Below are positions 1 to 64,000 of a DNA stretch of 64,000 nt, piece after piece. The first letter of the stretch is position 1; every line of letters starts with the position of its first letter. The translations under genes and the position numbers were made by a program. This DNA comes from Sinorhizobium terangae (GTDB lineage: Bacteria; Pseudomonadota; Alphaproteobacteria; Rhizobiales; Rhizobiaceae), in assembly GCF_029714365.1 (NCBI RefSeq), contig NZ_CP121659.1, forward strand, positions 930,001 through 994,000, given 5' to 3'. The notes under the pieces are model-generated. The model saw only the letters and a program-made list of their open reading frames with translations, did not search any database and was not told where the DNA came from.

Positions 1-220
1 CGGGCATGACTCAACTCTTCAGGTATGGGTAACTCGCTGCTTCATCTGCATCTCTATTGCTCCGGACGCGGGTGCCGCAAGCCTAATCGGTCGACGAATG
101 TGCGGAGCAGGCGCTCCATGTGAGCCCGTGGTCAGGAAGCAATAAGATGCGTGGCCCGGACTTTTTCGGTGGCAGGGGCGGACCTATTTGAGCATGATGC
201 GGCAGCAAGCAGGGAGCGGC

Positions 221-1078
221 ATGGCAAAAATTCAGAACAGTTTATCCGCGGGCATTCTGGCGGCGATCCGCAGGCGACGGCCCACGGTGGTAGCGCGCGA
301 TGCGGCGGTGGACCGCGGGGACATCGTCATAGCCTCCTACAATATCCATAAATGCGTCGGTACCGATGGCCGATTTGATCCGGCACGCACGGCGCAGGTC
401 ATTAGCGAGATCGGTGCGGATATCGTGGCCTTGCAGGAAGCGGACCAGCGCTTCGGCGAACGGGCCGGCCTTCTCGACCTGGAACACCTGCGGCGCGAGG
501 CGCATCTGGTTTCGGTGCCGATCTCACCCTTTTCAGCCAAGGGGCACGGCTGGCACGGCAACGTCCTGTTGCTGAGAGAGGGGGCGGTTTCCGACATCCG
601 CCAGTTGAAGCTGCCCGGTGTCGAGCCGCGGGGCGCGCTGGTCGTCGATCTCGACCTCAAGGCCGGACCGCTGCGGGTGATCGCCGCCCACCTTGGACTG
701 TTGCGCCACTCCCGAGCGCAGCAGGCCGAAGCGCTGTTGCGTGCCGCGGCCGATGGAGTCGGCCGACCGACCCTGCTTATCGGCGACCTCAACGAATGGC
801 GGATGGGCAAGCGTTCATCGCTCAAGTTTCTGAGCCCGACCTTTGATCCATCGCATGCGACGGTCGCCAGTTTTCCGTCGCGTTTTCCGCTGCTGCCGCT
901 CGATCGCGTGCTTGGCAATCCGCATCATCTGGTCACGTCCGTGGCAGTGCACGACTCGCCGCTCGCGCGTGTTGCCTCGGACCATCTGCCGGTAAAGGCA
1001 TCGATTGACCTGAAGGCGGTTCAACACGGCGAAAGCGACCCGCGTCGCGCCGCGCTGATCGGGACGGATTCGGCTTAA
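221..1078 (+). CDS. Endonuclease/exonuclease/phosphatase family protein
   Basis: This 285-residue protein has the DNase I-like phosphohydrolase fold. Visible motifs are SYNIHKCVG near residue 40, LQEAD with the metal-binding Glu near residue 75, IGDLNEW near residue 190, and a C-terminal SDHLPVKA with the catalytic Asp-His pair. I chose the ATG at 221 because GGGAG lies five bases upstream; in-frame starts at 188 (TTG), 194 and 197 lack such a site. It ends 21 bases before a phospholipase D-like gene, so the two are probably cotranscribed. The family acts on phosphodiesters in nucleic acids, inositol phosphates or sphingomyelin, and the substrate cannot be read here. No signal peptide is obvious. 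Confidence 0.85.
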   Translation: MAKIQNSLSAGILAAIRRRRPTVVARDAAVDRGDIVIASYNIHKCVGTDGRFDPARTAQVISEIGADIVALQEADQRFGERAGLLDLEHLRREAHLVSVPISPFSAKGHGWHGNVLLLREGAVSDIRQLKLPGVEPRGALVVDLDLKAGPLRVIAAHLGLLRHSRAQQAEALLRAAADGVGRPTLLIGDLNEWRMGKRSSLKFLSPTFDPSHATVASFPSRFPLLPLDRVLGNPHHLVTSVAVHDSPLARVASDHLPVKASIDLKAVQHGESDPRRAALIGTDSA

Positions 1079-1099
1079 AGCAGGCTGAGGCGGCGTGCG

Positions 1100-2659
1100 A
1101 TGGTGTTTTGGATTACGGTCTTTCTTGCCATTTTGATTGCCCTCGCCGGTGCGGCGATCCTTTACATTTACGGGCGGTTTGGGCGTCGTCCCCAGGCACA
1201 GCCGTCCTTTGCGCTGCCGGTTGCCGAAAACGAAACGGAGATCGATCTGGATATCGGTCTGCTCCTGCTCGATAGCCCTCGCCAAAGCGGGGTCGCATTG
1301 ATATCCGACAACATCGAGGCCTTTGTCGCGAGAGCACACTCCGCGCGACGAGCCGGGCGTAGCCTCGACCTGCAATATTATTACTGGAAGGACGACCTGA
1401 CCGGGTTTCTGCTGACGCGCGAACTCGTCATGGCCGCCGACCGTGGCGTGCGTGTTCGGTTGCTGCTCGACGATATCAATGCGGGCATCCATGATCGCCT
1501 GTGCATCTCGCTTGATGCGCATCCGAATATCGATGTCCGCCTGTTCAATCCGAGCCGGGCGCGCACGGATCGCTTTCGCCGCGGCTTCGAGATGGCGATC
1601 CGCGCCTTTAGCGCTACGCGCCGCATGCACAACAAACTGTGGATAGCCGACGGCCGGTTGGCGATTGCCGGCGGACGCAACATTGGCGATGCCTATTTCG
1701 ATGCGGCCGAACTCTCGAACTTTCGCGATCTGGATGTATGGTTGATCGGGCCGGTCGTCGATCAGGCGACGGAGATGTTCGATCGCTATTGGAACAGCGC
1801 CTCCGTCCTGCCGATCGCGGCGCTGCGCACGCCGCGCAAGCAATTTCTGCCGGCGCTGCGTGAAGCGCTCGATGCGCTTGCCCGCACCCCCGCCGCACGC
1901 TTCTACCTGGAACAGGTCGACAAGGCGGCCGCTGAGAAGGGCTGTTTTCGGGGCAGCCGCCCGCTCCACCGGAGCGCCGATGTCCGCATTGCCTTCGATC
2001 CGCCCGAAAAGGCACTGATGCAAAAGCGCCAGAACTGGCTGCTGCGTGAACTCTTTCCGCTGATCAACGCCGCCAAGCGCGACCTGCGCATCATTTCCCC
2101 CTATTTCATCCCGGGCGCCGAGGGAACGCGCGAACTGACGGCACTTGCCGGGAAGGGGGCGAAGGTGGCCGTGCTGACCAATTCACTCGCGGCGACGGAT
2201 GTCGCGGCCGTGCATGGCGGCTATGTGAAATATCGCAAAGGACTGCTGCGCGGTGGAATAGATCTCTTCGAGCTCAAGGAGCGCGGCGATTTCATCGATC
2301 GCCACCGCATGTCCCTCTTCGGCGCGCGCAATGCAAGCCTGCACACCAAGGCCTTCGTCATCGACGGGATGATCGGATATGTCGGCTCGATGAATTTCGA
2401 TCCGCGTTCAGCGTCGCTGAATACGGAGATGGGAGTCGTATTTTCGGATGAAGCTTTGGCCAAAGAACTTCAATCGATATTCGATGACGAGACATTGCCC
2501 GAAATGAGTTATAGGCTGGCCTTGGAGAATGGCAGGCCGGTCTGGCGCGATCGCACGAGTGGAACGGAAAGATGGCTGCGGCGCGAGCCGGATGCTGGCG
2601 TTCTTCGGCGGTTGATCGCCGGCGCAATCCGCTTCTTGCCGCTGGAGTCCCAACTGTGA
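1100..2659 (+). CDS. Phospholipase D-like / cardiolipin synthase-like membrane protein
   Basis: The 519-residue protein begins with one hydrophobic segment (about residues 2-24), which should anchor it in the inner membrane. Two HKD motifs follow: HNKLWIADG near residue 177 and HTKAFVIDG near residue 416, each with the HxK and Asp of the PLD superfamily and a trailing GG/GS. Two HKD motifs in one chain are typical of phosphatidyltransferases and phospholipases, and the closest description is a cardiolipin synthase-like PLD protein. It lacks the two N-terminal transmembrane helices of classical Cls, so the exact reaction is open. The pairing with the upstream phosphodiesterase-fold gene suggests a phospholipid-related job, which is inference. 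Confidence 0.85.
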   Translation: MVFWITVFLAILIALAGAAILYIYGRFGRRPQAQPSFALPVAENETEIDLDIGLLLLDSPRQSGVALISDNIEAFVARAHSARRAGRSLDLQYYYWKDDLTGFLLTRELVMAADRGVRVRLLLDDINAGIHDRLCISLDAHPNIDVRLFNPSRARTDRFRRGFEMAIRAFSATRRMHNKLWIADGRLAIAGGRNIGDAYFDAAELSNFRDLDVWLIGPVVDQATEMFDRYWNSASVLPIAALRTPRKQFLPALREALDALARTPAARFYLEQVDKAAAEKGCFRGSRPLHRSADVRIAFDPPEKALMQKRQNWLLRELFPLINAAKRDLRIISPYFIPGAEGTRELTALAGKGAKVAVLTNSLAATDVAAVHGGYVKYRKGLLRGGIDLFELKERGDFIDRHRMSLFGARNASLHTKAFVIDGMIGYVGSMNFDPRSASLNTEMGVVFSDEALAKELQSIFDDETLPEMSYRLALENGRPVWRDRTSGTERWLRREPDAGVLRRLIAGAIRFLPLESQL

Positions 2660-2845
2660 AACGCGGACGTTTCAGGCGCGATGGGGTTTACCGATCGTTT
2701 ACCGATGCATCTGCAATGCCTGTGAGCAAAGCGGCGCACACGGGGCGGTCGCGCCGGAAAAATGTTCTACCGGCAAACGGGTGGGGAGCATTTAAGGCTT
2801 TGCGCAAGGATGGCCGCGACCAATAAGCCTATCGAATGTTCGCGA

Positions 2846-2878
2846 CTTGAAGTGAAGGGCATTGACACTCTATGTAAG
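2846..2878 (+). promoter_or_regulatory. Possible heat-shock (RpoH-type) promoter of clpP
   Basis: CTTGAAG at 2846 and TCTATGTAAG at 2869 resemble the alphaproteobacterial sigma-32 pattern (CTTG, then CYTATNTNNG), but the spacing of 19 is one or two bases longer than I expect. An overlapping TTGACA at 2862 could instead be a housekeeping -35. It lies about 65 bases ahead of clpP, a known heat-shock gene. The call is weak. Confidence 0.3.
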
Positions 2879-2944
2879 GACTGAGGCTAATCCGATGATT
2901 CCCGGCCCGCGAGGGATTGCGGTCCCGATTGATGAAGGTTCGAT

Positions 2945-3577
2945 ATGAGAAATCCAGTTGATACGGCCATGGCGCTGGTGCCGATGGTTGTTGAGCAGAC
3001 CAACCGCGGCGAACGATCCTACGACATCTATTCGCGTCTGCTCAAGGAGCGGATCATCTTCCTGACGGGCCCGGTCGAAGATCAGATGGCGACGCTTGTC
3101 TGCGCCCAGCTGCTTTTCCTCGAGGCAGAAAATCCGAAGAAGGAAATCGCGCTCTACATCAATTCGCCGGGCGGCGTCGTGACGGCCGGCATGGCGATCT
3201 ACGACACGATGCAGTTCATCAAGCCGGCTGTCTCGACGCTCTGCATCGGACAGGCGGCCTCCATGGGTTCGCTGCTGTTGGCGGCGGGTCACAAGGATAT
3301 GCGTTTCGCGACGCCGAATTCACGCATCATGGTGCATCAGCCTTCGGGCGGCTTCCAGGGGCAGGCATCCGACATCGAGCGGCACGCAAGAGACATCCTG
3401 AAGATGAAACGCCGGCTGAACGAGGTCTATGTCAAGCACTGCGGACGGACCTATGAAGAGGTCGAACAGACGCTCGATCGCGACCATTTTATGAGTTCTG
3501 AGGAGGCTCTGGACTGGGGATTGATCGACAAGGTCATCACGTCTCGCGAGGCTGCCGAGGGCGCTGAACAGGCTTGA
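2945..3577 (+). CDS. clpP: ATP-dependent Clp protease proteolytic subunit ClpP
   Basis: This is the 210-residue serine peptidase subunit that forms two stacked heptamer rings and degrades substrates unfolded by ClpX or ClpA in the cytoplasm. The catalytic Ser106 is in GQAASMGS and His131 is in MVHQPSGG; the oxyanion-loop motif NSPGG is near residue 73. Length and motifs match full ClpP of alphaproteobacteria. The ATG at 2945 is preceded by GAAGG. clpX follows after 290 bases and lon after that, the usual alphaproteobacterial cluster. Rhizobia often carry more than one clpP; this is the copy linked to clpX. Confidence 0.97.
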
Positions 3578-3867
3578 TTTCAAGCTTTTGTGTCACGACC
3601 GATGTAATTGTGACACATTTGTAATTGCTAAGGGGCTTTATCGACAGGTTAAAGCCGTTAATATGAACCAAAGTGCCGTGTCTGAGTTTGGAAACACGGT
3701 GCTCGGGTTACGGCGGGAGAGTCGTTGCGGCCGAAATTCAGGCGATTTGCCTGGTACGGTGAGTACTCCCAAGAACCTTGCGATGGGTGGCAAGCTTTTG
3801 CGCAAGGCGAATTGAGTGGTCCGGGATATCTTTCCGAAGGTGTCCGGCGTGCTGGAAGGAAGTGGAA

Positions 3868-5145
3868 ATGAGCAAGGTCAGCGGTAGCAACGGCGGTGAC
3901 TCGAAAAATACCCTCTATTGTTCGTTTTGCGGCAAGAGCCAGCATGAGGTTCGCAAGCTGATCGCTGGGCCGACCGTGTTCATTTGTGATGAATGCGTCG
4001 AACTCTGCATGGACATCATCCGCGAAGAGAACAAGACCTCGATGGTCAAGTCGCGCGATGGCGTTCCCACCCCGCAGGAAATCATCAAGGTCCTCGACGA
4101 ATACGTCATCGGCCAGCAGCAGGCCAAGCGCATCCTGTCGGTCGCCGTCCACAACCACTACAAGCGCCTCGCGCATGCCGCGAAGAGCAGCGACGTGGAA
4201 CTGGCGAAATCGAACATCATGCTCGTCGGCCCGACCGGCTGCGGCAAGACCTACCTGGCGCAGACGCTCGCCCGGATCATCGACGTTCCCTTCACCATGG
4301 CCGACGCGACGACCCTGACGGAAGCGGGCTATGTCGGTGAGGACGTCGAGAACATCATTCTGAAGCTGCTGCAGGCTGCCGACTACAATGTCGAACGCGC
4401 CCAGCGCGGCATCGTCTATATCGACGAGGTCGACAAGATTTCGCGCAAGTCGGACAATCCATCGATAACCCGCGACGTCTCAGGCGAAGGCGTGCAGCAG
4501 GCCCTGCTGAAGATCATGGAAGGCACCGTGGCGTCGGTGCCGCCGCAGGGCGGCCGCAAGCATCCGCAGCAGGAGTTCCTGCAGGTGGACACGACGAACA
4601 TCCTCTTCATCTGCGGCGGGGCGTTCGCCGGCCTCGACAAGATCATTTCGGCCCGCGGTGAAAAGACGTCGATCGGCTTCGGCGCCACCGTCCGCGCTCC
4701 GGAGGATCGCCGCGTTGGCGAGGTACTGCGCGAGCTTGAGCCGGAAGATCTCGTCAAGTTCGGCCTGATCCCTGAGTTCATCGGCCGTCTGCCGGTCCTG
4801 GCGACGCTCGAGGACCTTGATGAGGATGCACTGATCCAGATTCTTTCGGAGCCGAAGAATGCCTTGGTCAAGCAGTATCAGCGTCTGTTCGAAATGGAGG
4901 ACGTCGAACTGACTTTCCACGAGGACGCTCTGCGCGAGATCGCTCGACGCGCCATCGTGCGCAAGACCGGTGCCCGCGGCCTGCGCTCGATCATGGAAAA
5001 GATCCTGCTCGACACGATGTTCGAACTGCCGACGCTCGAAGGCGTTCGCGAGGTCGTGATCTCGGACGAGGTGGTCAAGGGAACCGCGCGGCCGCTCTAC
5101 ATCTACTCGGAGCGGTCCGAGGAGAAGACCAACGTTTCGGCCTAG
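3868..5145 (+). CDS. clpX: ATP-dependent Clp protease ATP-binding subunit ClpX
   Basis: ClpX is the AAA+ unfoldase that recognises tagged proteins (including ssrA-tagged and cell-cycle substrates) and threads them into ClpP. The 425-residue chain has the N-terminal zinc-binding domain (Cys18, Cys21, Cys40, Cys43), Walker A GPTGCGKT at residues 121-128, Walker B VYIDEVDK near 185, and the RGLRS region of the C-terminal subdomain. I set the start at the ATG at 3868, which has GGAAGTGGAA just upstream and matches the conserved MSK-type N-terminus; an in-frame start at 3778 would add 30 unconserved residues. The 290-base gap after clpP suggests its own promoter, but I could not place one. Confidence 0.97.
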
Positions 5146-5170
5146 TTGCTCTCTTTCACGATTGTTTGAA

Positions 5171-5195
5171 AAGCCCGCCGCGCGCGGGCTTTTTC
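5171..5195 (+). terminator. Rho-independent terminator after clpX
   Basis: An inverted repeat AAGCCCGC (5171-5178) and GCGGGCTT (5184-5191) with a five-base loop is followed by a short T run. It lies 26 bases past the clpX stop and separates clpX from lon. Confidence 0.85.
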
Positions 5196-5517
5196 ATTTC
5201 GTGCACATAGCTGTTGAGATGGGGTCGCAGCCCGTTCGATTTAATGAAACTGTGGTTGCTAAAGTGCAGTAACAACGCGATGATGCGACGATTCAGTGAA
5301 GGCCCGTTTGCTGCCTGTCGTTGATGTTTCGACGTCCTTTCGCAAGGCCCGCAACAGCGTCCGAGCGTAAGGACTGGGAACTGTCCATGAAAGGGAGACT
5401 GCGCCGTACCTTGAAAAGGCCGCTCTTGCACTCCACTTTCGTGAAGAAAAAATGACAGCCGGGAGTGCCATAGGGCTCCCGGGAACGGGCCCGAAAACGG
5501 GACGGAAAGGAAATGAC
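5196..5517. other. clpX-lon intergenic region
   Basis: This 322-base gap holds no gene I can support. Its only recognisable signal is a possible heat-shock promoter close to lon, listed separately. A start at 5452 that would extend lon upstream is in frame, but gives unconserved residues. Confidence 0.5.
5410..5440 (+). promoter_or_regulatory. lon: Possible heat-shock promoter of lon
   Basis: CTTGAAAA at 5410, followed about 18 bases later by TCCACTTTCG, loosely fits the alphaproteobacterial sigma-32 pattern. lon is a classic heat-shock gene, which makes the match plausible. The -10 half has two mismatches to the pattern I know. Confidence 0.35.
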
Positions 5518-7938
5518 ATGACGAACAAAACGTCCTCGGCGACTGAAAGCGCGACTTATCCGGTTCTGCCGCTGCGCGACATCGTAGTCTTCCCGCACAT
5601 GATCGTGCCGCTCTTCGTCGGGCGGGAGAAGTCGATCCGTGCGTTGGAAGAGGTCATGGGCACCGACAAGCAGATCATGCTTGCTACCCAGATCAACGCC
5701 ACCGACGATGATCCGGAACCTTCCGCCATCTATCATGTCGGAACCATCGCCAATGTGCTGCAACTGCTGAAGCTTCCCGACGGAACGGTCAAGGTTCTCG
5801 TCGAAGGCCGCGCGCGTGCAGAGATTGATCGCTATACGCAGCGCGAGGAGTTCTACGAAGCGCAGGCCCATGTGCTCCACGAGCCGGAGGAAGATCCGGT
5901 CGAGATCGAAGCGCTGAGCCGGTCGGTGGTGTCCGAGTTCGAGAGCTACGTAAAGCTCAACAAGAAGATTTCTCCCGAGGTCGTCGGCGTCGCAAGTCAG
6001 ATCGAAGACTATTCGAAGCTTGCCGACACGGTCGCATCGCACCTCTCCATCAAGATCGTCGAAAAACAGGAGATGCTGGAGACGACGAGCGTCAAGATGC
6101 GCCTCGAGAAGGCGCTCGGCTTCATGGAAGGCGAGATTTCGGTCCTGCAGGTCGAAAAGCGCATCCGTTCGCGCGTCAAGCGCCAGATGGAGAAGACCCA
6201 GCGCGAGTACTACCTCAACGAACAGATGAAGGCGATCCAGAAGGAGCTTGGCGACAGCGAGGACGGCCGCGACGAGATGGCCGAAATCGAAGAGCGCATT
6301 GCCAAGACCAAGCTCTCCAAGGAAGCGCGCGAGAAAGCTGATGCGGAACTGAAGAAGCTGCGCCAGATGAGCCCGATGTCGGCTGAAGCGACCGTCGTGC
6401 GCAATTATCTGGATTGGCTGCTCGGCATGCCGTGGGGCAGGAAGTCGAAGATCAAGACCGACCTCAACCACGCCGAGAAGGTGCTCGATGCCGACCACTT
6501 CGGCTTGGACAAGGTCAAGGAACGCATCGTCGAGTACCTGGCGGTACAGGCGCGCTCCGCGAAGATCAAAGGCCCGATCCTGTGCCTCGTCGGCCCGCCC
6601 GGCGTCGGTAAGACCTCGCTCGCCAAGTCGATCGCGAAGGCAACCGGCCGCGAATATATTCGCATGGCGCTCGGCGGCGTTCGCGACGAGGCTGAGATCC
6701 GCGGCCACCGCCGGACCTATATCGGTTCGATGCCGGGCAAGGTCGTCCAGTCAATGAAAAAGGCTAAGAAGTCCAACCCGCTCTTCCTGCTCGACGAGAT
6801 CGACAAGATGGGCCAGGACTTCCGCGGCGACCCGTCTTCGGCGCTTCTCGAAGTGCTCGATCCGGAACAGAACTCGACTTTCATGGATCACTACCTGGAA
6901 GTCGAATATGACCTCTCGAATGTGATGTTCATCACCACCGCGAATACGCTGAATATTCCGGCGCCGCTGATGGACCGCATGGAGGTGATCCGGATTGCCG
7001 GTTACACCGAAGAGGAGAAGTTGGAAATCGCGAAGCGGCACCTGCTGCCGAAGGCGATACGCGACCACGCGTTGCAGCCGAAGGAATTTTCGGTGACCGA
7101 CGATGCGCTGATGGCTGTCATCCAGACCTATACGCGTGAGGCCGGCGTCCGTAATTTCGAGCGCGAACTGATGAAGCTCGCCCGCAAGGCTGTGACCGAG
7201 ATCCTCAAGGGCAAGTCCAAGAAGGTCGAAGTGACGGCGCAAAACATCGCCGACTATCTCGGTGTGCCGCGGTTCCGCCACGGCGAGGCCGAGCGCGACG
7301 ATCAGGTCGGCGTGGTCACGGGCTTGGCCTGGACCGAGGTTGGCGGCGAATTGCTGACGATCGAAGGGGTCATGATGCCCGGCAAGGGCCGCATGACGGT
7401 GACCGGCAACCTGCGCGACGTGATGAAGGAATCGATTTCGGCGGCGGCTTCCTATGTCCGTTCGCGTGCGATCGATTTCGGCATCGAACCGCCGCTTTTC
7501 GACAAGCGTGACATCCACGTGCACTTGCCCGAGGGTGCGACGCCGAAGGACGGCCCGTCGGCGGGTGTTGCAATGGCAACCGCCATCGTCTCGGTGATGA
7601 CCGGTATACCGATCTCCAAGGATGTCGCGATGACCGGCGAGATCACCTTGCGCGGTCGTGTGCTGCCGATCGGCGGCCTGAAGGAGAAGCTGTTGGCAGC
7701 TCTGCGCGGCGGCATCAAAAAGGTGCTGATCCCCGAGGAGAACGCCAAGGATCTCGCCGAGATCCCGGACAATGTGAAGAACAACCTCGAGATCATCCCG
7801 GTTTCGCGGATGGGCGAGGTGCTCGAACATGCCCTGACGCGTCGCCCAGAACCGATCGAATGGGACCCGGAGAAGCAGCCGTCGCCGGTCGCAGCTGTCG
7901 ATTCGCAGGACGAAGCAGGCGCTTCGATAGCGCACTGA
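5518..7938 (+). CDS. lon: ATP-dependent protease Lon
   Basis: Lon is the homohexameric AAA+ serine protease for misfolded and regulatory proteins in the cytoplasm. In Sinorhizobium it is known to affect exopolysaccharide synthesis and nodulation. The 806-residue chain has the N-terminal substrate-binding domain, a coiled coil around residues 190-290, Walker [10 protein letters not shown] near residue 360, Walker [10 protein letters not shown], and the proteolytic Ser in PKDGPSAGV (about 680) with its Lys in [10 protein letters not shown]. The start at 5518 is preceded by GGAAAGG and gives the conserved MTNKTSSA N-terminus I recall from S. meliloti Lon. The gene lies between strong terminators of clpX and lon itself, so it is probably its own unit. 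Confidence 0.97.
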
Positions 7939-8000
7939 TCAAGCCCCGGAAGGGGCGGGGGACTGTGTCCCGCTTGCGCCCCTCGCCAGAAAAACAAGAA

Positions 8001-8026
8001 AGACCGGCACTTTGCCGGTCTTTTTT
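8001..8026 (+). terminator. Rho-independent terminator after lon
   Basis: AGACCGGCA (8001-8009) pairs perfectly with TGCCGGTCT (8013-8021) across a three-base loop and is followed by six T. It lies about 60 bases after the lon stop. Confidence 0.9.
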
Positions 8027-8159
8027 GTTGTAAAAACTGTCCGCAAGCCTTGCATTCCAAGGGATTAGGCGCAATTGGGAATGGCAAGACGTGGGCGATG
8101 CGCAAGCCGCCCCGGCTTAACAAGACAGTCGTTTCGAACCAATTGAAAGGGGTGGAAAC

Positions 8160-8432
8160 ATGAACAAAAATGAGCTCGTGTCTGCCGTTGCTGAGAAGGC
8201 CGGACTTTCCAAGACCGATGCGTCTTCTGCAGTCGATGCAGTTTTCGAGACCATCCAGGCTGAACTGAAGAACGGTGGCGACATCCGCCTCGTCGGTTTC
8301 GGCAACTTCTCCGTGACCCGCCGCGAAGCCTCGAAGGGCCGCAACCCGTCCACGGGGGCGGAAGTTGACATCCCGGCCCGCAACGTGCCGAAGTTCACGG
8401 CCGGCAAGGGCCTCAAGGACGCTGTCAACTAA
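8160..8432 (+). CDS. hupB: DNA-binding protein HU
   Basis: The 90-residue protein is a histone-like HU subunit that bends and compacts DNA as a dimer. The family signature is visible as VGFGNFSV around residues 42-49, with the beta-arm GRNPSTGAEVDIPA and the C-terminal FTAGKGLKDAV. The length equals canonical HU. An AAAGGGG ribosome-binding site precedes the ATG. It follows lon, as in other rhizobia, but a terminator separates them, so it is probably transcribed alone at a high level. Confidence 0.96.
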   Translation: MNKNELVSAVAEKAGLSKTDASSAVDAVFETIQAELKNGGDIRLVGFGNFSVTRREASKGRNPSTGAEVDIPARNVPKFTAGKGLKDAVN

Positions 8433-8752
8433 TCTGGTGTTTGCGGGTTCCAGAGCCCGAGTAAACTTCTCATTGCACCCTGTCTTGCCGTTTCCCTTGT
8501 GAGAACATAGGCAGCAGAGAGGTTCATGTTTCATCTGCCGCGGCGCCGCTTTGATGGCGGAGGCAAGCAAGCAGATCAATTGGGGCCCGGTTCGTCCGGG
8601 CCTCTTTTCGTTGCTGCCCGCCGTGTCATTGAGCTGTTACACGACGGTTGCAAAAGCCTCCCATCCGGCGCGTAAAACGATCAGCGATTCCGGATGCCAA
8701 CAGCGGCACAGCGCAGGGGCTATTTGCCATGTGTCGCGATACGGAGGGACAC
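8433..8752. other. hupB downstream region and leader of the phytase-like gene
   Basis: This 320-base gap contains the hupB terminator near its middle and otherwise no gene or RNA I recognise. An in-frame start at 8648 would extend the next gene upstream, but it would bury that protein's signal peptide, so I treat the stretch as a leader. Confidence 0.5.
8584..8608 (+). terminator. Rho-independent terminator downstream of hupB
   Basis: GGCCCGG (8584-8590) and CCGGGCC (8596-8602) form a perfect stem with a five-base loop, followed by TCTTTTC. It lies 150 bases after hupB, so the hupB message would have a long 3' tail. Confidence 0.75.
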
Positions 8753-10948
8753 ATGAAGACATTTTCAATCACCACAGCATTGGCGGCGGCGCTCGCCGCA
8801 TCGACGGCAACAGCCGTGCACGCGGAACAGGTTTTCAACCGCGTCGCATCCTTTGCCGTCGCGGACAATCTGCCGGAAGGTGTGGATCGCAAAGCCCCGA
8901 CCTCGGCCGAAATCATAACGGCAAGCGAAGACGGCAAGACGCTCATCTATTCCGACAGCCCCGGAAAGCGCATTGGCTTCATCGACATCACCGATGCCAG
9001 GGCACCGAAGGCGGGCGGCATCGTGTCTTTCGATGGCGAGCCGACTTCGGTTGCCGTCGCTGGCCCGAAGGCGCTGGTTGCCGTCAACACGCGCGAAAGC
9101 TTTACCAAGCCCTCCGGCCTCGTTGCTGTCGTCGACCTCGCGACGAAAAAGGTCGATGCGACCTGCGACCTCGGCGGCCAGCCGGACTCGATTGCGATCA
9201 ACAAGGACAAGACGCTCGCCGCGATAGCGATCGAAAACGAGCGCGACGAGGAGGTGAACGACGGGCAGATTCCGCAGATGCCGGCCGGCGATCTGGTGAT
9301 CCTCTCGTTGAAGGATGGTGTCGCCGATTGCTCAAGCATCAAGCACGTGGCGCTGACCGGTCTCGCCGAGATAGCCGGCGAAGACCCCGAGCCGGAATTC
9401 GTCGCCTTCAACGGCAAGGACGAAATTGCGCTGACGCTGCAGGAAAACAACCACATCGTCATCATCGACGGCAAAACCGCTGCCGTGAAGACACATTTCT
9501 CGGCCGGCACGGTCGATCTGAAGAACATCGACACGAAGCGCGACGGTGCCATCTCGTTCACCGGCGAGCAGACCGGCCGCAAGCGCGAGCCGGATGCGAT
9601 GAAATGGCTCGACGATAGCCGCCTGGTCGTTGCCAACGAGGGCGACTACGATGGTGGGGCCCGCGGGTTCACGATCTTCGACACGACCGGCAAGGTTCTC
9701 TACGAGTCGGGCGCCAGATTCGAGCACGCGATCGCGGCAATCGGTCACTATCCCGAAAAACGTTCGTCGGCGAAGGGGGTCGAGCCGGAAGGCATGGAAC
9801 AGGCGCAGTACGGCGAAGACAAGCTCTTCTTCCTGCTCTCCGAGCGGGCATCGATCGTCGGCGTCTACAAGGACACCGGCGCCGAGCCGGAACTGCTGCA
9901 ACTCCTTCCGTCTGGAATTGGGCCCGAGGGCGCGGTTGCCATCCCGGGCCGCAACTTGTTTGCGACCGCGAACGAGACCGATCTTGTCGAGGACGGCGGC
10001 GCGCGGGCGCATGTCATGATCTATGAACGGGGCGATGGGAAGGCAGCCTATCCGCAGATACGCTCCGCGGAGAAGGATGGCATGCCGATCGGCTTCGGCG
10101 CACTTTCGGGTCTGGCACCTGTCGCGGACAAGCCGGGCTTCCTGCAGGCGGTCAACGATTCCGTCTTCTCTTCGCAGCCGACGATTTTCACGATCGATGC
10201 GACGCAGCAGCCGGCGCTGATCACCGAGGCGCTGCCGATCACCCGTAACGGCGCTCCCGCGCAGAAGCTCGACATCGAAGGCGTCGCCAATGACGGCGAA
10301 GGTGGCTTCTGGCTCGCCTCCGAAGGCGATGCGGACAAGCTCTACAGCCACGCGCTCTTCCACGTGAACAAGAAGGGCGAGATCAAGCAGGAGATCGCGA
10401 TTCCGGCGGAGCTGCGCGCAAACGAGACCCGCTATGGCTTCGAGGGCATTGCGACGATCGGCAAAGGGGACGACCAGGTCCTTTGGATGGCAGTCCAGCG
10501 TGAATGGAAGGATGACGAGAAGGGCTTCGTCAAACTCGTCTCCTACAAGCCGGCAAGCAAGGAGTGGGGCGCCGTGCGTTATCCGCTCGACAAGTCGGAA
10601 GAAGGCTGGGTCGGCCTTTCCGAACTCGCCGTTCATGGCGACTATGCCTATGTCATCGAGCGCGACAACCAGATCGGGCAAGCGGCCAAGCTGAAAAAGC
10701 TCTACCGCGTCGCGCTTGCCGACCTGAAGCCGGCTGCACTCGGAGGCGAGCTGCCGGTCGTCAAGAAGGAAGAGGTGCGGGATCTCATTCCGGACCTCAA
10801 GGCGCTGAACGGCTACGTCGTCGACAAGGTCGAGGGCTTCACAGTCGACGCCGCTGGAAACGGCTATGTCGTCACGGACAACGATGGCGTCGACGACTCC
10901 TCCGGCGAAACCCTGTTCTTCTCCATCGGCGCCATCGACGCGATGTAA
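8753..10948 (+). CDS. Secreted esterase-like activity of phytase family protein
   Basis: This 731-residue protein starts with a clear signal peptide: MK, a hydrophobic alanine-rich stretch, then VHAEQ, with cleavage probably after residue 24. It should be periplasmic or secreted. Residues 30-400 look like repeated beta-propeller blades (repeats such as GFIDITDARAP and LVVANEGDYDG). The C-terminal part, with YGFEGIA, WVGLSELAV and YVIERDNQ, matches the 'esterase-like activity of phytase' domain family. The activity and substrate of this family are poorly established, so phytate hydrolysis should not be assumed. The ATG at 8753 was chosen because GGAGGG lies six bases upstream and the signal peptide begins there. 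The gene stands alone, ending at a RIME-like repeat. Confidence 0.8.
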   Translation: MKTFSITTALAAALAASTATAVHAEQVFNRVASFAVADNLPEGVDRKAPTSAEIITASEDGKTLIYSDSPGKRIGFIDITDARAPKAGGIVSFDGEPTSVAVAGPKALVAVNTRESFTKPSGLVAVVDLATKKVDATCDLGGQPDSIAINKDKTLAAIAIENERDEEVNDGQIPQMPAGDLVILSLKDGVADCSSIKHVALTGLAEIAGEDPEPEFVAFNGKDEIALTLQENNHIVIIDGKTAAVKTHFSAGTVDLKNIDTKRDGAISFTGEQTGRKREPDAMKWLDDSRLVVANEGDYDGGARGFTIFDTTGKVLYESGARFEHAIAAIGHYPEKRSSAKGVEPEGMEQAQYGEDKLFFLLSERASIVGVYKDTGAEPELLQLLPSGIGPEGAVAIPGRNLFATANETDLVEDGGARAHVMIYERGDGKAAYPQIRSAEKDGMPIGFGALSGLAPVADKPGFLQAVNDSVFSSQPTIFTIDATQQPALITEALPITRNGAPAQKLDIEGVANDGEGGFWLASEGDADKLYSHALFHVNKKGEIKQEIAIPAELRANETRYGFEGIATIGKGDDQVLWMAVQREWKDDEKGFVKLVSYKPASKEWGAVRYPLDKSEEGWVGLSELAVHGDYAYVIERDNQIGQAAKLKKLYRVALADLKPAALGGELPVVKKEEVRDLIPDLKALNGYVVDKVEGFTVDAAGNGYVVTDNDGVDDSSGETLFFSIGAIDAM

Positions 10949-10960
10949 GCGCAGACGCTT

Positions 10961-11078
10961 ACTGCATGTTTCCTTAAATCGCCGCCGATTTAAGGATAAA
11001 AACATGCAGCAAGTCAAAGTTCTAGAGCATCTTATCCGCTTTCGGTGCATCCACCCGAAAGCCGGATGCTCTAGAGAA
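10961..11078. repeat. RIME-like intergenic mosaic element with two palindromes
   Basis: The element has two adjacent inverted repeats. TGCATGTT (10963-10970) pairs with AACATGCA (11001-11008), and the inner TCCTTAAATCG pairs with CGATTTAAGGA. The second is TCTAGAGCAT (11021-11030) with ATGCTCTAGA (11066-11075). About 115 bases with two large palindromes is the description of RIME1, the Rhizobium-specific intergenic mosaic element. It sits in the spacer between two convergent genes. Confidence 0.75.
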
Positions 11079-11081
11079 ACG

Positions 11082-11114
11082 GAAGGGGCCAGGACATGAT
11101 GTCCCGGCCCCTTC
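11082..11114. terminator. Bidirectional terminator between convergent genes
   Basis: GAAGGGGCC (11082-11090) pairs with GGCCCCTTC (11106-11114), with an inner GGAC/GTCC stem. It lies between the 3' end of the phytase-like gene and the 3' end of the marR-type gene, and could serve both strands. The T run is poor, so its efficiency is uncertain. Confidence 0.55.
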
Positions 11115-11138
11115 TGATTCTACGGAGTCGTGTGCAGT

Positions 11139-11642
11139 CTAGCGCGCGACGGCGACCTCTGCCCCCTCGGCCTCTTCCTTGCGCCTGCGGATTTCGTCGG
11201 TCTTTTCCACCAGCTTGCTGACGATGTCGTAAAGCTGGTCGAGTTGCTCGTCGTCGAGCGCCGAGAAGATCTCCTCGATAAGCTGCTTGCGTGGATGTTC
11301 GGCTGCTTCGAGCACGACCCGGCCGGTTTCGGTGATCGAGACGATCTTTGCGCGGCGGTCCTCCGGATCAGGCTTCCTCATCACCAGGCGGTCGCGCTCC
11401 AGTCCGTCGATCGCCTCAGTGACGGTCCTTGGCGCGAAATTAAGCGCGCAGGCGATATCCGTGGATCGGCAAGGGCCGAGCTTGCTCAGAAAGAACAGGA
11501 ACTTGCTTCGGGCAAGCGATACGCCTTCCTCCGTCATCGACTCGTTCACCAATCGATGAACGCGATGATAAAGTTCGAACAGCCTGTCGGAAACTTCGAA
11601 TGTCTTCTTCATGACCTTTATAGTTATATCTTGAGGTGCCAT
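11139..11642 (-). CDS. MarR-family transcriptional regulator
   Basis: The protein, 167 residues from this start, is a winged-helix dimeric regulator. The core reads SKFLFFLSKLGPCRSTDIA (helices before the recognition helix), then APRTVTEAIDGLERDRLV and the wing PEDRRAKIVSITETG, which is the MarR pattern. The start is uncertain: ATG at 11642 and ATG at 11612 (MKKTFEV) are both possible and neither has a good ribosome-binding site; a GTG at 11660 would lie inside the predicted operator. The gene is divergent from the nuclease/ATPase pair, which starts about 200 bases away. The ligand is unknown, and the targets may include itself and that pair. Confidence 0.88.
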   Translation of the reverse strand: MAPQDITIKVMKKTFEVSDRLFELYHRVHRLVNESMTEEGVSLARSKFLFFLSKLGPCRSTDIACALNFAPRTVTEAIDGLERDRLVMRKPDPEDRRAKIVSITETGRVVLEAAEHPRKQLIEEIFSALDDEQLDQLYDIVSKLVEKTDEIRRRKEEAEGAEVAVAR

Positions 11643-11653
11643 GTCAAATGGCA

Positions 11654-11673
11654 GTAACACTATTGATAGTTAC
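11654..11673. promoter_or_regulatory. Candidate MarR operator
   Basis: GTAAC (11654-11658) and GTTAC (11669-11673) form an inverted repeat of about 20 bp, the size expected for a MarR dimer. A related TATAGTTATAT lies nearby at about 11619-11629. On the minus strand, TTGTCG near 11693 and AACTAT near 11670 could form the promoter, so the palindrome would overlap the -10. This suggests autorepression, but it is inference. Confidence 0.4.
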
Positions 11674-11839
11674 AATTGAGACATTTGTCGACAAAAACCT
11701 CTTAATTCTTAAGGCGTCCTTGTTCAGCAGAAAGAAACGGCCCCGTTTTCGAGGGGTGTTTGTGCGGTCAGCGTGATCACCTGTGGTCGACCGGCCGGGC
11801 GCCATTGACGGGCGAGGCAGCGTCGGGCCATGGTCGGCC

Positions 11840-13117
11840 ATGCCCTTCCGCTTCGTCCACACCGCAGACCTCCACCTCGATTCGCCCTTGCGCAGCCTGG
11901 CTCTCAGAAATGGGGAGCTCGCCGATCTCGTGCGCGGAGCCACCCGTAGCGCACTGACAAGCATCGTCGATCTATGTATCGCCGAAAGCGTCGACGCTCT
12001 GTTGGTCGCGGGCGACCTCTATGACGGTAGCCAGACCTCCATGAACACCGCGCTGTTCCTCGCCGGTGAACTGCGTCGCCTGGACGAGGCCGGCATCCGG
12101 ACGTTCGTTATTCGCGGCAACCATGACGCCCAGTCCCAGGTAACGCGCGAGCTGACGTTGCCGCCGTCGGTTCACGTCTTCCAGGGGCGAAGCAAGCCGA
12201 TCATTGCCAAGACACTGGCAAGCGGCAGAACAGTCCATATTCACGGGGTGAGCTTCGCCAATCCGCATGCACCGGAAAGCCTGCTGCCGTCGTTTCATCC
12301 GCCGGTCGCCGACGCGATCAACATCGGCATGCTGCACACGAGCCTCTCCGGCTCGCCGGGACATGATCGCTACGCGCCCTGCAGCGTCGCCGACCTGCAA
12401 CGGCACGGTTTCGACTATTGGGCGCTCGGCCATGTCCACCAGCGCCAGGTGCACAGCGAACTGCCTTTCATCGTCATGCCGGGCATGCCGCAGGGGCGCG
12501 ACATCAACGAAGCGGGCGGCAAAGGCGTGACCGTCGTCACGATCGACGATGACGGCCGCGTGGAAATAGAAGAGCGGCCGATCGGTCTGGCCGTGTTCGA
12601 ACGGCTGTCCGTGGATGTAACGGGCGCGGCGGAGTGGCGCGACGTGCTGGATCTGGGGACGCGTGCACTGACCCGCCTTCGACACGAGATATCGGCGGAG
12701 AATCTCATCCTGCGTCTATCGCTGACGGGCACCACCCCGCTTGCCTGGCGCCTGAGAAGGGATGCGGATCTCTTGAAAACCGAGCTCACGAACATTTCTG
12801 CCGGGTTGAGGGGATGCTGGGTTGAAAAAATCGACCTTCTCTGCCGGGAGCCGCGAGCGCAGGACGATCGGCCGTCCCGGGAGCCGGTGGAGGAACTTGC
12901 CTTCCTCGTCGAACATGAAGTCCTGCCGGCCTTCGGTTTTCGTGAACAACTAAAGGCTGTCGCTGAAGAACTCCTGCAGCATCTCCCGCCTGAGTTGCGG
13001 CAGACGGTGGCGTCCGATGAAGACGCGCTTGAAGAGCTGGTGATGAATGCCAGCCTCATGGGGAGTGCGGATGTGCTGGCGCATCTCCACGGCGCCGCCG
13101 CCAAGGGTGGCGGCTGA
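11840..13117 (+). CDS. Metallophosphoesterase, DNA repair exonuclease (SbcD/YhaO-like)
   Basis: This 425-residue calcineurin-like phosphoesterase shows all the metal-binding motifs: TADLHLDSPL (DxH, residues 8-17), VAGDLYDG (GDxxD, about 60), RGNHD (about 93) and GHVHQR (about 198). This order matches the Mre11/SbcD/YhaO branch that cuts DNA together with an ABC-type ATPase. The start at 11840 gives MPFRFVHTADLH, the conserved family N-terminus. It overlaps the next gene by one base (TGATG), so the two are translationally coupled and probably form a complex. The long C-terminal region replaces the SbcD capping domain, which favours YhaO-like over SbcD proper. Confidence 0.88.
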   Translation: MPFRFVHTADLHLDSPLRSLALRNGELADLVRGATRSALTSIVDLCIAESVDALLVAGDLYDGSQTSMNTALFLAGELRRLDEAGIRTFVIRGNHDAQSQVTRELTLPPSVHVFQGRSKPIIAKTLASGRTVHIHGVSFANPHAPESLLPSFHPPVADAINIGMLHTSLSGSPGHDRYAPCSVADLQRHGFDYWALGHVHQRQVHSELPFIVMPGMPQGRDINEAGGKGVTVVTIDDDGRVEIEERPIGLAVFERLSVDVTGAAEWRDVLDLGTRALTRLRHEISAENLILRLSLTGTTPLAWRLRRDADLLKTELTNISAGLRGCWVEKIDLLCREPRAQDDRPSREPVEELAFLVEHEVLPAFGFREQLKAVAEELLQHLPPELRQTVASDEDALEELVMNASLMGSADVLAHLHGAAAKGGG

Positions 13118-16100
13118 TGCGGCTTCAGCAACTCGATCTTGTACGCTACGGAAAATTCACCGCGCGCAGCCTCGATTTCGGCGATGCCAAACCCGGGCAA
13201 CCGGACTTTCATCTGGTTTACGGTCCGAACGAGGCCGGCAAGTCGACCCTGTTTTCCGGTTTCCTCGATCTGCTTTTCGGGATCGAGCGACTCAGCCCCT
13301 ATGGTTTTCTGCACCCCTATCAGACAATGCGCGTCGGTGGCGTCGTGGAAACCGGCGGCCGGCGGCATCACGCCTATCGCATCAAGCGCAACGCAAACAG
13401 CCTGGTCGGCCCTGACGAGCAGCCGGTGCCGGACAATCTCTTTTCGGCCGCCCTCGGGTCTATCGACCGCGCAACCTACCGCATGATGTTTTCGCTGGAC
13501 GATGACAGCATCGAAGAGGGCGGCGAAAGCATCCTCAAGAGCGAGGGCGAGCTTGGTTCGCTGCTGTTTTCCGCGAGTTCCGGCCTGCCGGACAGCAGTG
13601 CCGTATTGGCGACGTTGCGGGCCGAGGCAGATGCCTTCTACAAGCCGCAAGGGCGCAAGCACGAACTTGCCGAACTGAGGGCGGCACTGGACGCGCTGAA
13701 GGCAGAGCGTAGCGCGATCGATATCAACGCTCGCGAATACGCGTCGCTTCGCAAGGCGCTGGCAGGTGCCCGTGAGCGCCATGACAGCGCGTCGGCGCAC
13801 CGCGCGGAACTCCGCGTTGGGCGGGACCGGACACGCGCGCAGCTCGACTGCATGCCGCTTCTCGGTCGGCTTCGCGGCGTGCGGGAAGAGCTCGCCCGCC
13901 AGGAAGCGCTACCGCTGCCCCCTTCGGAGTGGTGGAGCGACCTGCCGGCGCTCCGCAAAACGGAAACGGAAATCGCCGCCCGGTTTTCGCAACTGAACGA
14001 GGAATTGCGCCGCCGACGCGAGGAACTGGGGGGCCTGCCTCTGGACGAGCTGGCGCTGACGTTTGCCGAGCGGTTCGACATGCTCCGTGAAACCGCGCTC
14101 GACGCCCGCTATCTCACGGCAGCGCGCGACATGCCGTCACGCATCGAGGAGCTTGCCGTTACGTCAGCCGGCATCGAAGCTTGTCTCATCCGCCTCGGCC
14201 AAAAGGACCATCCCGATCCTGCTGCTCTTCTCCTGCCCGCGGCAGCCGGCGCGCGGCTGCAGGATCTCGTCCGGCGTCACGCGACGCTCGCCGAGCGGCT
14301 TTCATCTGCGCGCGAGGAGGTCGGGAAAGCGAAGCGGCAGTGGCAGGAGGCCGAGCGGGACCTTGGCCGACACGATGGAAGCGCGAGAGACCTCTGCCAT
14401 CTCGCGGAACGCCTGCGGCTGGCGCGGCAGAACGATTGCCTGCTTCGACAAGAAGCGGCAGGCCGGGAGATCGATCGGCTGGAGGCGGAGCTTTCCGACA
14501 AGCTCTGCGGGTTACGGCCGTTCGAGGGAAGCGCGGACGAGCTTGCGGCGATCTGTGTCCCGGCGCCTGCTATGGTCGAGACTTGGCGGGCGGAAGCGGC
14601 ATCGCTTGGGGAGCGGCGGCTGCGTCTTGATGCCAGGATCGCGGACGAAAGCGAACGCCAGGCCGGTGACGAAGCGCGTCTTGCGGCGCTCAACTCTTTC
14701 GGCGGTACCCTAGACGAAGCGGCCGCGAGCGAACTGCGGCTGCGGCGCGATGTTGCCTGGCGGGAGCATAGGCTGCGGCTGGATCACGGGACTGCGAGCG
14801 CCTTCGAGACGCTGCTGAAAGAGGACGACCAAGCAATCGCGTTGCGGTTGGGGCAGGCGGAAAGGATAGCGGAGCTGCGCGGCCTGAGATGCACGATAAC
14901 GGAACGGCGCGCCCGCCTGTGCGAGCTTGAAGCGCAACGACGAGTGGCCGTCAGCGATCGTGCGGAATTGGACGCGGCGGTTGCCCGGGCCGCGAGCGCC
15001 TGCGGTTTACCCAACGGCATGCTGTTACCGCAGCTGGAGGCCTGGTTGGCGACACGTGCCGCTGCGCTGGAAACACGGGCGGCTTTGCGCGCGACCCGTC
15101 TGCAACACGAGCGGGCGGCCAGCGAGGAAGCGACAATCGTTCGTGCACTGCAGGACGAGCTTGCACGGATTGGCGTGACAGGGAATTTGCCGGAGCGTCT
15201 CGACGGCATGCTCGCCGCTACGGAGCGCGTCGTTTCCGAGGCACAGGCGGCTGCCGCCGCCCATCGGACTGCTGTCGAGCAGCATCGGCGGGCCTCGGAA
15301 GCGCTGGAAAACCGGGAGATCACGCTTGAGAACGCAGAGGCCGAAATGGCCGCGTGGCAGCGTGAATGGTACGAGGCGCTAGCAGGGACGTGGCTTGCCG
15401 GGACTTGGCTCGCCGGACAAGTCGAGCAGCCTAATCCGCAAGAGATCGGGCCAATGCTTGCGGTCCTGCAGGACTTTGACAAGCTGATGCAGCGCAAAGC
15501 CGATCTCGATCATCGAATCTCCGGGATGCGCAAGGATCAGGTCGCGTTCCGCGAGGCGGTTTCAAATTTGGCCGAAGCGTTCGGGTTGCTGGAGCCGGGC
15601 GATGATCCCTTGGTGATCTTTGCCGCCATGCGCGACCGCATCGCTATCGCTCATCAGCAGCAAGAGCACCGCAAGGCGGCCCTTGTCAGCATCGAGCGGA
15701 TGGAAGAGGACCTGCAAAGGCTGCACGCCGAAGAGCAGCTTCATATGTGCGCAAAACAGGCCATGCTCGACTTCTTTGGCTGCGCCACGCTCGATGAAGC
15801 CGGCGCTTGCCTCGACGCGGTGCGCGAGCAGCAGAGGTTGCGGCAAAGGCTCGCCGAACTCGACGACGATCTTGTCACGCGGCTCGGCGTGGCCACATGC
15901 GCTGAGGCCGAGGCGATGCTGGCAGCGGTCGACGAGACGGCACTGCGGCACGAACTCGCGAGGTTGGAAGAAGCAATTGAGGCTGCTGATCGTGATGTCA
16001 GCGAATTGCATGCGGAGGTGCGGACCCGGGAAAAGGCGCTTGCGGACGTCGAAGGCGGAGACAGGGCCGCCGATTTGGAGCAGCGGCGCCGAACGCTGCT

Positions 16101-16596
16101 TCTCGACATCGAGAATAAGGCGATCGGCTATTTGCGATTGAGGGCAGGGGTGATCGCGGCGGAGCAGGCGCTACGGCTGTTTCGAGAGCGCCACCGCAGC
16201 GCCATGATGCAACGAGCCTCGCGGATGTTCATGCAGATCAGCGGTGGCGAATATTCCGGCCTCTCCACCCATGCGGACAAGGGGCAGGAATTCCTGATCG
16301 CCAATGTCGCTTCGGGCGGGTCGAAGCTCGCCGGCGATCTTTCGAAGGGCACGCGGTTCCAACTCTATCTCGCACTTCGAATCGCCGGCTATCACGAGGT
16401 CGCCGCCGCCCGGGAAGCGCTGCCGTTTATCGCCGACGACATCATGGAAACTTTCGACGACGATCGCGCCGGTCGTGCCTTCGGATTGATGGCGGACATG
16501 GCACGCGTCGGACAGGTGATCTATCTTACCCATCACGAACACCTTTGCGACGTCGCGCGGTACGCTTGTCCGTCAGTAACCATTCACAGGCTGTAA
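13117..16596 (+). CDS. AAA/SMC-like ATPase, SbcC/YhaN-like partner of the adjacent nuclease
   Basis: This 1159-residue protein has the layout of Rad50/SbcC/YhaN. It has an N-terminal half-ATPase with Walker [11 protein letters not shown] (about residues 36-45), then some 850 residues of Glu/Arg/Ala-rich coiled coil, then a C-terminal half-ATPase with a signature-like [14 protein letters not shown] (about 1078) and Walker [16 protein letters not shown] (about 1105). I see no CxxC zinc hook at the coil apex, which fits YhaN rather than SbcC. It probably tethers or unwinds DNA ends for the coupled phosphoesterase. A 15-base tandem duplication near 15385-15415 encodes GTWLA twice inside the coil. 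Confidence 0.87.
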
Positions 16597-16654
16597 CGAA
16601 GCGCGGGCTACACGCTGGCTTCGTACTTTGGATCTGCAAACGGAGGACCTACGA

Positions 16655-17053
16655 ATGGAAATCATCGAATGTGGATCGCGGCCCTCGGCGCGGGGCGCGA
16701 CAGAGTATTTCACTGGGTCGGTGCGGCAGGACCCGCTGCTCGAGGCACCCCAGCCGGCGCGCGTTCGCGTCGTTACGGTGACGTTCGAGCCTGGCGCACG
16801 GACGGCGTGGCACACGCATCCGCTTGGCCAGACCCTGATCGTGACGGCAGGTCGTGGGCTGGCACAAAGCTGGGGCGGGGAGCGGCGCGAAATTCGCGCG
16901 GGCGACGTCGTGTGGTTTCCGCCGGGCGAAAAACACTGGCACGGCGCCGGGCCGGATACGGCGATGACACATATCGCCATCCAGGAAGCGCTCGACGGCA
17001 AAGTGGTGGATTGGCTCGAACACGTGACGGTCGAGCAGTACAGCGGAGCGTGA
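16655..17053 (+). CDS. Cupin-domain protein
   Basis: This 132-residue single-domain cupin has the two conserved motifs. The first is [17 protein letters not shown], with the metal-binding HTH about residue 50, and the second is [11 protein letters not shown] about residue 90. The sequence resembles the small (R)-mandelonitrile lyase/carboxymuconolactone-associated cupins, whose reactions vary widely, so no substrate is assigned. A GGAGG site precedes the chosen ATG, and a start at 16628 is less likely. It follows the ATPase gene by 58 bases and may be cotranscribed, but the functional link is unclear. Confidence 0.82.
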
Positions 17054-17111
17054 CGGGGCGACGCGGTTTTAGGGGTGTATGCCGCTGTGTCGCTTCGTTT
17101 TTCGGATAGAA

Positions 17112-17187
17112 TGGTGGGCGATGAGAGACTCGAACTCCCGACATCCTCGGTGTAAACGAGGCGCTCTACCAACTGAGCTAATCGCCC
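17112..17187 (-). tRNA. tRNA-Val (anticodon UAC)
   Basis: Read on the minus strand, the acceptor stem GGGCGAT pairs with ATCGCCC, the D arm is TAGCTCAGTTGGTAGA, the anticodon arm is CCTCG-TTTACAC-CGAGG with anticodon TAC, and the T arm contains GTTCGAGTC. The 3' CCA is encoded. All canonical positions fit a 76-base elongator tRNA. Confidence 0.95.
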
Positions 17188-17230
17188 TCTCGCGTTTCGA
17201 ACAAGTGTGTCCGCCGCGTCGGTGGGCGTG

Positions 17231-17259
17231 ATCTATGCGCAACCGGAAAAAACCGCAAG
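17231..17259 (-). promoter_or_regulatory. Candidate sigma-70 promoter of tRNA-Val
   Basis: On the minus strand, CTTGCG (17259-17254) and ATAGAT (17236-17231) are 17 bases apart. This is close to the rhizobial consensus CTTGAC-N17-CTATAT and lies about 45 bases ahead of the mature tRNA. Confidence 0.5.
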
Positions 17260-17486
17260 AGCATTTGCAAGGTTTTTTCGATTTTTTTTGTGAACGCGAG
17301 TTTCGCACCGAAGTGTATTGCCATCGCTTGTGGACAACTTCGCGCGGTTGGGAGGTTGTCGTGTTGGGAACGCATGGATGTCGGGTGGCGGGCTGCCCAA
17401 TGGTGTCTCGGTTGGTGCCTCATTCCGTGTCGCCAAGCGGGCTGTGGATCAAAATCCGCTCCGTCACGGATTTGTCTTCAAACACG

Positions 17487-17516
17487 CTTGACACCCAAAT
17501 GCGAACCGCTTAGTTA
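17487..17516 (+). promoter_or_regulatory. Candidate sigma-70 promoter of the tRNA-Asp pair
   Basis: CTTGACA at 17487-17493 and TAGTTA at 17511-17516 have a 17-base spacer, a good rhizobial housekeeping promoter. It lies about 72 bases upstream of the first tRNA-Asp. No second promoter is obvious before the second copy, so one transcript probably carries both. Confidence 0.6.
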
Positions 17517-17587
17517 GCCGCTCATCGAACGGCAGGGCCGCTTTGATGCGGGGCGAACCAAAGTCGCTCCGGCCTAGTCAAGATGAT

Positions 17588-17664
17588 GCGGGTGTAGCTC
17601 AGTCGGTTAGAGTGCCGGCCTGTCACGCCGGAGGTCGCGGGTTCGAGCCCCGTCACTCGCGCCA
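17588..17664 (+). tRNA. tRNA-Asp (anticodon GUC), copy 1
   Basis: The acceptor stem GCGGGTG pairs with CACTCGC. The D arm TAGCTCAGTCGGTTAGA, an anticodon arm with loop CTGTCAC (anticodon GTC), and the T arm GGGTTCGAGCCCC are all present. The CCA end is encoded. The 77-base sequence is identical to copy 2. Confidence 0.96.
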
Positions 17665-17736
17665 CTCTTGAAAGGCAAAGCAGCGGCATTCTCAAAATGT
17701 GCCGATGATGTAATAATGGCCAGATGGCCATGATGC

Positions 17737-17813
17737 GCGGGTGTAGCTCAGTCGGTTAGAGTGCCGGCCTGTCACGCCGGAGGTCGCGGGTTCGAGCCCC
17801 GTCACTCGCGCCA
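17737..17813 (+). tRNA. tRNA-Asp (anticodon GUC), copy 2
   Basis: This is identical over 77 bases to the copy 72 bases upstream, including the encoded CCA. The spacer between the copies differs from the flanks, so the duplication is limited to the tRNA and a few adjacent bases. Confidence 0.96.
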
Positions 17814-18119
17814 TTTCTCCTGTCTTTCGATGCGATCTGGTGGCGCGGATTTCCGTGTTTTGCATTGCGGCATTGTGTCTCGGTGCGCAACCATCTGCGG
17901 CAAAGTTCGTCCGTTCCCACAAATGCGCGCTTTGACGCTGCTGCGCCGAATGATGTCGTATTATCCTTGTGTCGCGAAGCGGTTTAAATGCCCCTTGAAG
18001 GCTTGCGCGCGGGCGCGGCCTGCGCTAACCACTCTGGCGTTGCAACATATTTTTCGGCCTGCGAGATTTGTTGTTTTAGCGCTTCTCCGGCGCTCTCCCG
18101 CAGGCAGGGACGGATAACA
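17814..18119. other. tRNA-Asp to nuoA intergenic region
   Basis: This 306-base gap must carry the nuo promoter. TTGACG at 17932 with an AT-rich TATTAT at 17959 is suggestive, but the spacing (21) is too long, so I do not call a promoter. No other gene is visible. Confidence 0.4.
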
Positions 18120-18485
18120 ATGACTGAACTTCTCGGTTCCTATGTTCCGATCGCGATTTTCATTGGAATCGCGCTTGTGATCGGCCTCGCACTCCTGGTC
18201 GCCCCTTTTGCTGTCGCCTTCAAGGCGCCCGATTCGGAAAAGCTGTCGGCCTACGAATGCGGCTTCAATGCGTTCGACGACGCCCGCATGAAGTTCGACA
18301 TCCGTTTCTATCTCGTGTCGATCCTCTTCATCATCTTCGATCTGGAAGTGGCGTTCCTCTTCCCCTGGGCTGTCTCGTTCAGGGAGATGGGGTGGTTCGG
18401 CTTCTGGTCGATGATGGTCTTCCTCCTGGTGCTGACGGTCGGCTTTATCTATGAATGGAAGAAGGGAGCGCTGGAATGGAACTAA
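18120..18485 (+). CDS. nuoA: NADH-quinone oxidoreductase subunit A
   Basis: NuoA is a 121-residue membrane subunit of complex I with three transmembrane helices (about residues 8-30, 62-82 and 88-110). The conserved loop [18 protein letters not shown], whose Cys-containing segment lies near the quinone site, is present. The start at 18120 fits the subunit's usual length; frame extensions upstream to 17988 are not conserved. It is the first gene of the 14-subunit operon and overlaps nuoB by 10 bases. Confidence 0.96.
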
Positions 18486-19054
18486 CATCCGGCACCACGC
18501 TCGTTGCGCCGCAGCCGAAGGGGATCATCGATCCCTCGACCGGCAAGCCGATCGGCAGCAATGACGCTTTCTTCGGCGAGATCAACAACGAGCTTGCCGA
18601 CAAGGGTTTTCTCGTTACCTCGACCGACGAGCTGATCAACTGGGCCCGCACCGGTTCGCTGATGTGGATGACCTTTGGTCTTGCCTGCTGCGCCGTCGAA
18701 ATGATGCAGATGTCGATGCCGCGCTATGACGCCGAGCGTTTCGGCTTCGCGCCGCGCGCCTCACCGCGCCAGTCCGACGTCATGATCGTCGCCGGCACGC
18801 TTACCAACAAGATGGCACCCGCGCTTCGCAAGGTCTACGACCAGATGCCGGAGCCCCGCTATGTCATCTCGATGGGCTCCTGCGCCAACGGCGGCGGCTA
18901 CTATCACTATTCCTATTCGGTCGTGCGCGGTTGCGACCGCGTCGTGCCCGTCGACATCTACGTGCCAGGCTGTCCTCCCACGGCAGAAGCGCTGCTCTAT
19001 GGCGTGCTTCTGCTGCAGAAGAAGATCCGCCGGACCGGCACGATCGAGCGCTAA
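18476..19054 (+). CDS. nuoB: NADH-quinone oxidoreductase subunit B
   Basis: NuoB (192 residues) carries the N2 iron-sulfur cluster that passes electrons to quinone at the membrane interface. Its ligands are visible as tandem cysteines in [10 protein letters not shown] (about residue 70) and in [15 protein letters not shown] and PGCPPTAEA. The chosen ATG overlaps the end of nuoA by 10 bases, indicating coupled translation; the in-frame ATG at 18455 would lie further inside nuoA. Confidence 0.97.
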
Positions 19055-19072
19055 GGGCAGGGAGTCTTTAAG

Positions 19073-19678
19073 ATGAGTGAAGCCCTGAACGAGCTTGCCT
19101 CCTATCTGCGCGAGATGCGGGGTGCGCTGATCGCCGATTCGTCGATCAAATACGGCGAATTGACCCTGACGGTGGAGGCCGAGCACCTCATTGCGCTCCT
19201 GAGTTTCCTGCGCGACGACGTGCAGTGCGGTTTTGTCAGCCTGATCGATGTCTGCGGCGTAGACTACCCGCAGCGGCCGGATCGTTTCGACGTCGTCTAT
19301 CATCTGCTGTCGCCGCGCCAGAACCTGCGTGTCCGTGTCAAGGTCGCAACTGCCGACGGCGACCCCGTGCCTTCTGCCACTTCGGTCTATCCGGGTGCGG
19401 ACTGGTTCGAGCGGGAAGCTTACGACATGTACGGCATCCTCTTCACCGGGCATCCGGATCTGCGCCGCATCCTGACGGACTACGGTTTCGAAGGCCATCC
19501 GTTGCGCAAGGACTTCCCGCTGACCGGTTTCGTCGAGGTGCGTTACGACGACGAAGCCAAGCGGGTCGTCTACGAACCCGTAGAGCTGAAGCAGGAGTTC
19601 CGCAACTTCGATTTTCTTTCGCCCTGGGAGGGGACCGAATACGTCCTGCCCGGCGACGAGAAGGCGAAGGCACGGTGA
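19073..19678 (+). CDS. nuoC: NADH-quinone oxidoreductase subunit C
   Basis: This 201-residue subunit is the 30-kDa peripheral arm protein next to NuoD. The family signature [11 protein letters not shown] is visible as [14 protein letters not shown] (about residue 110), followed by [24 protein letters not shown]. It has no cofactor. The gene is separate from nuoD, as in other alphaproteobacteria, whereas E. coli has a nuoCD fusion. Confidence 0.97.
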
Positions 19679-19734
19679 TTTAAGTCGGCCCGTGGCGGTC
19701 CGGCGAGGACGCCAACCGGCCTGGAGCAATCGGT

Positions 19735-20925
19735 ATGACCGAACATAACGTCCGCAACTTCAACATCAACTTTGGCCCGCAGCATCCGGCGGCGCACGGC
19801 GTTCTGCGTCTCGTGCTTGAGCTCGACGGCGAAATCGTCGAGCGCGTCGATCCGCATATCGGCCTCCTGCATCGCGGCACGGAGAAGTTGATCGAGGCCA
19901 AGACCTACCTGCAGGCCATCCCCTACTTCGATCGGCTCGACTATGTTGCGCCGATGAACCAGGAGCATGCCTTCGCGCTTGCCGTCGAAAGATTGACGCG
20001 CACGGAGGTGCCGATCCGCGGTCAGCTTATCCGTGTTCTTTACTCGGAAATCGGCCGTATCCTTTCGCATCTTCTTAACGTGACAACGCAGGCGATGGAC
20101 GTCGGTGCGCTGACGCCGCCGCTCTGGGGTTTCGAAGAGCGCGAGAAGCTGATGGTCTTCTATGAGCGCGCCTGTGGCGCCCGCATGCACTCGGCCTATA
20201 TTCGGCCGGGCGGCGTGCACCAGGACCTGCCGCATCAGCTCGTCGAGGACATCGGCAAATGGATCGATCCGTTCCTGAAGACCGTCGACGATATCGACGA
20301 GCTGCTTACCGGTAACCGTATCTTCAAGCAGCGCAACGTCGATATCGGCGTCGTAAAGCTGGAGGATGCCTGGGCCTGGGGCTTCTCCGGCGTGATGGTG
20401 CGCGGCTCTGGCGCCGCCTGGGACCTGCGTCGCGCGCAGCCCTATGAGTGCTATTCCGATCTCGAATTCGATATCCCGATCGGCAAGAACGGCGACTGCT
20501 ACGACCGCTACCTGATCCGCATGATCGAAATGCGCGAATCTGCGAGGATCATGCGCCAGTGCGTGAACCGCCTGCTCGGCGACGCCGAGGCCGGGCCGGT
20601 CTCTTCGATGGACGGCAAGATCGTGCCGCCGAAGCGCGGCGAGATGAAGCGTTCGATGGAGGCCTTGATCCATCACTTCAAGCTCTATACCGAGGGCTAC
20701 CACGTCCCGGCCGGCGAAGTTTATGCCGCGGTCGAAGCGCCCAAGGGCGAATTCGGCGTCTATCTGGTCTCCGATGGTTCCAACAAGCCATACCGGTGCA
20801 AGATCCGCGCCCCGGGCTATGCCCACCTGCAGGCCATGGACTTCATCTGTCGCGGACACCAGCTCGCCGACGTCTCGGCCGTGCTCGGCTCCCTGGACAT
20901 CGTGTTTGGCGAGGTAGACCGCTGA
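19735..20925 (+). CDS. nuoD: NADH-quinone oxidoreductase subunit D
   Basis: NuoD (396 residues) is the 49-kDa subunit that forms the quinone pocket with NuoB. Its conserved N-terminal [13 protein letters not shown] carries the quinone-facing His residues, and the downstream motifs [12 protein letters not shown] and GDCYDRY are intact. Length and motifs are normal. Its stop codon overlaps the start of the next small gene by one base (TGATG). Confidence 0.97.
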
Positions 20926-21179
20926 TGCGTCTGGCGCTGCTTGCCGTTCTCGGGCTTCTTGCGTTCACTTCTGCGGCTTTCGCCCAGGAGGACGTGAACA
21001 GCGCGTCGTCCGAGGCATTGCGCGGCGGCTCCATGTCCGCGCTCCTGTCGAAGGGCTATGAGATCAAGGCCGCGGTCGCCAACGGCACGCGCTACATCGT
21101 ATTTTTGCAGAAAGACCAGTCAGCCTATGCCTGCGAATTCGTCTCCGTGGCGAAATCGCGGTGCGGTTCGATTAACTGA
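20925..21179 (+). CDS. Small exported protein within the nuo operon
   Basis: An 84-residue protein with a typical signal peptide: MR, then a leucine/alanine-rich core of about 14 residues, then SAAFAQED, with cleavage likely after residue 20. The mature part is about 64 residues with two cysteines (in YACEFV and SRCGS), which could form a disulfide in the periplasm. Its start overlaps the nuoD stop by one base and it ends 16 bases before nuoE, so it is expressed with complex I. I do not recognise a family beyond a short conserved rhizobial hypothetical. A role in assembling or shielding the complex is possible, but is only inference from position. Confidence 0.8.
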
Positions 21180-21195
21180 TAAGGTGTCCACTAGA

Positions 21196-22335
21196 ATGTC
21201 CGTTCGTCGACTAGCCGAAGACACTGTCCAGCCAGCGAGCTTTGCGTTCAACAAAGAGAATGCTGCCTGGGCGAAGGCAACGATCAAGAAATATCCGAAA
21301 GGCCGCGAGCAGTCGGCGGTCATTCCCCTGCTGATGCGCGCTCAAGAGCAGGATGGCTGGGTCACGAAGGCAGCGATCGAGTCGGTAGCAGACATGCTTG
21401 GCATGCCCTATATCCGCGTTCTCGAGGTTGCGACGTTCTACACGCAGTTCCAGCTGAAACCGGTCGGCACGCGTGCGCACGTGCAGGTTTGCGGAACCAC
21501 GCCGTGCATGCTGCGCGGCGCCGAGGACCTGATCAAGGTCTGCAAGAGCAAGATCGCCTCGGATCCCTTCACCCTGAACGAGAGCGGTACCCTGTCGTGG
21601 GAAGAAGTCGAATGTCAGGGCGCCTGCGTCAATGCGCCGATGGTGATGATCTTCAAAGACACGTTCGAAGACCTGACGCCTGAGCGCCTGGAACAGATTA
21701 TCGACGACTTCGAAGCAGGCAAGGGTGCGGCAGTTACGCCCGGGCCCCAGATCGACCGCGTCTATTCCGCGCCCGTTGGCGGCCCGACGACATTGCTGGC
21801 GCTGGATCCGGCGACGACAAATAGCCCCGCACAGGCAAATCCCGGCCGGGCGAAGAAGACCTCGAACGAGCCGGCGGTCAGCATCCCGCCGGCGAACGCA
21901 GCAAGGGCGAAGACCGCAAGCGCGGTTACCAATCCCACATTGAAGACGCCGGCCACCGCGCGGAAAGAAGCGGCAACCATCGCCAAGATCGAAGGCGAGA
22001 CCGTCGACAAGTCCAAGCCTGCCAAGCCTGCGGTCGTAGGCCGGCCGTCTCTCGAAGACAAAAACCGCCCGGCGAGCATCGAAAAGCCGGCGACGGTCGA
22101 CGATCTCAAGCTGATCTCGGGCGTCGGCCCCAAGATCGAGGGGATCCTGCACGAGATCGGCATCTACACGTTTGCGCAGGTTGCCTCCTGGAAGAAGGCC
22201 GAGCGCGAATGGGTCGACGGGTATCTGAATTTCAAGGGCCGTATCGAGCGCGACGATTGGGTCAAGCAGGCCAAGGCGCTCGCCAAGGGCGGTGAAGCCG
22301 AATACATCAAGGTTTTCGGCAAGAAGCCGCGGTAA
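21196..22335 (+). CDS. nuoE: NADH-quinone oxidoreductase subunit E with C-terminal helix-hairpin-helix-like extension
   Basis: The first 175 residues are the 24-kDa subunit with the N1a [2Fe-2S] ligands Cys99, Cys104, Cys140 and Cys144 (CGTTPC and CQGAC). The chain then continues to 379 residues, more than twice the usual 160-170. Residues about 185-300 are a Pro/Ala/Lys-rich linker. Residues 302-362 form a compact domain starting [18 protein letters not shown], like the helix-hairpin-helix 'ISGIGPK' fold. The same domain ends the extra protein encoded between nuoF and nuoG. The start at 21196 follows from the conserved N-terminus. The extension may help tether the NADH module, which is inference. 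Confidence 0.95.
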
Positions 22336-22346
22336 AGAGGTGAACC

Positions 22347-23651
<1,305 letters not shown>

Positions 23652-23657
23652 CGACCG

Positions 23658-24302
23658 ATGGCCGGGGCACGTAAGGACGGACAAAGCATGGAAAAGCCCG
23701 GCGTAGTCATTCCATTCGCGCGGTCCCTCGACGTCGACCCGGCCGATCCGTTCGGCATGGCCGAATGGATGAAAAACATGCCGAACCTGCCGCTGCACCC
23801 GCTGATGGCGCATCCGACGGCCGCGGTCGCGGCCGCGACGGCGCTTGGCTTCGGCCTATCGAGCCATATCGCCGGCATCATGTTCGGCGCCATGCAGGGC
23901 GCTGTGAGTGCAATGCAGCAAGGCATCTCGGCGCCGGTGCTGCCACACGCAGCCGCGCCGAAGCCTACGGCAGCGCCGGCCAAGCGGGTGGTAGCGCAAG
24001 CTCCGGAAGCATTGCCGGCTCCCGTTGTTGCGCGGCCCTCCAGGGTGTCCAGGCCGAAGGCAAAAGCGAAGGCGCCGGCCAAGTCTGCAAAGCCGTCGGT
24101 TGCAGCCGATGACCTCAAGCGGATTTCCGGCATCGGTCCGAAGCTTGAGCAGGTCTTGAACGCCAGGGGCATCCGCCGCTTTGCCGACATCGCCGCCTTA
24201 AGCGAGGCGGACGTGGCGCGACTGGATAAGGAACTCGGCTTCGACGGCCGCATCCTGCGCGACGATTGGGTAGGGCAGGCGAAGGCGCTCAAGGGCGTGT
24301 GA
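23658..24302 (+). CDS. Conserved protein of the nuo operon with NuoE-like C-terminal domain
   Basis: This 214-residue protein sits 6 bases after nuoF and is not a standard complex I subunit. Its N-terminal half has a Met/Pro-rich stretch and an alanine/glycine-rich hydrophobic segment (about residues 50-85) that could be membrane-associated or amphipathic. A Pro/Ala/Lys linker follows. Residues about 150-212 form a helix-hairpin-helix-like domain (DDLKRISGIGPKLEQVL, ending DDWVGQAKAL) clearly related to the end of NuoE. I used the ATG at 23658, with GGAG upstream; MEKPGVV at 23688 is an alternative. The function is unknown. The shared domain suggests a complex I accessory or assembly factor. 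Confidence 0.85.
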   Translation: MAGARKDGQSMEKPGVVIPFARSLDVDPADPFGMAEWMKNMPNLPLHPLMAHPTAAVAAATALGFGLSSHIAGIMFGAMQGAVSAMQQGISAPVLPHAAAPKPTAAPAKRVVAQAPEALPAPVVARPSRVSRPKAKAKAPAKSAKPSVAADDLKRISGIGPKLEQVLNARGIRRFADIAALSEADVARLDKELGFDGRILRDDWVGQAKALKGV

Positions 24303-24417
24303 TGAAAGATTATGAGGCGATGACCCCTCCGCGGCCATCGCCACCAAGCGGCGTGGCCGTAACGGAATTGTCTGCCGCCGAGAGGCAGGCGGACGGAAGA
24401 CAGGATTGAGTGCGAAG

Positions 24418-26499
24418 ATGGCAAAGCTGAAAGTCGACGGAAAAGAGATCGAGGTCCCGGATCATTTCACCCTGCTCCAGGCGTGTGAAGAGGCCGGCGC
24501 CGAGGTTCCGCGCTTCTGTTTCCATGAGCGGCTTTCGGTCGCCGGCAACTGCCGCATGTGTCTGGTCGAAGTGAAGGGCGGACCGCCGAAGCCGGCAGCC
24601 TCGTGCGCCATGGGTGTGCGCGATCTGCGTCCCGGCCCGAATGGCGAGGTGCCGGAAGTCTTCACGACCACGCCGATGGTCAAGAAGGCGCGCGAAGGCG
24701 TCATGGAGTTCCTGCTGATCAACCACCCGCTCGACTGCCCGATCTGCGACCAAGGCGGTGAATGCGACCTGCAGGATCAGGCCATGGCGTTCGGCATCGA
24801 CAGCTCGCGCTACCAGGAAAACAAGCGCGCGGTCGAGGACAAGTATATCGGCCCGCTGGTGAAGACGGTGATGAACCGCTGCATCCATTGCACGCGCTGC
24901 GTCCGCTTCACGACGGAAGTCGCCGGCATTGCCGAGCTCGGCCTCATCGGCCGCGGCGAGGACGCCGAGATCACCACTTATCTCGAACAGGCGATGACCT
25001 CAGAGCTGCAGGGCAACGTCGTCGACCTCTGCCCGGTCGGCGCTCTCACCTCCAAGCCCTTCGCCTTCACGGCCCGTCCCTGGGAACTGAACAAGACGGA
25101 GTCAATCGACGTCATGGACGCCGTCGGTTCGGCGATCCGCGTCGACACGCGCGGCCGCGAAGTGATGCGCATCATGCCCCGCGTCAACGAGGACATCAAC
25201 GAGGAGTGGATCTCCGACAAGACCCGCTTCATCTGGGATGGGCTGAAGACACAGCGCCTCGACCGTCCCTACGTCAAGAAGGATGGCCGTCTACAGCCCG
25301 CAAGCTGGAGCGATGCGTTCCAGGCGATCAAGGCTGCCGTGGCAAACACCTCGGGCGACAAGACCGGTGCGATCGCCGGCGATCTCGCTTCCGTCGAAGA
25401 GATGTACGCTCTGAAGGAGCTTGTCGCGTCGCTCGGCTCTGAGAACATCGACTGCCGGCAGGACGGTGCCGCACTCGACCCATCGCTCGGCCGCGCCAGC
25501 TACATCTTCAACCCGACGATCCAAGGTATCGAAAACGCCGATGCGCTGCTCATTATCGGCTCCAACCCGCGCTTTGAAGCGTCCGTGCTCAATGCGCGCA
25601 TCCGCAAGCGCTACCGCATGGGCAATTTTCCGATCGGCGTGATCGGCGAACAGAGTGAACTGCGCTACGACTATGAATATCTCGGCGCGGGCAGCGAAAC
25701 GCTTGCCGAACTCCTTTCCGGCAAGGCCAAGTTCCTCGCCACCTTGAAGAAGGCCGAGCGGCCGCTGATCGTCGTCGGCCAGGGTGCGCTGGCAGGGGAG
25801 GGCGGTGCGGCCGTCCTCGCAAATGCGGCAAAGCTCGCAGTCGCGGTCGGCGCGGTCGGTGCGGATTGGAACGGCTTCGCCGTGCTTCACACCGCAGCCT
25901 CGCGCGTCGGCGCTCTCGATCTTGGCTTCGTCCCCGGCAAGGGCGGCAAGTCGGCCGCGGAAATGGTCGCCGGCACCGACGTGCTCTTCCTGCTCGGTGC
26001 GGATGAGATCGACCTTTCGGCGCGAAAGGCCGGCTTCACCGTCTATATTGGTTCGCACGGGGACAACGGCGCACATGCGGCCGATGTTATTCTCCCGGGC
26101 GCGACCTATACCGAAAAGTCCGGGACCTGGGTCAATACCGAAGGCCGGGTACAGGTTGGTAGCCGCGCGGGCTTCGCCCCGGGCGACGCGCGTGAGGACT
26201 GGGCCATTATCCGCGCGCTTTCCGATGTGCTCGGCCGGAAGCTGCCCTTTGATTCGCTTGGCGAATTGCGTGCGAAACTCTACGCGGCACATCCGCATTT
26301 CGCCGATATCGACGCGATCGCAGCCGGCGACAGCGATGAAATTGCCGCACTCGCACAAAAAGCAGGTGCGATGGCAAAATCCGCGTTTGCGTCTCCGGTC
26401 AAAGACTTCTATTTGACGAACCCGATAGCGCGCGCATCCGCCGTCATGGCCGAATGCTCGGCTTTGGCACGCAACAATTTCAAAGCTGCGGCGGAATGA
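24418..26499 (+). CDS. nuoG: NADH-quinone oxidoreductase subunit G
   Basis: NuoG (693 residues) is the 75-kDa subunit carrying a [2Fe-2S] and two [4Fe-4S] clusters along the electron path. The N-terminal ferredoxin-like domain has CRMCLVEV (about residue 47), then CPICDQGGECDLQDQ (about 108) and CIHCTRCVRF (about 155). The C-terminal half is a molybdopterin-oxidoreductase-like domain that has lost its cofactor in this family. I prefer the ATG at 24418 (MAKLKVDGKEI, the conserved start) to the in-frame start at 24406. It is preceded by an unexplained 115-base gap. Confidence 0.96.
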   Translation: MAKLKVDGKEIEVPDHFTLLQACEEAGAEVPRFCFHERLSVAGNCRMCLVEVKGGPPKPAASCAMGVRDLRPGPNGEVPEVFTTTPMVKKAREGVMEFLLINHPLDCPICDQGGECDLQDQAMAFGIDSSRYQENKRAVEDKYIGPLVKTVMNRCIHCTRCVRFTTEVAGIAELGLIGRGEDAEITTYLEQAMTSELQGNVVDLCPVGALTSKPFAFTARPWELNKTESIDVMDAVGSAIRVDTRGREVMRIMPRVNEDINEEWISDKTRFIWDGLKTQRLDRPYVKKDGRLQPASWSDAFQAIKAAVANTSGDKTGAIAGDLASVEEMYALKELVASLGSENIDCRQDGAALDPSLGRASYIFNPTIQGIENADALLIIGSNPRFEASVLNARIRKRYRMGNFPIGVIGEQSELRYDYEYLGAGSETLAELLSGKAKFLATLKKAERPLIVVGQGALAGEGGAAVLANAAKLAVAVGAVGADWNGFAVLHTAASRVGALDLGFVPGKGGKSAAEMVAGTDVLFLLGADEIDLSARKAGFTVYIGSHGDNGAHAADVILPGATYTEKSGTWVNTEGRVQVGSRAGFAPGDAREDWAIIRALSDVLGRKLPFDSLGELRAKLYAAHPHFADIDAIAAGDSDEIAALAQKAGAMAKSAFASPVKDFYLTNPIARASAVMAECSALARNNFKAAAE

Positions 26500-26519
26500 G
26501 CGCGAGGGAATAGAGTATC

Positions 26520-27563
26520 ATGGACGCTTTCGTTTCGACCTATCTCTGGCCTGCGATCATCATGATCGCCCAGTCGTTGCTGCTGCTGGTCGCGCTGCTG
26601 GTCTTCATCGCCTACATTCTGCTGGCCGACCGCAAGATCTGGGCCGCTGTGCAGCTCCGCCGCGGCCCGAACGTCGTCGGTCCCTGGGGATTGTTCCAGT
26701 CCTTCGCCGACCTCCTGAAATTCGTTTTCAAGGAGCCGGTCATTCCGGCCGGTGCCAACAAGACGATCTTCCTCCTTGCGCCGCTGGTTTCGGTGACGCT
26801 TGCGCTTGCTGCCTGGGCGGTCATTCCGCTCAACGCAAACTGGGTGATCGCGAACATCAACGTCGGCATCCTCTTCGTCTTCGCCATATCTTCTCTTGAA
26901 GTTTATGGCATCATCATGGGCGGCTGGGCGTCTAACTCGAAGTATCCCTTCCTCGGCGCCTTGCGTTCCGCCGCGCAGATGGTGTCCTACGAAGTTTCGA
27001 TCGGCTTCGTCATCGTCACGGTTCTGCTTTGCGTCGGCTCGCTCAACCTGACGGACATCGTCACCGCACAGACCGACGGCCTTGGAACGATGATCGGCCT
27101 GCCGGCTTCGTTCCTCGACTGGCATTGGCTGTCGCTGTTCCCGATGTTCGTCGTGTTCTTCATCTCGGCCCTTGCCGAGACGAACCGTCCGCCCTTCGAT
27201 CTGCCCGAAGCCGAATCCGAACTCGTTGCCGGCTTCATGGTCGAATACGGCTCTACTCCGTATATGATGTTCATGCTCGGCGAATACGCGGCGATCTGCC
27301 TTATGTGCGCGCTGACGACGATCCTGTTCCTCGGCGGCTGGCTTCCCCCGCTCGACGTGTGGTTCCTGAACTGGGTCCCGGGCATCGTCTGGTTCGTGCT
27401 GAAGGCCTCGTTCGTGTTCTTCATGTTCGCGATGGTCAAGGCTTTCGTGCCGCGCTACCGCTACGACCAGTTGATGCGCCTCGGCTGGAAGGTCTTCCTT
27501 CCGCTGTCGCTCGCCATGGTCGTCATCGTCGCATTCGTTTTGAAGCTGATGGGGTGGGCTTGA
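26520..27563 (+). CDS. nuoH: NADH-quinone oxidoreductase subunit H
   Basis: NuoH (347 residues) is the eight-helix membrane subunit that joins the quinone pocket to the proton-pumping arm. The motifs [20 protein letters not shown] (first loop) and [19 protein letters not shown] (the acidic E-channel loop) are intact. Length is normal for the family. It starts 20 bases after nuoG. Confidence 0.97.
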
Positions 27564-27624
27564 TGTCCGTCCGCGCTTCGCTGCATACCGCCGGCGTCTC
27601 CGAGGCCGGCAAGTTTGGAGGTAA

Positions 27625-28119
27625 ATGATGGCCGGTCTCTCGCAAGCCGTCAACTCGCTGTTCCTCAAGGAATTCGTCGGCGCGTTCTTCTTGTCCATGC
27701 GCTATTTCTTCAGGCCGAAGGCGACCGTGAACTATCCCTTCGAAAAGGGGCCGGTCAGCCCGCGTTTCCGCGGTGAGCATGCGCTCCGCCGTTATCCGAA
27801 CGGGGAAGAGCGCTGCATCGCCTGCAAGCTGTGCGAGGCGATCTGTCCTGCCCAGGCAATCACCATCGAGGCCGGCCCGCGCCGCAACGACGGCACGCGC
27901 CGCACGGTGCGCTACGACATCGACATGGTGAAGTGCATCTATTGCGGGTTCTGCCAGGAAGCCTGTCCGGTCGACGCCATCGTCGAGGGGCCGAACTTCG
28001 AATTCGCCACCGAAACGCGTGAAGAGCTTTACTACGACAAGGAAAAGCTGCTCGCCAATGGCGACCGTTGGGAACGGGAAATCGCGCGCAACATCGCGAT
28101 GGACTCGCCCTACCGCTGA
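27625..28119 (+). CDS. nuoI: NADH-quinone oxidoreductase subunit I
   Basis: NuoI (164 residues) holds the N6a and N6b [4Fe-4S] clusters. Both CxxCxxCxxxCP motifs are present: [13 protein letters not shown] (about residue 65) and [13 protein letters not shown] (about 105). The first 25 residues form the amphipathic helix that lies on the membrane arm. GGAGG precedes a double ATG, so starts at 27625 or 27628 are both possible. Confidence 0.97.
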
Positions 28120-28263
28120 GGCTATCTGCGTGACGCTGTATCGCGCCGCTTAAGAGCGACGCATGTGAAACAGGTATTGGGCGCCGGCCGGACCGTGTCC
28201 GGCTTTGCCCATGGAGTGGAGGCAGGCGCCTTCACGCCGAGCAAGACGAAAAAGGCACCGATC

Positions 28264-28878
28264 ATGGGTCTGCAGGTTCTTTTTTTCTATCTCTTTGCCT
28301 TCATTGCGGTGGCATCGGCATTCATGGTCATTGCATCGAAGAACCCGGTTTATTCGGTTCTGTTCCTGATCCTGACCTTCTTCAACTCGGCGGGGCTCTT
28401 CCTGCTGACGGGGGCCGAGTTCCTGGCAATGATCCTGCTCGTCGTCTATGTCGGCGCGGTGGCGGTTCTGTTCCTGTTCGTCGTGATGATGCTCGACATC
28501 GATTTCGCGGAGCTGCGCGCGGGTGTGCTTGAATATGCGCCGATCGGCGCTCTGATCGGATTGATCCTTGCGGCCGAACTCATCATCGTCGTCGGCGGCA
28601 CGACCTTCTCGCCGGAAATCGCCAAGGGTATCGCGATGCCGATTCCGCCGGTAACCGAGCGGACCAATACGGCCGCACTCGGCGACGTTCTCTACACACA
28701 TTACATCTACTTCTTCCAAATCGCGGGGCTCGTGCTGCTCGTCGCCATGATCGGCGCCATCGTGCTGACGCTGCGCCACCGCCAGAACATCAAGCGCCAG
28801 AGCATTCCGCGGCAGGTTGCCCGCGCACCCGAGACCGCTGTCGAGGTGATCACGGTCAAGCCGGGGCAGGGCATCTAA
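28264..28878 (+). CDS. nuoJ: NADH-quinone oxidoreductase subunit J
   Basis: NuoJ (204 residues) is a membrane subunit with five predicted helices. The conserved third helix [20 protein letters not shown], which contains the pi-bulge region implicated in coupling, is clear. The ATG at 28264 fits the family N-terminus ([11 protein letters not shown]); an extension to 28165 is unconserved. The 144-base gap after nuoI is the largest in the operon, with no promoter I can defend. Confidence 0.96.
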
Positions 28879-28906
28879 TCCGGACGCGAGGTCGAGGAAC
28901 TACAAC

Positions 28907-29215
28907 ATGGAAATCGGAATTTCCCACTATCTGACCGTCAGCGCCATCCTGTTCACGCTCGGCGTCTTCGGCATCTTTCTCAACCGGAAGAACGTCATCA
29001 TCATCCTGATGTCGGTGGAACTGATCCTGCTCGCTGTCAATATCAACATGGTGGCCTTCTCGGCCTTCCTGAACGACATCACCGGCCAGGTCTTCGCGCT
29101 GTTCATTCTGACGGTGGCGGCCGCCGAAGCGGCTATCGGACTTGCAATTCTCGTCGTCTTCTATCGCAACCGCGGCTCGATCGACGTCGAAGACATCAAC
29201 ACGATGAAGGGCTGA
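28907..29215 (+). CDS. nuoK: NADH-quinone oxidoreductase subunit K
   Basis: NuoK (102 residues) has three transmembrane helices. The two conserved membrane glutamates of the proton channel can be seen in [11 protein letters not shown] (about residue 37) and [11 protein letters not shown] (about residue 72). The length is canonical. nuoL starts 8 bases downstream. Confidence 0.97.
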
Positions 29216-29222
29216 TTGGGCT

Positions 29223-31217
29223 ATGGACACCATTATCAAGGCTATCGTCTTTCTGCCTCTGATCGGCTTTCTCGTTGCTGGTCTTCTGGGCACGCAGATC
29301 GGTGCCAAGGCATCCGAATATGTGACAAGCGGGCTGATGGTTATCGCGGTCGCGCTGTCCTGGCTCGTTTTCTTCAACGTCGCGCTCGGCGAAGAGGAAA
29401 TGCTCAAGGTTTCGGTACTGCGCTGGATCCAGTCCGGCAGCTTCGATGTCGAATGGGCCTTCCGTGTCGACACCCTGACGGCCGTCATGTTCGTGGTCGT
29501 CAACACGGTTTCGACGCTGGTGCACATCTATTCGATCGGATACATGCATCATGATCCGAACCGGCCGCGTTTCTTCGCCTATCTGTCGCTCTTCACCTTC
29601 GCGATGCTGATGCTGATCACGTCGGACAATCTCCTGCAGATGTTCTTCGGCTGGGAAGGCGTGGGCCTTGCGTCCTATCTGCTGATCGGCTTCTGGTACA
29701 AGAAGCCTTCGGCCAACGCTGCGGCGATCAAGGCCTTCATAGTCAACCGCGTCGGTGACTTCGGCTTCTCGCTCGGCATCTTCCTGGTCTTCGTGCTTTT
29801 CGGTTCGATCAATCTCGAAACCGTTTTCGCCACCGCCCAGAGCTACCTGCCTGCAGAAGGCGCCGAAGCCGGGGAAGCCGTCATCACGCTCTTCGGTATG
29901 CATCTCGACAAAGCGAACGCCGTGACGGCTGCCTGCCTGCTGCTCTTCATGGGCGCGATGGGCAAGTCGGCGCAGTTCCTTCTGCACACATGGCTGCCGG
30001 ATGCCATGGAAGGCCCGACCCCGGTGTCGGCCCTCATCCATGCTGCAACCATGGTCACCGCCGGCGTCTTCCTCGTCGCGCGCATGTCGCCGCTGTTCGA
30101 ACTCTCGCCCGATGCATTGACGGTCGTCACGCTGATCGGCGCCATCACCGCCTTCTTTGCCGCGACGGTCGGCCTCGTTCAGAACGACATCAAGCGCGTC
30201 ATCGCCTATTCGACCTGCTCGCAGCTCGGCTACATGTTCGTGGCGCTCGGCGTCGGCGCCTATGGCGCCGCGATCTTCCACCTCTTCACGCATGCCTTCT
30301 TCAAGGCGCTCCTGTTCCTTGGTGCCGGTTCGGTGATCCACGCCGTCGATGGCGAGCAGGACATGCGCTACATGGGCGGCTTGCGCACACACATTCCGGT
30401 CACCTACTGGATGATGTTCATCGGCACGATTGCGCTGACGGGCGTCGGCATTCCCGGAACCGTCATCGGCACGGCCGGCTTCTTCTCGAAGGATGCGATC
30501 ATCGAGTCGACCTTCGCCTCGCATAGTGCCGTCTCTACCTTCGCCTTCATCCTTCTGGTAATCGCCGCTCTGTTCACGAGCTTCTATTCGTGGCGCCTGA
30601 CGTTCATGACCTTCCACGGCAGACCGCGGGCTTCCTCGGACGTCATGCATCACGTCCATGAATCGCCGCAGGTGATGTTGGTGCCGCTTTATATCCTGGC
30701 CGCCGGCGCGCTTGTCGCGGGCTTCCTGTTCCACGATTATTTCTTCGGCCATCACTATGCCGAGTTCTGGCAGGGCTCTCTCTTCACGCTGCCGGAAAAT
30801 GAAGTTCTCGAGGAATACCACCACGTTCCGCTGTGGGTGCGGTGGAGCCCGTTCGTGGCCATGGCGCTCGGCCTCTACACCGCCTGGTACATGTACATCC
30901 GCTCGCCGGAGACGCCGAAGTACCTCGCCAACCAGCACCGCGGTCTTTACCAGTTCCTGCTGAACAAGTGGTACTTCGACGAGCTCTACGATTTCCTGTT
31001 CGTTCGTACCGCCAAGCGCCTCGGCACCTTCCTCTGGAAGGAGGGTGACGGCCGGGTGATCGACGGCTTTGGACCGAACGGTGTTGCGGCGCGTGTCCTC
31101 GATGTAACCGATCGCGTCGTGCGGATGCAGACCGGTTACCTTTATCACTACGCGTTCGCCATGCTGATCGGCATCGCTGCGCTCGTTACATGGATGATGC
31201 TCGGGAGTTCTTTCTGA
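29223..31217 (+). CDS. nuoL: NADH-quinone oxidoreductase subunit L
   Basis: NuoL (664 residues) is the distal antiporter-like proton pump. The core motif [19 protein letters not shown] (about residue 145) and the helix [31 protein letters not shown], with its Lys and His residues, are intact. The C-terminal region should hold the long lateral helix. Its stop overlaps the nuoM start by one base (TGATG). Confidence 0.97.
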
Positions 31218-32728
31218 TGACCGATTGGCCCGTACTTTCCGCGGTCACCTTCATGCCGCTCGTCGGCGTTCTGCTTCTCTTGCTGACAAGGGAAGACAGC
31301 GTCTACGGCCGCCGGAACATCCTGAACGTGTCGCTGCTGACGACGATCTTCACCTTCGCCGTCTCGCTCTACATCTGGTATCAGTTCGACCCCTCGAACC
31401 CGGGCTTCCAGATGGTCGAGAAGCGCGAGTGGCTCGGCACCGGCATCTCCTATCACCTCGGCATCGATGGCATTTCCGTGCTGTTCGTGCCGCTGACCGC
31501 GCTCTTGATGCCGTTCTGCGTGCTGGCGAGCTGGCTCACGATCGAGAAGCGCCTGAAGGAATACATGATCGCGTTTCTGATGCTGGAAACGCTGATGCTC
31601 GGCGTCTTCGTCTCGCTCGACATCGTGCTCTTCTACGTGTTCTTCGAAGCAGGCCTCATTCCGATGTTCATCATCATCGGCGTCTGGGGCGGCAGGGATC
31701 GCGTCTATGCGAGCTACAAGTTCTTCCTCTACACGCTGTTGGGCTCGGTGCTGATGCTGCTCGCCATCATGGCGATGTATTGGCAGGCCGGCACGACCGA
31801 TATCACAGAACTGCTGGCCTACAAGTTCCCGCGCGAGATGCAGACCTGGCTATGGCTTGCCTTCTTCGCCTCCTTCGCGGTGAAGATGCCGATGTGGCCG
31901 GTGCACACCTGGCTTCCCGACGCGCACGTCCAGGCGCCGACTGCGGGGTCGGTCATTCTGGCTGGCATCCTCTTGAAGCTCGGCGGCTACGGCTTCCTGC
32001 GCTTCTCGCTGCCGATGTTCCCGCTCGCTTCGGACTATTTCGCGCCGTTCGTGTTCACGCTGTCGATCGTCGCGATCATCTACACCTCGCTGGTGGCGAT
32101 GATGCAGACCGATATCAAGAAGCTGATCGCCTATTCCTCGGTGGCGCACATGGGCTATGTCACCATGGGCACGTTTGCCGCCAATACGCAGGGCGTACAG
32201 GGCGCAATCTTCCAGATGCTGTCGCACGGCATCGTCTCGGGAGCGCTCTTCCTTTGCGTCGGCGTCGTCTATGACCGCCTGCACACCCGCGAGATCGCGG
32301 CCTACGGCGGCCTCGTCAATAACATGCCGAAATACGCGGTCGCCTTCATGGTCTTCACCATGGCGAACGTCGGCCTTCCCGGGACCTCGGGCTTCGTCGG
32401 CGAAGTGCTGACGCTGGTGGGTGCCTTCCGCGCCAATACCTGGGTCGCCTTGTTCGCCACCAGCGGCGTCATTCTCTCGGCCGCCTATGCGCTCTGGCTC
32501 TATCGCCGGGTGATTTTCGGTGCGCTCGAGAAGGAAAGCCTGAAGGCGCTCCTCGATCTATCGGCACGTGAGAAGCTTATCCTCTATCCGCTGGTGATTC
32601 TGACGATCTTCTTCGGTGTCTATCCGGCACCGGTCTTCGATGCGACCGCGGCCTCCGTGGATCTGCTCGTAAACAACTACTCCGCAGCCCTGCAGGCAGC
32701 GCAAGACGTTGCGCTTTCGGTGCAATGA
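31217..32728 (+). CDS. nuoM: NADH-quinone oxidoreductase subunit M
   Basis: NuoM (503 residues) is the second antiporter-like subunit. Channel-helix signatures [14 protein letters not shown] (essential Glu, about residue 143) and [20 protein letters not shown] (about 230) are present. The start is placed at the ATG overlapping the nuoL stop; a start at 31190 would lie further inside nuoL and adds no conserved residues. Confidence 0.97.
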
Positions 32729-32747
32729 CCACAGGACGTGACTGGAC

Positions 32748-34193
32748 ATGACTGCTGAAACCCTCTTCGCAAGCCTGCAACTCTCGGTTCCCGAGCTGAT
32801 CCTCGCGGCCGGCGCGATGGTGCTGTTGATGATTGGCGTCTTTTCGAACGAAAGGTCGTCCACGCCAACCGTAACCGGACTTGCCGTCGCACTGCTGATC
32901 ATCGCCGGGCTGTGGCTCGTCCTGAAGACAGGCGAGGGTGAGGCCTATGGCGGCGCCTTCCTTTCCGATCCCTTCGCCAAGTTCATGAAGGTCCTGGCGC
33001 TGATCGGCTCGATTACGGCGATGGTGATGACCGTCGGCCATGCCCGTTCGACCCAGATCGACCGCTTCGAGTTTCCGGTGCTGCTGGTGCTGGCGACTCT
33101 CGGCATGCTGCTGATGATCTCCGCGAACGACCTGATCTCGCTCTACCTGTCGCTGGAGCTGCAGTCGCTGGCGCTCTATGTCGTGGCGGCGATCAATCGT
33201 GACAGCGTCCGTTCGACGGAAGCCGGGTTGAAATACTTCGTTCTCGGCGCCCTGTCGTCGGGCATGCTGCTTTACGGGATGTCGCTCGTCTACGGCTTCA
33301 CCGGCCATACCGGTTTCGACGAGATCGCCGCGGCCCTGACGGCGGAAGGCCGTTCGCTGGGCCTCGTTTTTGGCCTGGCCTTCATCCTCGCCGGCCTAGC
33401 CTTCAAGATTTCCGCGGTTCCGTTCCACATGTGGACGCCGGACGTCTATGAAGGCGCACCGACCCCGGTCACCGCCTTCTTCGCAGCCGCACCGAAGGTC
33501 GCGGCGATGTCGATCCTCGTTCGCATCGTCATCAATGCCTTCGAACCGGTGGTCGCGGACTGGCAGCAGATCGTCGTTTTCATCTCGATCGCTTCCATGC
33601 TGCTCGGCGCTTTCGCGGCAATCGGCCAGAGGAACATCAAGCGGCTGATGGCGTATTCGTCGATCGGTCACATGGGTTATGCGCTGGTCGGTCTTGCGGC
33701 TGGCTCGATGGCGGGCGTGCGCGGCGTGATCCTCTACATGCTGATCTACATGATCATGACGCTCGGCACCTTCGCCTGCATTCTCGCCATGCGCCGCAAG
33801 GAAGGCGAGCACGTCGAGAATATCGATGACCTTGCCGGCCTCTCGCAGACCAATCCGTTTATGGCGACGGCTCTGACGATCCTGATGTTCTCGCTGGCAG
33901 GCATCCCGCCGCTCGCAGGCTTCTTCGCGAAGTATTTCGTGTTCGTCGCCGCCATCGAGGCGCATCTCTACGCGCTCGCGATCATCGGCGTGCTCGCGTC
34001 TGTCGTCGGTGCCTATTATTACCTGCGCGTCATCAAGGTCATGTGGTTCGATGAGGCCAAGGGTGAGTTCGCGCGCACCGCCGGCGAACTGCGCCTTGTC
34101 TTCGGCCTCTCCGGTCTGTTCGTTCTCGGATACGTGCTGATCGGCGGGCCGCTCGGAAGCGCCGCGGAAGTTGCGGCGCGGACCTTCTTTTGA
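32748..34193 (+). CDS. nuoN: NADH-quinone oxidoreductase subunit N
   Basis: NuoN (481 residues) is the third antiporter-like subunit and the last gene of the operon. Conserved helices [15 protein letters not shown] (about residue 130) and [22 protein letters not shown] (about 225) are intact. Its stop codon overlaps the TTG start of birA (TTGA), so birA is translated as part of the same message. Confidence 0.97.
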
Positions 34194-34957
34194 CCGGCGG
34201 GAAGGGCGGCGGCCGGATTTCGCCTGACGACTTCCGGCATGTTGCGCTTGCCGAGACCATCTCGACCAACAGCGAGTGTCTGGCGAAGGCGCGAGAAGGT
34301 GATCCCGGCAATCTCTGGATCACCGCCGGCCGACAGACGGGCGGCCGCGGCCGTCGCGGCCGCGCATGGGTTTCCGAACCCGGCAACCTCTACGCATCGC
34401 TGCTTCTCATCGATCCGGCGCCGATTGCGCGATTGCATTCGCTGCCGCTTGCCGTCGCGGTGGCCGCGCATCGGGCGATCCGGACAGTAATGCCGCCGGC
34501 CGCGGCGCCGGTAGAAATCAAATGGCCGAACGACATCCTCGTTGATGGCAAGAAGGTATGCGGCATTCTTCTTGAAGGAGAGGAACTTGCCGACGGGCGG
34601 CGGGCACTGGTCATCGGCATCGGGGTAAATGTCGGCATCGCACCCGAAGGAGCGCTCTATCCCGCGACGTCACTTCGTCGCGAGGGGGCGTCGGCGTCGC
34701 CGGATGAGCTGTTCGCACATCTTTTTCTCGCCGTTGCCGAGATGCTCTCCCTCTGGGACCGCGGCGCAGGCATCGCCAAGATCATCGAGCTCTGGCGTGC
34801 GGCGGCGCGGGGGATCGGCGAGACGATCACCGTCAACCTGCCGGATCGGTCGCTTTCGGGCCGCTTTGCCGGTATTGATCAGGACGGCCGGTTGTTGCTC
34901 GACACGGGATCCGGCACCCAGCAGGCGATTGCCGCCGGTGATGTATTTTTTGGATGA
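34190..34957 (+). CDS. birA: Biotin--[acetyl-CoA-carboxylase] ligase
   Basis: This 255-residue enzyme activates biotin with ATP and attaches it to carboxylases. The biotinoyl-AMP loop GRGRRGRAW (about residue 52) and the KWPNDIL motif (about 108), with the catalytic Lys and Asp, are visible. A small C-terminal SH3-like domain ends the chain. It lacks the N-terminal helix-turn-helix of E. coli BirA, so it is a ligase only and not a bio-operon repressor. The start is a TTG overlapping the nuoN stop; no in-frame ATG lies early enough to include the full catalytic domain. Confidence 0.93.
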
Positions 34958-34982
34958 TTGAAGAATAGGGGCGCGCGACGAT

Positions 34983-36650
34983 ATGGCGCAGGAAGAAGAA
35001 CTGGTGTTCTTGCCGCTTGGCGGCGTCGGCGAAATAGGCATGAACCTCGGCCTTTATGGCTATGGCCGGCCCGGCAACCGCCAGTGGATCATGGTCGATT
35101 GCGGTGTGACTTTCCCCGGCCCGGAACTGCCCGGCGTCGAACTGGTCTTGCCGGACATCGCCTTCCTCGCCGAGGAGCGCCGCAATCTGAGGGCGATCAT
35201 CATCACGCACGCGCATGAGGACCACTATGGTGCGTTGAACGACCTTTGGCCGGGCCTCAACGTTCCGGTCTATGCTTCGCCCTTCACAGCCGGCATGCTC
35301 GAGGCGAAGCGCGATTTCGAAAAAAGCCGCGGCGAAATTCCGGTCACGATCTTCAAGCAGGGGGACCGGATCAATGTCGGCCCCTTCAGCATCGAGGCAA
35401 TCGGCGTCAACCATTCGATCCCTGAGCCGATGTCGCTCGTCATCCGCACGCCGCTCGGCACTATCGTGCACACGGGCGACTGGAAGATCGATCTTGAGCC
35501 GTCGCTCGGCCCGATCACGGACGAAGCGCGTTTCCGCCAGATCGGCGAGGAAGGCGTGTTGGCGCTCGTCTGCGACTCCACCAACGCGCTTCGCGACGGC
35601 GTTTCGCCATCCGAACAACAGGTTTCTGAAAGTCTCGCCAAGATCATCGCGAATGCTGAAGGTCGTGTCGGCATCACCACATTCTCCTCGAATGTCGGCC
35701 GGATTCGCTCTGTCGCCGAAGCGGCGGAGGCAGCGGGCAGGGAGGTTCTGCTGCTCGGCAGTTCGATGAAGCGCGTTGTGGACGTCGCCAGGGACCTCGG
35801 CCTGATGGAAGGTCTGAAGCCGTTCCTGGCTGAGGACGAGTTCGGCTATATTCCGCGCGACAAGGTCGTCGTGATCCTGACCGGCAGCCAAGGGGAGCCT
35901 CGGGCAGCGCTCGCCAAGATCGCCCGGGATGAGATGCGCAATGTGGCGTTTTCGGCCGGTGACACGATCGTCTTCTCGTCGCGTACCATTCCAGGAAACG
36001 AAAAGGCGATCAACGACATCAAGAATGGCCTGATCGAGCAGGGCATTCACATCATTACCGACAGCGAGGCGCTCGTGCATGTTTCCGGCCACCCACGGCG
36101 CAACGAGCTGCAGCAGATGTACCAGTGGGTCAAGCCGCAGATCGTCGTGCCCGTCCACGGCGAGGCAGCCCACCTGACCGCACATGCCGAACTGGCGCTG
36201 CACTCCGGTATCGCTAGTGTGCCGCGGCTGCGCAATGGTGAAATCCTGCGCCTGGCACCCGGCCCAGCGGAGGTGATCGACCAGGCGCCGCACGGTCGCA
36301 TCTACAAGGACGGAACGTTGATCGGCGACTTCGACGAGATGGGCATCGGCGAGCGGCGTAAGCTTTCCTTCGCCGGCCACGTCTCCGTCAATGTCGTGCT
36401 CGACAATCGCTATGATTTCCTCGGTGATCCGGATGTCGTACCGATCGGACTTCCGGAATTCGACGACGAGGGCGAGGATATGGGCGATACGCTCTACGAC
36501 GCTGTGCTCGGCGCGGTGGAAAGTATCCCTCGGGCAAAGCGGAAGGATCTCGCCATGTTGCAGGAAGCGGTTCGCCGCGCTGTGCGCAGTACCGCCAATC
36601 AGGTATGGGGCAAGAAGCCGGTTGTCACGGTTTTTGTTACCAAAGTCTGA
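34983..36650 (+). CDS. rnj: Ribonuclease J
   Basis: This 555-residue metallo-beta-lactamase/beta-CASP ribonuclease has both endonuclease and 5'-exonuclease activity and matures rRNA and mRNA. The zinc motif HAHEDHYG (about residues 75-82), later metal ligands in NHSIPEP and HTGDWKID, and the beta-CASP motifs STNAL and VSGHPRRNELQ are present. In S. meliloti, RNase J acts in 16S/23S rRNA processing alongside RNase E. It follows birA by 25 bases. Confidence 0.95.
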   Translation: MAQEEELVFLPLGGVGEIGMNLGLYGYGRPGNRQWIMVDCGVTFPGPELPGVELVLPDIAFLAEERRNLRAIIITHAHEDHYGALNDLWPGLNVPVYASPFTAGMLEAKRDFEKSRGEIPVTIFKQGDRINVGPFSIEAIGVNHSIPEPMSLVIRTPLGTIVHTGDWKIDLEPSLGPITDEARFRQIGEEGVLALVCDSTNALRDGVSPSEQQVSESLAKIIANAEGRVGITTFSSNVGRIRSVAEAAEAAGREVLLLGSSMKRVVDVARDLGLMEGLKPFLAEDEFGYIPRDKVVVILTGSQGEPRAALAKIARDEMRNVAFSAGDTIVFSSRTIPGNEKAINDIKNGLIEQGIHIITDSEALVHVSGHPRRNELQQMYQWVKPQIVVPVHGEAAHLTAHAELALHSGIASVPRLRNGEILRLAPGPAEVIDQAPHGRIYKDGTLIGDFDEMGIGERRKLSFAGHVSVNVVLDNRYDFLGDPDVVPIGLPEFDDEGEDMGDTLYDAVLGAVESIPRAKRKDLAMLQEAVRRAVRSTANQVWGKKPVVTVFVTKV

Positions 36651-36710
36651 TTTCCCCACCTGAAGGCGCGGCGTAATCCACTGCGGAGCCTCGAAGGAAG
36701 GGAGCATTCG

Positions 36711-37115
36711 ATGTTGGGAAGGGTAAATCACGTGGCGATCGCCGTGCCGGATTTGGCAACGGCGGCTGAAAGTTACCGTACGATGCTCGGCGCAAACGTC
36801 ACCGAGCCGCAGGCGCTTCCCGAGCACGGTGTCACGGTCGTGTTCGTAACGCTGCCGAATACGAAGGTGGAACTGCTGGAGCCGTTGGGCGCGGCATCCC
36901 CGATTGCCGCTTTTCTTGCGAAGAACCCTGCGGGCGGCATGCACCACATCTGCTATGAGGTGGCGGACATCATTGCGGCTCGCGACCGGTTGAAGGAGGC
37001 GGGAGCACGGGTGCTCGGCGATGGAACGCCAAAAATCGGCGCCCATGGCAAACCGGTTCTGTTCCTGCACCCCAAGGACTTTCAAGGCACCTTGATCGAA
37101 CTGGAAGAGGTGTGA
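36711..37115 (+). CDS. mce: Methylmalonyl-CoA epimerase
   Basis: This 134-residue vicinal oxygen chelate enzyme interconverts (R)- and (S)-methylmalonyl-CoA in propionate catabolism. The start LGRVNHVAIAVPDL carries the first metal His. The glutamate motif KVELLEPLG (about residue 63) and GGMHHICYEVADI (about 85) are also typical, and the chain ends in LIELEEV. GAAGGGAG seven bases upstream supports the ATG. It is 60 bases after rnj and may be cotranscribed. Confidence 0.94.
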   Translation: MLGRVNHVAIAVPDLATAAESYRTMLGANVTEPQALPEHGVTVVFVTLPNTKVELLEPLGAASPIAAFLAKNPAGGMHHICYEVADIIAARDRLKEAGARVLGDGTPKIGAHGKPVLFLHPKDFQGTLIELEEV

Positions 37116-37190
37116 CAGTCGGGCGCGGCCCACTTGTTTGCCGGCCGGGCTGAGTGGCGTTATAAGGCGGACGCGATGGCCTTGCGGTAA

Positions 37191-37243
37191 TTCAAAGTGC
37201 TACAGCGTCCTCTGCGCGTCTGATCAGACGCGCGGCGCTGCAG
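37191..37243 (+). repeat. RIME-like palindromic half element, copy A
   Basis: The stretch begins ATTCAAAGTGCTACAGCGTCC and closes with a perfect 20-base palindrome GCGCGTCTGA/TCAGACGCGC (37214-37233), framed by CTACAGCG and CGCTGCAG. The same architecture recurs at 47597-47655, and its opening is similar to the second half of the element at 10961-11078. Confidence 0.65.
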
Positions 37244-37274
37244 GGCCATCCAGCGATAAGAATTGAGACCCGCA

Positions 37275-37544
37275 ATGTCCGTTTTTTCGACCCTTGCTAT
37301 CTATTTCATCATCTGGTGGCTCACGCTCTTTGCCGTTCTGCCGCTGGGAGTGCGCACGCAAGCGGAGGAAAACGATGTCGTGCCCGGCAGTGTCGAAAGC
37401 GCTCCCGCGCGGTTCCGCGCCCTGCGCGTCGTGCTGCTGACCACCGCCATCGCTGCTGCCATTCACCTCGGCTGGTATTTCGTTTCGGTCAAACTGGGAT
37501 ACGGGATCGATTCCATCCCGCGTTTCGCGCCGAAATTTTATTGA
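37275..37544 (+). CDS. DUF1467 family small membrane protein
   Basis: This 89-residue protein has two transmembrane helices (about residues 5-25 and 55-77), separated by a loop with the motif LPLGVRTQAEE-DVVPG that is typical of the DUF1467 family in alphaproteobacteria. The ATG at 37275 was preferred to an in-frame TTG at 37263. The function is unknown. The gene sits between mce and proS in many rhizobia, and a RIME-like repeat separates it from mce here. Confidence 0.88.
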   Translation: MSVFSTLAIYFIIWWLTLFAVLPLGVRTQAEENDVVPGSVESAPARFRALRVVLLTTAIAAAIHLGWYFVSVKLGYGIDSIPRFAPKFY

Positions 37545-37768
37545 ATGGCTGCCGAGGCCTACTGCGAATTGCCGATGGGCAAAAATCGTGCCAGCGGGCA
37601 AAAGCCCGCCGCCAAATTCGCAGTTGAATAATTGTTTTCTCGCAGTTCCGAGGGAGAACGGGTGGCGCCGACGCCGGGACCTGAGCGGCAACGAAAAATT
37701 CTCGGGTTGACTGCCAGAGAATTGACATATTTCAACAGTGCTTCGGTGAAAGGGAGGCTGCGAAAAGC

Positions 37769-37919
37769 AAAAAAAAACAAGGCGTAAAGCCTTGTTTTCT
37801 AAGTTTCGCGTGATCTTTAATCCGTTTCCGGCGGCAGCGAACGAGCGCGCCTAAGATCTTATCCTCCCAAGACTTGACCGCGAATTCCGGCAAGAATTTG
37901 GTCTTCTTGCCTGTTTTGT
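37769..37919 (-). ncRNA. Candidate small RNA of the alpha-r9 (Smr9C) family
   Basis: On the minus strand a compact RNA is suggested. A perfect 8-bp hairpin GGCAAGAA/TTCTTGCC (37911-37889) lies near the 5' end, and a strong intrinsic terminator AAAACAAGGC/GCCTTGTTTT lies at the 3' end, followed by a T run. In S. meliloti the trans-acting RNA Smr9C, about 149 bases long, maps between the DUF1467 gene and proS. That location and size match what I remember, so I assign the family from context. A 69-codon frame on the same strand runs through the terminator and is probably not translated. The 5' end is approximate. Confidence 0.6.
37774..37798. terminator. Bidirectional intrinsic terminator in the DUF1467-proS spacer
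   Basis: A perfect 10-bp stem AAAACAAGGC/GCCTTGTTTT with a five-base loop is flanked by an A run on one side and TTTTC on the other. It can end the minus-strand small RNA and also plus-strand transcription from the DUF1467 gene. Confidence 0.85.
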
Positions 37920-38309
37920 GAGCCGAAATTAGCTCAAACATTGGGCGCTGTCATCTGCTTTTTTTGCATTTTTGCGACAGTCCGGCAATTTTTTTCCGTT
38001 GACAGGAGCCGTCCTTGTTCTGTTACTACCGTGCTCTTTTGACGCAGGCCAGTCCCGCGCATTTCCCACCAAACGCCATCTATTATGTGGTTTTCTTCCC
38101 GCTGCGGCAGGGTTTTCATCCGCGCGCGAAGCGGTTATGAACGCTGAGCTCGAAATGCTTTCCACCGGCCGTGTCGGAGGAGAAATTCAAGAGTACGATC
38201 GCAATGGGCTAAGCCGCTTCTCCTTGCTCGGGCGAAGGTGGCCGAAGCACAACGTCATTTCGCCCGAATCCGCCGATATTGCCAAGTCCACCAAGTTCTG
38301 GAACCTGTC
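37920..38309. other. proS: proS leader region
   Basis: This 390-base stretch lies between the small RNA and proS. Near its start it holds AT-rich promoter-like DNA. A housekeeping-type promoter for proS, listed separately, would give a leader of about 275 bases. No leader peptide or riboswitch fold that I recognise is present. Confidence 0.4.
37999..38027 (+). promoter_or_regulatory. proS: Possible proS promoter
   Basis: TTGACA at 37999-38004 is a perfect -35 hexamer, with GTTACT 17 bases later as a moderate -10. The position suits proS, which has no other plausible promoter nearby. Confidence 0.35.
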
Positions 38310-39638
38310 ATGCGCCTGTCCCGCTTTTTCATGCCCATCTTGAAGGAAAATCCGAAGGAAGCGGAAATCGTTTCCCACCGCCTGATGCTGCGGACGGGCA
38401 TGATCCGCCAGCAATCTGCCGGCATCTATACCTGGCTGCCGCTTGGCAAGCGCGTGCTCGACAAGGTCAACGCGATCATTCGCGAAGAACAGAACCGCTC
38501 CGGCGCGATCGAGCTCCTGATGCCGACCCTGCAGTCGGCGGAGCTGTGGCAGGAGAGCGGACGCTACGATGCCTATGGCAAGGAAATGCTGCGCATCAAG
38601 GACCGGCAGGACCGGCCGATGCTCTATGGCCCGACGAACGAGGAGATGATCACGGACGTATTCCGCTCCTACGTGAAGTCCTATCGTGACCTGCCGCTCA
38701 ACCTCTATCACATCCAGTTGAAGTTCCGCGACGAGATCCGTCCGCGCTTCGGCACGATGCGCTCGCGCGAGTTCCTGATGAAGGACGCCTATTCCTTCGA
38801 TCTTGATCGCGAAGGGGCGGAGCACGCCTATAACCGGATGTTCGCCGCTTATCTGCGCACCTTCGCCCGCATGGGCTTGCGTGCGATCCCGATGCGCGCC
38901 GACACGGGGCCGATCGGCGGCAATCTCAGCCACGAGTTCATCATCCTTGCCGACACGGGCGAGTCGGAAGTCTTCTGCCACAAGGACTTCCTCGGATTCG
39001 ACATCCCGGGCGAGGATACCAATTTCGACGATGTCGCCGGCCTGAAGGCGATCTTCGAGAAATGGACCTCACGTTATGCCGCAACCTCGGAAATGCATGA
39101 TGAGGCGGACTTCAACGCCATTCCCGAGAGCGAACGCCTGTCGGCGCGCGGCATCGAGGTCGGCCACATCTTCTACTTCGGCACAAAATATTCCGAAGCG
39201 ATGGGCGCGAGGGTGCTCGGACCGGACGGCAAGGAGCACACCGTGCACATGGGCTCCTACGGTATCGGCCCGACCCGTCTTGTGCCCGCGATCATCGAGG
39301 CATCGCACGACGAGAACGGTATCATCTGGCCGAAGTCGATCGCCCCGTTCGATGTCGTCGTCATCAACATGAAAGCGGGTGATGCCGCTTGCGATGCGGC
39401 GAGCGCCACGCTCTACTCGGGACTCGGGAAGGCTGGATTCGACGTGCTTCTGGACGATACCGATGACCGCGCCGGCGCGAAGTTTGCGACCGCCGACCTT
39501 ATTGGTGTCCCTGTCCAGATCATCGTTGGACCGCGGTCGGTTGCGAACGGCGAAGTCGAGATCAAGGATCGTAAGACCGGCGAGCGCGAGACGATGACGA
39601 TCGAAGCCGCGATCAACAAGCTGGTTGCGACGAGATAA
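38310..39638 (+). CDS. proS: Prolyl-tRNA synthetase
   Basis: ProS (442 residues) charges tRNA-Pro. Class II motifs are visible: motif 2 around [21 protein letters not shown] (about residue 140) and motif 3 [10 protein letters not shown] (about 315), followed by the anticodon-binding domain ending in VATR. The chain is about 130 residues shorter than E. coli ProRS because the editing insertion between motifs 2 and 3 is absent, as is usual for alphaproteobacteria. Ala-tRNA-Pro must therefore be cleared by a separate editing protein. The ATG at 38310 fits the conserved MRLSRFFMP start. Confidence 0.96.
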
Positions 39639-39656
39639 AGGACGAAGGAAGCGAAG

Positions 39657-40967
39657 ATGACCGCGGCGACTGAAGACCAGGTGCAGGCTGCCGCTCAGTC
39701 TGGTGTGCCTTCCAGCCGTCCCTTTTCCGCGTTCGAGCGCATGGTGGCCTGGCGCTATCTGCGCTCGCGTCGGAAAGAGGCCTTCATCTCGGTCATAGCC
39801 GGCTTCTCATTCATCGGCATCATGCTGGGTGTCGCGACGTTGATCATCGTCATGGCGGTGATGAACGGATTCCGCACCGAGCTCATTTCCCGCATCCTCG
39901 GCATGAACGGCCATATCATCGTACAGCCGCTCGATGGTCCGCTGACCAACTACGCGGAACTCGCCAATAAGTTTTCGGCGGTACCGGGCGTGACCATGGC
40001 GATCCCGATGGTCGAGGGACAGGTGCTCGCCCAGGGCTACGGTGATGCGTCGACAGGGGCCCTCGTTCGCGGGGTCCGTCCTGACGACCTCTCGAAGCTG
40101 AAATCCATTTCCGAGCACATCCAGTCCGGCGATCTGGTCGGCTTTGCGTCTGGCAGCGGTGTTGCAATCGGTTCGCGCATGGCCGAACAGCTGGGCATCC
40201 GTGTCGGCGGCACGATCACGCTGACCTCGCCGAACGGCGATGTGACGCCCATGGGCATGAATCCGCGCGTCAAGGCCTATACCGTCTCGGCGATCTTCGA
40301 AATCGGCATGTCGGAATATGACGCAACGATCATCTTCATGCCGCTCGAGGAGGCGCAGCTTTACTTCAACGCCGAGGGCCTCGTCCAATCGATCGAAATT
40401 TTCGCCGAACATCCGGACGGGGTCGATTCCCTGCGCAAGCCCATTGAAGATGCGGCCGGCCGGCAGATCTTCATCACCGACTGGCGCGACCGCAACAAAA
40501 CCTTCTTCTCTGCGCTTGAGGTCGAGCGCAACGTGATGTTCATGATCCTGACGCTGATCGTGCTGGTCGCGGCCTTGAACATCATTTCCGGCCTCATCAT
40601 GCTGGTGAAGGACAAGGGCAGCGACATTGCAATCCTCAGAACCATGGGCGCAACGTCCGGATCGGTGATGCGCATCTTCTTCATGACCGGCGCCGCCATC
40701 GGGGTCGCCGGCACGATCGCCGGCGTGCTCCTTGGCGTCGTCGTCTGCCTTAATATCGAATCGATCCGCCAGTTCTTCTCGTGGGTCTCGGGAACGACGC
40801 TCTTCAATCCCGAGCTCTATTTCCTGAGCCAGCTTCCCGCCGATATGAATGCGGACGAGACGATTGCCGTCGTCATCATGGCGATTGCCCTTTCCTTCCT
40901 TGCCACGATCTTCCCGGCCTGGCGTGCCTCGCGCCTCGATCCGGTGCAGGCCCTGCGGTACGAATAA
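39657..40967 (+). CDS. lolC: Lipoprotein-releasing ABC transporter permease (LolC/E type)
   Basis: This 436-residue inner-membrane permease has an N-terminal helix (about residues 40-62), a large periplasmic domain, and three C-terminal helices in an FtsX fold. With LolD it extracts outer-membrane lipoproteins and hands them to LolA. The short motif AWRYLRSRRKEAFISVIAGFSFIGI before and in the first helix is typical. Only one permease gene is present, so it probably forms a homodimer (sometimes called LolF). It lies between proS and lolD with gaps of 18 bases on each side. Confidence 0.93.
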   Translation: MTAATEDQVQAAAQSGVPSSRPFSAFERMVAWRYLRSRRKEAFISVIAGFSFIGIMLGVATLIIVMAVMNGFRTELISRILGMNGHIIVQPLDGPLTNYAELANKFSAVPGVTMAIPMVEGQVLAQGYGDASTGALVRGVRPDDLSKLKSISEHIQSGDLVGFASGSGVAIGSRMAEQLGIRVGGTITLTSPNGDVTPMGMNPRVKAYTVSAIFEIGMSEYDATIIFMPLEEAQLYFNAEGLVQSIEIFAEHPDGVDSLRKPIEDAAGRQIFITDWRDRNKTFFSALEVERNVMFMILTLIVLVAALNIISGLIMLVKDKGSDIAILRTMGATSGSVMRIFFMTGAAIGVAGTIAGVLLGVVVCLNIESIRQFFSWVSGTTLFNPELYFLSQLPADMNADETIAVVIMAIALSFLATIFPAWRASRLDPVQALRYE

Positions 40968-40985
40968 CAAGGACAAGAACGCAAA

Positions 40986-41672
40986 ATGAATGCGCGTGTG
41001 GCACTGCAGCTCTCCGGCATCGAGCGGCACTATGGCGAGGGCGACACCTACCTCCCGATTCTCAAGGGCGTCGATTTCACGCTGCGAAGCGGTGAGACCG
41101 TCGCGCTCGTGGCGCCTTCGGGAACCGGCAAGTCGACGCTCTTGCATGTCGCGGGCCTGCTCGAACATCCGGACGCGGGCGAAGTCGTCGTGAATGGATT
41201 GGCTTGCAACGGGCTCAGCGATGATCGGCGCACGGCTATCCGGCGAAAGGAAATCGGCTTCGTCTATCAGTTCCATCACCTTCTGCCGGAATTTTCCGCG
41301 CTGGAAAACATCATGATGCCGCAACTGATTGCCGGCCTTCCGAAGGCAGAAGCGGCGGAGAGAGCCGCCGCTTTGCTCGACTATATGCGCATCGGCCACC
41401 GTGGCAGCCATAGGCCGGCTGAGCTTTCGGGCGGCGAGCAGCAGCGCGTCGCCATCGCCCGTGCTGTGGCCAATGCGCCGCTCGTTCTGCTGGCCGATGA
41501 GCCGACCGGCAATCTCGATCCCGAGACCGCCGGCTATGTGTTCGAGGCGATGGAGGCACTGGCACGCCAGTCGGGCCTTGCCGCATTGATTGCGACGCAC
41601 AATCATGAACTCGCCTCCCTGATGGATCGCCGTGTGACGATCGAGGACGGGAAGGTCGTCGAACTGAAGTAG
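40986..41672 (+). CDS. lolD: Lipoprotein-releasing ABC transporter ATPase LolD
   Basis: This 228-residue ABC ATPase has Walker [12 protein letters not shown] (about residues 44-54), the signature [14 protein letters not shown] (about 144) and Walker [13 protein letters not shown] (about 166). The MacB/LolD subfamily pattern, including the switch His in IATHNHEL, is clear. It powers the LolC/E-type permease encoded immediately upstream. A dispersed repeat begins 16 bases after its stop. Confidence 0.95.
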
Positions 41673-41687
41673 TGCGCGGGTAGAGCA

Positions 41688-41737
41688 GGAGGAAGTGTGC
41701 GGCTTTCCGCGCGCGTCCCGCTCCGACTCATTGGAGT
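41688..41737 (+). repeat. Dispersed intergenic repeat, copy 1
   Basis: About 50 bases running from GGAAGTGTGCGGCTTTCCGC to CATTGGAGT match a stretch at 50773-50828 at roughly three quarters of positions, allowing a few gap bases. The shared core is GCGGTTTTCCGC, CGCATCCCGCTC, then ATTGGAAT. Such copies recur between genes in rhizobial genomes. Confidence 0.6.
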
Positions 41738-41786
41738 GACCAGGTTTATGATCGGGTCGCTTCGGCCCAGGATCATCGCGAGCTGG

Positions 41787-42254
41787 TCAAGGAACGATGA
41801 GCCCGCCGCGATAATCGAGCTCATAGGCCTCTTCGCCATCGACAAAGATGACCTCGCGTCCGGAAAAATGATCGGTCGCCCCGCGGCTGCTGTCGACGTA
41901 ACAACCGTAGGCGTGCTGATATCGCGTGCCGCCGAGGAAATGGCGCCTGTCGCGGTACATGGTCTGTAGTGCAGTTTTGATGACGGCGCCGGCTCGTTCC
42001 GCGTCGATTAGGTCCGGACGGATGATTCGACCGAAATAATTCATCGCCCAGCGCGGATTGCCTCCGTGCCAGACGGTTTCCTGGCCGGCAAAATCCGTTC
42101 CGCCGAAATAGCTGTCGAGATAGCTCCACGCACCGCGCTGGTGACCGATATCGCGTGAGCCGGGTCTGCAGGCAGGGAGCGCCGCTCCGCCGCCGACATA
42201 GGTTCTCGATTTCGCCTCGACGATGAAGTCGGTGAGTTCCTCGATGCTGAACAT
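41787..42254 (-). CDS. DUF5680 domain protein under LexA control
   Basis: This 155-residue protein consists of one DUF5680 domain (motifs AKSRTYVGGGA, ACRPGSRDIGHQRGAWSYLDSYFGG and MNYFGRIIRPDLID). The domain is found as a short stand-alone protein or fused to regulators, and its function is unknown; it may bind a small ligand. The ATG at 42254 has an excellent GGGAGGAC ribosome-binding site; a longer frame from 42395 would lie over the operator. A LexA box 55 bases upstream indicates induction by DNA damage. The gene is divergent from the small peptide gene ahead of dnaE. Confidence 0.85.
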   Translation of the reverse strand: MFSIEELTDFIVEAKSRTYVGGGAALPACRPGSRDIGHQRGAWSYLDSYFGGTDFAGQETVWHGGNPRWAMNYFGRIIRPDLIDAERAGAVIKTALQTMYRDRRHFLGGTRYQHAYGCYVDSSRGATDHFSGREVIFVDGEEAYELDYRGGLIVP

Positions 42255-42308
42255 GAGCGTCCTCCCATTTTCGCCAGCGAGGATGCCGTAACATCGCCAG
42301 CTTGTAAA

Positions 42309-42323
42309 GAACAAAAAGGGAAC
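42309..42323 (-). promoter_or_regulatory. LexA (SOS) box upstream of the DUF5680 gene
   Basis: GAAC-N7-GAAC on the plus strand (GTTC-N7-GTTC when read toward the DUF5680 gene) is the exact alphaproteobacterial LexA operator. It lies 55-69 bases ahead of the gene's start codon, with a TTTACAAG -10-like sequence just downstream. Confidence 0.8.
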
Positions 42324-42453
42324 AAACGGTGCCGGCCTCCGAACTGCCTGCGGTTTGGTTTGGATCTTGGGAGTTGCAATCTGGTGCCCAGCCACACGCG
42401 TTAACCATGAACTTTGAATTACGGGATCTTTTATTCAGGCTTGCTTGACTTCG

Positions 42454-42468
42454 GAACAAAAAAAGAAC
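42454..42468 (+). promoter_or_regulatory. LexA (SOS) box upstream of the small peptide gene and dnaE
   Basis: GAAC followed by seven A and GAAC is an exact match to the alphaproteobacterial LexA site. It begins five bases after a CTTGAC -35-like hexamer (42444-42449), placing the operator in the promoter spacer. It lies 34 bases upstream of the 28-codon gene and about 280 bases upstream of dnaE. Confidence 0.82.
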
Positions 42469-42501
42469 AAAAGAAAAACAATAGCGGAAAGGAGCCATAT
42501 T

Positions 42502-42588
42502 ATGACTGATTTCGTTCGTGATCTCGCCGCCTTCGCCTCCATGAGCCTGTTCATCGCCAGCATTTCAGTGATTGCGCTCGGATTCTGA
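42502..42588 (+). CDS. 28-residue single-span membrane peptide, SOS-controlled
   Basis: A short reading frame with a near-ideal ribosome-binding site (AAAGGAG at 42488-42494, seven bases before ATG) and a LexA operator 34 bases upstream. The peptide begins MTDFVRDLAAFASM and continues as an uninterrupted hydrophobic stretch of about 18 residues, ending in Phe. It should sit in the inner membrane with its charged N-terminus inside. Size, topology and SOS control resemble SidA of Caulobacter, a 29-residue membrane protein that blocks division after DNA damage, although I cannot claim sequence homology. Other possibilities are a TisB-like toxin or a leader peptide for dnaE. No terminator follows, so the message may continue into dnaE. 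Confidence 0.7.
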   Translation: MTDFVRDLAAFASMSLFIASISVIALGF

Positions 42589-42747
42589 TCCTTCTGCGCT
42601 GGTGCGGCTTCGCATGGCGTGGCCGCGTCGGACCTGCGCTGCCTCGGATGCAATGTTGAAAAAAGACCGTGGCTCCGGCCGTTGTGCTGGACATCAAGGA
42701 CCGGAAACGGGATATCCTCTGCTCCGAACGGGAATCGGAGTGCAACG

Positions 42748-45700
42748 ATGGCGAATGACGAAAGCCTTGGGCAGGGCGCCACTGTGAAGGATCCGCAGTT
42801 TGTACACTTGCGTGTGCATTCGGCCTTCTCGCTGCTCGAGGGCGCGCTGCCGCTGAAGAAGATCATCGGCAAGGCTGTGGCCGATGAACAGCCAGCCATT
42901 GGCATTGCCGACACCAACAATCTGTTTGCTGCGCTCGAATTCTCCCAAAAGGCGGCGGATGACGGCTTGCAGCCGATCATTGGCTGCCAATTGTCGATCG
43001 ACATGGAGGACGAGGCCGAAGTGGAGCGGCGCGGCCATCATCATCAGCTTGCAAAGCTGCCGTCGCTCGTGCTGATCGCCGCAACGGACGCTGGCTATGT
43101 CCGGCTCGTCGACCTCGTCAGCCGCGCCTATCTCGACGGCGAGGGCAGCCAGGCGGCGCGAATAACCCGGTCATGGCTGACCGAAGGCGGGACCGATGGA
43201 CTGATCGCGCTGACGGGGGCGGCGAGCGGACCGATCGACATGGCATTGAAGGCGGGTTCGCCGGTTCTGGCCGAAAATCGGCTGAAAGCGTTGATCGAGC
43301 TCTTCGGCGACCGGCTCTACCTGGAACTGCAGCGGCATGGCAATTATGACCGGCGGCACGAGAGCCGCATGGTCGATCTCGCCTATCGCTTTGATGTGCC
43401 CCTGGTGGCGACCAACGAGGCGTTCTTTCCCGCGCCGGCCGACTATGATGCGCACGACGCTTTGATGGCAGTCGCGCACAACGCGATGGTTTCGGATGAC
43501 AGCCGTTTCCGGCTGACGCCGGACCACTATCTGAAAAGCCGCAAGGAAATGGCGGCGCTCTTCGCCGATCTGCCGGAGGCATTGGAGAACACGATCGAAA
43601 TCGCCCGGCGCTGCTCTTTCATGCTGAAGACGCGGGGGCCGATCCTGCCGCGCTTCACCGGCGCTTCGGATGACCCGGAGGAAGCCGAGCGTGCGGAGGC
43701 TGCGGAGCTTCGTCGGCAGGCGGAGGAGGGGCTGGAGCGTCGCCTGGCGAAGCTCGGCATGGCACCCGGCTACAAGGAAGAGGATTATCGCGAGCGGCTG
43801 GCCTTCGAACTCGGCGTCATCGAACGCATGAAGTTCCCGGGCTACTTCCTGATCGTTTCGGATTTCATCAAGTGGGCCAAGCAGCACGACATTCCCGTCG
43901 GCCCGGGCCGCGGCTCGGGTGCGGGATCGCTCGTTGCCTATGCGCTGACGATCACCGACGTCGATCCGATGCGGTTCTCGCTGCTGTTCGAGCGCTTCCT
44001 CAATCCCGAACGCGTGTCGATGCCCGACTTCGATATCGACTTCTGCCAGGACCGGCGTGAAGAGGTGATCCGCTACGTTCAGGGCAAATACGGCCGCGAG
44101 CAGGTGGCGCAGATCATCACCTTCGGATCACTTCAGGCGCGTGCGGCGTTGCGCGATGTTGGCCGCGTGCTCGAAATGCCCTATGGCCAAGTCGACAAGA
44201 TCTGCAAGCTGGTGCCGAATAACCCCGCCAATCCGACGCCGCTTTCGAAAGCGATCGAGGAGGAGCCGCGGCTTCAGGAGGAGGCGGAAAAGGAGCCGGT
44301 CGTGGCGCGCCTCCTCGATATCGCCCAGAAGATCGAGGGCCTCTACCGCCATGCTTCGACGCACGCCGCCGGCATCGTCATCGGTGATCGGCCGCTTTCG
44401 AAGCTGGTGCCGATGTACCGGGATCCGCGTTCGGACATGCCGGTCACCCAGTTCAACATGAAATGGGTGGAGCAGGCCGGCCTCGTCAAATTCGACTTCC
44501 TCGGCTTGAAAACGCTGACGGTGCTGAAGACCGCGGTCGATTTCGTCGCCAAGCGCGGCATTCATATCGATCTTGCGAGCATTCCGCTTGACGACGTGAA
44601 GACCTACGAGATGCTTTCCCGCGGCGAGACGGTCGGCGTGTTCCAGGTGGAAAGCGCCGGCATGCGCAAGGCGCTGATCGGCATGCGGCCGGACTGCATC
44701 GAGGACATCATCGCCCTCGTTGCGCTCTACCGTCCGGGCCCGATGGAGAACATTCCGGTCTACAACGCCCGCAAGCACGGCGAGGAAGAGATCGAGTCGA
44801 TCCATCCGAAGATCGACTACCTGCTGAAGGAGACGCAGGGCGTTATCGTCTATCAGGAGCAGGTGATGCAGATCGCCCAGGTGCTCTCTGGCTACTCGCT
44901 CGGCGAGGCCGATCTGTTGCGCCGCGCCATGGGCAAGAAGATCAAGGAGGAGATGGACAAGCAACGCGCCCGCTTCGTCGAAGGCGCCGTCAAGAACGAG
45001 GTATCGAAACCGCAGGCCGACCTGATCTTCGACCTGCTTGCGAAGTTCGCCAACTACGGCTTCAACAAGTCGCATGCGGCCGCCTACGCAATCGTCTCCT
45101 ACCAGACCGCCTATATGAAGGCGCATTATCCGGTTGAGTTCCTCGCCGCGTCGATGACGCTCGATATGTCCAATACGGAAAAGATCAACGATTTCCGTCA
45201 GGACGCCATGCGCCTCGGTATCGAAGTGATCGCGCCGTCGGTGCAGACCTCCTTCCGCCATTTCGAGACCGGCGACAACCGCATCTATTATTCGCTAGCC
45301 GCGATCAAGGGCGTCGGCGAGTCGGCCGTCGAGCACATCGTGGCTGTCCGCGGCGATCGCCCCTTCGCGAGCCTCGAGGACTTCTGCCTCCGGATCGATC
45401 CGAAGCTCCTGAACAGGCGCGTTTTCGAAAGCCTGATCGCCGCAGGCGCATTCGATTGCTTCGGCTACGACCGGGCCGAACTCATTGGCGGTCTTGATCG
45501 GGTCCTGGGCTTTGCCCAGCGCGCGCAGGAAAACAAGGTGAGCGGCCAGAGCGATATGTTCGGCGCCGGTGCCGCAACCGGTCCGGAGAGAATCGCGCTG
45601 CCGGCCTACACGCCTTGGCTCGCCTCCGAGAAGCTGCACCGGGAGTTCCAGGTGCTCGGCTTCTATCTTTCCGCCCATCCGCTCGATACCTACAACAAGC

Positions 45701-46242
45701 TGCTGGCGAAGATGCGCGTGCAGACTTTCGCCGATTTCGCTGCAGCCGTGAAGCAGGGGGCGACCGCCGGCCGCCTGGCCGGAACGGTGACGTCCAAGCA
45801 GGAGCGCAAGACGCGCACCGGCAACAAGATGGGGATCGTCGCCTTTTCGGACGCATCGGGCCAGTTCGAGGCCGTTCTCTTCTCGGAAATGCTGAACCAG
45901 TATCGCGATCTTCTCGAGCCGGGCAAATCGCTGGTCATGACGGTCGCCGCCGAGGAGCGTCCGGAAGGAATCGGCCTTCGCATTCAGACTCTGCGGTCTC
46001 TCGAAGAGGAGTCGCTGCAGATGCAGAAGGCGCTGAGGGTGTTTGTTCGGGACGCCGGTCCGCTGCGCTCCATCGCCTCCCATCTCAACACGAAGGGCGA
46101 TGGTCTCGTCTCATTCGTGGTCATCAAGGAAAACGGCCAGCGGGAGATCGAGGTCGAGCTCAACGAGAAATACCGGATTTCGCCGGAGATCGCCGCGGCG
46201 CTTCGCTCGGCCCCCGGTGTCGTCGATGTCGAGCTCGTCTAG
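42748..46242 (+). CDS. dnaE: DNA polymerase III subunit alpha
   Basis: DnaE is the replicative polymerase. The 1164-residue protein has the N-terminal PHP domain (HLRVHSAFSLLEG, residues 20-32), the catalytic palm with PDFDIDF (Asp427, Asp429, Asp431), a helix-hairpin-helix region, an OB fold, and a C-terminal tau-binding part. The length and PHP domain identify the replicative DnaE1 rather than the SOS-mutagenesis DnaE2. The ATG at 42748 has GGAG upstream and gives a conserved start; an in-frame start at 42619 is not conserved. The upstream SOS box raises the possibility of damage-dependent readthrough. Confidence 0.97.
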   Translation: MANDESLGQGATVKDPQFVHLRVHSAFSLLEGALPLKKIIGKAVADEQPAIGIADTNNLFAALEFSQKAADDGLQPIIGCQLSIDMEDEAEVERRGHHHQLAKLPSLVLIAATDAGYVRLVDLVSRAYLDGEGSQAARITRSWLTEGGTDGLIALTGAASGPIDMALKAGSPVLAENRLKALIELFGDRLYLELQRHGNYDRRHESRMVDLAYRFDVPLVATNEAFFPAPADYDAHDALMAVAHNAMVSDDSRFRLTPDHYLKSRKEMAALFADLPEALENTIEIARRCSFMLKTRGPILPRFTGASDDPEEAERAEAAELRRQAEEGLERRLAKLGMAPGYKEEDYRERLAFELGVIERMKFPGYFLIVSDFIKWAKQHDIPVGPGRGSGAGSLVAYALTITDVDPMRFSLLFERFLNPERVSMPDFDIDFCQDRREEVIRYVQGKYGREQVAQIITFGSLQARAALRDVGRVLEMPYGQVDKICKLVPNNPANPTPLSKAIEEEPRLQEEAEKEPVVARLLDIAQKIEGLYRHASTHAAGIVIGDRPLSKLVPMYRDPRSDMPVTQFNMKWVEQAGLVKFDFLGLKTLTVLKTAVDFVAKRGIHIDLASIPLDDVKTYEMLSRGETVGVFQVESAGMRKALIGMRPDCIEDIIALVALYRPGPMENIPVYNARKHGEEEIESIHPKIDYLLKETQGVIVYQEQVMQIAQVLSGYSLGEADLLRRAMGKKIKEEMDKQRARFVEGAVKNEVSKPQADLIFDLLAKFANYGFNKSHAAAYAIVSYQTAYMKAHYPVEFLAASMTLDMSNTEKINDFRQDAMRLGIEVIAPSVQTSFRHFETGDNRIYYSLAAIKGVGESAVEHIVAVRGDRPFASLEDFCLRIDPKLLNRRVFESLIAAGAFDCFGYDRAELIGGLDRVLGFAQRAQENKVSGQSDMFGAGAATGPERIALPAYTPWLASEKLHREFQVLGFYLSAHPLDTYNKLLAKMRVQTFADFAAAVKQGATAGRLAGTVTSKQERKTRTGNKMGIVAFSDASGQFEAVLFSEMLNQYRDLLEPGKSLVMTVAAEERPEGIGLRIQTLRSLEEESLQMQKALRVFVRDAGPLRSIASHLNTKGDGLVSFVVIKENGQREIEVELNEKYRISPEIAAALRSAPGVVDVELV

Positions 46243-46288
46243 GGAAAATAAGTGTAACGGCTTTCCGTACGGATTTGCTCCGGGTCTG

Positions 46289-47521
46289 TCAGCGCGCGGA
46301 AGTGCGCGTGAAGGTGATAAAATCCGTTCCCTCACCGGTCTCCTGTCCGCTCTCCGCATCGGAGATTGACAGCGATGATCCGTTGACGAGGAGGCCTGCG
46401 ATCCGCGCCCGCACGTCAGCGGCGACGGTGATCCGCTCCAGCGTTGCTTGAAGGGCATCGGATGCCGAAGGATCGGCGTCGAGGGAAATGCCGAGGCGTT
46501 TTTTCATCGACACAGGCAAGTGATTTTCCAGGGAAACGCCAAACCACTTGCCGGCGCCGCTTGCCGCATCGTGATCCTGGAACTGCAGGAAATGCGTTCC
46601 CAGCGCAGCTTCGGGCTGCTCGATATCAACGTCGGCCGAGAAGAGCGGCTGGAACCGTTGACGCACGAGCAGTATGCCGTTTGACGGCTTTTCGCGGCCG
46701 GCCTTGCGGAACACTTTGTCGATCAGTTCCGGGGTTATCTTGCCGTCAGGTGGAAGGCCTTCGGCAGACTGGAAGGCACGCGCGGCATCATACGTGGCGG
46801 GACCGGTCCAGCCATCCGGAATGCCGGCATCGAAGCCGAGGCTGCTTAGCAGCACCTGCAGCTCGCGGATGGTGTCGCGGGTGCTGCGCCGCGTGATCAA
46901 GATGCGGATCGGTGCCTGCGGTTGGCTGGAAGCGGCCGGCACTGAGGCCGTCTTGATCATGGCCACTTCGAGGGGATCGTTCTCCTTCTGGCTGAGTGCG
47001 GGACGCAGCGGAACATCCGAAAGCGGAGCCGGCTTTTCTTCAAGCGCTTGGTTCGGCTGGAAAAGCGTGGCGCTCGAAACCTCGGTCGGAATCACCTGTC
47101 GATCAGAAATCAGCACGTGCATTCCGTGCCTGGTCATCTTGAACAGTTTTGCCGCAAATTTGCTGGGCAACCGCACGCAACCGTGCGAGGCCGGATATTT
47201 TGGTACGTGGTCCGAGCCGTGGAGGGCAATTCCGGACCAGGTCAGCCGCTGCATGAACGGCATCGGCGCGTTCGAATAGATGTTGGACTTGTGGTGGCGG
47301 CGCTTTTCGAGGATCGAGAAGATGCCCGTCGGCGTCGAATGGCCGCCTTTCCCGGTCGATACCTTCGAGGTGGCTATGACGGCATTGCCGTCATAGACGA
47401 CGATCGATTGCTGCTTCGTCGAGACGATCACCTGCAGCGGTTGATCGCTGGCGGCAAACGCGGACGACGCAGAGACCAGCAGGAGGGCGAACCCGCCTCC
47501 GAGAGTGAAACGCAAAACCAT
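46289..47521 (-). CDS. L,D-transpeptidase with C-terminal peptidoglycan-binding domain
   Basis: This 410-residue exported enzyme has a signal peptide (VLRFTLGGGFALLLVSASSAFA; cleavage about residue 23). A YkuD catalytic domain follows, with the signature HGSDHV and SHGCVRLPSKFA; its Cys is the nucleophile. A linker is followed by a peptidoglycan-binding type 1 domain (ELQVLLSSLGF with AARAFQSAEGLPPDGKI, about residues 225-290) and a further C-terminal region of unknown role. It forms 3-3 peptide cross-links or attaches lipoproteins to peptidoglycan in the periplasm. I start at the ATG at 47521; a TTG at 47566 would put 15 extra residues before the signal peptide. Confidence 0.9.
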   Translation of the reverse strand: MVLRFTLGGGFALLLVSASSAFAASDQPLQVIVSTKQQSIVVYDGNAVIATSKVSTGKGGHSTPTGIFSILEKRRHHKSNIYSNAPMPFMQRLTWSGIALHGSDHVPKYPASHGCVRLPSKFAAKLFKMTRHGMHVLISDRQVIPTEVSSATLFQPNQALEEKPAPLSDVPLRPALSQKENDPLEVAMIKTASVPAASSQPQAPIRILITRRSTRDTIRELQVLLSSLGFDAGIPDGWTGPATYDAARAFQSAEGLPPDGKITPELIDKVFRKAGREKPSNGILLVRQRFQPLFSADVDIEQPEAALGTHFLQFQDHDAASGAGKWFGVSLENHLPVSMKKRLGISLDADPSASDALQATLERITVAADVRARIAGLLVNGSSLSISDAESGQETGEGTDFITFTRTSAR

Positions 47522-47596
47522 ACTCTCATTCCAACGCAAGAACCGTCGAATGAGCGTATCCGCCAATATTTAAGGAATTCGATCCGTGCGAGCAGG

Positions 47597-47655
47597 CCTA
47601 CGGCGCCGCGCCTCTTTCGGGCGCATAAGGTCGCTATAGCATCTTGAAGTGCTGT
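47597..47655 (-). repeat. RIME-like palindromic half element, copy B
   Basis: Read on the minus strand, it begins CAGCACTTCAAGATGCTATAGCG and closes with CGGCGCCGTAGG. CTATAGCG and CGCCGTAG frame an imperfect GCGCCC/GGCGC hairpin. This is the same plan as the element at 37191-37243, and 16 of 20 opening bases agree. It lies between the divergently oriented ends of the transpeptidase and dinB genes. Confidence 0.55.
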
Positions 47656-47674
47656 ATCTCTTTACGCGACCGGG

Positions 47675-48967
47675 CTACTGATCGCGACGCCGGGGGCCGA
47701 AGGTATAGCCGGTCTCGACGGTTGTCTTGCCGAACTTCTCGCGCAGCTTGTTGATGGCATCCTCGGCAGCCGCGCGCCGAGTCGCTGCCGGATCCACCAG
47801 GTCCGGTGGATCGGCAAGGCTAGGATCGGACAGGTCGCTGACGCCGATGCCGATCAGCCTGTATCGCGTACCGTCGACTTCCTTTTCCAGAAGCTGGAGG
47901 CCGGTGCGGAAGATACGATCCGCCAGACGTGTCGGGCTGTCGAGCCGCCTGTTGCGTGTGCGAAGTTTGAAGTCGGCGGTCTTGAGCTTGAGGACGACGG
48001 TTTGTCCGGCGAGCTCCGCCTTGCGTAGGCGCAGCGCCACCTGTTCGCTGAGCCGCCTGAGGTGCGGGACCAGTTCCTCCGGGCGCGACAGATCGTCGTT
48101 GAACGTGGTTTCCGACGACACGCTCTTGGCCTCTCCGTCCGTTTCCACGATCCGCTCGTCCCGGCCGCGCGAGAGGCGGTAGAGCCTTTGGCCCATCGTG
48201 CCGTAGCGGCGCATCAGGTCAGCTTCCTCCATCATCCGCAATTGGCCGATGGTGCGGATGCCGTCCCTTTCGAGCGTCGCGGCAAAGGCCTTGCCGACAC
48301 CCCAGATCAGTGTGACCGGACGCTCCTTGAGGAAGTCCACCGCCTCGGCCTGACCGATGACAGAGAAGCCACGTGGCTTCTGCAGGTCGGACGCAACCTT
48401 GGCGAGGAACTTGCAGTAGGACAGGCCGACGGAGACGGTGATGCCGATTTCCTGCTCCACGCGCTTCGCGAACCGGGCAAGTGTCCGGGCCGGGGGATCG
48501 TGATGGAGACGTTCGGTGCCACTGAGATCGAGGAAGGCTTCGTCGATCGACAGCGGCTGTACAAGCGGTGTCAGCTCCAGCATCAGCGACCGTACTTCGC
48601 GTCCGACGCGCGAATATTTCTCCATGTCCGGCTTGATCACAACCGCCTGCGGACAGGCTTCCAGCGCCTTGAACATCGGCATGGCGGAGCGAACACCGTG
48701 AATGCGGGCGATGTAGCAGGCGGTCGAAACGACGCCGCGTTTGCCGCCGCCAATGATCACCGGCTTGTCAGCAAGCTCCGGATCGTCGCGCTTCTCGATC
48801 GACGCGTAGAAGGCATCGCAGTCGATATGCGCGAGCGTCAGCTTGTAGAGTTCGGAGTGGCGAAGAAGCCGCGGGCTGCCGCAAGACAGACACCGTCGTG
48901 GTTCGGTGGCCTGCGCCCTGAGGCAGTCTCGGCAGAAGCCAGGAATCGATGCGGCGCTGTCGGGCAT
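47675..48967 (-). CDS. dinB: DNA polymerase IV with N-terminal Cys4 motif
   Basis: This 430-residue Y-family translesion polymerase has the catalytic carboxylates Asp49 ([12 protein letters not shown]) and Asp142-Glu143 ([12 protein letters not shown]), the thumb HhH motifs ([18 protein letters not shown]), and a little-finger domain. Unlike textbook DinB it begins with about 40 extra residues containing Cys12, Cys15, Cys26 and Cys29 (FCRDC, then CLSCG), a probable zinc ribbon. No start codon lies between that motif and the polymerase core, so the extension is real. A LexA box ends only six bases before the ATG. The final residues do not show an obvious QL-x-LF clamp-binding motif. Confidence 0.93.
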
Positions 48968-48972
48968 ATCCG

Positions 48973-48987
48973 GAACAAATGTTGAAC
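48973..48987 (-). promoter_or_regulatory. LexA (SOS) box immediately upstream of dinB
   Basis: GAAC-AAATGTT-GAAC (GTTC-N7-GTTC in the dinB direction) exactly matches the alphaproteobacterial LexA operator. It ends six bases before the dinB ATG, so bound LexA would block the very start of the transcript or its promoter. The divergent acetyltransferase-like gene starts 56 bases away on the other side and could share the control. Confidence 0.8.
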
Positions 48988-49042
48988 GCGGCGACTTTAC
49001 GCTCTACGCTACTGAGTCTCAAGGCGGAGATCGGAGGCCGTT

Positions 49043-49630
49043 TTGGATATCGTCCTTGAATTCGAGCCGGTCACGGCGGAGCGTTGGCACGACTTCGAAC
49101 AACTCTTCGGCCGGCAAGGCGCCTTTTGCGGCTGCTGGTGCGTTGCCCTGCGGCTGCCAAACGCCATCCGCACGCGTATGTCGTCCGATGAGCGCAAGGG
49201 CTTCATCAAAGATCGGATCGCAGCCGGACCGCCACCCGGCATACTTGGATATTGCGAGGGCGCGCCGGTGGCCTGGGTGCAGGTCGGCCCGCGTCATGAC
49301 GTCCCCCAATTCAATTCGCCGCGCATGGTCTCGCGACCGCTTCATGATTTCGAGGCCGAGGACCGAACAGTTTGGGCGCTGAGTTGTCTGTTCCTTCTGC
49401 CGCGCCTGCGTGGAAACGGATTGAGCCATCGCCTGCTTGCTGCGGCGATCGACCATGCACGGGCCGGGCGCGCCCGTTTTCTCGACGCATGCCCGATCGA
49501 CCACGCCAAGCAGTCGAAATCGCCAACGCTGTGCATCGGCTCCACGGCAATCTTCGACCTTGCCGGTTTCGAGACGGTTGCACGGCGCAAGGACGGCAGA
49601 CCGCTGATGCGACTGGATTTGAGCCGATGA
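49043..49630 (+). CDS. GNAT-family acetyltransferase-like protein
   Basis: This 195-residue protein shows a degenerate GNAT fold. LFLLPRLRGNGLSHRLLAAAIDHAR (about residues 117-141) corresponds to motif A with a variant acetyl-CoA loop (RLRGNG). The N-terminal GAFCGCWC cysteine cluster is typical of one GNAT subgroup. The start is a TTG at 49043, chosen because GGAGG is seven bases upstream and the next ATG is far inside. It is divergent from dinB, and the 75-base gap contains the dinB LexA box. The substrate is unknown. Confidence 0.78.
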   Translation: MDIVLEFEPVTAERWHDFEQLFGRQGAFCGCWCVALRLPNAIRTRMSSDERKGFIKDRIAAGPPPGILGYCEGAPVAWVQVGPRHDVPQFNSPRMVSRPLHDFEAEDRTVWALSCLFLLPRLRGNGLSHRLLAAAIDHARAGRARFLDACPIDHAKQSKSPTLCIGSTAIFDLAGFETVARRKDGRPLMRLDLSR

Positions 49631-49719
49631 GCATAACTGCTGGAATTCGGCGGGTATTGGAATCGGGCGTCGTCTCCGACGCAGTGACCGCGCGCCGAAA
49701 GAGCCGCTTGAAATGCGAC

Positions 49720-50376
49720 TCACCTCCGTGGCGCCCAACGTCCGAAGTGCGCACGGATCAGTGGCACGGCCTCTGTCCAATCCGCAGCCGCATGGATGCC
49801 GGCGTCGGGTACCGGGGCAAGAGCGCGAAATTCGGTGTTGGCCATCAGGTTTATGAGAAGGCACGAAGGTGCGTAATCCCTTACCGAATGGAGATTGCGC
49901 AGGATGTCGTCGATGAAGACGACGGGGAGTTCCCGGCCTCCGTGCAGTTGCTCGACAAGCGGCCCCTTGGGTTCCTCGGAGGCGAGCAGCGGATAGGGGA
50001 GGCCGAGGGCGTCGAGCAGCGCACGTCGCTTGGCCGCATGCCGCGGTGGCATCGCGGTCAGAAACACGATGTCCGCCTCGGCGGAGAGTTCCGCAAGCGT
50101 GTTGACCACCAGCGCGGCCGGTGTCTGCCATCGTTGCTGCGTATCGTAGAAGGCGTCGAGCAGCGCCTTCACAGTTGCCTCGCTCGCTGCTTCGCCGTCT
50201 TGCAGATCGACGATGTTGCCGCTCAGGCGGAAGGAGCGGGGCAACAGCCTATGCTGACGGCTTTCGAGGAAGAGCTTGAACGGCGTCAGGAATTCCAGGA
50301 CAACTTCATCGACGTCGCTGACGATCAGGGGTCTGTGCCCCAGACGAATGACGTCGTCGGGTCGGCCGGCGGCCAT
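49720..50376 (-). CDS. HAD-like hydrolase family protein
   Basis: This protein of about 218 residues has a HAD-type phosphatase pattern. Motif I is PLIVSDVDEVVLEF (about residues 18-31) with a DxD, motif II is IVFLTAMPP (about 105), a conserved Lys lies near LASEEPKGPL, and motif III is PVVFIDDILRNL (about 150). The substrate is not evident. The ATG at 50376 was chosen; a TTG at 50382 overlaps the stop of the upstream DUF3572 gene. The two genes are translationally coupled. Confidence 0.75.
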   Translation of the reverse strand: MAAGRPDDVIRLGHRPLIVSDVDEVVLEFLTPFKLFLESRQHRLLPRSFRLSGNIVDLQDGEAASEATVKALLDAFYDTQQRWQTPAALVVNTLAELSAEADIVFLTAMPPRHAAKRRALLDALGLPYPLLASEEPKGPLVEQLHGGRELPVVFIDDILRNLHSVRDYAPSCLLINLMANTEFRALAPVPDAGIHAAADWTEAVPLIRAHFGRWAPRR

Positions 50377-50378
50377 GC

Positions 50379-50651
50379 TCAACTATCCTCGAAATCCGAT
50401 GCACCGGAGAGAAGGTGGTGCGCGCGGACCACTTCTTCCGGTCGCGTTTGCGTCGCCTCGCAAAAGGCCATCAGCGTCGGCTCGTGGTCCATCAGGAAGG
50501 CGACCAAGCCGCCCATGAAACCCGGCTCGCCGATTGCCGTGCGCAGTGAACCGGGGTCGGTGCCGGTCAGGCCGAGGAAGCGGGACAGAAGTTCCGGTTC
50601 GTCGGCGAGCCAGGCGAGGATGGCGATTGCCGTTTCGTCAGCGCTCTTCAT
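50379..50651 (-). CDS. DUF3572 family protein
   Basis: This 90-residue alpha-helical acidic protein matches the alphaproteobacterial DUF3572 family (AIAILAWLADEPELLSRFLGLTG near the start, GFMGGLVAFLMDHEPTLMAFC in the middle). No function is known. It overlaps or abuts the HAD-like gene downstream and is divergent from divK, which lies 235 bases away. In many rhizobia this gene sits beside divK-pleD. Confidence 0.85.
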   Translation of the reverse strand: MKSADETAIAILAWLADEPELLSRFLGLTGTDPGSLRTAIGEPGFMGGLVAFLMDHEPTLMAFCEATQTRPEEVVRAHHLLSGASDFEDS

Positions 50652-50772
50652 GGTGTCGAACCTCTCGTCATCTTTCGCCCGGAATTACCTATTTTTCAAC
50701 CAAATAGCGCTAGCCTCGCGACTGAGGAAATGGGCCGAGTCGTTGATTGTGCAACTTATATGTCCAGAGCGA

Positions 50773-50828
50773 GATGAGGAAAAGTGTTTGCGGTTTTCCG
50801 CTCGCATCCCGCTCTCGCTTATTGGAAT
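50773..50828 (+). repeat. Dispersed intergenic repeat, copy 2
   Basis: This is the partner of the stretch at 41688-41737, with the core GCGGTTTTCCGC, CGCATCCCGCTC and ATTGGAAT. It sits in the divergent DUF3572-divK spacer, 58 bases ahead of divK, so it may supply part of the divK leader. Confidence 0.6.
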
Positions 50829-50885
50829 CGATCACATCGAGACCTCGTGGACTTGCAAGGCGGCTGCGGACAGTAAGGTATCGAC

Positions 50886-51257
50886 ATGCCCAAACAGGTG
50901 ATGATTGTTGAGGACAACGAGCTGAATATGAAGCTCTTCCGCGACCTGATTGAGGCTTCTGGCTATCAGACGATCCAGACGCGCAACGGCATGGAGGCGC
51001 TCGAGCTTGCGCGCAAACACCGGCCCGACCTGATCCTGATGGATATCCAGTTGCCCGAGGTTTCCGGCCTGGAGGTCACCAAGTGGCTCAAGGAAGACGA
51101 TGAGCTGCATGTCATTCCGGTCATTGCCGTAACCGCATTCGCCATGAAGGGCGATGAGGAGCGCATTCGCCAGGGCGGTTGCGAAGCCTATGTCTCCAAA
51201 CCGATTTCGGTTCCGAAATTCATCGAAACAATCAAGACCTATCTGGGCGATGCCTGA
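50886..51257 (+). CDS. divK: Cell-cycle response regulator DivK
   Basis: DivK (123 residues) is a stand-alone receiver domain. The phosphorylated Asp53 is in LILMDIQLP; the acidic pair is in IVEDNE, and Thr and Lys are in AVTAFA and VSKPIS. In alphaproteobacteria it is phosphorylated by DivJ and dephosphorylated by PleC, and it controls CtrA through DivL-CckA; in Sinorhizobium this circuit also governs bacteroid differentiation. It is followed after 17 bases by pleD, the conserved arrangement. Confidence 0.96.
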
Positions 51258-51274
51258 GCGTCGGGAAACTTGAG

Positions 51275-52642
51275 ATGACAGCACGTATCCTCGTCGTCGA
51301 TGACGTACCAGCCAACGTGAAGCTCCTCGAGGCGCGGCTGCTGGCTGAATATTTCGACGTCTTGACGGCCGGGGACGGGCAATCTGCGTTGGCGATCTGC
51401 GAAAAGACGCCCGTGGACCTGGTGCTGCTCGATATCATGATGCCAGGCATGGATGGTTTCGAGGTCTGCGAGAGGCTGAAGGCGAACAGCCGGACCGCGC
51501 ATATTCCAGTGGTGATGGTGACGGCGCTCGATCAACCGTCCGATCGGGTACGTGGACTGAAGGCCGGTGCCGACGATTTCCTCACCAAACCGGTCAACGA
51601 CCTGCAACTGATGTCGCGCGTCAAGAGCCTGGTGCGGTTGAAGAACGTCAGCGACGAATTGCGCCTTCGCGCGCAAACGGCGCACACGATCGGTCTGCAG
51701 GACCTTGCCCGCCCGGATCGCCCGGATGAGCCGGGTAACATTCTGCTGGTCGACGCGCGCGCCTCATCCCAGGAGCGGCTCCTGCGCGCCCTGAAACCGA
51801 TCGCCGACGTGTCGATCATATCGGATCCTCAGGCTGCCTTGTTCGAGGCGGCCGAAAGCAACTTCGACCTGGTCATCGTCAACGCGAACTTTGACGACTA
51901 CGATCCGCTGCGTTTGTGCTCGCAACTGCGTTCGCTGGAGCGCACGCGCTTCATACCGATCCTGCTGGTCACGGAGCAGGGACGCGACGAGATGGTCGTT
52001 CGGGCGCTCGAACTTGGCGTGACGGACTATGTCATGCGCCCCGTCGATCCCAATGAGCTGGTGGCTCGCACGCTGACGCAAATCCGCCGCAAGCACTGCA
52101 ATGACCGGCTGCGGGCGAGCGTCCAGCAGACTATCGAACTGGCGATCACCGATGATCTCACGGGCCTGCACAATCGGCGTTACCTGGACAATCATCTGAA
52201 GCTGCTGATGGACCGCGCCGCTGCCCGCGGACGACCGCTCTCCATCTGCATTACCGATATCGACCGCTTCAAGCACATCAACGATACCTACGGCCATGAT
52301 GCGGGCGACGAAGTGTTGCGCGAATTTGCCAACCGCGTGCGCGCGACGGTCCGGGGTGCGGATCTCGCGTGCCGGTTTGGTGGCGAGGAATTCGTGATCG
52401 TCATGCCCGACACTACCCCGGAAATGGCTGCAATCGTCGCCGAACGCCTTCGTCTGATGGTTGAGAGCCGAGCCTTCGCTATTCCCCAGGCTGATGCGGT
52501 TCATCCCGTCACGGCCTCGCTCGGCATCTCCAGCCTAAGGGCGGACGGCGATACGCCGGAAGCGTTGTTGAAGCGCGCCGACATGGCGCTCTATCAAGCC
52601 AAAAACAACGGGCGCAACAGGGTTGTCGCGGCGGCCGCCTAA
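51275..52642 (+). CDS. pleD: Diguanylate cyclase response regulator PleD
   Basis: PleD (455 residues) contains two receiver domains and a GGDEF domain and makes cyclic di-GMP upon phosphorylation. Asp53 in LVLLDIMMPGMDG is the phospho-acceptor of the first receiver; the second receiver (about residues 155-275) is degenerate. The catalytic motif is GGEEF (about residue 370), preceded five residues earlier by the product-inhibition site RGAD (RxxD). All features match active Caulobacter PleD. The start at 51275 gives the conserved MTARILVVDD. Confidence 0.96.
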   Translation: MTARILVVDDVPANVKLLEARLLAEYFDVLTAGDGQSALAICEKTPVDLVLLDIMMPGMDGFEVCERLKANSRTAHIPVVMVTALDQPSDRVRGLKAGADDFLTKPVNDLQLMSRVKSLVRLKNVSDELRLRAQTAHTIGLQDLARPDRPDEPGNILLVDARASSQERLLRALKPIADVSIISDPQAALFEAAESNFDLVIVNANFDDYDPLRLCSQLRSLERTRFIPILLVTEQGRDEMVVRALELGVTDYVMRPVDPNELVARTLTQIRRKHCNDRLRASVQQTIELAITDDLTGLHNRRYLDNHLKLLMDRAAARGRPLSICITDIDRFKHINDTYGHDAGDEVLREFANRVRATVRGADLACRFGGEEFVIVMPDTTPEMAAIVAERLRLMVESRAFAIPQADAVHPVTASLGISSLRADGDTPEALLKRADMALYQAKNNGRNRVVAAAA

Positions 52643-52879
52643 CCTTGAGGGCGGCAAGTAATGCGGTCAATCGACCGCGATTAGAATGCTCCTTTCAGGC
52701 TCTTGTTAAGTTTCTTTAAAGTTGTATTCTCCGCTGCGTCGCGGGTGCTGGGGCAAAGCATTTCCATAAGCGGCAGATTCGGCATTGTCCGAATATGAGA
52801 CAGAATTAACCAAACGCCGAGCAACCTTGCTCCGGCGATTAAGAATTCGTTGATTTTTTTTTATTTTCAGGCAATGCTG

Positions 52880-53060
52880 ATACGTATGGAGCGTGACTTC
52901 CATCACCAATCGGTTACCCCATGATGCTCAGGTCCGCCGCATCTCCTGGGTCGTGGGGTCGGTCGGCTGGTTCTCGACGCTCGCGGATTCCTCGTGCCGC
53001 AGTCGGAAGCCAGTCGACCCCCTTTCAAAACGCCGCTTCGCAAGAGGCGGCGTTTTTCGT
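52880..53060 (+). ncRNA. Candidate structured RNA between pleD and rpmG
   Basis: GGGGTCG (52955-52961) pairs with CGACCCC (53015-53021), and CTGG (52967-52970) with CCAG (53010-53013), forming a long closed stem. Directly after it comes an intrinsic terminator (AAAACGCCGC/GCGGCGTTTT). No nearby gene on this strand ends here except pleD, 385 bases earlier. This pattern suggests a small RNA of about 150-180 bases. The 5' end is a guess, frames across it do not look coding, and I cannot name a family. Confidence 0.4.
53027..53057 (+). terminator. Intrinsic terminator of the candidate RNA
   Basis: AAAACGCCGC (53027-53036) and GCGGCGTTTT (53047-53056) form a perfect 10-bp stem with a ten-base loop, followed by T. 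It could also end a long pleD message. Confidence 0.8.
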
Positions 53061-53132
53061 TCCAGTTCAGCTAGATAGTTCCATTCGGCGACGCGAGCTG
53101 CGCGCAGTTGAGATGCTCGTCGAAGGCGACCA

Positions 53133-53166
53133 GACAAAAGAAAAGCGCCGGTCCTTGCGGACCGGC
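53133..53166 (-). terminator. rpmG: Rho-independent terminator of rpmG
   Basis: On the minus strand GCGCCGGTCC pairs perfectly with GGACCGGCGC across a four-base loop, followed by TTTTCTTTT. It begins about 28 bases after the rpmG stop. Confidence 0.9.
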
Positions 53167-53193
53167 GCCTGAAGACTGAATGGAACGCTGATC

Positions 53194-53361
53194 TTACTTG
53201 ATCTTCGTTTCCTTGAACTCGACGTGCTTCTTTGCGATCGGGTCGTATTTGGTCTTCGTCATCTTTTCCGTCATCGTACGGCTGTTCTTGGTCGTGACGT
53301 AGAAGAAACCCGTGTCGGCTGTCGACAGCAGCTTGATCTTGATGGTGGTAGCTTTCGCCAT
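53194..53361 (-). CDS. rpmG: 50S ribosomal protein L33
   Basis: The 55-residue product starts [20 protein letters not shown] and ends in a lysine-rich tail with VEFKETKIK. This is ribosomal protein L33 at the large-subunit E site. It contains no cysteine, so it is the zinc-independent form. The gene has its own terminator and lies downstream of, and on the same strand as, the MFS transporter gene. Confidence 0.96.
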
Positions 53362-53454
53362 GGTCGTCCTGCCTTTATAAAAATGAAAGCCGTGGACAAC
53401 CGGTTGCGGGCCACGGGCAAGGTTGGCGCGAAACTACAAATCGCGACCGAAAAG

Positions 53455-54639
53455 TCAAGGCCGTTTTGGCTTCAAAACGATCCGGACCACTGAAAGCGCA
53501 ACATAAAGCCCGAAGAAAGCCGCGATCGCCCAGGCAAAACCGTCGTTGCCGGTAACGTCCATTGCGGCGCCGATCACCTGCGGGCCGGCAACAGTGCCGA
53601 CGGCGTAGGAGAAAACAAAGGCGGCATTGGCCGCTGCAAGATCGGCGCCCTGGAGGCGGGAACCCAGATGGCTGAGGCCGACCGTGTAGAGGCCGGAAAC
53701 GCAACCGCCCCAGAACAACAGCACGAGCGCCATCAGAGCCCAGCTTTCGACCAGCATCGGGAGACAGAGGGCGCCAATGAGGCCGATCAGCGTCATCGCT
53801 GAGAGAAGTGTACGGCGATCTTTCACCTGGTCGGACAGCATGCCCAGCGGAATCTGGAAGATGAAGTTCCCGACTCCCATGACGGTCAGCAGCAGCGCAG
53901 CTTGCGATTCGGTAAAGCCGGCCCGCGTGCCGAAAATCGGGAACAGCGAGAGACCGCCCGATTCGACGGCGCCGAAAATGAACACTGCGGCGGTTGCCGT
54001 GGGAACGAGGAACACATAGCGCATGAAATGGAGCTCGGGCTTCTCGTCGAGGACGGGGCTTTCATTGCGCGCCAGAAAGATCGGTATCGACGCAAGCAAG
54101 ATCACGCCGGCGCCAACGGCGAAGGGCAATATACCTTCGCTGCCAAGGATCGAGAAGAGCAGGGGACCGCTGGCAAAACCGAGCGAAAGGACGGTGCCGT
54201 AGATACCGAGCACGAAACCGCGCCTGTTGGGAGGTGCCGTTGCGTTGATCCAGAATTCGGAGAGGATGAAAAGCACGGTAATCGCGCCGTGAAAGACGAC
54301 GCGCAAGGGAAACCACAGCCAGAAATTCGTGATGTAGTAAAACCCGAGCGCGCTCACAGCCGCAAAAAGTATCGCCAGGAGCATTGTCTGGGCGACGCCG
54401 TGACGGTGCGCGAATTTCGTCGTGAACGGTGCTGCCGCCATGGAAGCGAAGCCGGCCATCGCCGAGTTGAACCCGATCAGTGTCGAGGGGATTCCGCGCT
54501 TCTCCATGATGATGCTGAGCAGCGGCAACCCCAGGCCGATGGCAATGCCGACCGCCGTGATTGCAGCAACGGCCGCAATCAGCGAAAGCCAGTGAATTTC
54601 GTCAACCGGTGCAGGCGTACCGGACGGCGGCTTTGACAT
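53455..54639 (-). CDS. Major facilitator superfamily transporter
   Basis: This 394-residue protein has about 12 hydrophobic segments. The MFS loop motif appears as FQIPLGMLSDQVKDRRTLL between helices 8 and 9. The sequence belongs to the general sugar/drug-type MFS, with no substrate evident. I start at MSKPP (54639); a frame extending to 54714 overlaps the NUDIX gene and is unlikely. It lies 13 bases after the NUDIX gene and is probably the last gene of that run. Confidence 0.85.
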   Translation of the reverse strand: MSKPPSGTPAPVDEIHWLSLIAAVAAITAVGIAIGLGLPLLSIIMEKRGIPSTLIGFNSAMAGFASMAAAPFTTKFAHRHGVAQTMLLAILFAAVSALGFYYITNFWLWFPLRVVFHGAITVLFILSEFWINATAPPNRRGFVLGIYGTVLSLGFASGPLLFSILGSEGILPFAVGAGVILLASIPIFLARNESPVLDEKPELHFMRYVFLVPTATAAVFIFGAVESGGLSLFPIFGTRAGFTESQAALLLTVMGVGNFIFQIPLGMLSDQVKDRRTLLSAMTLIGLIGALCLPMLVESWALMALVLLFWGGCVSGLYTVGLSHLGSRLQGADLAAANAAFVFSYAVGTVAGPQVIGAAMDVTGNDGFAWAIAAFFGLYVALSVVRIVLKPKRP

Positions 54640-54652
54640 TCGATAAGAACCC

Positions 54653-55369
54653 TTAGAGGAGCGTGCGGACAAAGCGCCCACGGCGCATGAAGTAAAACGG
54701 CACTGACCTTTCACGAGGAAGGGAGGGATCCGATTCGAGGCTGCTCCTCAGGTCCGCAAGGATCGTGGCGGTGATCTCCGGTATCCGGAGAGGTGGAAGG
54801 TCGTTCACATCGATCCACTGCAAATCCTGAAGCTCCCGGCTTTCCAGAATCAGCGAGGCGTCGATATCGGCCTCATCCGCGAAAACCGCGAAGAAACGTG
54901 TGTCGAACCGCCTCGAGTGTCCCGGAGGAGTAATGGCCCGAGCCATATAGCGCAAGTCTGCAAGATCGGGAAGGAAGGGAAGTGCGGCACTCGGTTCGAC
55001 GATTGGCTTGCCGACGCGGACGCCGGCCTCCTCGTAAAGCTCCCTCACAGCGGCCAGAGCGAGCGCCCGCGCCCGGGCTTCGGTCAGCGGTCGCCCTTCG
55101 ACCGACTTCAGCGATTGCAGAACGGCCGGATCGAGATCGCCCGCAAAGGCCAGCCGATAGTCGGAGGGATCGCGCCGGCCGCCGGGGAAGACATAGACGT
55201 CGGGCATGAAGGCATGGGCGCTGTGGCGTTTTCCCATGAGCACACGAACGCGCGCGTCTGACCGGTCGAGGACCATGATCGAAGCTGCGTCCCGCGGCCT
55301 TACGGGCCGTCCTCTCGGGGGGCCGGATTGCGGCGAAGCTGCGCTGCCACTACGGCGCTCCAATGTCAT
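54653..55369 (-). CDS. NUDIX hydrolase
   Basis: This 238-residue Nudix protein has the box residues split by an insertion. VFPGGRRDPSDY supplies the first Gly, and about 35 residues later ALALAAVRELYEEAGVRVG supplies the REUxEExGU core that binds Mg. Such an insertion resembles the NUDT7/NUDT19-like CoA or acyl-CoA pyrophosphatases, but substrate is not proven. The ATG overlaps the stop of the upstream DUF983 gene (ATGA), so the two are coupled. Confidence 0.85.
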   Translation of the reverse strand: MTLERRSGSAASPQSGPPRGRPVRPRDAASIMVLDRSDARVRVLMGKRHSAHAFMPDVYVFPGGRRDPSDYRLAFAGDLDPAVLQSLKSVEGRPLTEARARALALAAVRELYEEAGVRVGKPIVEPSAALPFLPDLADLRYMARAITPPGHSRRFDTRFFAVFADEADIDASLILESRELQDLQWIDVNDLPPLRIPEITATILADLRSSLESDPSLPRERSVPFYFMRRGRFVRTLL

Positions 55370-55845
55370 GCCGAGGCGTCTCGCGGCGGAAGGATGTCTT
55401 CCGGGGTATCTTCCTTGCCGCCGAAACCATGCATCCTGAGAGCCCACTGCAGTCCAATGACGGCACCCTTGACCGGCTGCAGCAGCGCAACGGAACTCGC
55501 AAGCGTGACTGGCGCCCAAATCGCCAGATGCTGCCAGGTCGAAAGCGGGAACACGAGGTCGGTCATCATGTAGCCGGCGAGCACGGCATGGCCGACGATC
55601 GTCACGACGATATAGGGCGGGAAGTCGTCGGCGCGATGGTGATCCATGCGCTCGCCGCACGCAGCACAGGCATCGACGGACTTGATGAAGGCCCGGAAAA
55701 GGCGCGCTTCGCCACAGGCAGGGCACCGGCCGAGGAAACCGCGCTTGATCGAGCGCGTGACGGCACGCTCCCCGTCCTCCGCTCCCCCAAGCTGGAGCTT
55801 TTCGATGGCCGCTGTCTTCATATCGATATCCTTCATGTCCGACAC
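55366..55845 (-). CDS. DUF983 family zinc-ribbon membrane protein
   Basis: This 159-residue protein has a CPACG...CAACG zinc-ribbon-like pair (about residues 41-65) followed by two transmembrane helices (about 78-98 and 105-125), the layout of DUF983. Function is unknown. The start is uncertain: GTG at 55845 with AGGA upstream, or ATG at 55821 with AAGGA. It follows rnr by 17 bases. Confidence 0.85.
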   Translation of the reverse strand: MSDMKDIDMKTAAIEKLQLGGAEDGERAVTRSIKRGFLGRCPACGEARLFRAFIKSVDACAACGERMDHHRADDFPPYIVVTIVGHAVLAGYMMTDLVFPLSTWQHLAIWAPVTLASSVALLQPVKGAVIGLQWALRMHGFGGKEDTPEDILPPRDASA

Positions 55846-55862
55846 CGCATTCCTGTCGGTTG

Positions 55863-58232
55863 CTATCTCCTGCCTCGCGGCGGCCGCGTTCCAGGTCGCT
55901 TGCGCGCACCGGACCGATCGCGGCGGCCGGCCTTGTGGAAGGAGCGTGTTGCGGTCGGCATCTTTCGCCCTTCGCTCAGCATCTCGAAGCGGAGCGCACC
56001 GGCGAGCGGCACGGCCTCCTCCAGTTTGACGCGCACCGGATCTCCGAGACGATAGCCAAGTCCGGATTTTTCGCCTGACAGTGCCTGATGGGCCTCGTCA
56101 TAGATGTAATAGTCGCGTCCGAGCGTAGATATAGGGACAAAGCCGTCGGCACCATAGGCAGGCAGGGTGACAAAAAGTCCCGCCTTGGTGACGCCTGAGA
56201 CGCGACCGTCGAACTCCTCGCCGATGCGCCCGTTCAGGTGATGCGCGATCAACCGGTCGATCGTATCGCGCTCGGCCGCCATCGCCCGCCGCTCGAAGGT
56301 GGAAATCTCGGCGGCGATATCGTCGAGCGCACCTTCCTCCTGCGGCGTCGTCCCGCCCGCGCCGAGGCCGAGCGCGGTGACCAGGGCGCGATGGACGACC
56401 AGATCGGCATAGCGTCGGATAGGGGAGGTGAAGTGGGCATACTTCATCAGGTTCAAGCCGAAATGCCCGATATTTTCAGGGCTGTAGATCGCCTGGCTTT
56501 GCGAGCGCAGCACCATTTCGTTGACCATCGTCTCGTAAGGTTTGCCCTCTGCCTTGGAGAGAACCCCGTTGAAGTGGTTCGAACGCATGTTGCCGCCCTT
56601 GACGAGCGAGATGTCGAGCGTCGCGAGGAATTCGCGAAGCGTCTCCTGTTTTGCAAGCGACGGCTGATCGTGAATGCGATAGATGAGCGCCTGCCGCTTC
56701 TGTTCCAGCGTCTCTGCCGCGGCGACATTCGCCTGGATCATCATTTCCTCGATCAGCTTATGCGCGTCGAGGCGTTCCGGCACGAAGACGCGGTCCACGG
56801 TGCCGTCGGGCTTCAGGATGATCTTGCGCTCCGGCATGTTGAGCTCGAGCGGCTGACGCCGGTCGCGTCCGCGCGTGAGTATGCGGTACGCCTCCCAGAG
56901 CGGCTTGAGGATCGTTTCCAGGATTGGGCCGGTCTTGTCGTCCGGCGCCCCGTCGATCGCGGCCTGGGCCTGGTTGTAGGAAAGCTTGGCGGCGCTGCGC
57001 ATCATGATGCGGTGGAACGTGTGTCCGGCCTTGCGACCCTCTTTCGAAAAGCGCATCCGGACAGCAAGCGCAGGACGGTCGACACCTTCCTTCAAGGAGC
57101 AGAGATCGTTGGAAATGCGCTCGGGCAGCATCGGCACGACACGGTCGGGGAAATAGACGGAGTTTCCGCGCTTCAACGCTTCGAGGTCGAGAGCGGACTT
57201 CGGCTGCACATACCAGGAGACGTCAGCAATCGCGACGGTGACGATCACGCCGCCTGGATTGTCGGGCGAGGGGTCCGGCTCCGCGTAGACGGCGTCGTCA
57301 TGGTCCTTGGCATCGGTCGGATCGATGGTGATGAGCGGCAGCGAGCGCCAGTCTTCGCGGTGTTCCATCGTCGCCGGACGTGCTGCCTGTGCCTCGTTCA
57401 GCACCCGCTCGGAAAAGACGTAGGGAATTCCATGCGCATGAATGGCGATCATCGAGATCGCCTTCTCCGACGCAACGGAGCCGATGACGTTCTGCACCTG
57501 GGCGCGCGGCAGGCCATACCGCCCAAGGCGGGCAAGATGCACCTCCACAAGATCGCCGTCCTTGGCGCTGCCGGTGAATTCCGGATCGACCAGGATTTCT
57601 TCGCCGCGCTTGTCGATCGGCATCAGCCGCCCGCCGCCGCCGGGAGTGGGGCGAAAGACGCCGAGCACGGCATCCTTGCGCTTGTCGAGGACCTTGATGA
57701 TGCGCGCGGTATAGGCGGGGCCGCCGCGGTCCTTCGAGGGAAATATCTTCGCCAGTACCCGGTCGCCGAGACCGCCGACGGGCGCCTTGCCCTTTGCCTT
57801 GCCGACAGCGGATTGCTTGATAAGGACGGCGGGCGCGACGCCGTCGTCATCCAGCCATTCCGCCGGCCGGCCGATCAATTCGCCATCGATGTCGCGTATC
57901 GTGATATCGAGAACGGTGACGGGCGGCAGACCGCCCGGGCGGACGAGCGATTTGCGTTTCTTCTCGACCAGTCCATCCTCTTCCAGCGAGCGCAGCAGTG
58001 CCTTCAGTTCGACGCGTGCCTCTCCCTTCAGGCCGAAGGCCTTGGCGATTTCCCGCTTGGAGGCCTCCTGCGGGTTCTCTGCGATGAAGCGCATCAGCAC
58101 ATCGCGCGGCGGAACCGCGCCATGAATGATCGTCTCCCTTTCGGCGGCAGGTGCCGCCTTGGCCGCGCGGCCGTTCTTCTTGTTTGCGCCCTTTCCGGGC
58201 CGTTCCGTCGGGTCGCGCGGGATTCTGGTCAA
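55863..58232 (-). CDS. rnr: Ribonuclease R
   Basis: RNase R (789 residues) is the processive 3'-5' exoribonuclease of the RNB family that degrades structured RNA. It has an N-terminal winged-helix region and cold-shock domains. The RNB active-site motif ITIDPTDAKDHDDAVY (about residues 305-320) holds the Asp cluster, and an S1 domain (about 640-720) and a basic tail follow. The start is a TTG with AAGGA seven bases upstream, two bases after the topA stop. It is coupled to topA. Confidence 0.95.
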   Translation of the reverse strand: MTRIPRDPTERPGKGANKKNGRAAKAAPAAERETIIHGAVPPRDVLMRFIAENPQEASKREIAKAFGLKGEARVELKALLRSLEEDGLVEKKRKSLVRPGGLPPVTVLDITIRDIDGELIGRPAEWLDDDGVAPAVLIKQSAVGKAKGKAPVGGLGDRVLAKIFPSKDRGGPAYTARIIKVLDKRKDAVLGVFRPTPGGGGRLMPIDKRGEEILVDPEFTGSAKDGDLVEVHLARLGRYGLPRAQVQNVIGSVASEKAISMIAIHAHGIPYVFSERVLNEAQAARPATMEHREDWRSLPLITIDPTDAKDHDDAVYAEPDPSPDNPGGVIVTVAIADVSWYVQPKSALDLEALKRGNSVYFPDRVVPMLPERISNDLCSLKEGVDRPALAVRMRFSKEGRKAGHTFHRIMMRSAAKLSYNQAQAAIDGAPDDKTGPILETILKPLWEAYRILTRGRDRRQPLELNMPERKIILKPDGTVDRVFVPERLDAHKLIEEMMIQANVAAAETLEQKRQALIYRIHDQPSLAKQETLREFLATLDISLVKGGNMRSNHFNGVLSKAEGKPYETMVNEMVLRSQSQAIYSPENIGHFGLNLMKYAHFTSPIRRYADLVVHRALVTALGLGAGGTTPQEEGALDDIAAEISTFERRAMAAERDTIDRLIAHHLNGRIGEEFDGRVSGVTKAGLFVTLPAYGADGFVPISTLGRDYYIYDEAHQALSGEKSGLGYRLGDPVRVKLEEAVPLAGALRFEMLSEGRKMPTATRSFHKAGRRDRSGARKRPGTRPPRGRR

Positions 58233-58234
58233 CG

Positions 58235-60910
58235 TCAGTCCTTCTTGGCCTTCGCGGCCGTTTTCGGTTTCGCCTTGGCGGCGGTCTTCGGCTTGGCAGT
58301 CTTTACCGCGCCGTTCGAGGCAGTCTTGGCGGTCTTTGTCGTCGTTGACTTGGCTTTGGTCGCCTTGCCCTTCGTCGTGCCGCCCTTGGCGGCTCGTTCG
58401 GCAATGAGCGCCAGCGCTTCTTCGACGGTCACGGTTTGCGGATCCTTGCCCTTCGGCAACGTGGCATTGACCTTGCCCCAGTTTACATAGGGACCGAACC
58501 GCCCGTCGCGCACCGTGATCGGGCCGCCGTCCGGGTGTTCTCCGAGTTCCTTGAGCGCGGCCGCGGCAGTACGTCCGCGGGAGCCGTTGGCGCCCTTCGA
58601 CTGCTTGTCCGCGAGCACCGAAACCGCGCGGTTGAGCCCGATCGAAAAGACATCCTCGATCGAATCCAGATTGGCGTAGGTGCCGTTGTGCAGCACGAAG
58701 GGTCCGTAGCGCCCGAGACCGGTGGAGATCATCTTGCCGGTTTCCGGATGCGCGCCGATGTCGCGCGGCAGCGACAGCAGTGCAATCGCCTTTTCATGGT
58801 CGATCGATGCCGGCGTCCAGCCTTTCGGCAGGCTGGAGCGCTTTGCGTCCTTACCTTCGCCGCGCTGGACATAGGGACCAAACCGCCCGCTGCGCAGCGT
58901 GATTTCCTCGCCGGTATGCGGATCCTTGCCGAGGCTCATCGGCTCGCTCGATACCGACGCTTCCGCATCGCCATTGCTTTCGGAGGAAAGCTGGCGCGTG
59001 TAGTTGCACTCCGGGTAGTTGGAGCAGCCGACAAACGCACCGTATTTCCCGAGCTTCAGCGAGAGTTTTCCGGTCCCGCAGACCTGGCAAATGCGCGGAT
59101 CGCTGCCGTCCTCACGTTTCGGGAAAACGAGCGGCGCCAGCTCCTCGTTGAGGGCATCGAGGACGTTGGTGACGCGCAGTTCCTTGGTATCTTCGATCTG
59201 GGAGAAGAAATCCCTCCAGAACTCGCGCAGGACGTCCTTCCAGTTGAGGTCGCCGGCGGAAATCTGATCGAGCTTCTCCTCCAGAGACGCGGTGAAGTCA
59301 TACTCCACATAGCGCGTGAAGAAGCTCTCCAGGAAGGCCGTTACAAGGCGGCCCTTGGCCTGGGGTACCAGCTTGCGCTTGTCGGTGGTCACATAGTCCC
59401 GGTCGAGGAGCGTCGTGACTGTTGCGGCATAGGTCGAAGGACGGCCGATGCCGAGTTCTTCCATCTTCTTGATCAGCGTCGCTTCCGAATAGCGCGGCGG
59501 CGGTTCGGTGAAGTGCTGGGTGGCGTTGATCTTCTGCTTGGCGAGGTTCTCCCGCGCGTTGATCTCCGGCAGCCGACCGTCCTCGTCGCCGTCGTCGGCC
59601 TGCTCACCGTCTTCTTTCATGTCGGTATAGGCCGCGATGAAGCCGTCGAAACGGATCACGGAGCCGGTGGCCCTGAGGCCCGCCTTCTTGCCGGCGTTGT
59701 CGGCGATGATCTCGGCGGTCGTCCGTTCGATTTCGGCCGAAGCCATCTGGCTCGCGATGCCGCGCTTCCAGATGAGATCGTAAAGCTTGAGCATATCGCC
59801 GTCGAGGAAGCGGCGCACCTGGTCGGGCACACGGTTGAAATCCGTCGGTCGGATGGCCTCGTGCGCTTCCTGGGCGTTTTTCGCCTTGGTGGAGTAGAAG
59901 CGCGGCTTTTCCGGCCGGTAGCGTTCACCGAACTGGCTGGTGATTGCCCGGCGCGCAGCGTCGATCGCCTCGGGCGCCATCTGCACGCCGTCTGTACGCA
60001 TATAGGTGATGAGACCAACGGTCTCGCCGCCGATATCGACACCCTCGTAGAGCTTCTGGGCAACCTGCATAGTACGCGAGGCGGAGAACCCGAGCTTGGA
60101 AGAGGCAGCCTGTTGCAGCGTCGAGGTGGTGAAGGGCGGTGCCGGATTGCGCTTGACCGGCTTTGCCTCGACGCTTTCGACCACATAGCTCGCGCCATCG
60201 AGCAGGGTCTTCAGCCGATTGGCCTCTTCGCCATTGCCGATCGCTTTCGACTGCAGCCGCTTGCCGTCGGCCGAGACGAGGCGCGCTTCGAACTCGTCGC
60301 CGCGCGGCGTCTTCAGGAGCGCAGAGATATTCCAGTATTCCTCGGTGACAAAACGTTCGATTTCCGCTTCGCGATCGCAGACGAGGCGCAGCGCCACGGA
60401 CTGCACACGGCCGGCCGAACGCGCGCCCGGCAACTTGCGCCAAAGGACCGGGGACAGGTTGAACCCGACGAGATAGTCAAGCGCCCGTCTGGCGAGATAG
60501 GCGTCGACCAGCGAGATATCGATATCGCGCGGCTCGGCCATTGCATCGAGCACGGCCTTTTTCGTGATCGCGTTGAAGACAACGCGCCTGACCGGCTTGT
60601 CGCCGATGACCTTCTTCTTCTTGAGAAGGTCTAGCACATGCCAGGAGATTGCCTCGCCCTCGCGATCCGGGTCGGTTGCGAGAATCAGGCCGTCCGACGA
60701 TTTCACGGCGTCGGCGATATCCTTCATACGTTTCGCTGAAGCGCCGTCAACCTCCCAGGACATCTCGAAGTCTTCGTCCGGGCGCACCGACCCATCCTTG
60801 GCCGGCAAGTCCCGCACGTGGCCGAACGAAGCAAGCACCTTGTAGCCGGGACCCAGGTACTTGTTGATCGTCTTGGCCTTGGAAGGCGATTCCACCACTA
60901 CAACATTCAT
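58235..60910 (-). CDS. topA: DNA topoisomerase I
   Basis: TopA (891 residues from this start) relaxes negative supercoils. The Toprim domain begins VVVVESPSKAKTINKYLG, the catalytic Tyr is in LITYMRTDG (about residue 310), and a zinc-ribbon CQVCGTGKLSL...CSNYPECNY lies near 590-620. The C-terminus is a lysine/alanine-rich tail with repeats of AKPKTA. I start at the ATG at 60910 (MNVVVVESPS, the conserved start); ATG 60916 and TTG 60928 are alternatives. dprA lies upstream on the same strand, 228 bases away. Confidence 0.96.
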   Translation of the reverse strand: MNVVVVESPSKAKTINKYLGPGYKVLASFGHVRDLPAKDGSVRPDEDFEMSWEVDGASAKRMKDIADAVKSSDGLILATDPDREGEAISWHVLDLLKKKKVIGDKPVRRVVFNAITKKAVLDAMAEPRDIDISLVDAYLARRALDYLVGFNLSPVLWRKLPGARSAGRVQSVALRLVCDREAEIERFVTEEYWNISALLKTPRGDEFEARLVSADGKRLQSKAIGNGEEANRLKTLLDGASYVVESVEAKPVKRNPAPPFTTSTLQQAASSKLGFSASRTMQVAQKLYEGVDIGGETVGLITYMRTDGVQMAPEAIDAARRAITSQFGERYRPEKPRFYSTKAKNAQEAHEAIRPTDFNRVPDQVRRFLDGDMLKLYDLIWKRGIASQMASAEIERTTAEIIADNAGKKAGLRATGSVIRFDGFIAAYTDMKEDGEQADDGDEDGRLPEINARENLAKQKINATQHFTEPPPRYSEATLIKKMEELGIGRPSTYAATVTTLLDRDYVTTDKRKLVPQAKGRLVTAFLESFFTRYVEYDFTASLEEKLDQISAGDLNWKDVLREFWRDFFSQIEDTKELRVTNVLDALNEELAPLVFPKREDGSDPRICQVCGTGKLSLKLGKYGAFVGCSNYPECNYTRQLSSESNGDAEASVSSEPMSLGKDPHTGEEITLRSGRFGPYVQRGEGKDAKRSSLPKGWTPASIDHEKAIALLSLPRDIGAHPETGKMISTGLGRYGPFVLHNGTYANLDSIEDVFSIGLNRAVSVLADKQSKGANGSRGRTAAAALKELGEHPDGGPITVRDGRFGPYVNWGKVNATLPKGKDPQTVTVEEALALIAERAAKGGTTKGKATKAKSTTTKTAKTASNGAVKTAKPKTAAKAKPKTAAKAKKD

Positions 60911-61138
60911 CGTCATTCTCTGAGACAATCTCTTTTGGCAGTGCGCAAATGCGGCGCGCCGGATATTGACGCCACGAAATGGACAGGGATTCGGGCGCGG
61001 TCAAGGGGTTTCATTGAAAATAGCAATATCGCCACAGACCGCAACCAAACGGCAAATTGCGAGTTTTCTCAACCGAGGGTCGTTCTTTCCGCGAGTCTGC
61101 GTGGGCTTCGATGGCGCGGAGCAGCCCGTGGCGGCACG

Positions 61139-62290
61139 TCATTCCTTGGGGACGAGAGACACCAGGCTCGCCCCATGCCGGCAGAGCTGGCCCGCGAGAT
61201 CCAGTTCAAGAAGCACGAGGTGAACCTGCGAGGGCGAGAGCGCGGTGTGGCGGATGATATCGTCGATTTCGACCGGCGTCGGCCCGAGCGCTTCGATGAT
61301 GCGGTTGCGTTCGCTGTCGTCCGGTGCCGCAGGTGCTGCTCGCGTGTTCTCGATCGTCGGCTCCTTTACGTCCAGACGCGTCAGGAGGTCGTCTCGCGTG
61401 AGGGGCGCCAGCGCCTCCAGGACGTCGGCGGAGGATGTCGTAATGGTCGCGCCCTGTTTCAAGAGATCATTCGTGCCATGGCAGCGCGGATCGAGCGGTG
61501 ATCCGGGAACCGCGAAGACCAGCCTGCCGAAGTCGGCGGCATAACGGGCGGTGATCAGCGAACCGGACCGATTGGCCGCCTCGACGACAGCGACTCCCAG
61601 ACTGACGCCGGCGATGAGCCGGTTTCGCCGCGGAAAATCGCGGGCGCGGGGTTCCCAGCCGAAGGGCATTTCGCTGATCGCCAGTCCTTCGCCGGATGTG
61701 ATCTCCTGCAGCAGCTCGATGTTCTCAGGCGGATAGGGCTGGTCGAGGCCGCCGGCAAGTGCCGCGATCGTGCCGGTCCGGAGGCTTGCGCGATGGGCGG
61801 CAGTATCGATTCCACGGGCGAGCCCCGAGGTGATGACATAGCCTGCCGCTCCAGCATCGCGCGCGATCATGGCGGCGAACTTCGCTCCGCTCACTGACGC
61901 ATTGCGTGAACCGACGATACCGAGGGAAGGGCGCGTCGCCGCCCGGACATTGCCCTTCACGGCAATGAGCGGCGGAGCGCCGTCGATCTCTCTCAATGCC
62001 GGGGGATAATCCGGCTCGCCGATCCCGACGAAGACGGCGCCGAACCTGTGCGCCGCCTCGAGCTCTCGTTCCGCATCCGCGATGGTCGCAATGCGAAATG
62101 TGCGATCCGAGTCGCCGCGCCGGGAAAGGTCGGGCAGCGCTTCAAGCGCCGCTTCTGCCGTGCCGAAGTGATTGATCAGGTCCCGGAAGGTAGCGGGGCC
62201 GACATTGTCGCTGCGAATCAGCCGCAGCCAAGCGATTTTCTGCCGTTCCGTCAGCGCGATTCCTGTGTGTTGGGCGCTGACGTTCAACAT
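61139..62290 (-). CDS. dprA: DNA-processing protein DprA
   Basis: DprA (383 residues) loads RecA onto incoming single-stranded DNA during transformation; in non-competent bacteria its role is unclear. The Rossmann-like core has GIVGSRNAS (about residue 128), [13 protein letters not shown] (about 155), and [11 protein letters not shown], with a C-terminal winged-helix domain ([23 protein letters not shown]). The ATG overlaps the stop of plsY by one base. Confidence 0.94.
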
Positions 62291-62901
62291 TATCCCTTTT
62301 CCCCGATCCGGCTTTCCGTGCCGCTAAGCAGTCGCTGGATGTTGGCACGATGCTTGGTCCAGGTGATGACGGTCATGATAGCGAACAGCAGTGCCACTTT
62401 TCCATACCCGGTCGCATAAAGCGCAACGGGCACGAGGGCTGTCGCTGTGAGGGCGCTCAGCGACGAGTAACGCGTGATCTTGGCCATGGCGAGCCAGATT
62501 GCACCGAAGACGAGCACCATTACCGGTGCAAGGCCCAGCAACACGCCGATATAGGTTGCAACACCCTTGCCGCCCTTGAACGAGAGCCAGACCGGATAGA
62601 GATGTCCGAGGAAAGCGGCGAGGCCCGCGGCAAGGCCAGCCTCGATGCCCCACCGAGAGGCGATGGCGGCAGCGGCTGTGCCCTTGAGCGCATCGAGGAG
62701 GAGGGTCGCCGCGGCAAGCTTCTTGTTGCCGGTTCGAAGTACGTTCGTGGCGCCGATGTTGCCCGAGCCTATCTGGCGGACGTCACCGAGGCCTGCCATG
62801 CGCGTAAGAATGAGGCCGAAGGGGATCGACCCCAGAAGATAGCCGAAGACGAGACATGCAAACGTCGCGGGCAGCCCGAGCTGCCAGGATAATAACTCCA
62901 C
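62290..62901 (-). CDS. plsY: Acyl-phosphate glycerol-3-phosphate acyltransferase PlsY
   Basis: PlsY (203 residues) makes lysophosphatidic acid from acyl-phosphate and glycerol 3-phosphate in the inner membrane. Its motifs are clear: GSIPFGLI (about residue 24), [16 protein letters not shown] (about 45) and [12 protein letters not shown] (about 105), with five hydrophobic helices. The start is a GTG preceded by a strong GGGGGAGGAA site. It lies between dprA and the pyrC-like gene and overlaps dprA. Confidence 0.95.
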
Positions 62902-62930
62902 CGGTTCCTCCCCCGCCTATCAGCTCCGGT

Positions 62931-64000
62931 CTACGCTGAATGCACCAGCTTGCCCGCAACATAAGTTTGGACGACGCGTCCGGTAAAGCGGGCATTTTCA
63001 AAAGGCGTGTTCTTCGAGCGTGAAACCAGCGCTTTCTCATAGAGGACCCAGGGTTCATCGAGGTCGAGAACGGTGACGTCGGCTTTCGCGCCCGGCTTCA
63101 GCGTGCCAGCTTCGAGGCCGAAGATCGCCGCCGGGCGCGTGGACATCGCATCGATCAGCCGCATCAGCGGCACCTGGCCGCTGTGGTAGAGGCGAAGCGC
63201 GGCCGCTGCCAGCGTTTCAAGGCCAATCGCGCCATCGGCGGCGTCGGAGAAGGGCAGGCGCTTGGTGTCGACATCCTGCGGATCATGCGATGATACGATG
63301 ATGTCGATCGTCCCGTTTGCAAGAGCCTCGGCCATCGCGACGCGGTCGTCTTCGCAGCGGAGCGGAGGCGACAATTTGAAGAAGGTCCGATACTCGCCGA
63401 TGTCGTTTTCGTTCAGCGTCAGATGATTGATCGAGATGCCACAGGTGACGTTTGTGCCGCGCTCTCGCGCGACGCGCACGACGTCTGCCGACTCCGGTAC
63501 AGAAATCTCGGCGGCGTGGTAGGCGGCCTTGGTCAGTCCGGCGATGCGAAGGTCGCGTTCGAGCGGAATGATCTCCGCTTCGCGCGGAACGCCCGGAAGG
63601 CCGAGCCAGCTTGCGAGCAAGCCCTCGTTCATGACGCCGTTGGCGCCGAGATATTTGTCGCGAGCCTCAAGCGCGACGACAGCACCGAATTCGCGCGCGT
63701 AGGTCATGGCGCGGCGCAGCACCAGCGTGTCGTGAACCGGCTGCCGGCCGTTGGTGAAGCAGACGGCGCCCGCGTCGCGAAGCAGCCCGATTTCGGTCAT
63801 CTCTTCCCCGAGCAGGCCCTTGGTGAGGGCTGCAGCCGGGTGAATGTTGACGAGCGCCTTGTCGCGCGCGGTCTTCTGCACGAACTCGACGAGGGCGATT
63901 TCGTCGATAACCGGATCTGTGTCCGGCATGGCGATGAACGAGGTAACGCCGCCTGTCGCCGCCGCACGGGAGGCCGACTCGATCGTCTCGCGATGCTCGC
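62931..64000 (-). CDS. pyrC: Dihydroorotase-like PyrC, cut by the window edge, metal ligands degenerate
   Basis: The gene continues past the window, so about 70 N-terminal residues, including the HxH motif, are missing. The visible 356 residues align with class I dihydroorotase: GGVTSFIAMPDTDPVID, FKLSPPLRCEDDR, GLETLAAAALRLY and the C-terminal KSKNTPFENARFTGRV block. Several ligand positions are altered. The usual HISH motif reads HAAEIS, ATDHAPH reads VSSHDPQ, and the D-D-G segment reads TNGRQ. This suggests a non-catalytic PyrC-like protein that may support aspartate transcarbamylase (PyrB), as in Pseudomonas. ATG 63929 is an internal Met, not the start. Confidence 0.8.
   Translation of the reverse strand, partial: EHRETIESASRAAATGGVTSFIAMPDTDPVIDEIALVEFVQKTARDKALVNIHPAAALTKGLLGEEMTEIGLLRDAGAVCFTNGRQPVHDTLVLRRAMTYAREFGAVVALEARDKYLGANGVMNEGLLASWLGLPGVPREAEIIPLERDLRIAGLTKAAYHAAEISVPESADVVRVARERGTNVTCGISINHLTLNENDIGEYRTFFKLSPPLRCEDDRVAMAEALANGTIDIIVSSHDPQDVDTKRLPFSDAADGAIGLETLAAAALRLYHSGQVPLMRLIDAMSTRPAAIFGLEAGTLKPGAKADVTVLDLDEPWVLYEKALVSRSKNTPFENARFTGRVVQTYVAGKLVHSA

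Follow-up and report, generated by a model that had tools for sequence, protein, structure and literature searches.

A conserved gene for a predicted 28-residue membrane peptide behind a LexA box upstream of dnaE in Rhizobiaceae, and its probable kinship with the division inhibitor SidA of Caulobacter

The leader of dnaE1 and its conservation in Rhizobiaceae

The region described here is the leader of dnaE1 in the window, that is, the whole stretch of 64,000 nucleotides of Sinorhizobium terangae DNA that was analysed, and its features are collected in Table 1 together with two neighbouring genes. The exact GAAC-N7-GAAC pattern, the AAAGGAG motif and the 28-codon frame ahead of dnaE were all found where the original prediction had placed them, the exact box sitting 48 nt ahead of the ATG of the peptide, and the single hydrophobic span that it had read in the frame was recovered as a 19-residue Kyte-Doolittle mean of 2.23. 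The proposal that the box lies within a CTTGAC promoter stands in part. The CTTGAC is present, and among the 92 family loci with an exact box 83 have it beginning exactly 9 nt past the first letter of a TTGAC, but no consensus -35/-10 promoter was called between 42250 and 42800, which leaves this part of the proposal half sustained. The same scan called no terminator-like site on the + strand in the interval between the peptide and dnaE. In many loci of the family a second, overlapping LexA box follows 11 nt later; the copy in the window is without the last half-site.

Table 1. Positions of the elements of the dnaE1 leader and of neighbouring LexA-boxed genes in the window
Feature	Position	Strand	Basis
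CTTGAC, presumed -35 element	42444-42449	+	read from sequence
LexA box GAACAAAAAAAGAAC, GAAC-N7-GAAC	42454-42468	+	exact pattern; predicted operator
Ribosome-binding site AAAGGAG	42488-42494	+	read from sequence
SidA-like 28-residue single-span membrane peptide (predicted) MTDFVRDLAAFASMSLFIASISVIALGF	42502..42588 (ATG 42502, TGA 42586-42588)	+	
dnaE (DnaE1, DNA polymerase III alpha)	42748..46242 (ATG 42748)	+	Pfam polymerase III alpha domains
DUF5680 gene, divergent from the peptide	41787-42254	-	
LexA box of the DUF5680 gene	42309-42323		
dinB (DNA polymerase IV)	47675-48967	-	
GAACAAA-type LexA box directly upstream of dinB	48973-48987		

Conservation was followed through the family, taken as Rhizobiaceae in the GTDB sense since the closest DNA in the plasmid collection is that of Sinorhizobium and Shinella (81-84% identity). 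The peptide was matched in 30 of the 31 genomes of the same genus besides the window's own. When 60 genomes, the window's own being one, were searched, the E≤10 threshold was passed in 37, the weakest of these matches resembling chance; a profile search of 394 family genomes (own included) passed E≤1 in 282, and here too the list trails off into many weak matches. Loci were then compared in 112 genomes (119 loci, 7 repeat loci being dropped ahead of counting); this sample joins the loci returned by the searches to 60 picked by hand for genus diversity and is a collection of hits, not a random one. In 104 of these 112 genomes the peptide is followed by dnaE in the same orientation at a distance of no more than 1.6 kb, and the other eight include doubtful hits. 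With the starts as called, the peptide of the 104 dnaE-linked loci has 28 residues in 99, 27 in three, and 32 and 33 in one each. Of the 104, 92 have the exact GAAC-N7-GAAC box between -62 and -30, against 0 or 1 locus for each of the control spacers 4, 5, 6, 8, 9 and 10 and likewise 0 or 1 for the reversed half-site. All of the remaining 12 carry, between -70 and -15, a box that departs from the pattern at no more than one base, and a Shine-Dalgarno-like motif occurs in the last 20 nt ahead of the frame in 104 of 104.

The amino acids of the frame have been kept. Over the 30 genus loci pN/pS was 0.117, against 2.8 and 12.0 in the other two frames, and the variable sites at codon positions 1, 2 and 3 numbered 11, 2 and 22. 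Over 99 family loci pN/pS was 0.376, a value obtained with pS near saturation. The frame of the window is a conserved gene under purifying selection, and the original prediction, which had called for the frame and its box to be sought upstream of dnaE in relatives and for amino acids to be kept over third positions, was borne out on each of these points.

In Sinorhizobium meliloti the corresponding sequence, MADFVRDLAAFASMSLFIVSISVIALGL, lies upstream of dnaE behind the same boxes in the record CP090106.1 (L218:2707), and no gene is listed there in the gene table of that collection, which describes itself as incomplete. A frame this short readily escapes gene finders. In the protein database, 10 proteins match the extended frame of the window, and the three that are named are each called 'hypothetical protein'. 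A paper on the small proteome of S. meliloti, in the portion of its text available, places sORF25, a small open reading frame detected by Ribo-seq, in the 5′-UTR of dnaE1 (PMC10117765). The same portion describes this translated frame without a sequence, a LexA box or a link to SidA (PMC10117765). We infer that sORF25 is the SidA-like peptide studied here. The main text of a paper on transcription start sites (PMC3616915) contains no occurrence of dnaE or LexA.

These observations bear on whether the frame could instead be a uORF, a leader peptide that controls dnaE1 through its own translation. The peptide does precede dnaE1 in the same orientation, the scan having called no terminator-like site in the gap, and the position of sORF25 in the dnaE1 5′-UTR goes with the remark, in the available text on the small proteome, that some 5′-UTR sORFs could act as uORFs (PMC10117765). 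Such a role is nevertheless very unlikely. The selection on the amino acids seen in the genus loci argues against it, as does the distance between the start of the peptide and the matched dnaE codons, which varies from 210 to 789 nt among the family loci and reaches 1520 nt in one. Further, the peptide gene has a predicted LexA-box promoter of its own, and the hydrophobic span together with the pattern RD..AF.S...F indicates a working protein. The preferred reading, a SidA-like peptide, would give meaning to a translated and unexplained sORF of S. meliloti.

SidA loci of Caulobacteraceae and the comparison of the two families

The original prediction had left two options for the peptide, a rhizobial counterpart of SidA or a new type. 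CCNA_02004 and CC1926 are genes that we take to be neighbours in Caulobacter crescentus. According to the available portions of the papers concerned, the first is sidA (PMC10769358), the second is dnaE (PMC1839093), and SidA is a 29-residue inner-membrane SOS protein that acts through FtsW/FtsI/FtsN (PMC4211646). For C. crescentus itself, the place of sidA was deduced from the locus tags and from relatives, and the adjacency was then tested on relatives. A Caulobacter PleD query, its letters taken from a PDB alignment, led to 80 named loci, and the search for dnaE in 30 of the named genomes recovered its locus in 29. A C. vibrioides MAG matched neither dnaE nor the peptide, and other named Caulobacter genomes were used. 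A PF07733 search, which placed C. vibrioides among the control genomes, yielded no locus from it.

A peptide is present upstream of dnaE in Caulobacter, Phenylobacterium and Brevundimonas. The Caulobacter peptide, used as a query, matched 12 of 14 genomes of Caulobacteraceae, the misses being the C. vibrioides MAG and Brevundimonas Root1279; the latter has a 31-residue peptide behind two boxes upstream of dnaE. All 12 loci that were fetched (a thirteenth, a weak second hit, was dropped) encode 29 residues and have dnaE on the same strand at 126-229 nt from the start of the peptide (tblastn), and 10 of them carry an exact LexA box, the other two having one-mismatch boxes only. The NCBIfam model of the cell division inhibitor SidA, NF033228, has a curated cut-off of 35 bits. 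It identifies the three Caulobacter copies tested (72.5, 73.7 and 74 bits) and a Phenylobacterium copy (67.1 bits); a B. variabilis copy, at 31.8 bits, falls under the cut-off, and the Root1279 peptide gave no match at E≤0.01.

For the comparison of the two families, an alignment of 12 Caulobacteraceae peptides (A2) was set against one of 25 rhizobial peptides (A3). With hhalign the two align ungapped over columns 1-23, with a P value of 3.9e-5 and a probability of 70.6%, and register 0 is the best of 13, the 12 others (-6 to +6) scoring far lower. When columns 2-28 of A2 were permuted, the observed score was reached in 0 of 20000 trials, and it was reached in 181 of 20000 when columns 8-28 alone were permuted, which is weaker support. 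Columns 7, 13 and 17 show little or no variation in either alignment, and R6 is invariant in one family and the majority residue in the other. At the family level the peptides have M1, R6, D/E7, A/S10, S13 and F17 in common, and the rhizobial peptide resembles Caulobacter SidA in its length (28 against 29 residues), its one hydrophobic span, its upstream LexA box and its place directly upstream of dnaE. Unlike SidA, it is without the FVWM core, the rhizobial branch having neither the W19 nor the M20 of the Caulobacteraceae peptides, and the curated model does not match it.

Among 3527 small ORFs of the rhizobial loci, the A2 profile ranked dnaE-upstream peptides first, without a break as far as rank 45; of the top 70 entries 67 were such peptides and three were unrelated ORFs. 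Its best E value was 2.2e-4, nine hits had E<0.01, and of the 77 hits at E<1 four were unrelated, the other 73 being dnaE-upstream peptides. In the reverse direction, A3 was run against 2661 ORFs of other alphaproteobacterial loci and placed dnaE-upstream peptides at ranks 1-18, with a best E of 8.1e-6; the Caulobacter and Phenylobacterium members came at E values of 0.3-0.9 only.

Hydrophobic helices readily resemble one another, and some groups share little except place and hydrophobicity (L132, at rank 44, and L148, at rank 16), as would be expected if several groups had independently acquired unrelated short hydrophobic peptides between a LexA box and dnaE. We regard such convergence as highly improbable. 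Permutations restricted to within the hydrophobic and polar classes reached the observed score in only 3 of 20000 trials, and neither the near-invariance of columns 7, 13 and 17 in both families, with R6 invariant or in the majority, nor the unbroken run of dnaE-upstream peptides at the head of the SidA-profile ranking is what convergence would lead one to expect. Judged from these comparisons of sequence, the rhizobial peptides are homologous, as a family, to the curated SidA of Caulobacter.

Taken singly, the peptide of the window reaches only E 0.18 (9.3 bits) against the SidA profile, which is not significant, and the link to SidA is therefore drawn at the level of the family. NF033228 matched neither the window peptide, which does not attain the more than 35 bits that membership asks for, nor any of the 25 rhizobial members (0 of 25), and it found nothing at E≤1 in the window's genome. 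Over 385 genomes of the class the model passes its cut-off in one and gives weak matches at E≤1 in 135; among 14 control genomes it matches seven and passes the cut-off in one. Neither the window peptide nor six peptides of the class had a Pfam match, and NCBIfam gave no SidA match for the rhizobial peptides, returning two stray weak families only. Because the rhizobial peptides miss the NF033228 cut-off, they are assigned to a SidA type within a broad dnaE-linked family and not to NF033228 itself. The features of that broad family are found in them, namely a short peptide with a predicted single span, a predicted LexA operator, dnaE downstream and homology at the family level. Since SidA occupies the same address ahead of dnaE, behind an exact or one-mismatch LexA box, and the ungapped alignment has statistics to go with it, the counterpart is the option favoured over a new type. 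The place ahead of dnaE, which had seemed striking in the first description of the locus, is the shared address of SidA-type peptides in rhizobia and Caulobacteraceae.

Distribution across Alphaproteobacteria

The breadth of the arrangement was examined in 117 further dnaE loci, composed of 28 of the 30 returned by a dnaE search (the window's own and one of the same family being dropped), 60 picked by hand and 29 from the named genomes; some genera occur repeatedly in this set. The box GAAC-N7-GAAC lies within 500 nt upstream of dnaE in 30 of the 117, other spacers giving 0-3, the reversed half-site 0-2 and GTTC-N7-GTTC 7, and most of the loci are without an exact box. A hydrophobic ORF, 26-50 residues long and starting 28-66 nt past the box, is present in 27 of the 30 loci that have the box. 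At control positions such ORFs were met in 79 of 4350 cases (1.8%) for points drawn at random in loci lacking the box and in 69 of 1500 (4.6%) on the other strand. The three misses are a locus with an ORF at 79 nt (L166), that of B. variabilis, whose 29-residue peptide is less hydrophobic (L320), and that of Pleomorphomonas (L327). An exact box no more than 800 nt away is present at 12 of the 29 named loci, and in several groups the place holds no gene of this kind.

Near an exact or one-mismatch box upstream of dnaE, no convincing gene was found in Azospirillum, Hyphomicrobium, Henriciella and Hyphomonas (two loci each) or in Rubritepida, Chelativorans, Tianweitania, Rhodoblastus, Methylobacterium W2 and a MAG of Emcibacteraceae. 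Chelativorans and Tianweitania, both among the named loci, are presumably close to Rhizobiaceae. In Bosea a candidate gene lies behind a one-mismatch box upstream of dnaE. The dnaE-linked peptide family is widespread but patchy, and an early origin in Alphaproteobacteria with later losses is plausible. A more tentative proposal, which we rate as possible though somewhat short of probable, is that SidA is the Caulobacteraceae branch of an early alphaproteobacterial division checkpoint tied to dnaE, present in rhizobia too, in which one LexA promoter would brake septation and raise the polymerase by read-through. If this is true, damaged cells would stop dividing while they replicate their DNA again. 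SidA-type peptides would in any case reach well beyond the curated NF033228 model, and the rule for finding them in other Alphaproteobacteria would be to look between the LexA box and dnaE.

Proposed action and the LexA sites of the genome

The reading that we hold to be very probable is that the peptides are the rhizobial branch of the SidA family, an SOS-controlled membrane peptide that inhibits division. LexA bound to the GAAC-N7-GAAC box just past CTTGAC would keep the peptide gene off, and DNA damage, through RecA-driven cleavage of LexA, would release it. The 28-residue peptide would then insert in the inner membrane and hold the FtsW/FtsI/FtsN septal synthase inactive, as SidA does in Caulobacter, and division would wait until repair is complete. 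Co-induction of dnaE1 by read-through from the peptide promoter is possible. By analogy with Caulobacter, the SOS induction, the division block and FtsW as the target would extend to the rhizobial peptide. In Caulobacter the block is reported to be suppressed by ftsW or ftsI alleles (PMC4211646). A low-confidence AlphaFold 3 model reported in the available portion of PMC13396833 places SidA at TM7 of FtsW.

YneA, SosA, ChiZ and DidA are damage-induced division inhibitors, described in the available portions of two sources as small proteins of the membrane whose point of attack is the septal synthase (PMC13396833, PMC4211646). These descriptions set YneA, which has a LysM domain, and DidA, which has 71 residues, apart from a peptide of 28 residues (PMC13396833, PMC4211646). 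In the open-licence literature searched, which leaves most subscription papers outside, no link between the rhizobial peptide and SidA was found in print, and no effector that halts division in Rhizobiales after DNA damage was named. Rhizobiales grow from one pole, and the peptide is a candidate for an effector linking damage to division, with an exact address.

TisB of Escherichia coli, to which the peptide had been compared at the outset, is a short, hydrophobic, SOS-controlled peptide that depolarises the membrane and is paired with an antisense RNA antitoxin. DinQ, also of E. coli, is in the partial account available likewise short, hydrophobic and SOS-controlled, acts on the membrane and has an antisense RNA. 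The rhizobial peptide is like both in shortness, hydrophobicity and, by prediction, SOS control, but their descriptions as membrane-acting peptides with antisense RNAs set them apart from it. Small size, a single hydrophobic span and SOS control are all that speaks for the comparison with TisB. An SOS membrane peptide with another action, be it membrane damage of the TisB or DinQ type or action on the apparatus of polar growth in Rhizobiales, would also be small, have one hydrophobic span and lie behind a LexA box; such an action is unlikely in view of the homology and the common address with SidA, which favour inhibition of division in the manner of SidA.

Bare GAAC-N7-GAAC sites are too common to carry meaning alone, as the window contains five where 2.1 are expected (a count of five was reached in 10 of 100 shuffles) and the whole genome 209, against 188 for the reversed control. 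The stricter form GAACAAA-N4-GAAC occurs at eight genomic sites, its control at none. Six of them adjoin a PA0069-family radical SAM gene, the DUF5680 gene, the SidA-like peptide, dinB, ssb/uvrA, and an imuA-like gene with a second dinB; no recognised SOS gene lies alongside the other two (L036, L037). The authenticity of the predicted LexA box is backed by this excess of eight against none and by the position of several of the sites next to ssb/uvrA, dinB and the imuA-like gene. In the two regions of the genome that were examined for them (L346, L347), neither lexA nor recA was recognised.

Some other genes at these sites deserve mention in their own right. A divergent relative of the DUF5680 gene occurs in 33 of the 112 family loci, with an exact box 62-71 nt ahead of its start in 30 of the 33, and in the remaining three the alignments may stop short of the true start; by its boxes, the gene is a candidate new SOS gene whose function is unassigned. 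The PA0069-family radical SAM gene stands behind a GAACAAA-type box (L031, G000:C1:487245), which suggests that it belongs to the SOS regulon. Two separate imuA-like genes (L038, L348) are each preceded by GAAC-N7-GAAC, and their ImuA matches, 45 bits beside the GAACAAA site and 63 at another locus, lie below the NCBIfam cut-off of 150. The same genome contains three matches that resemble polymerase III alpha.
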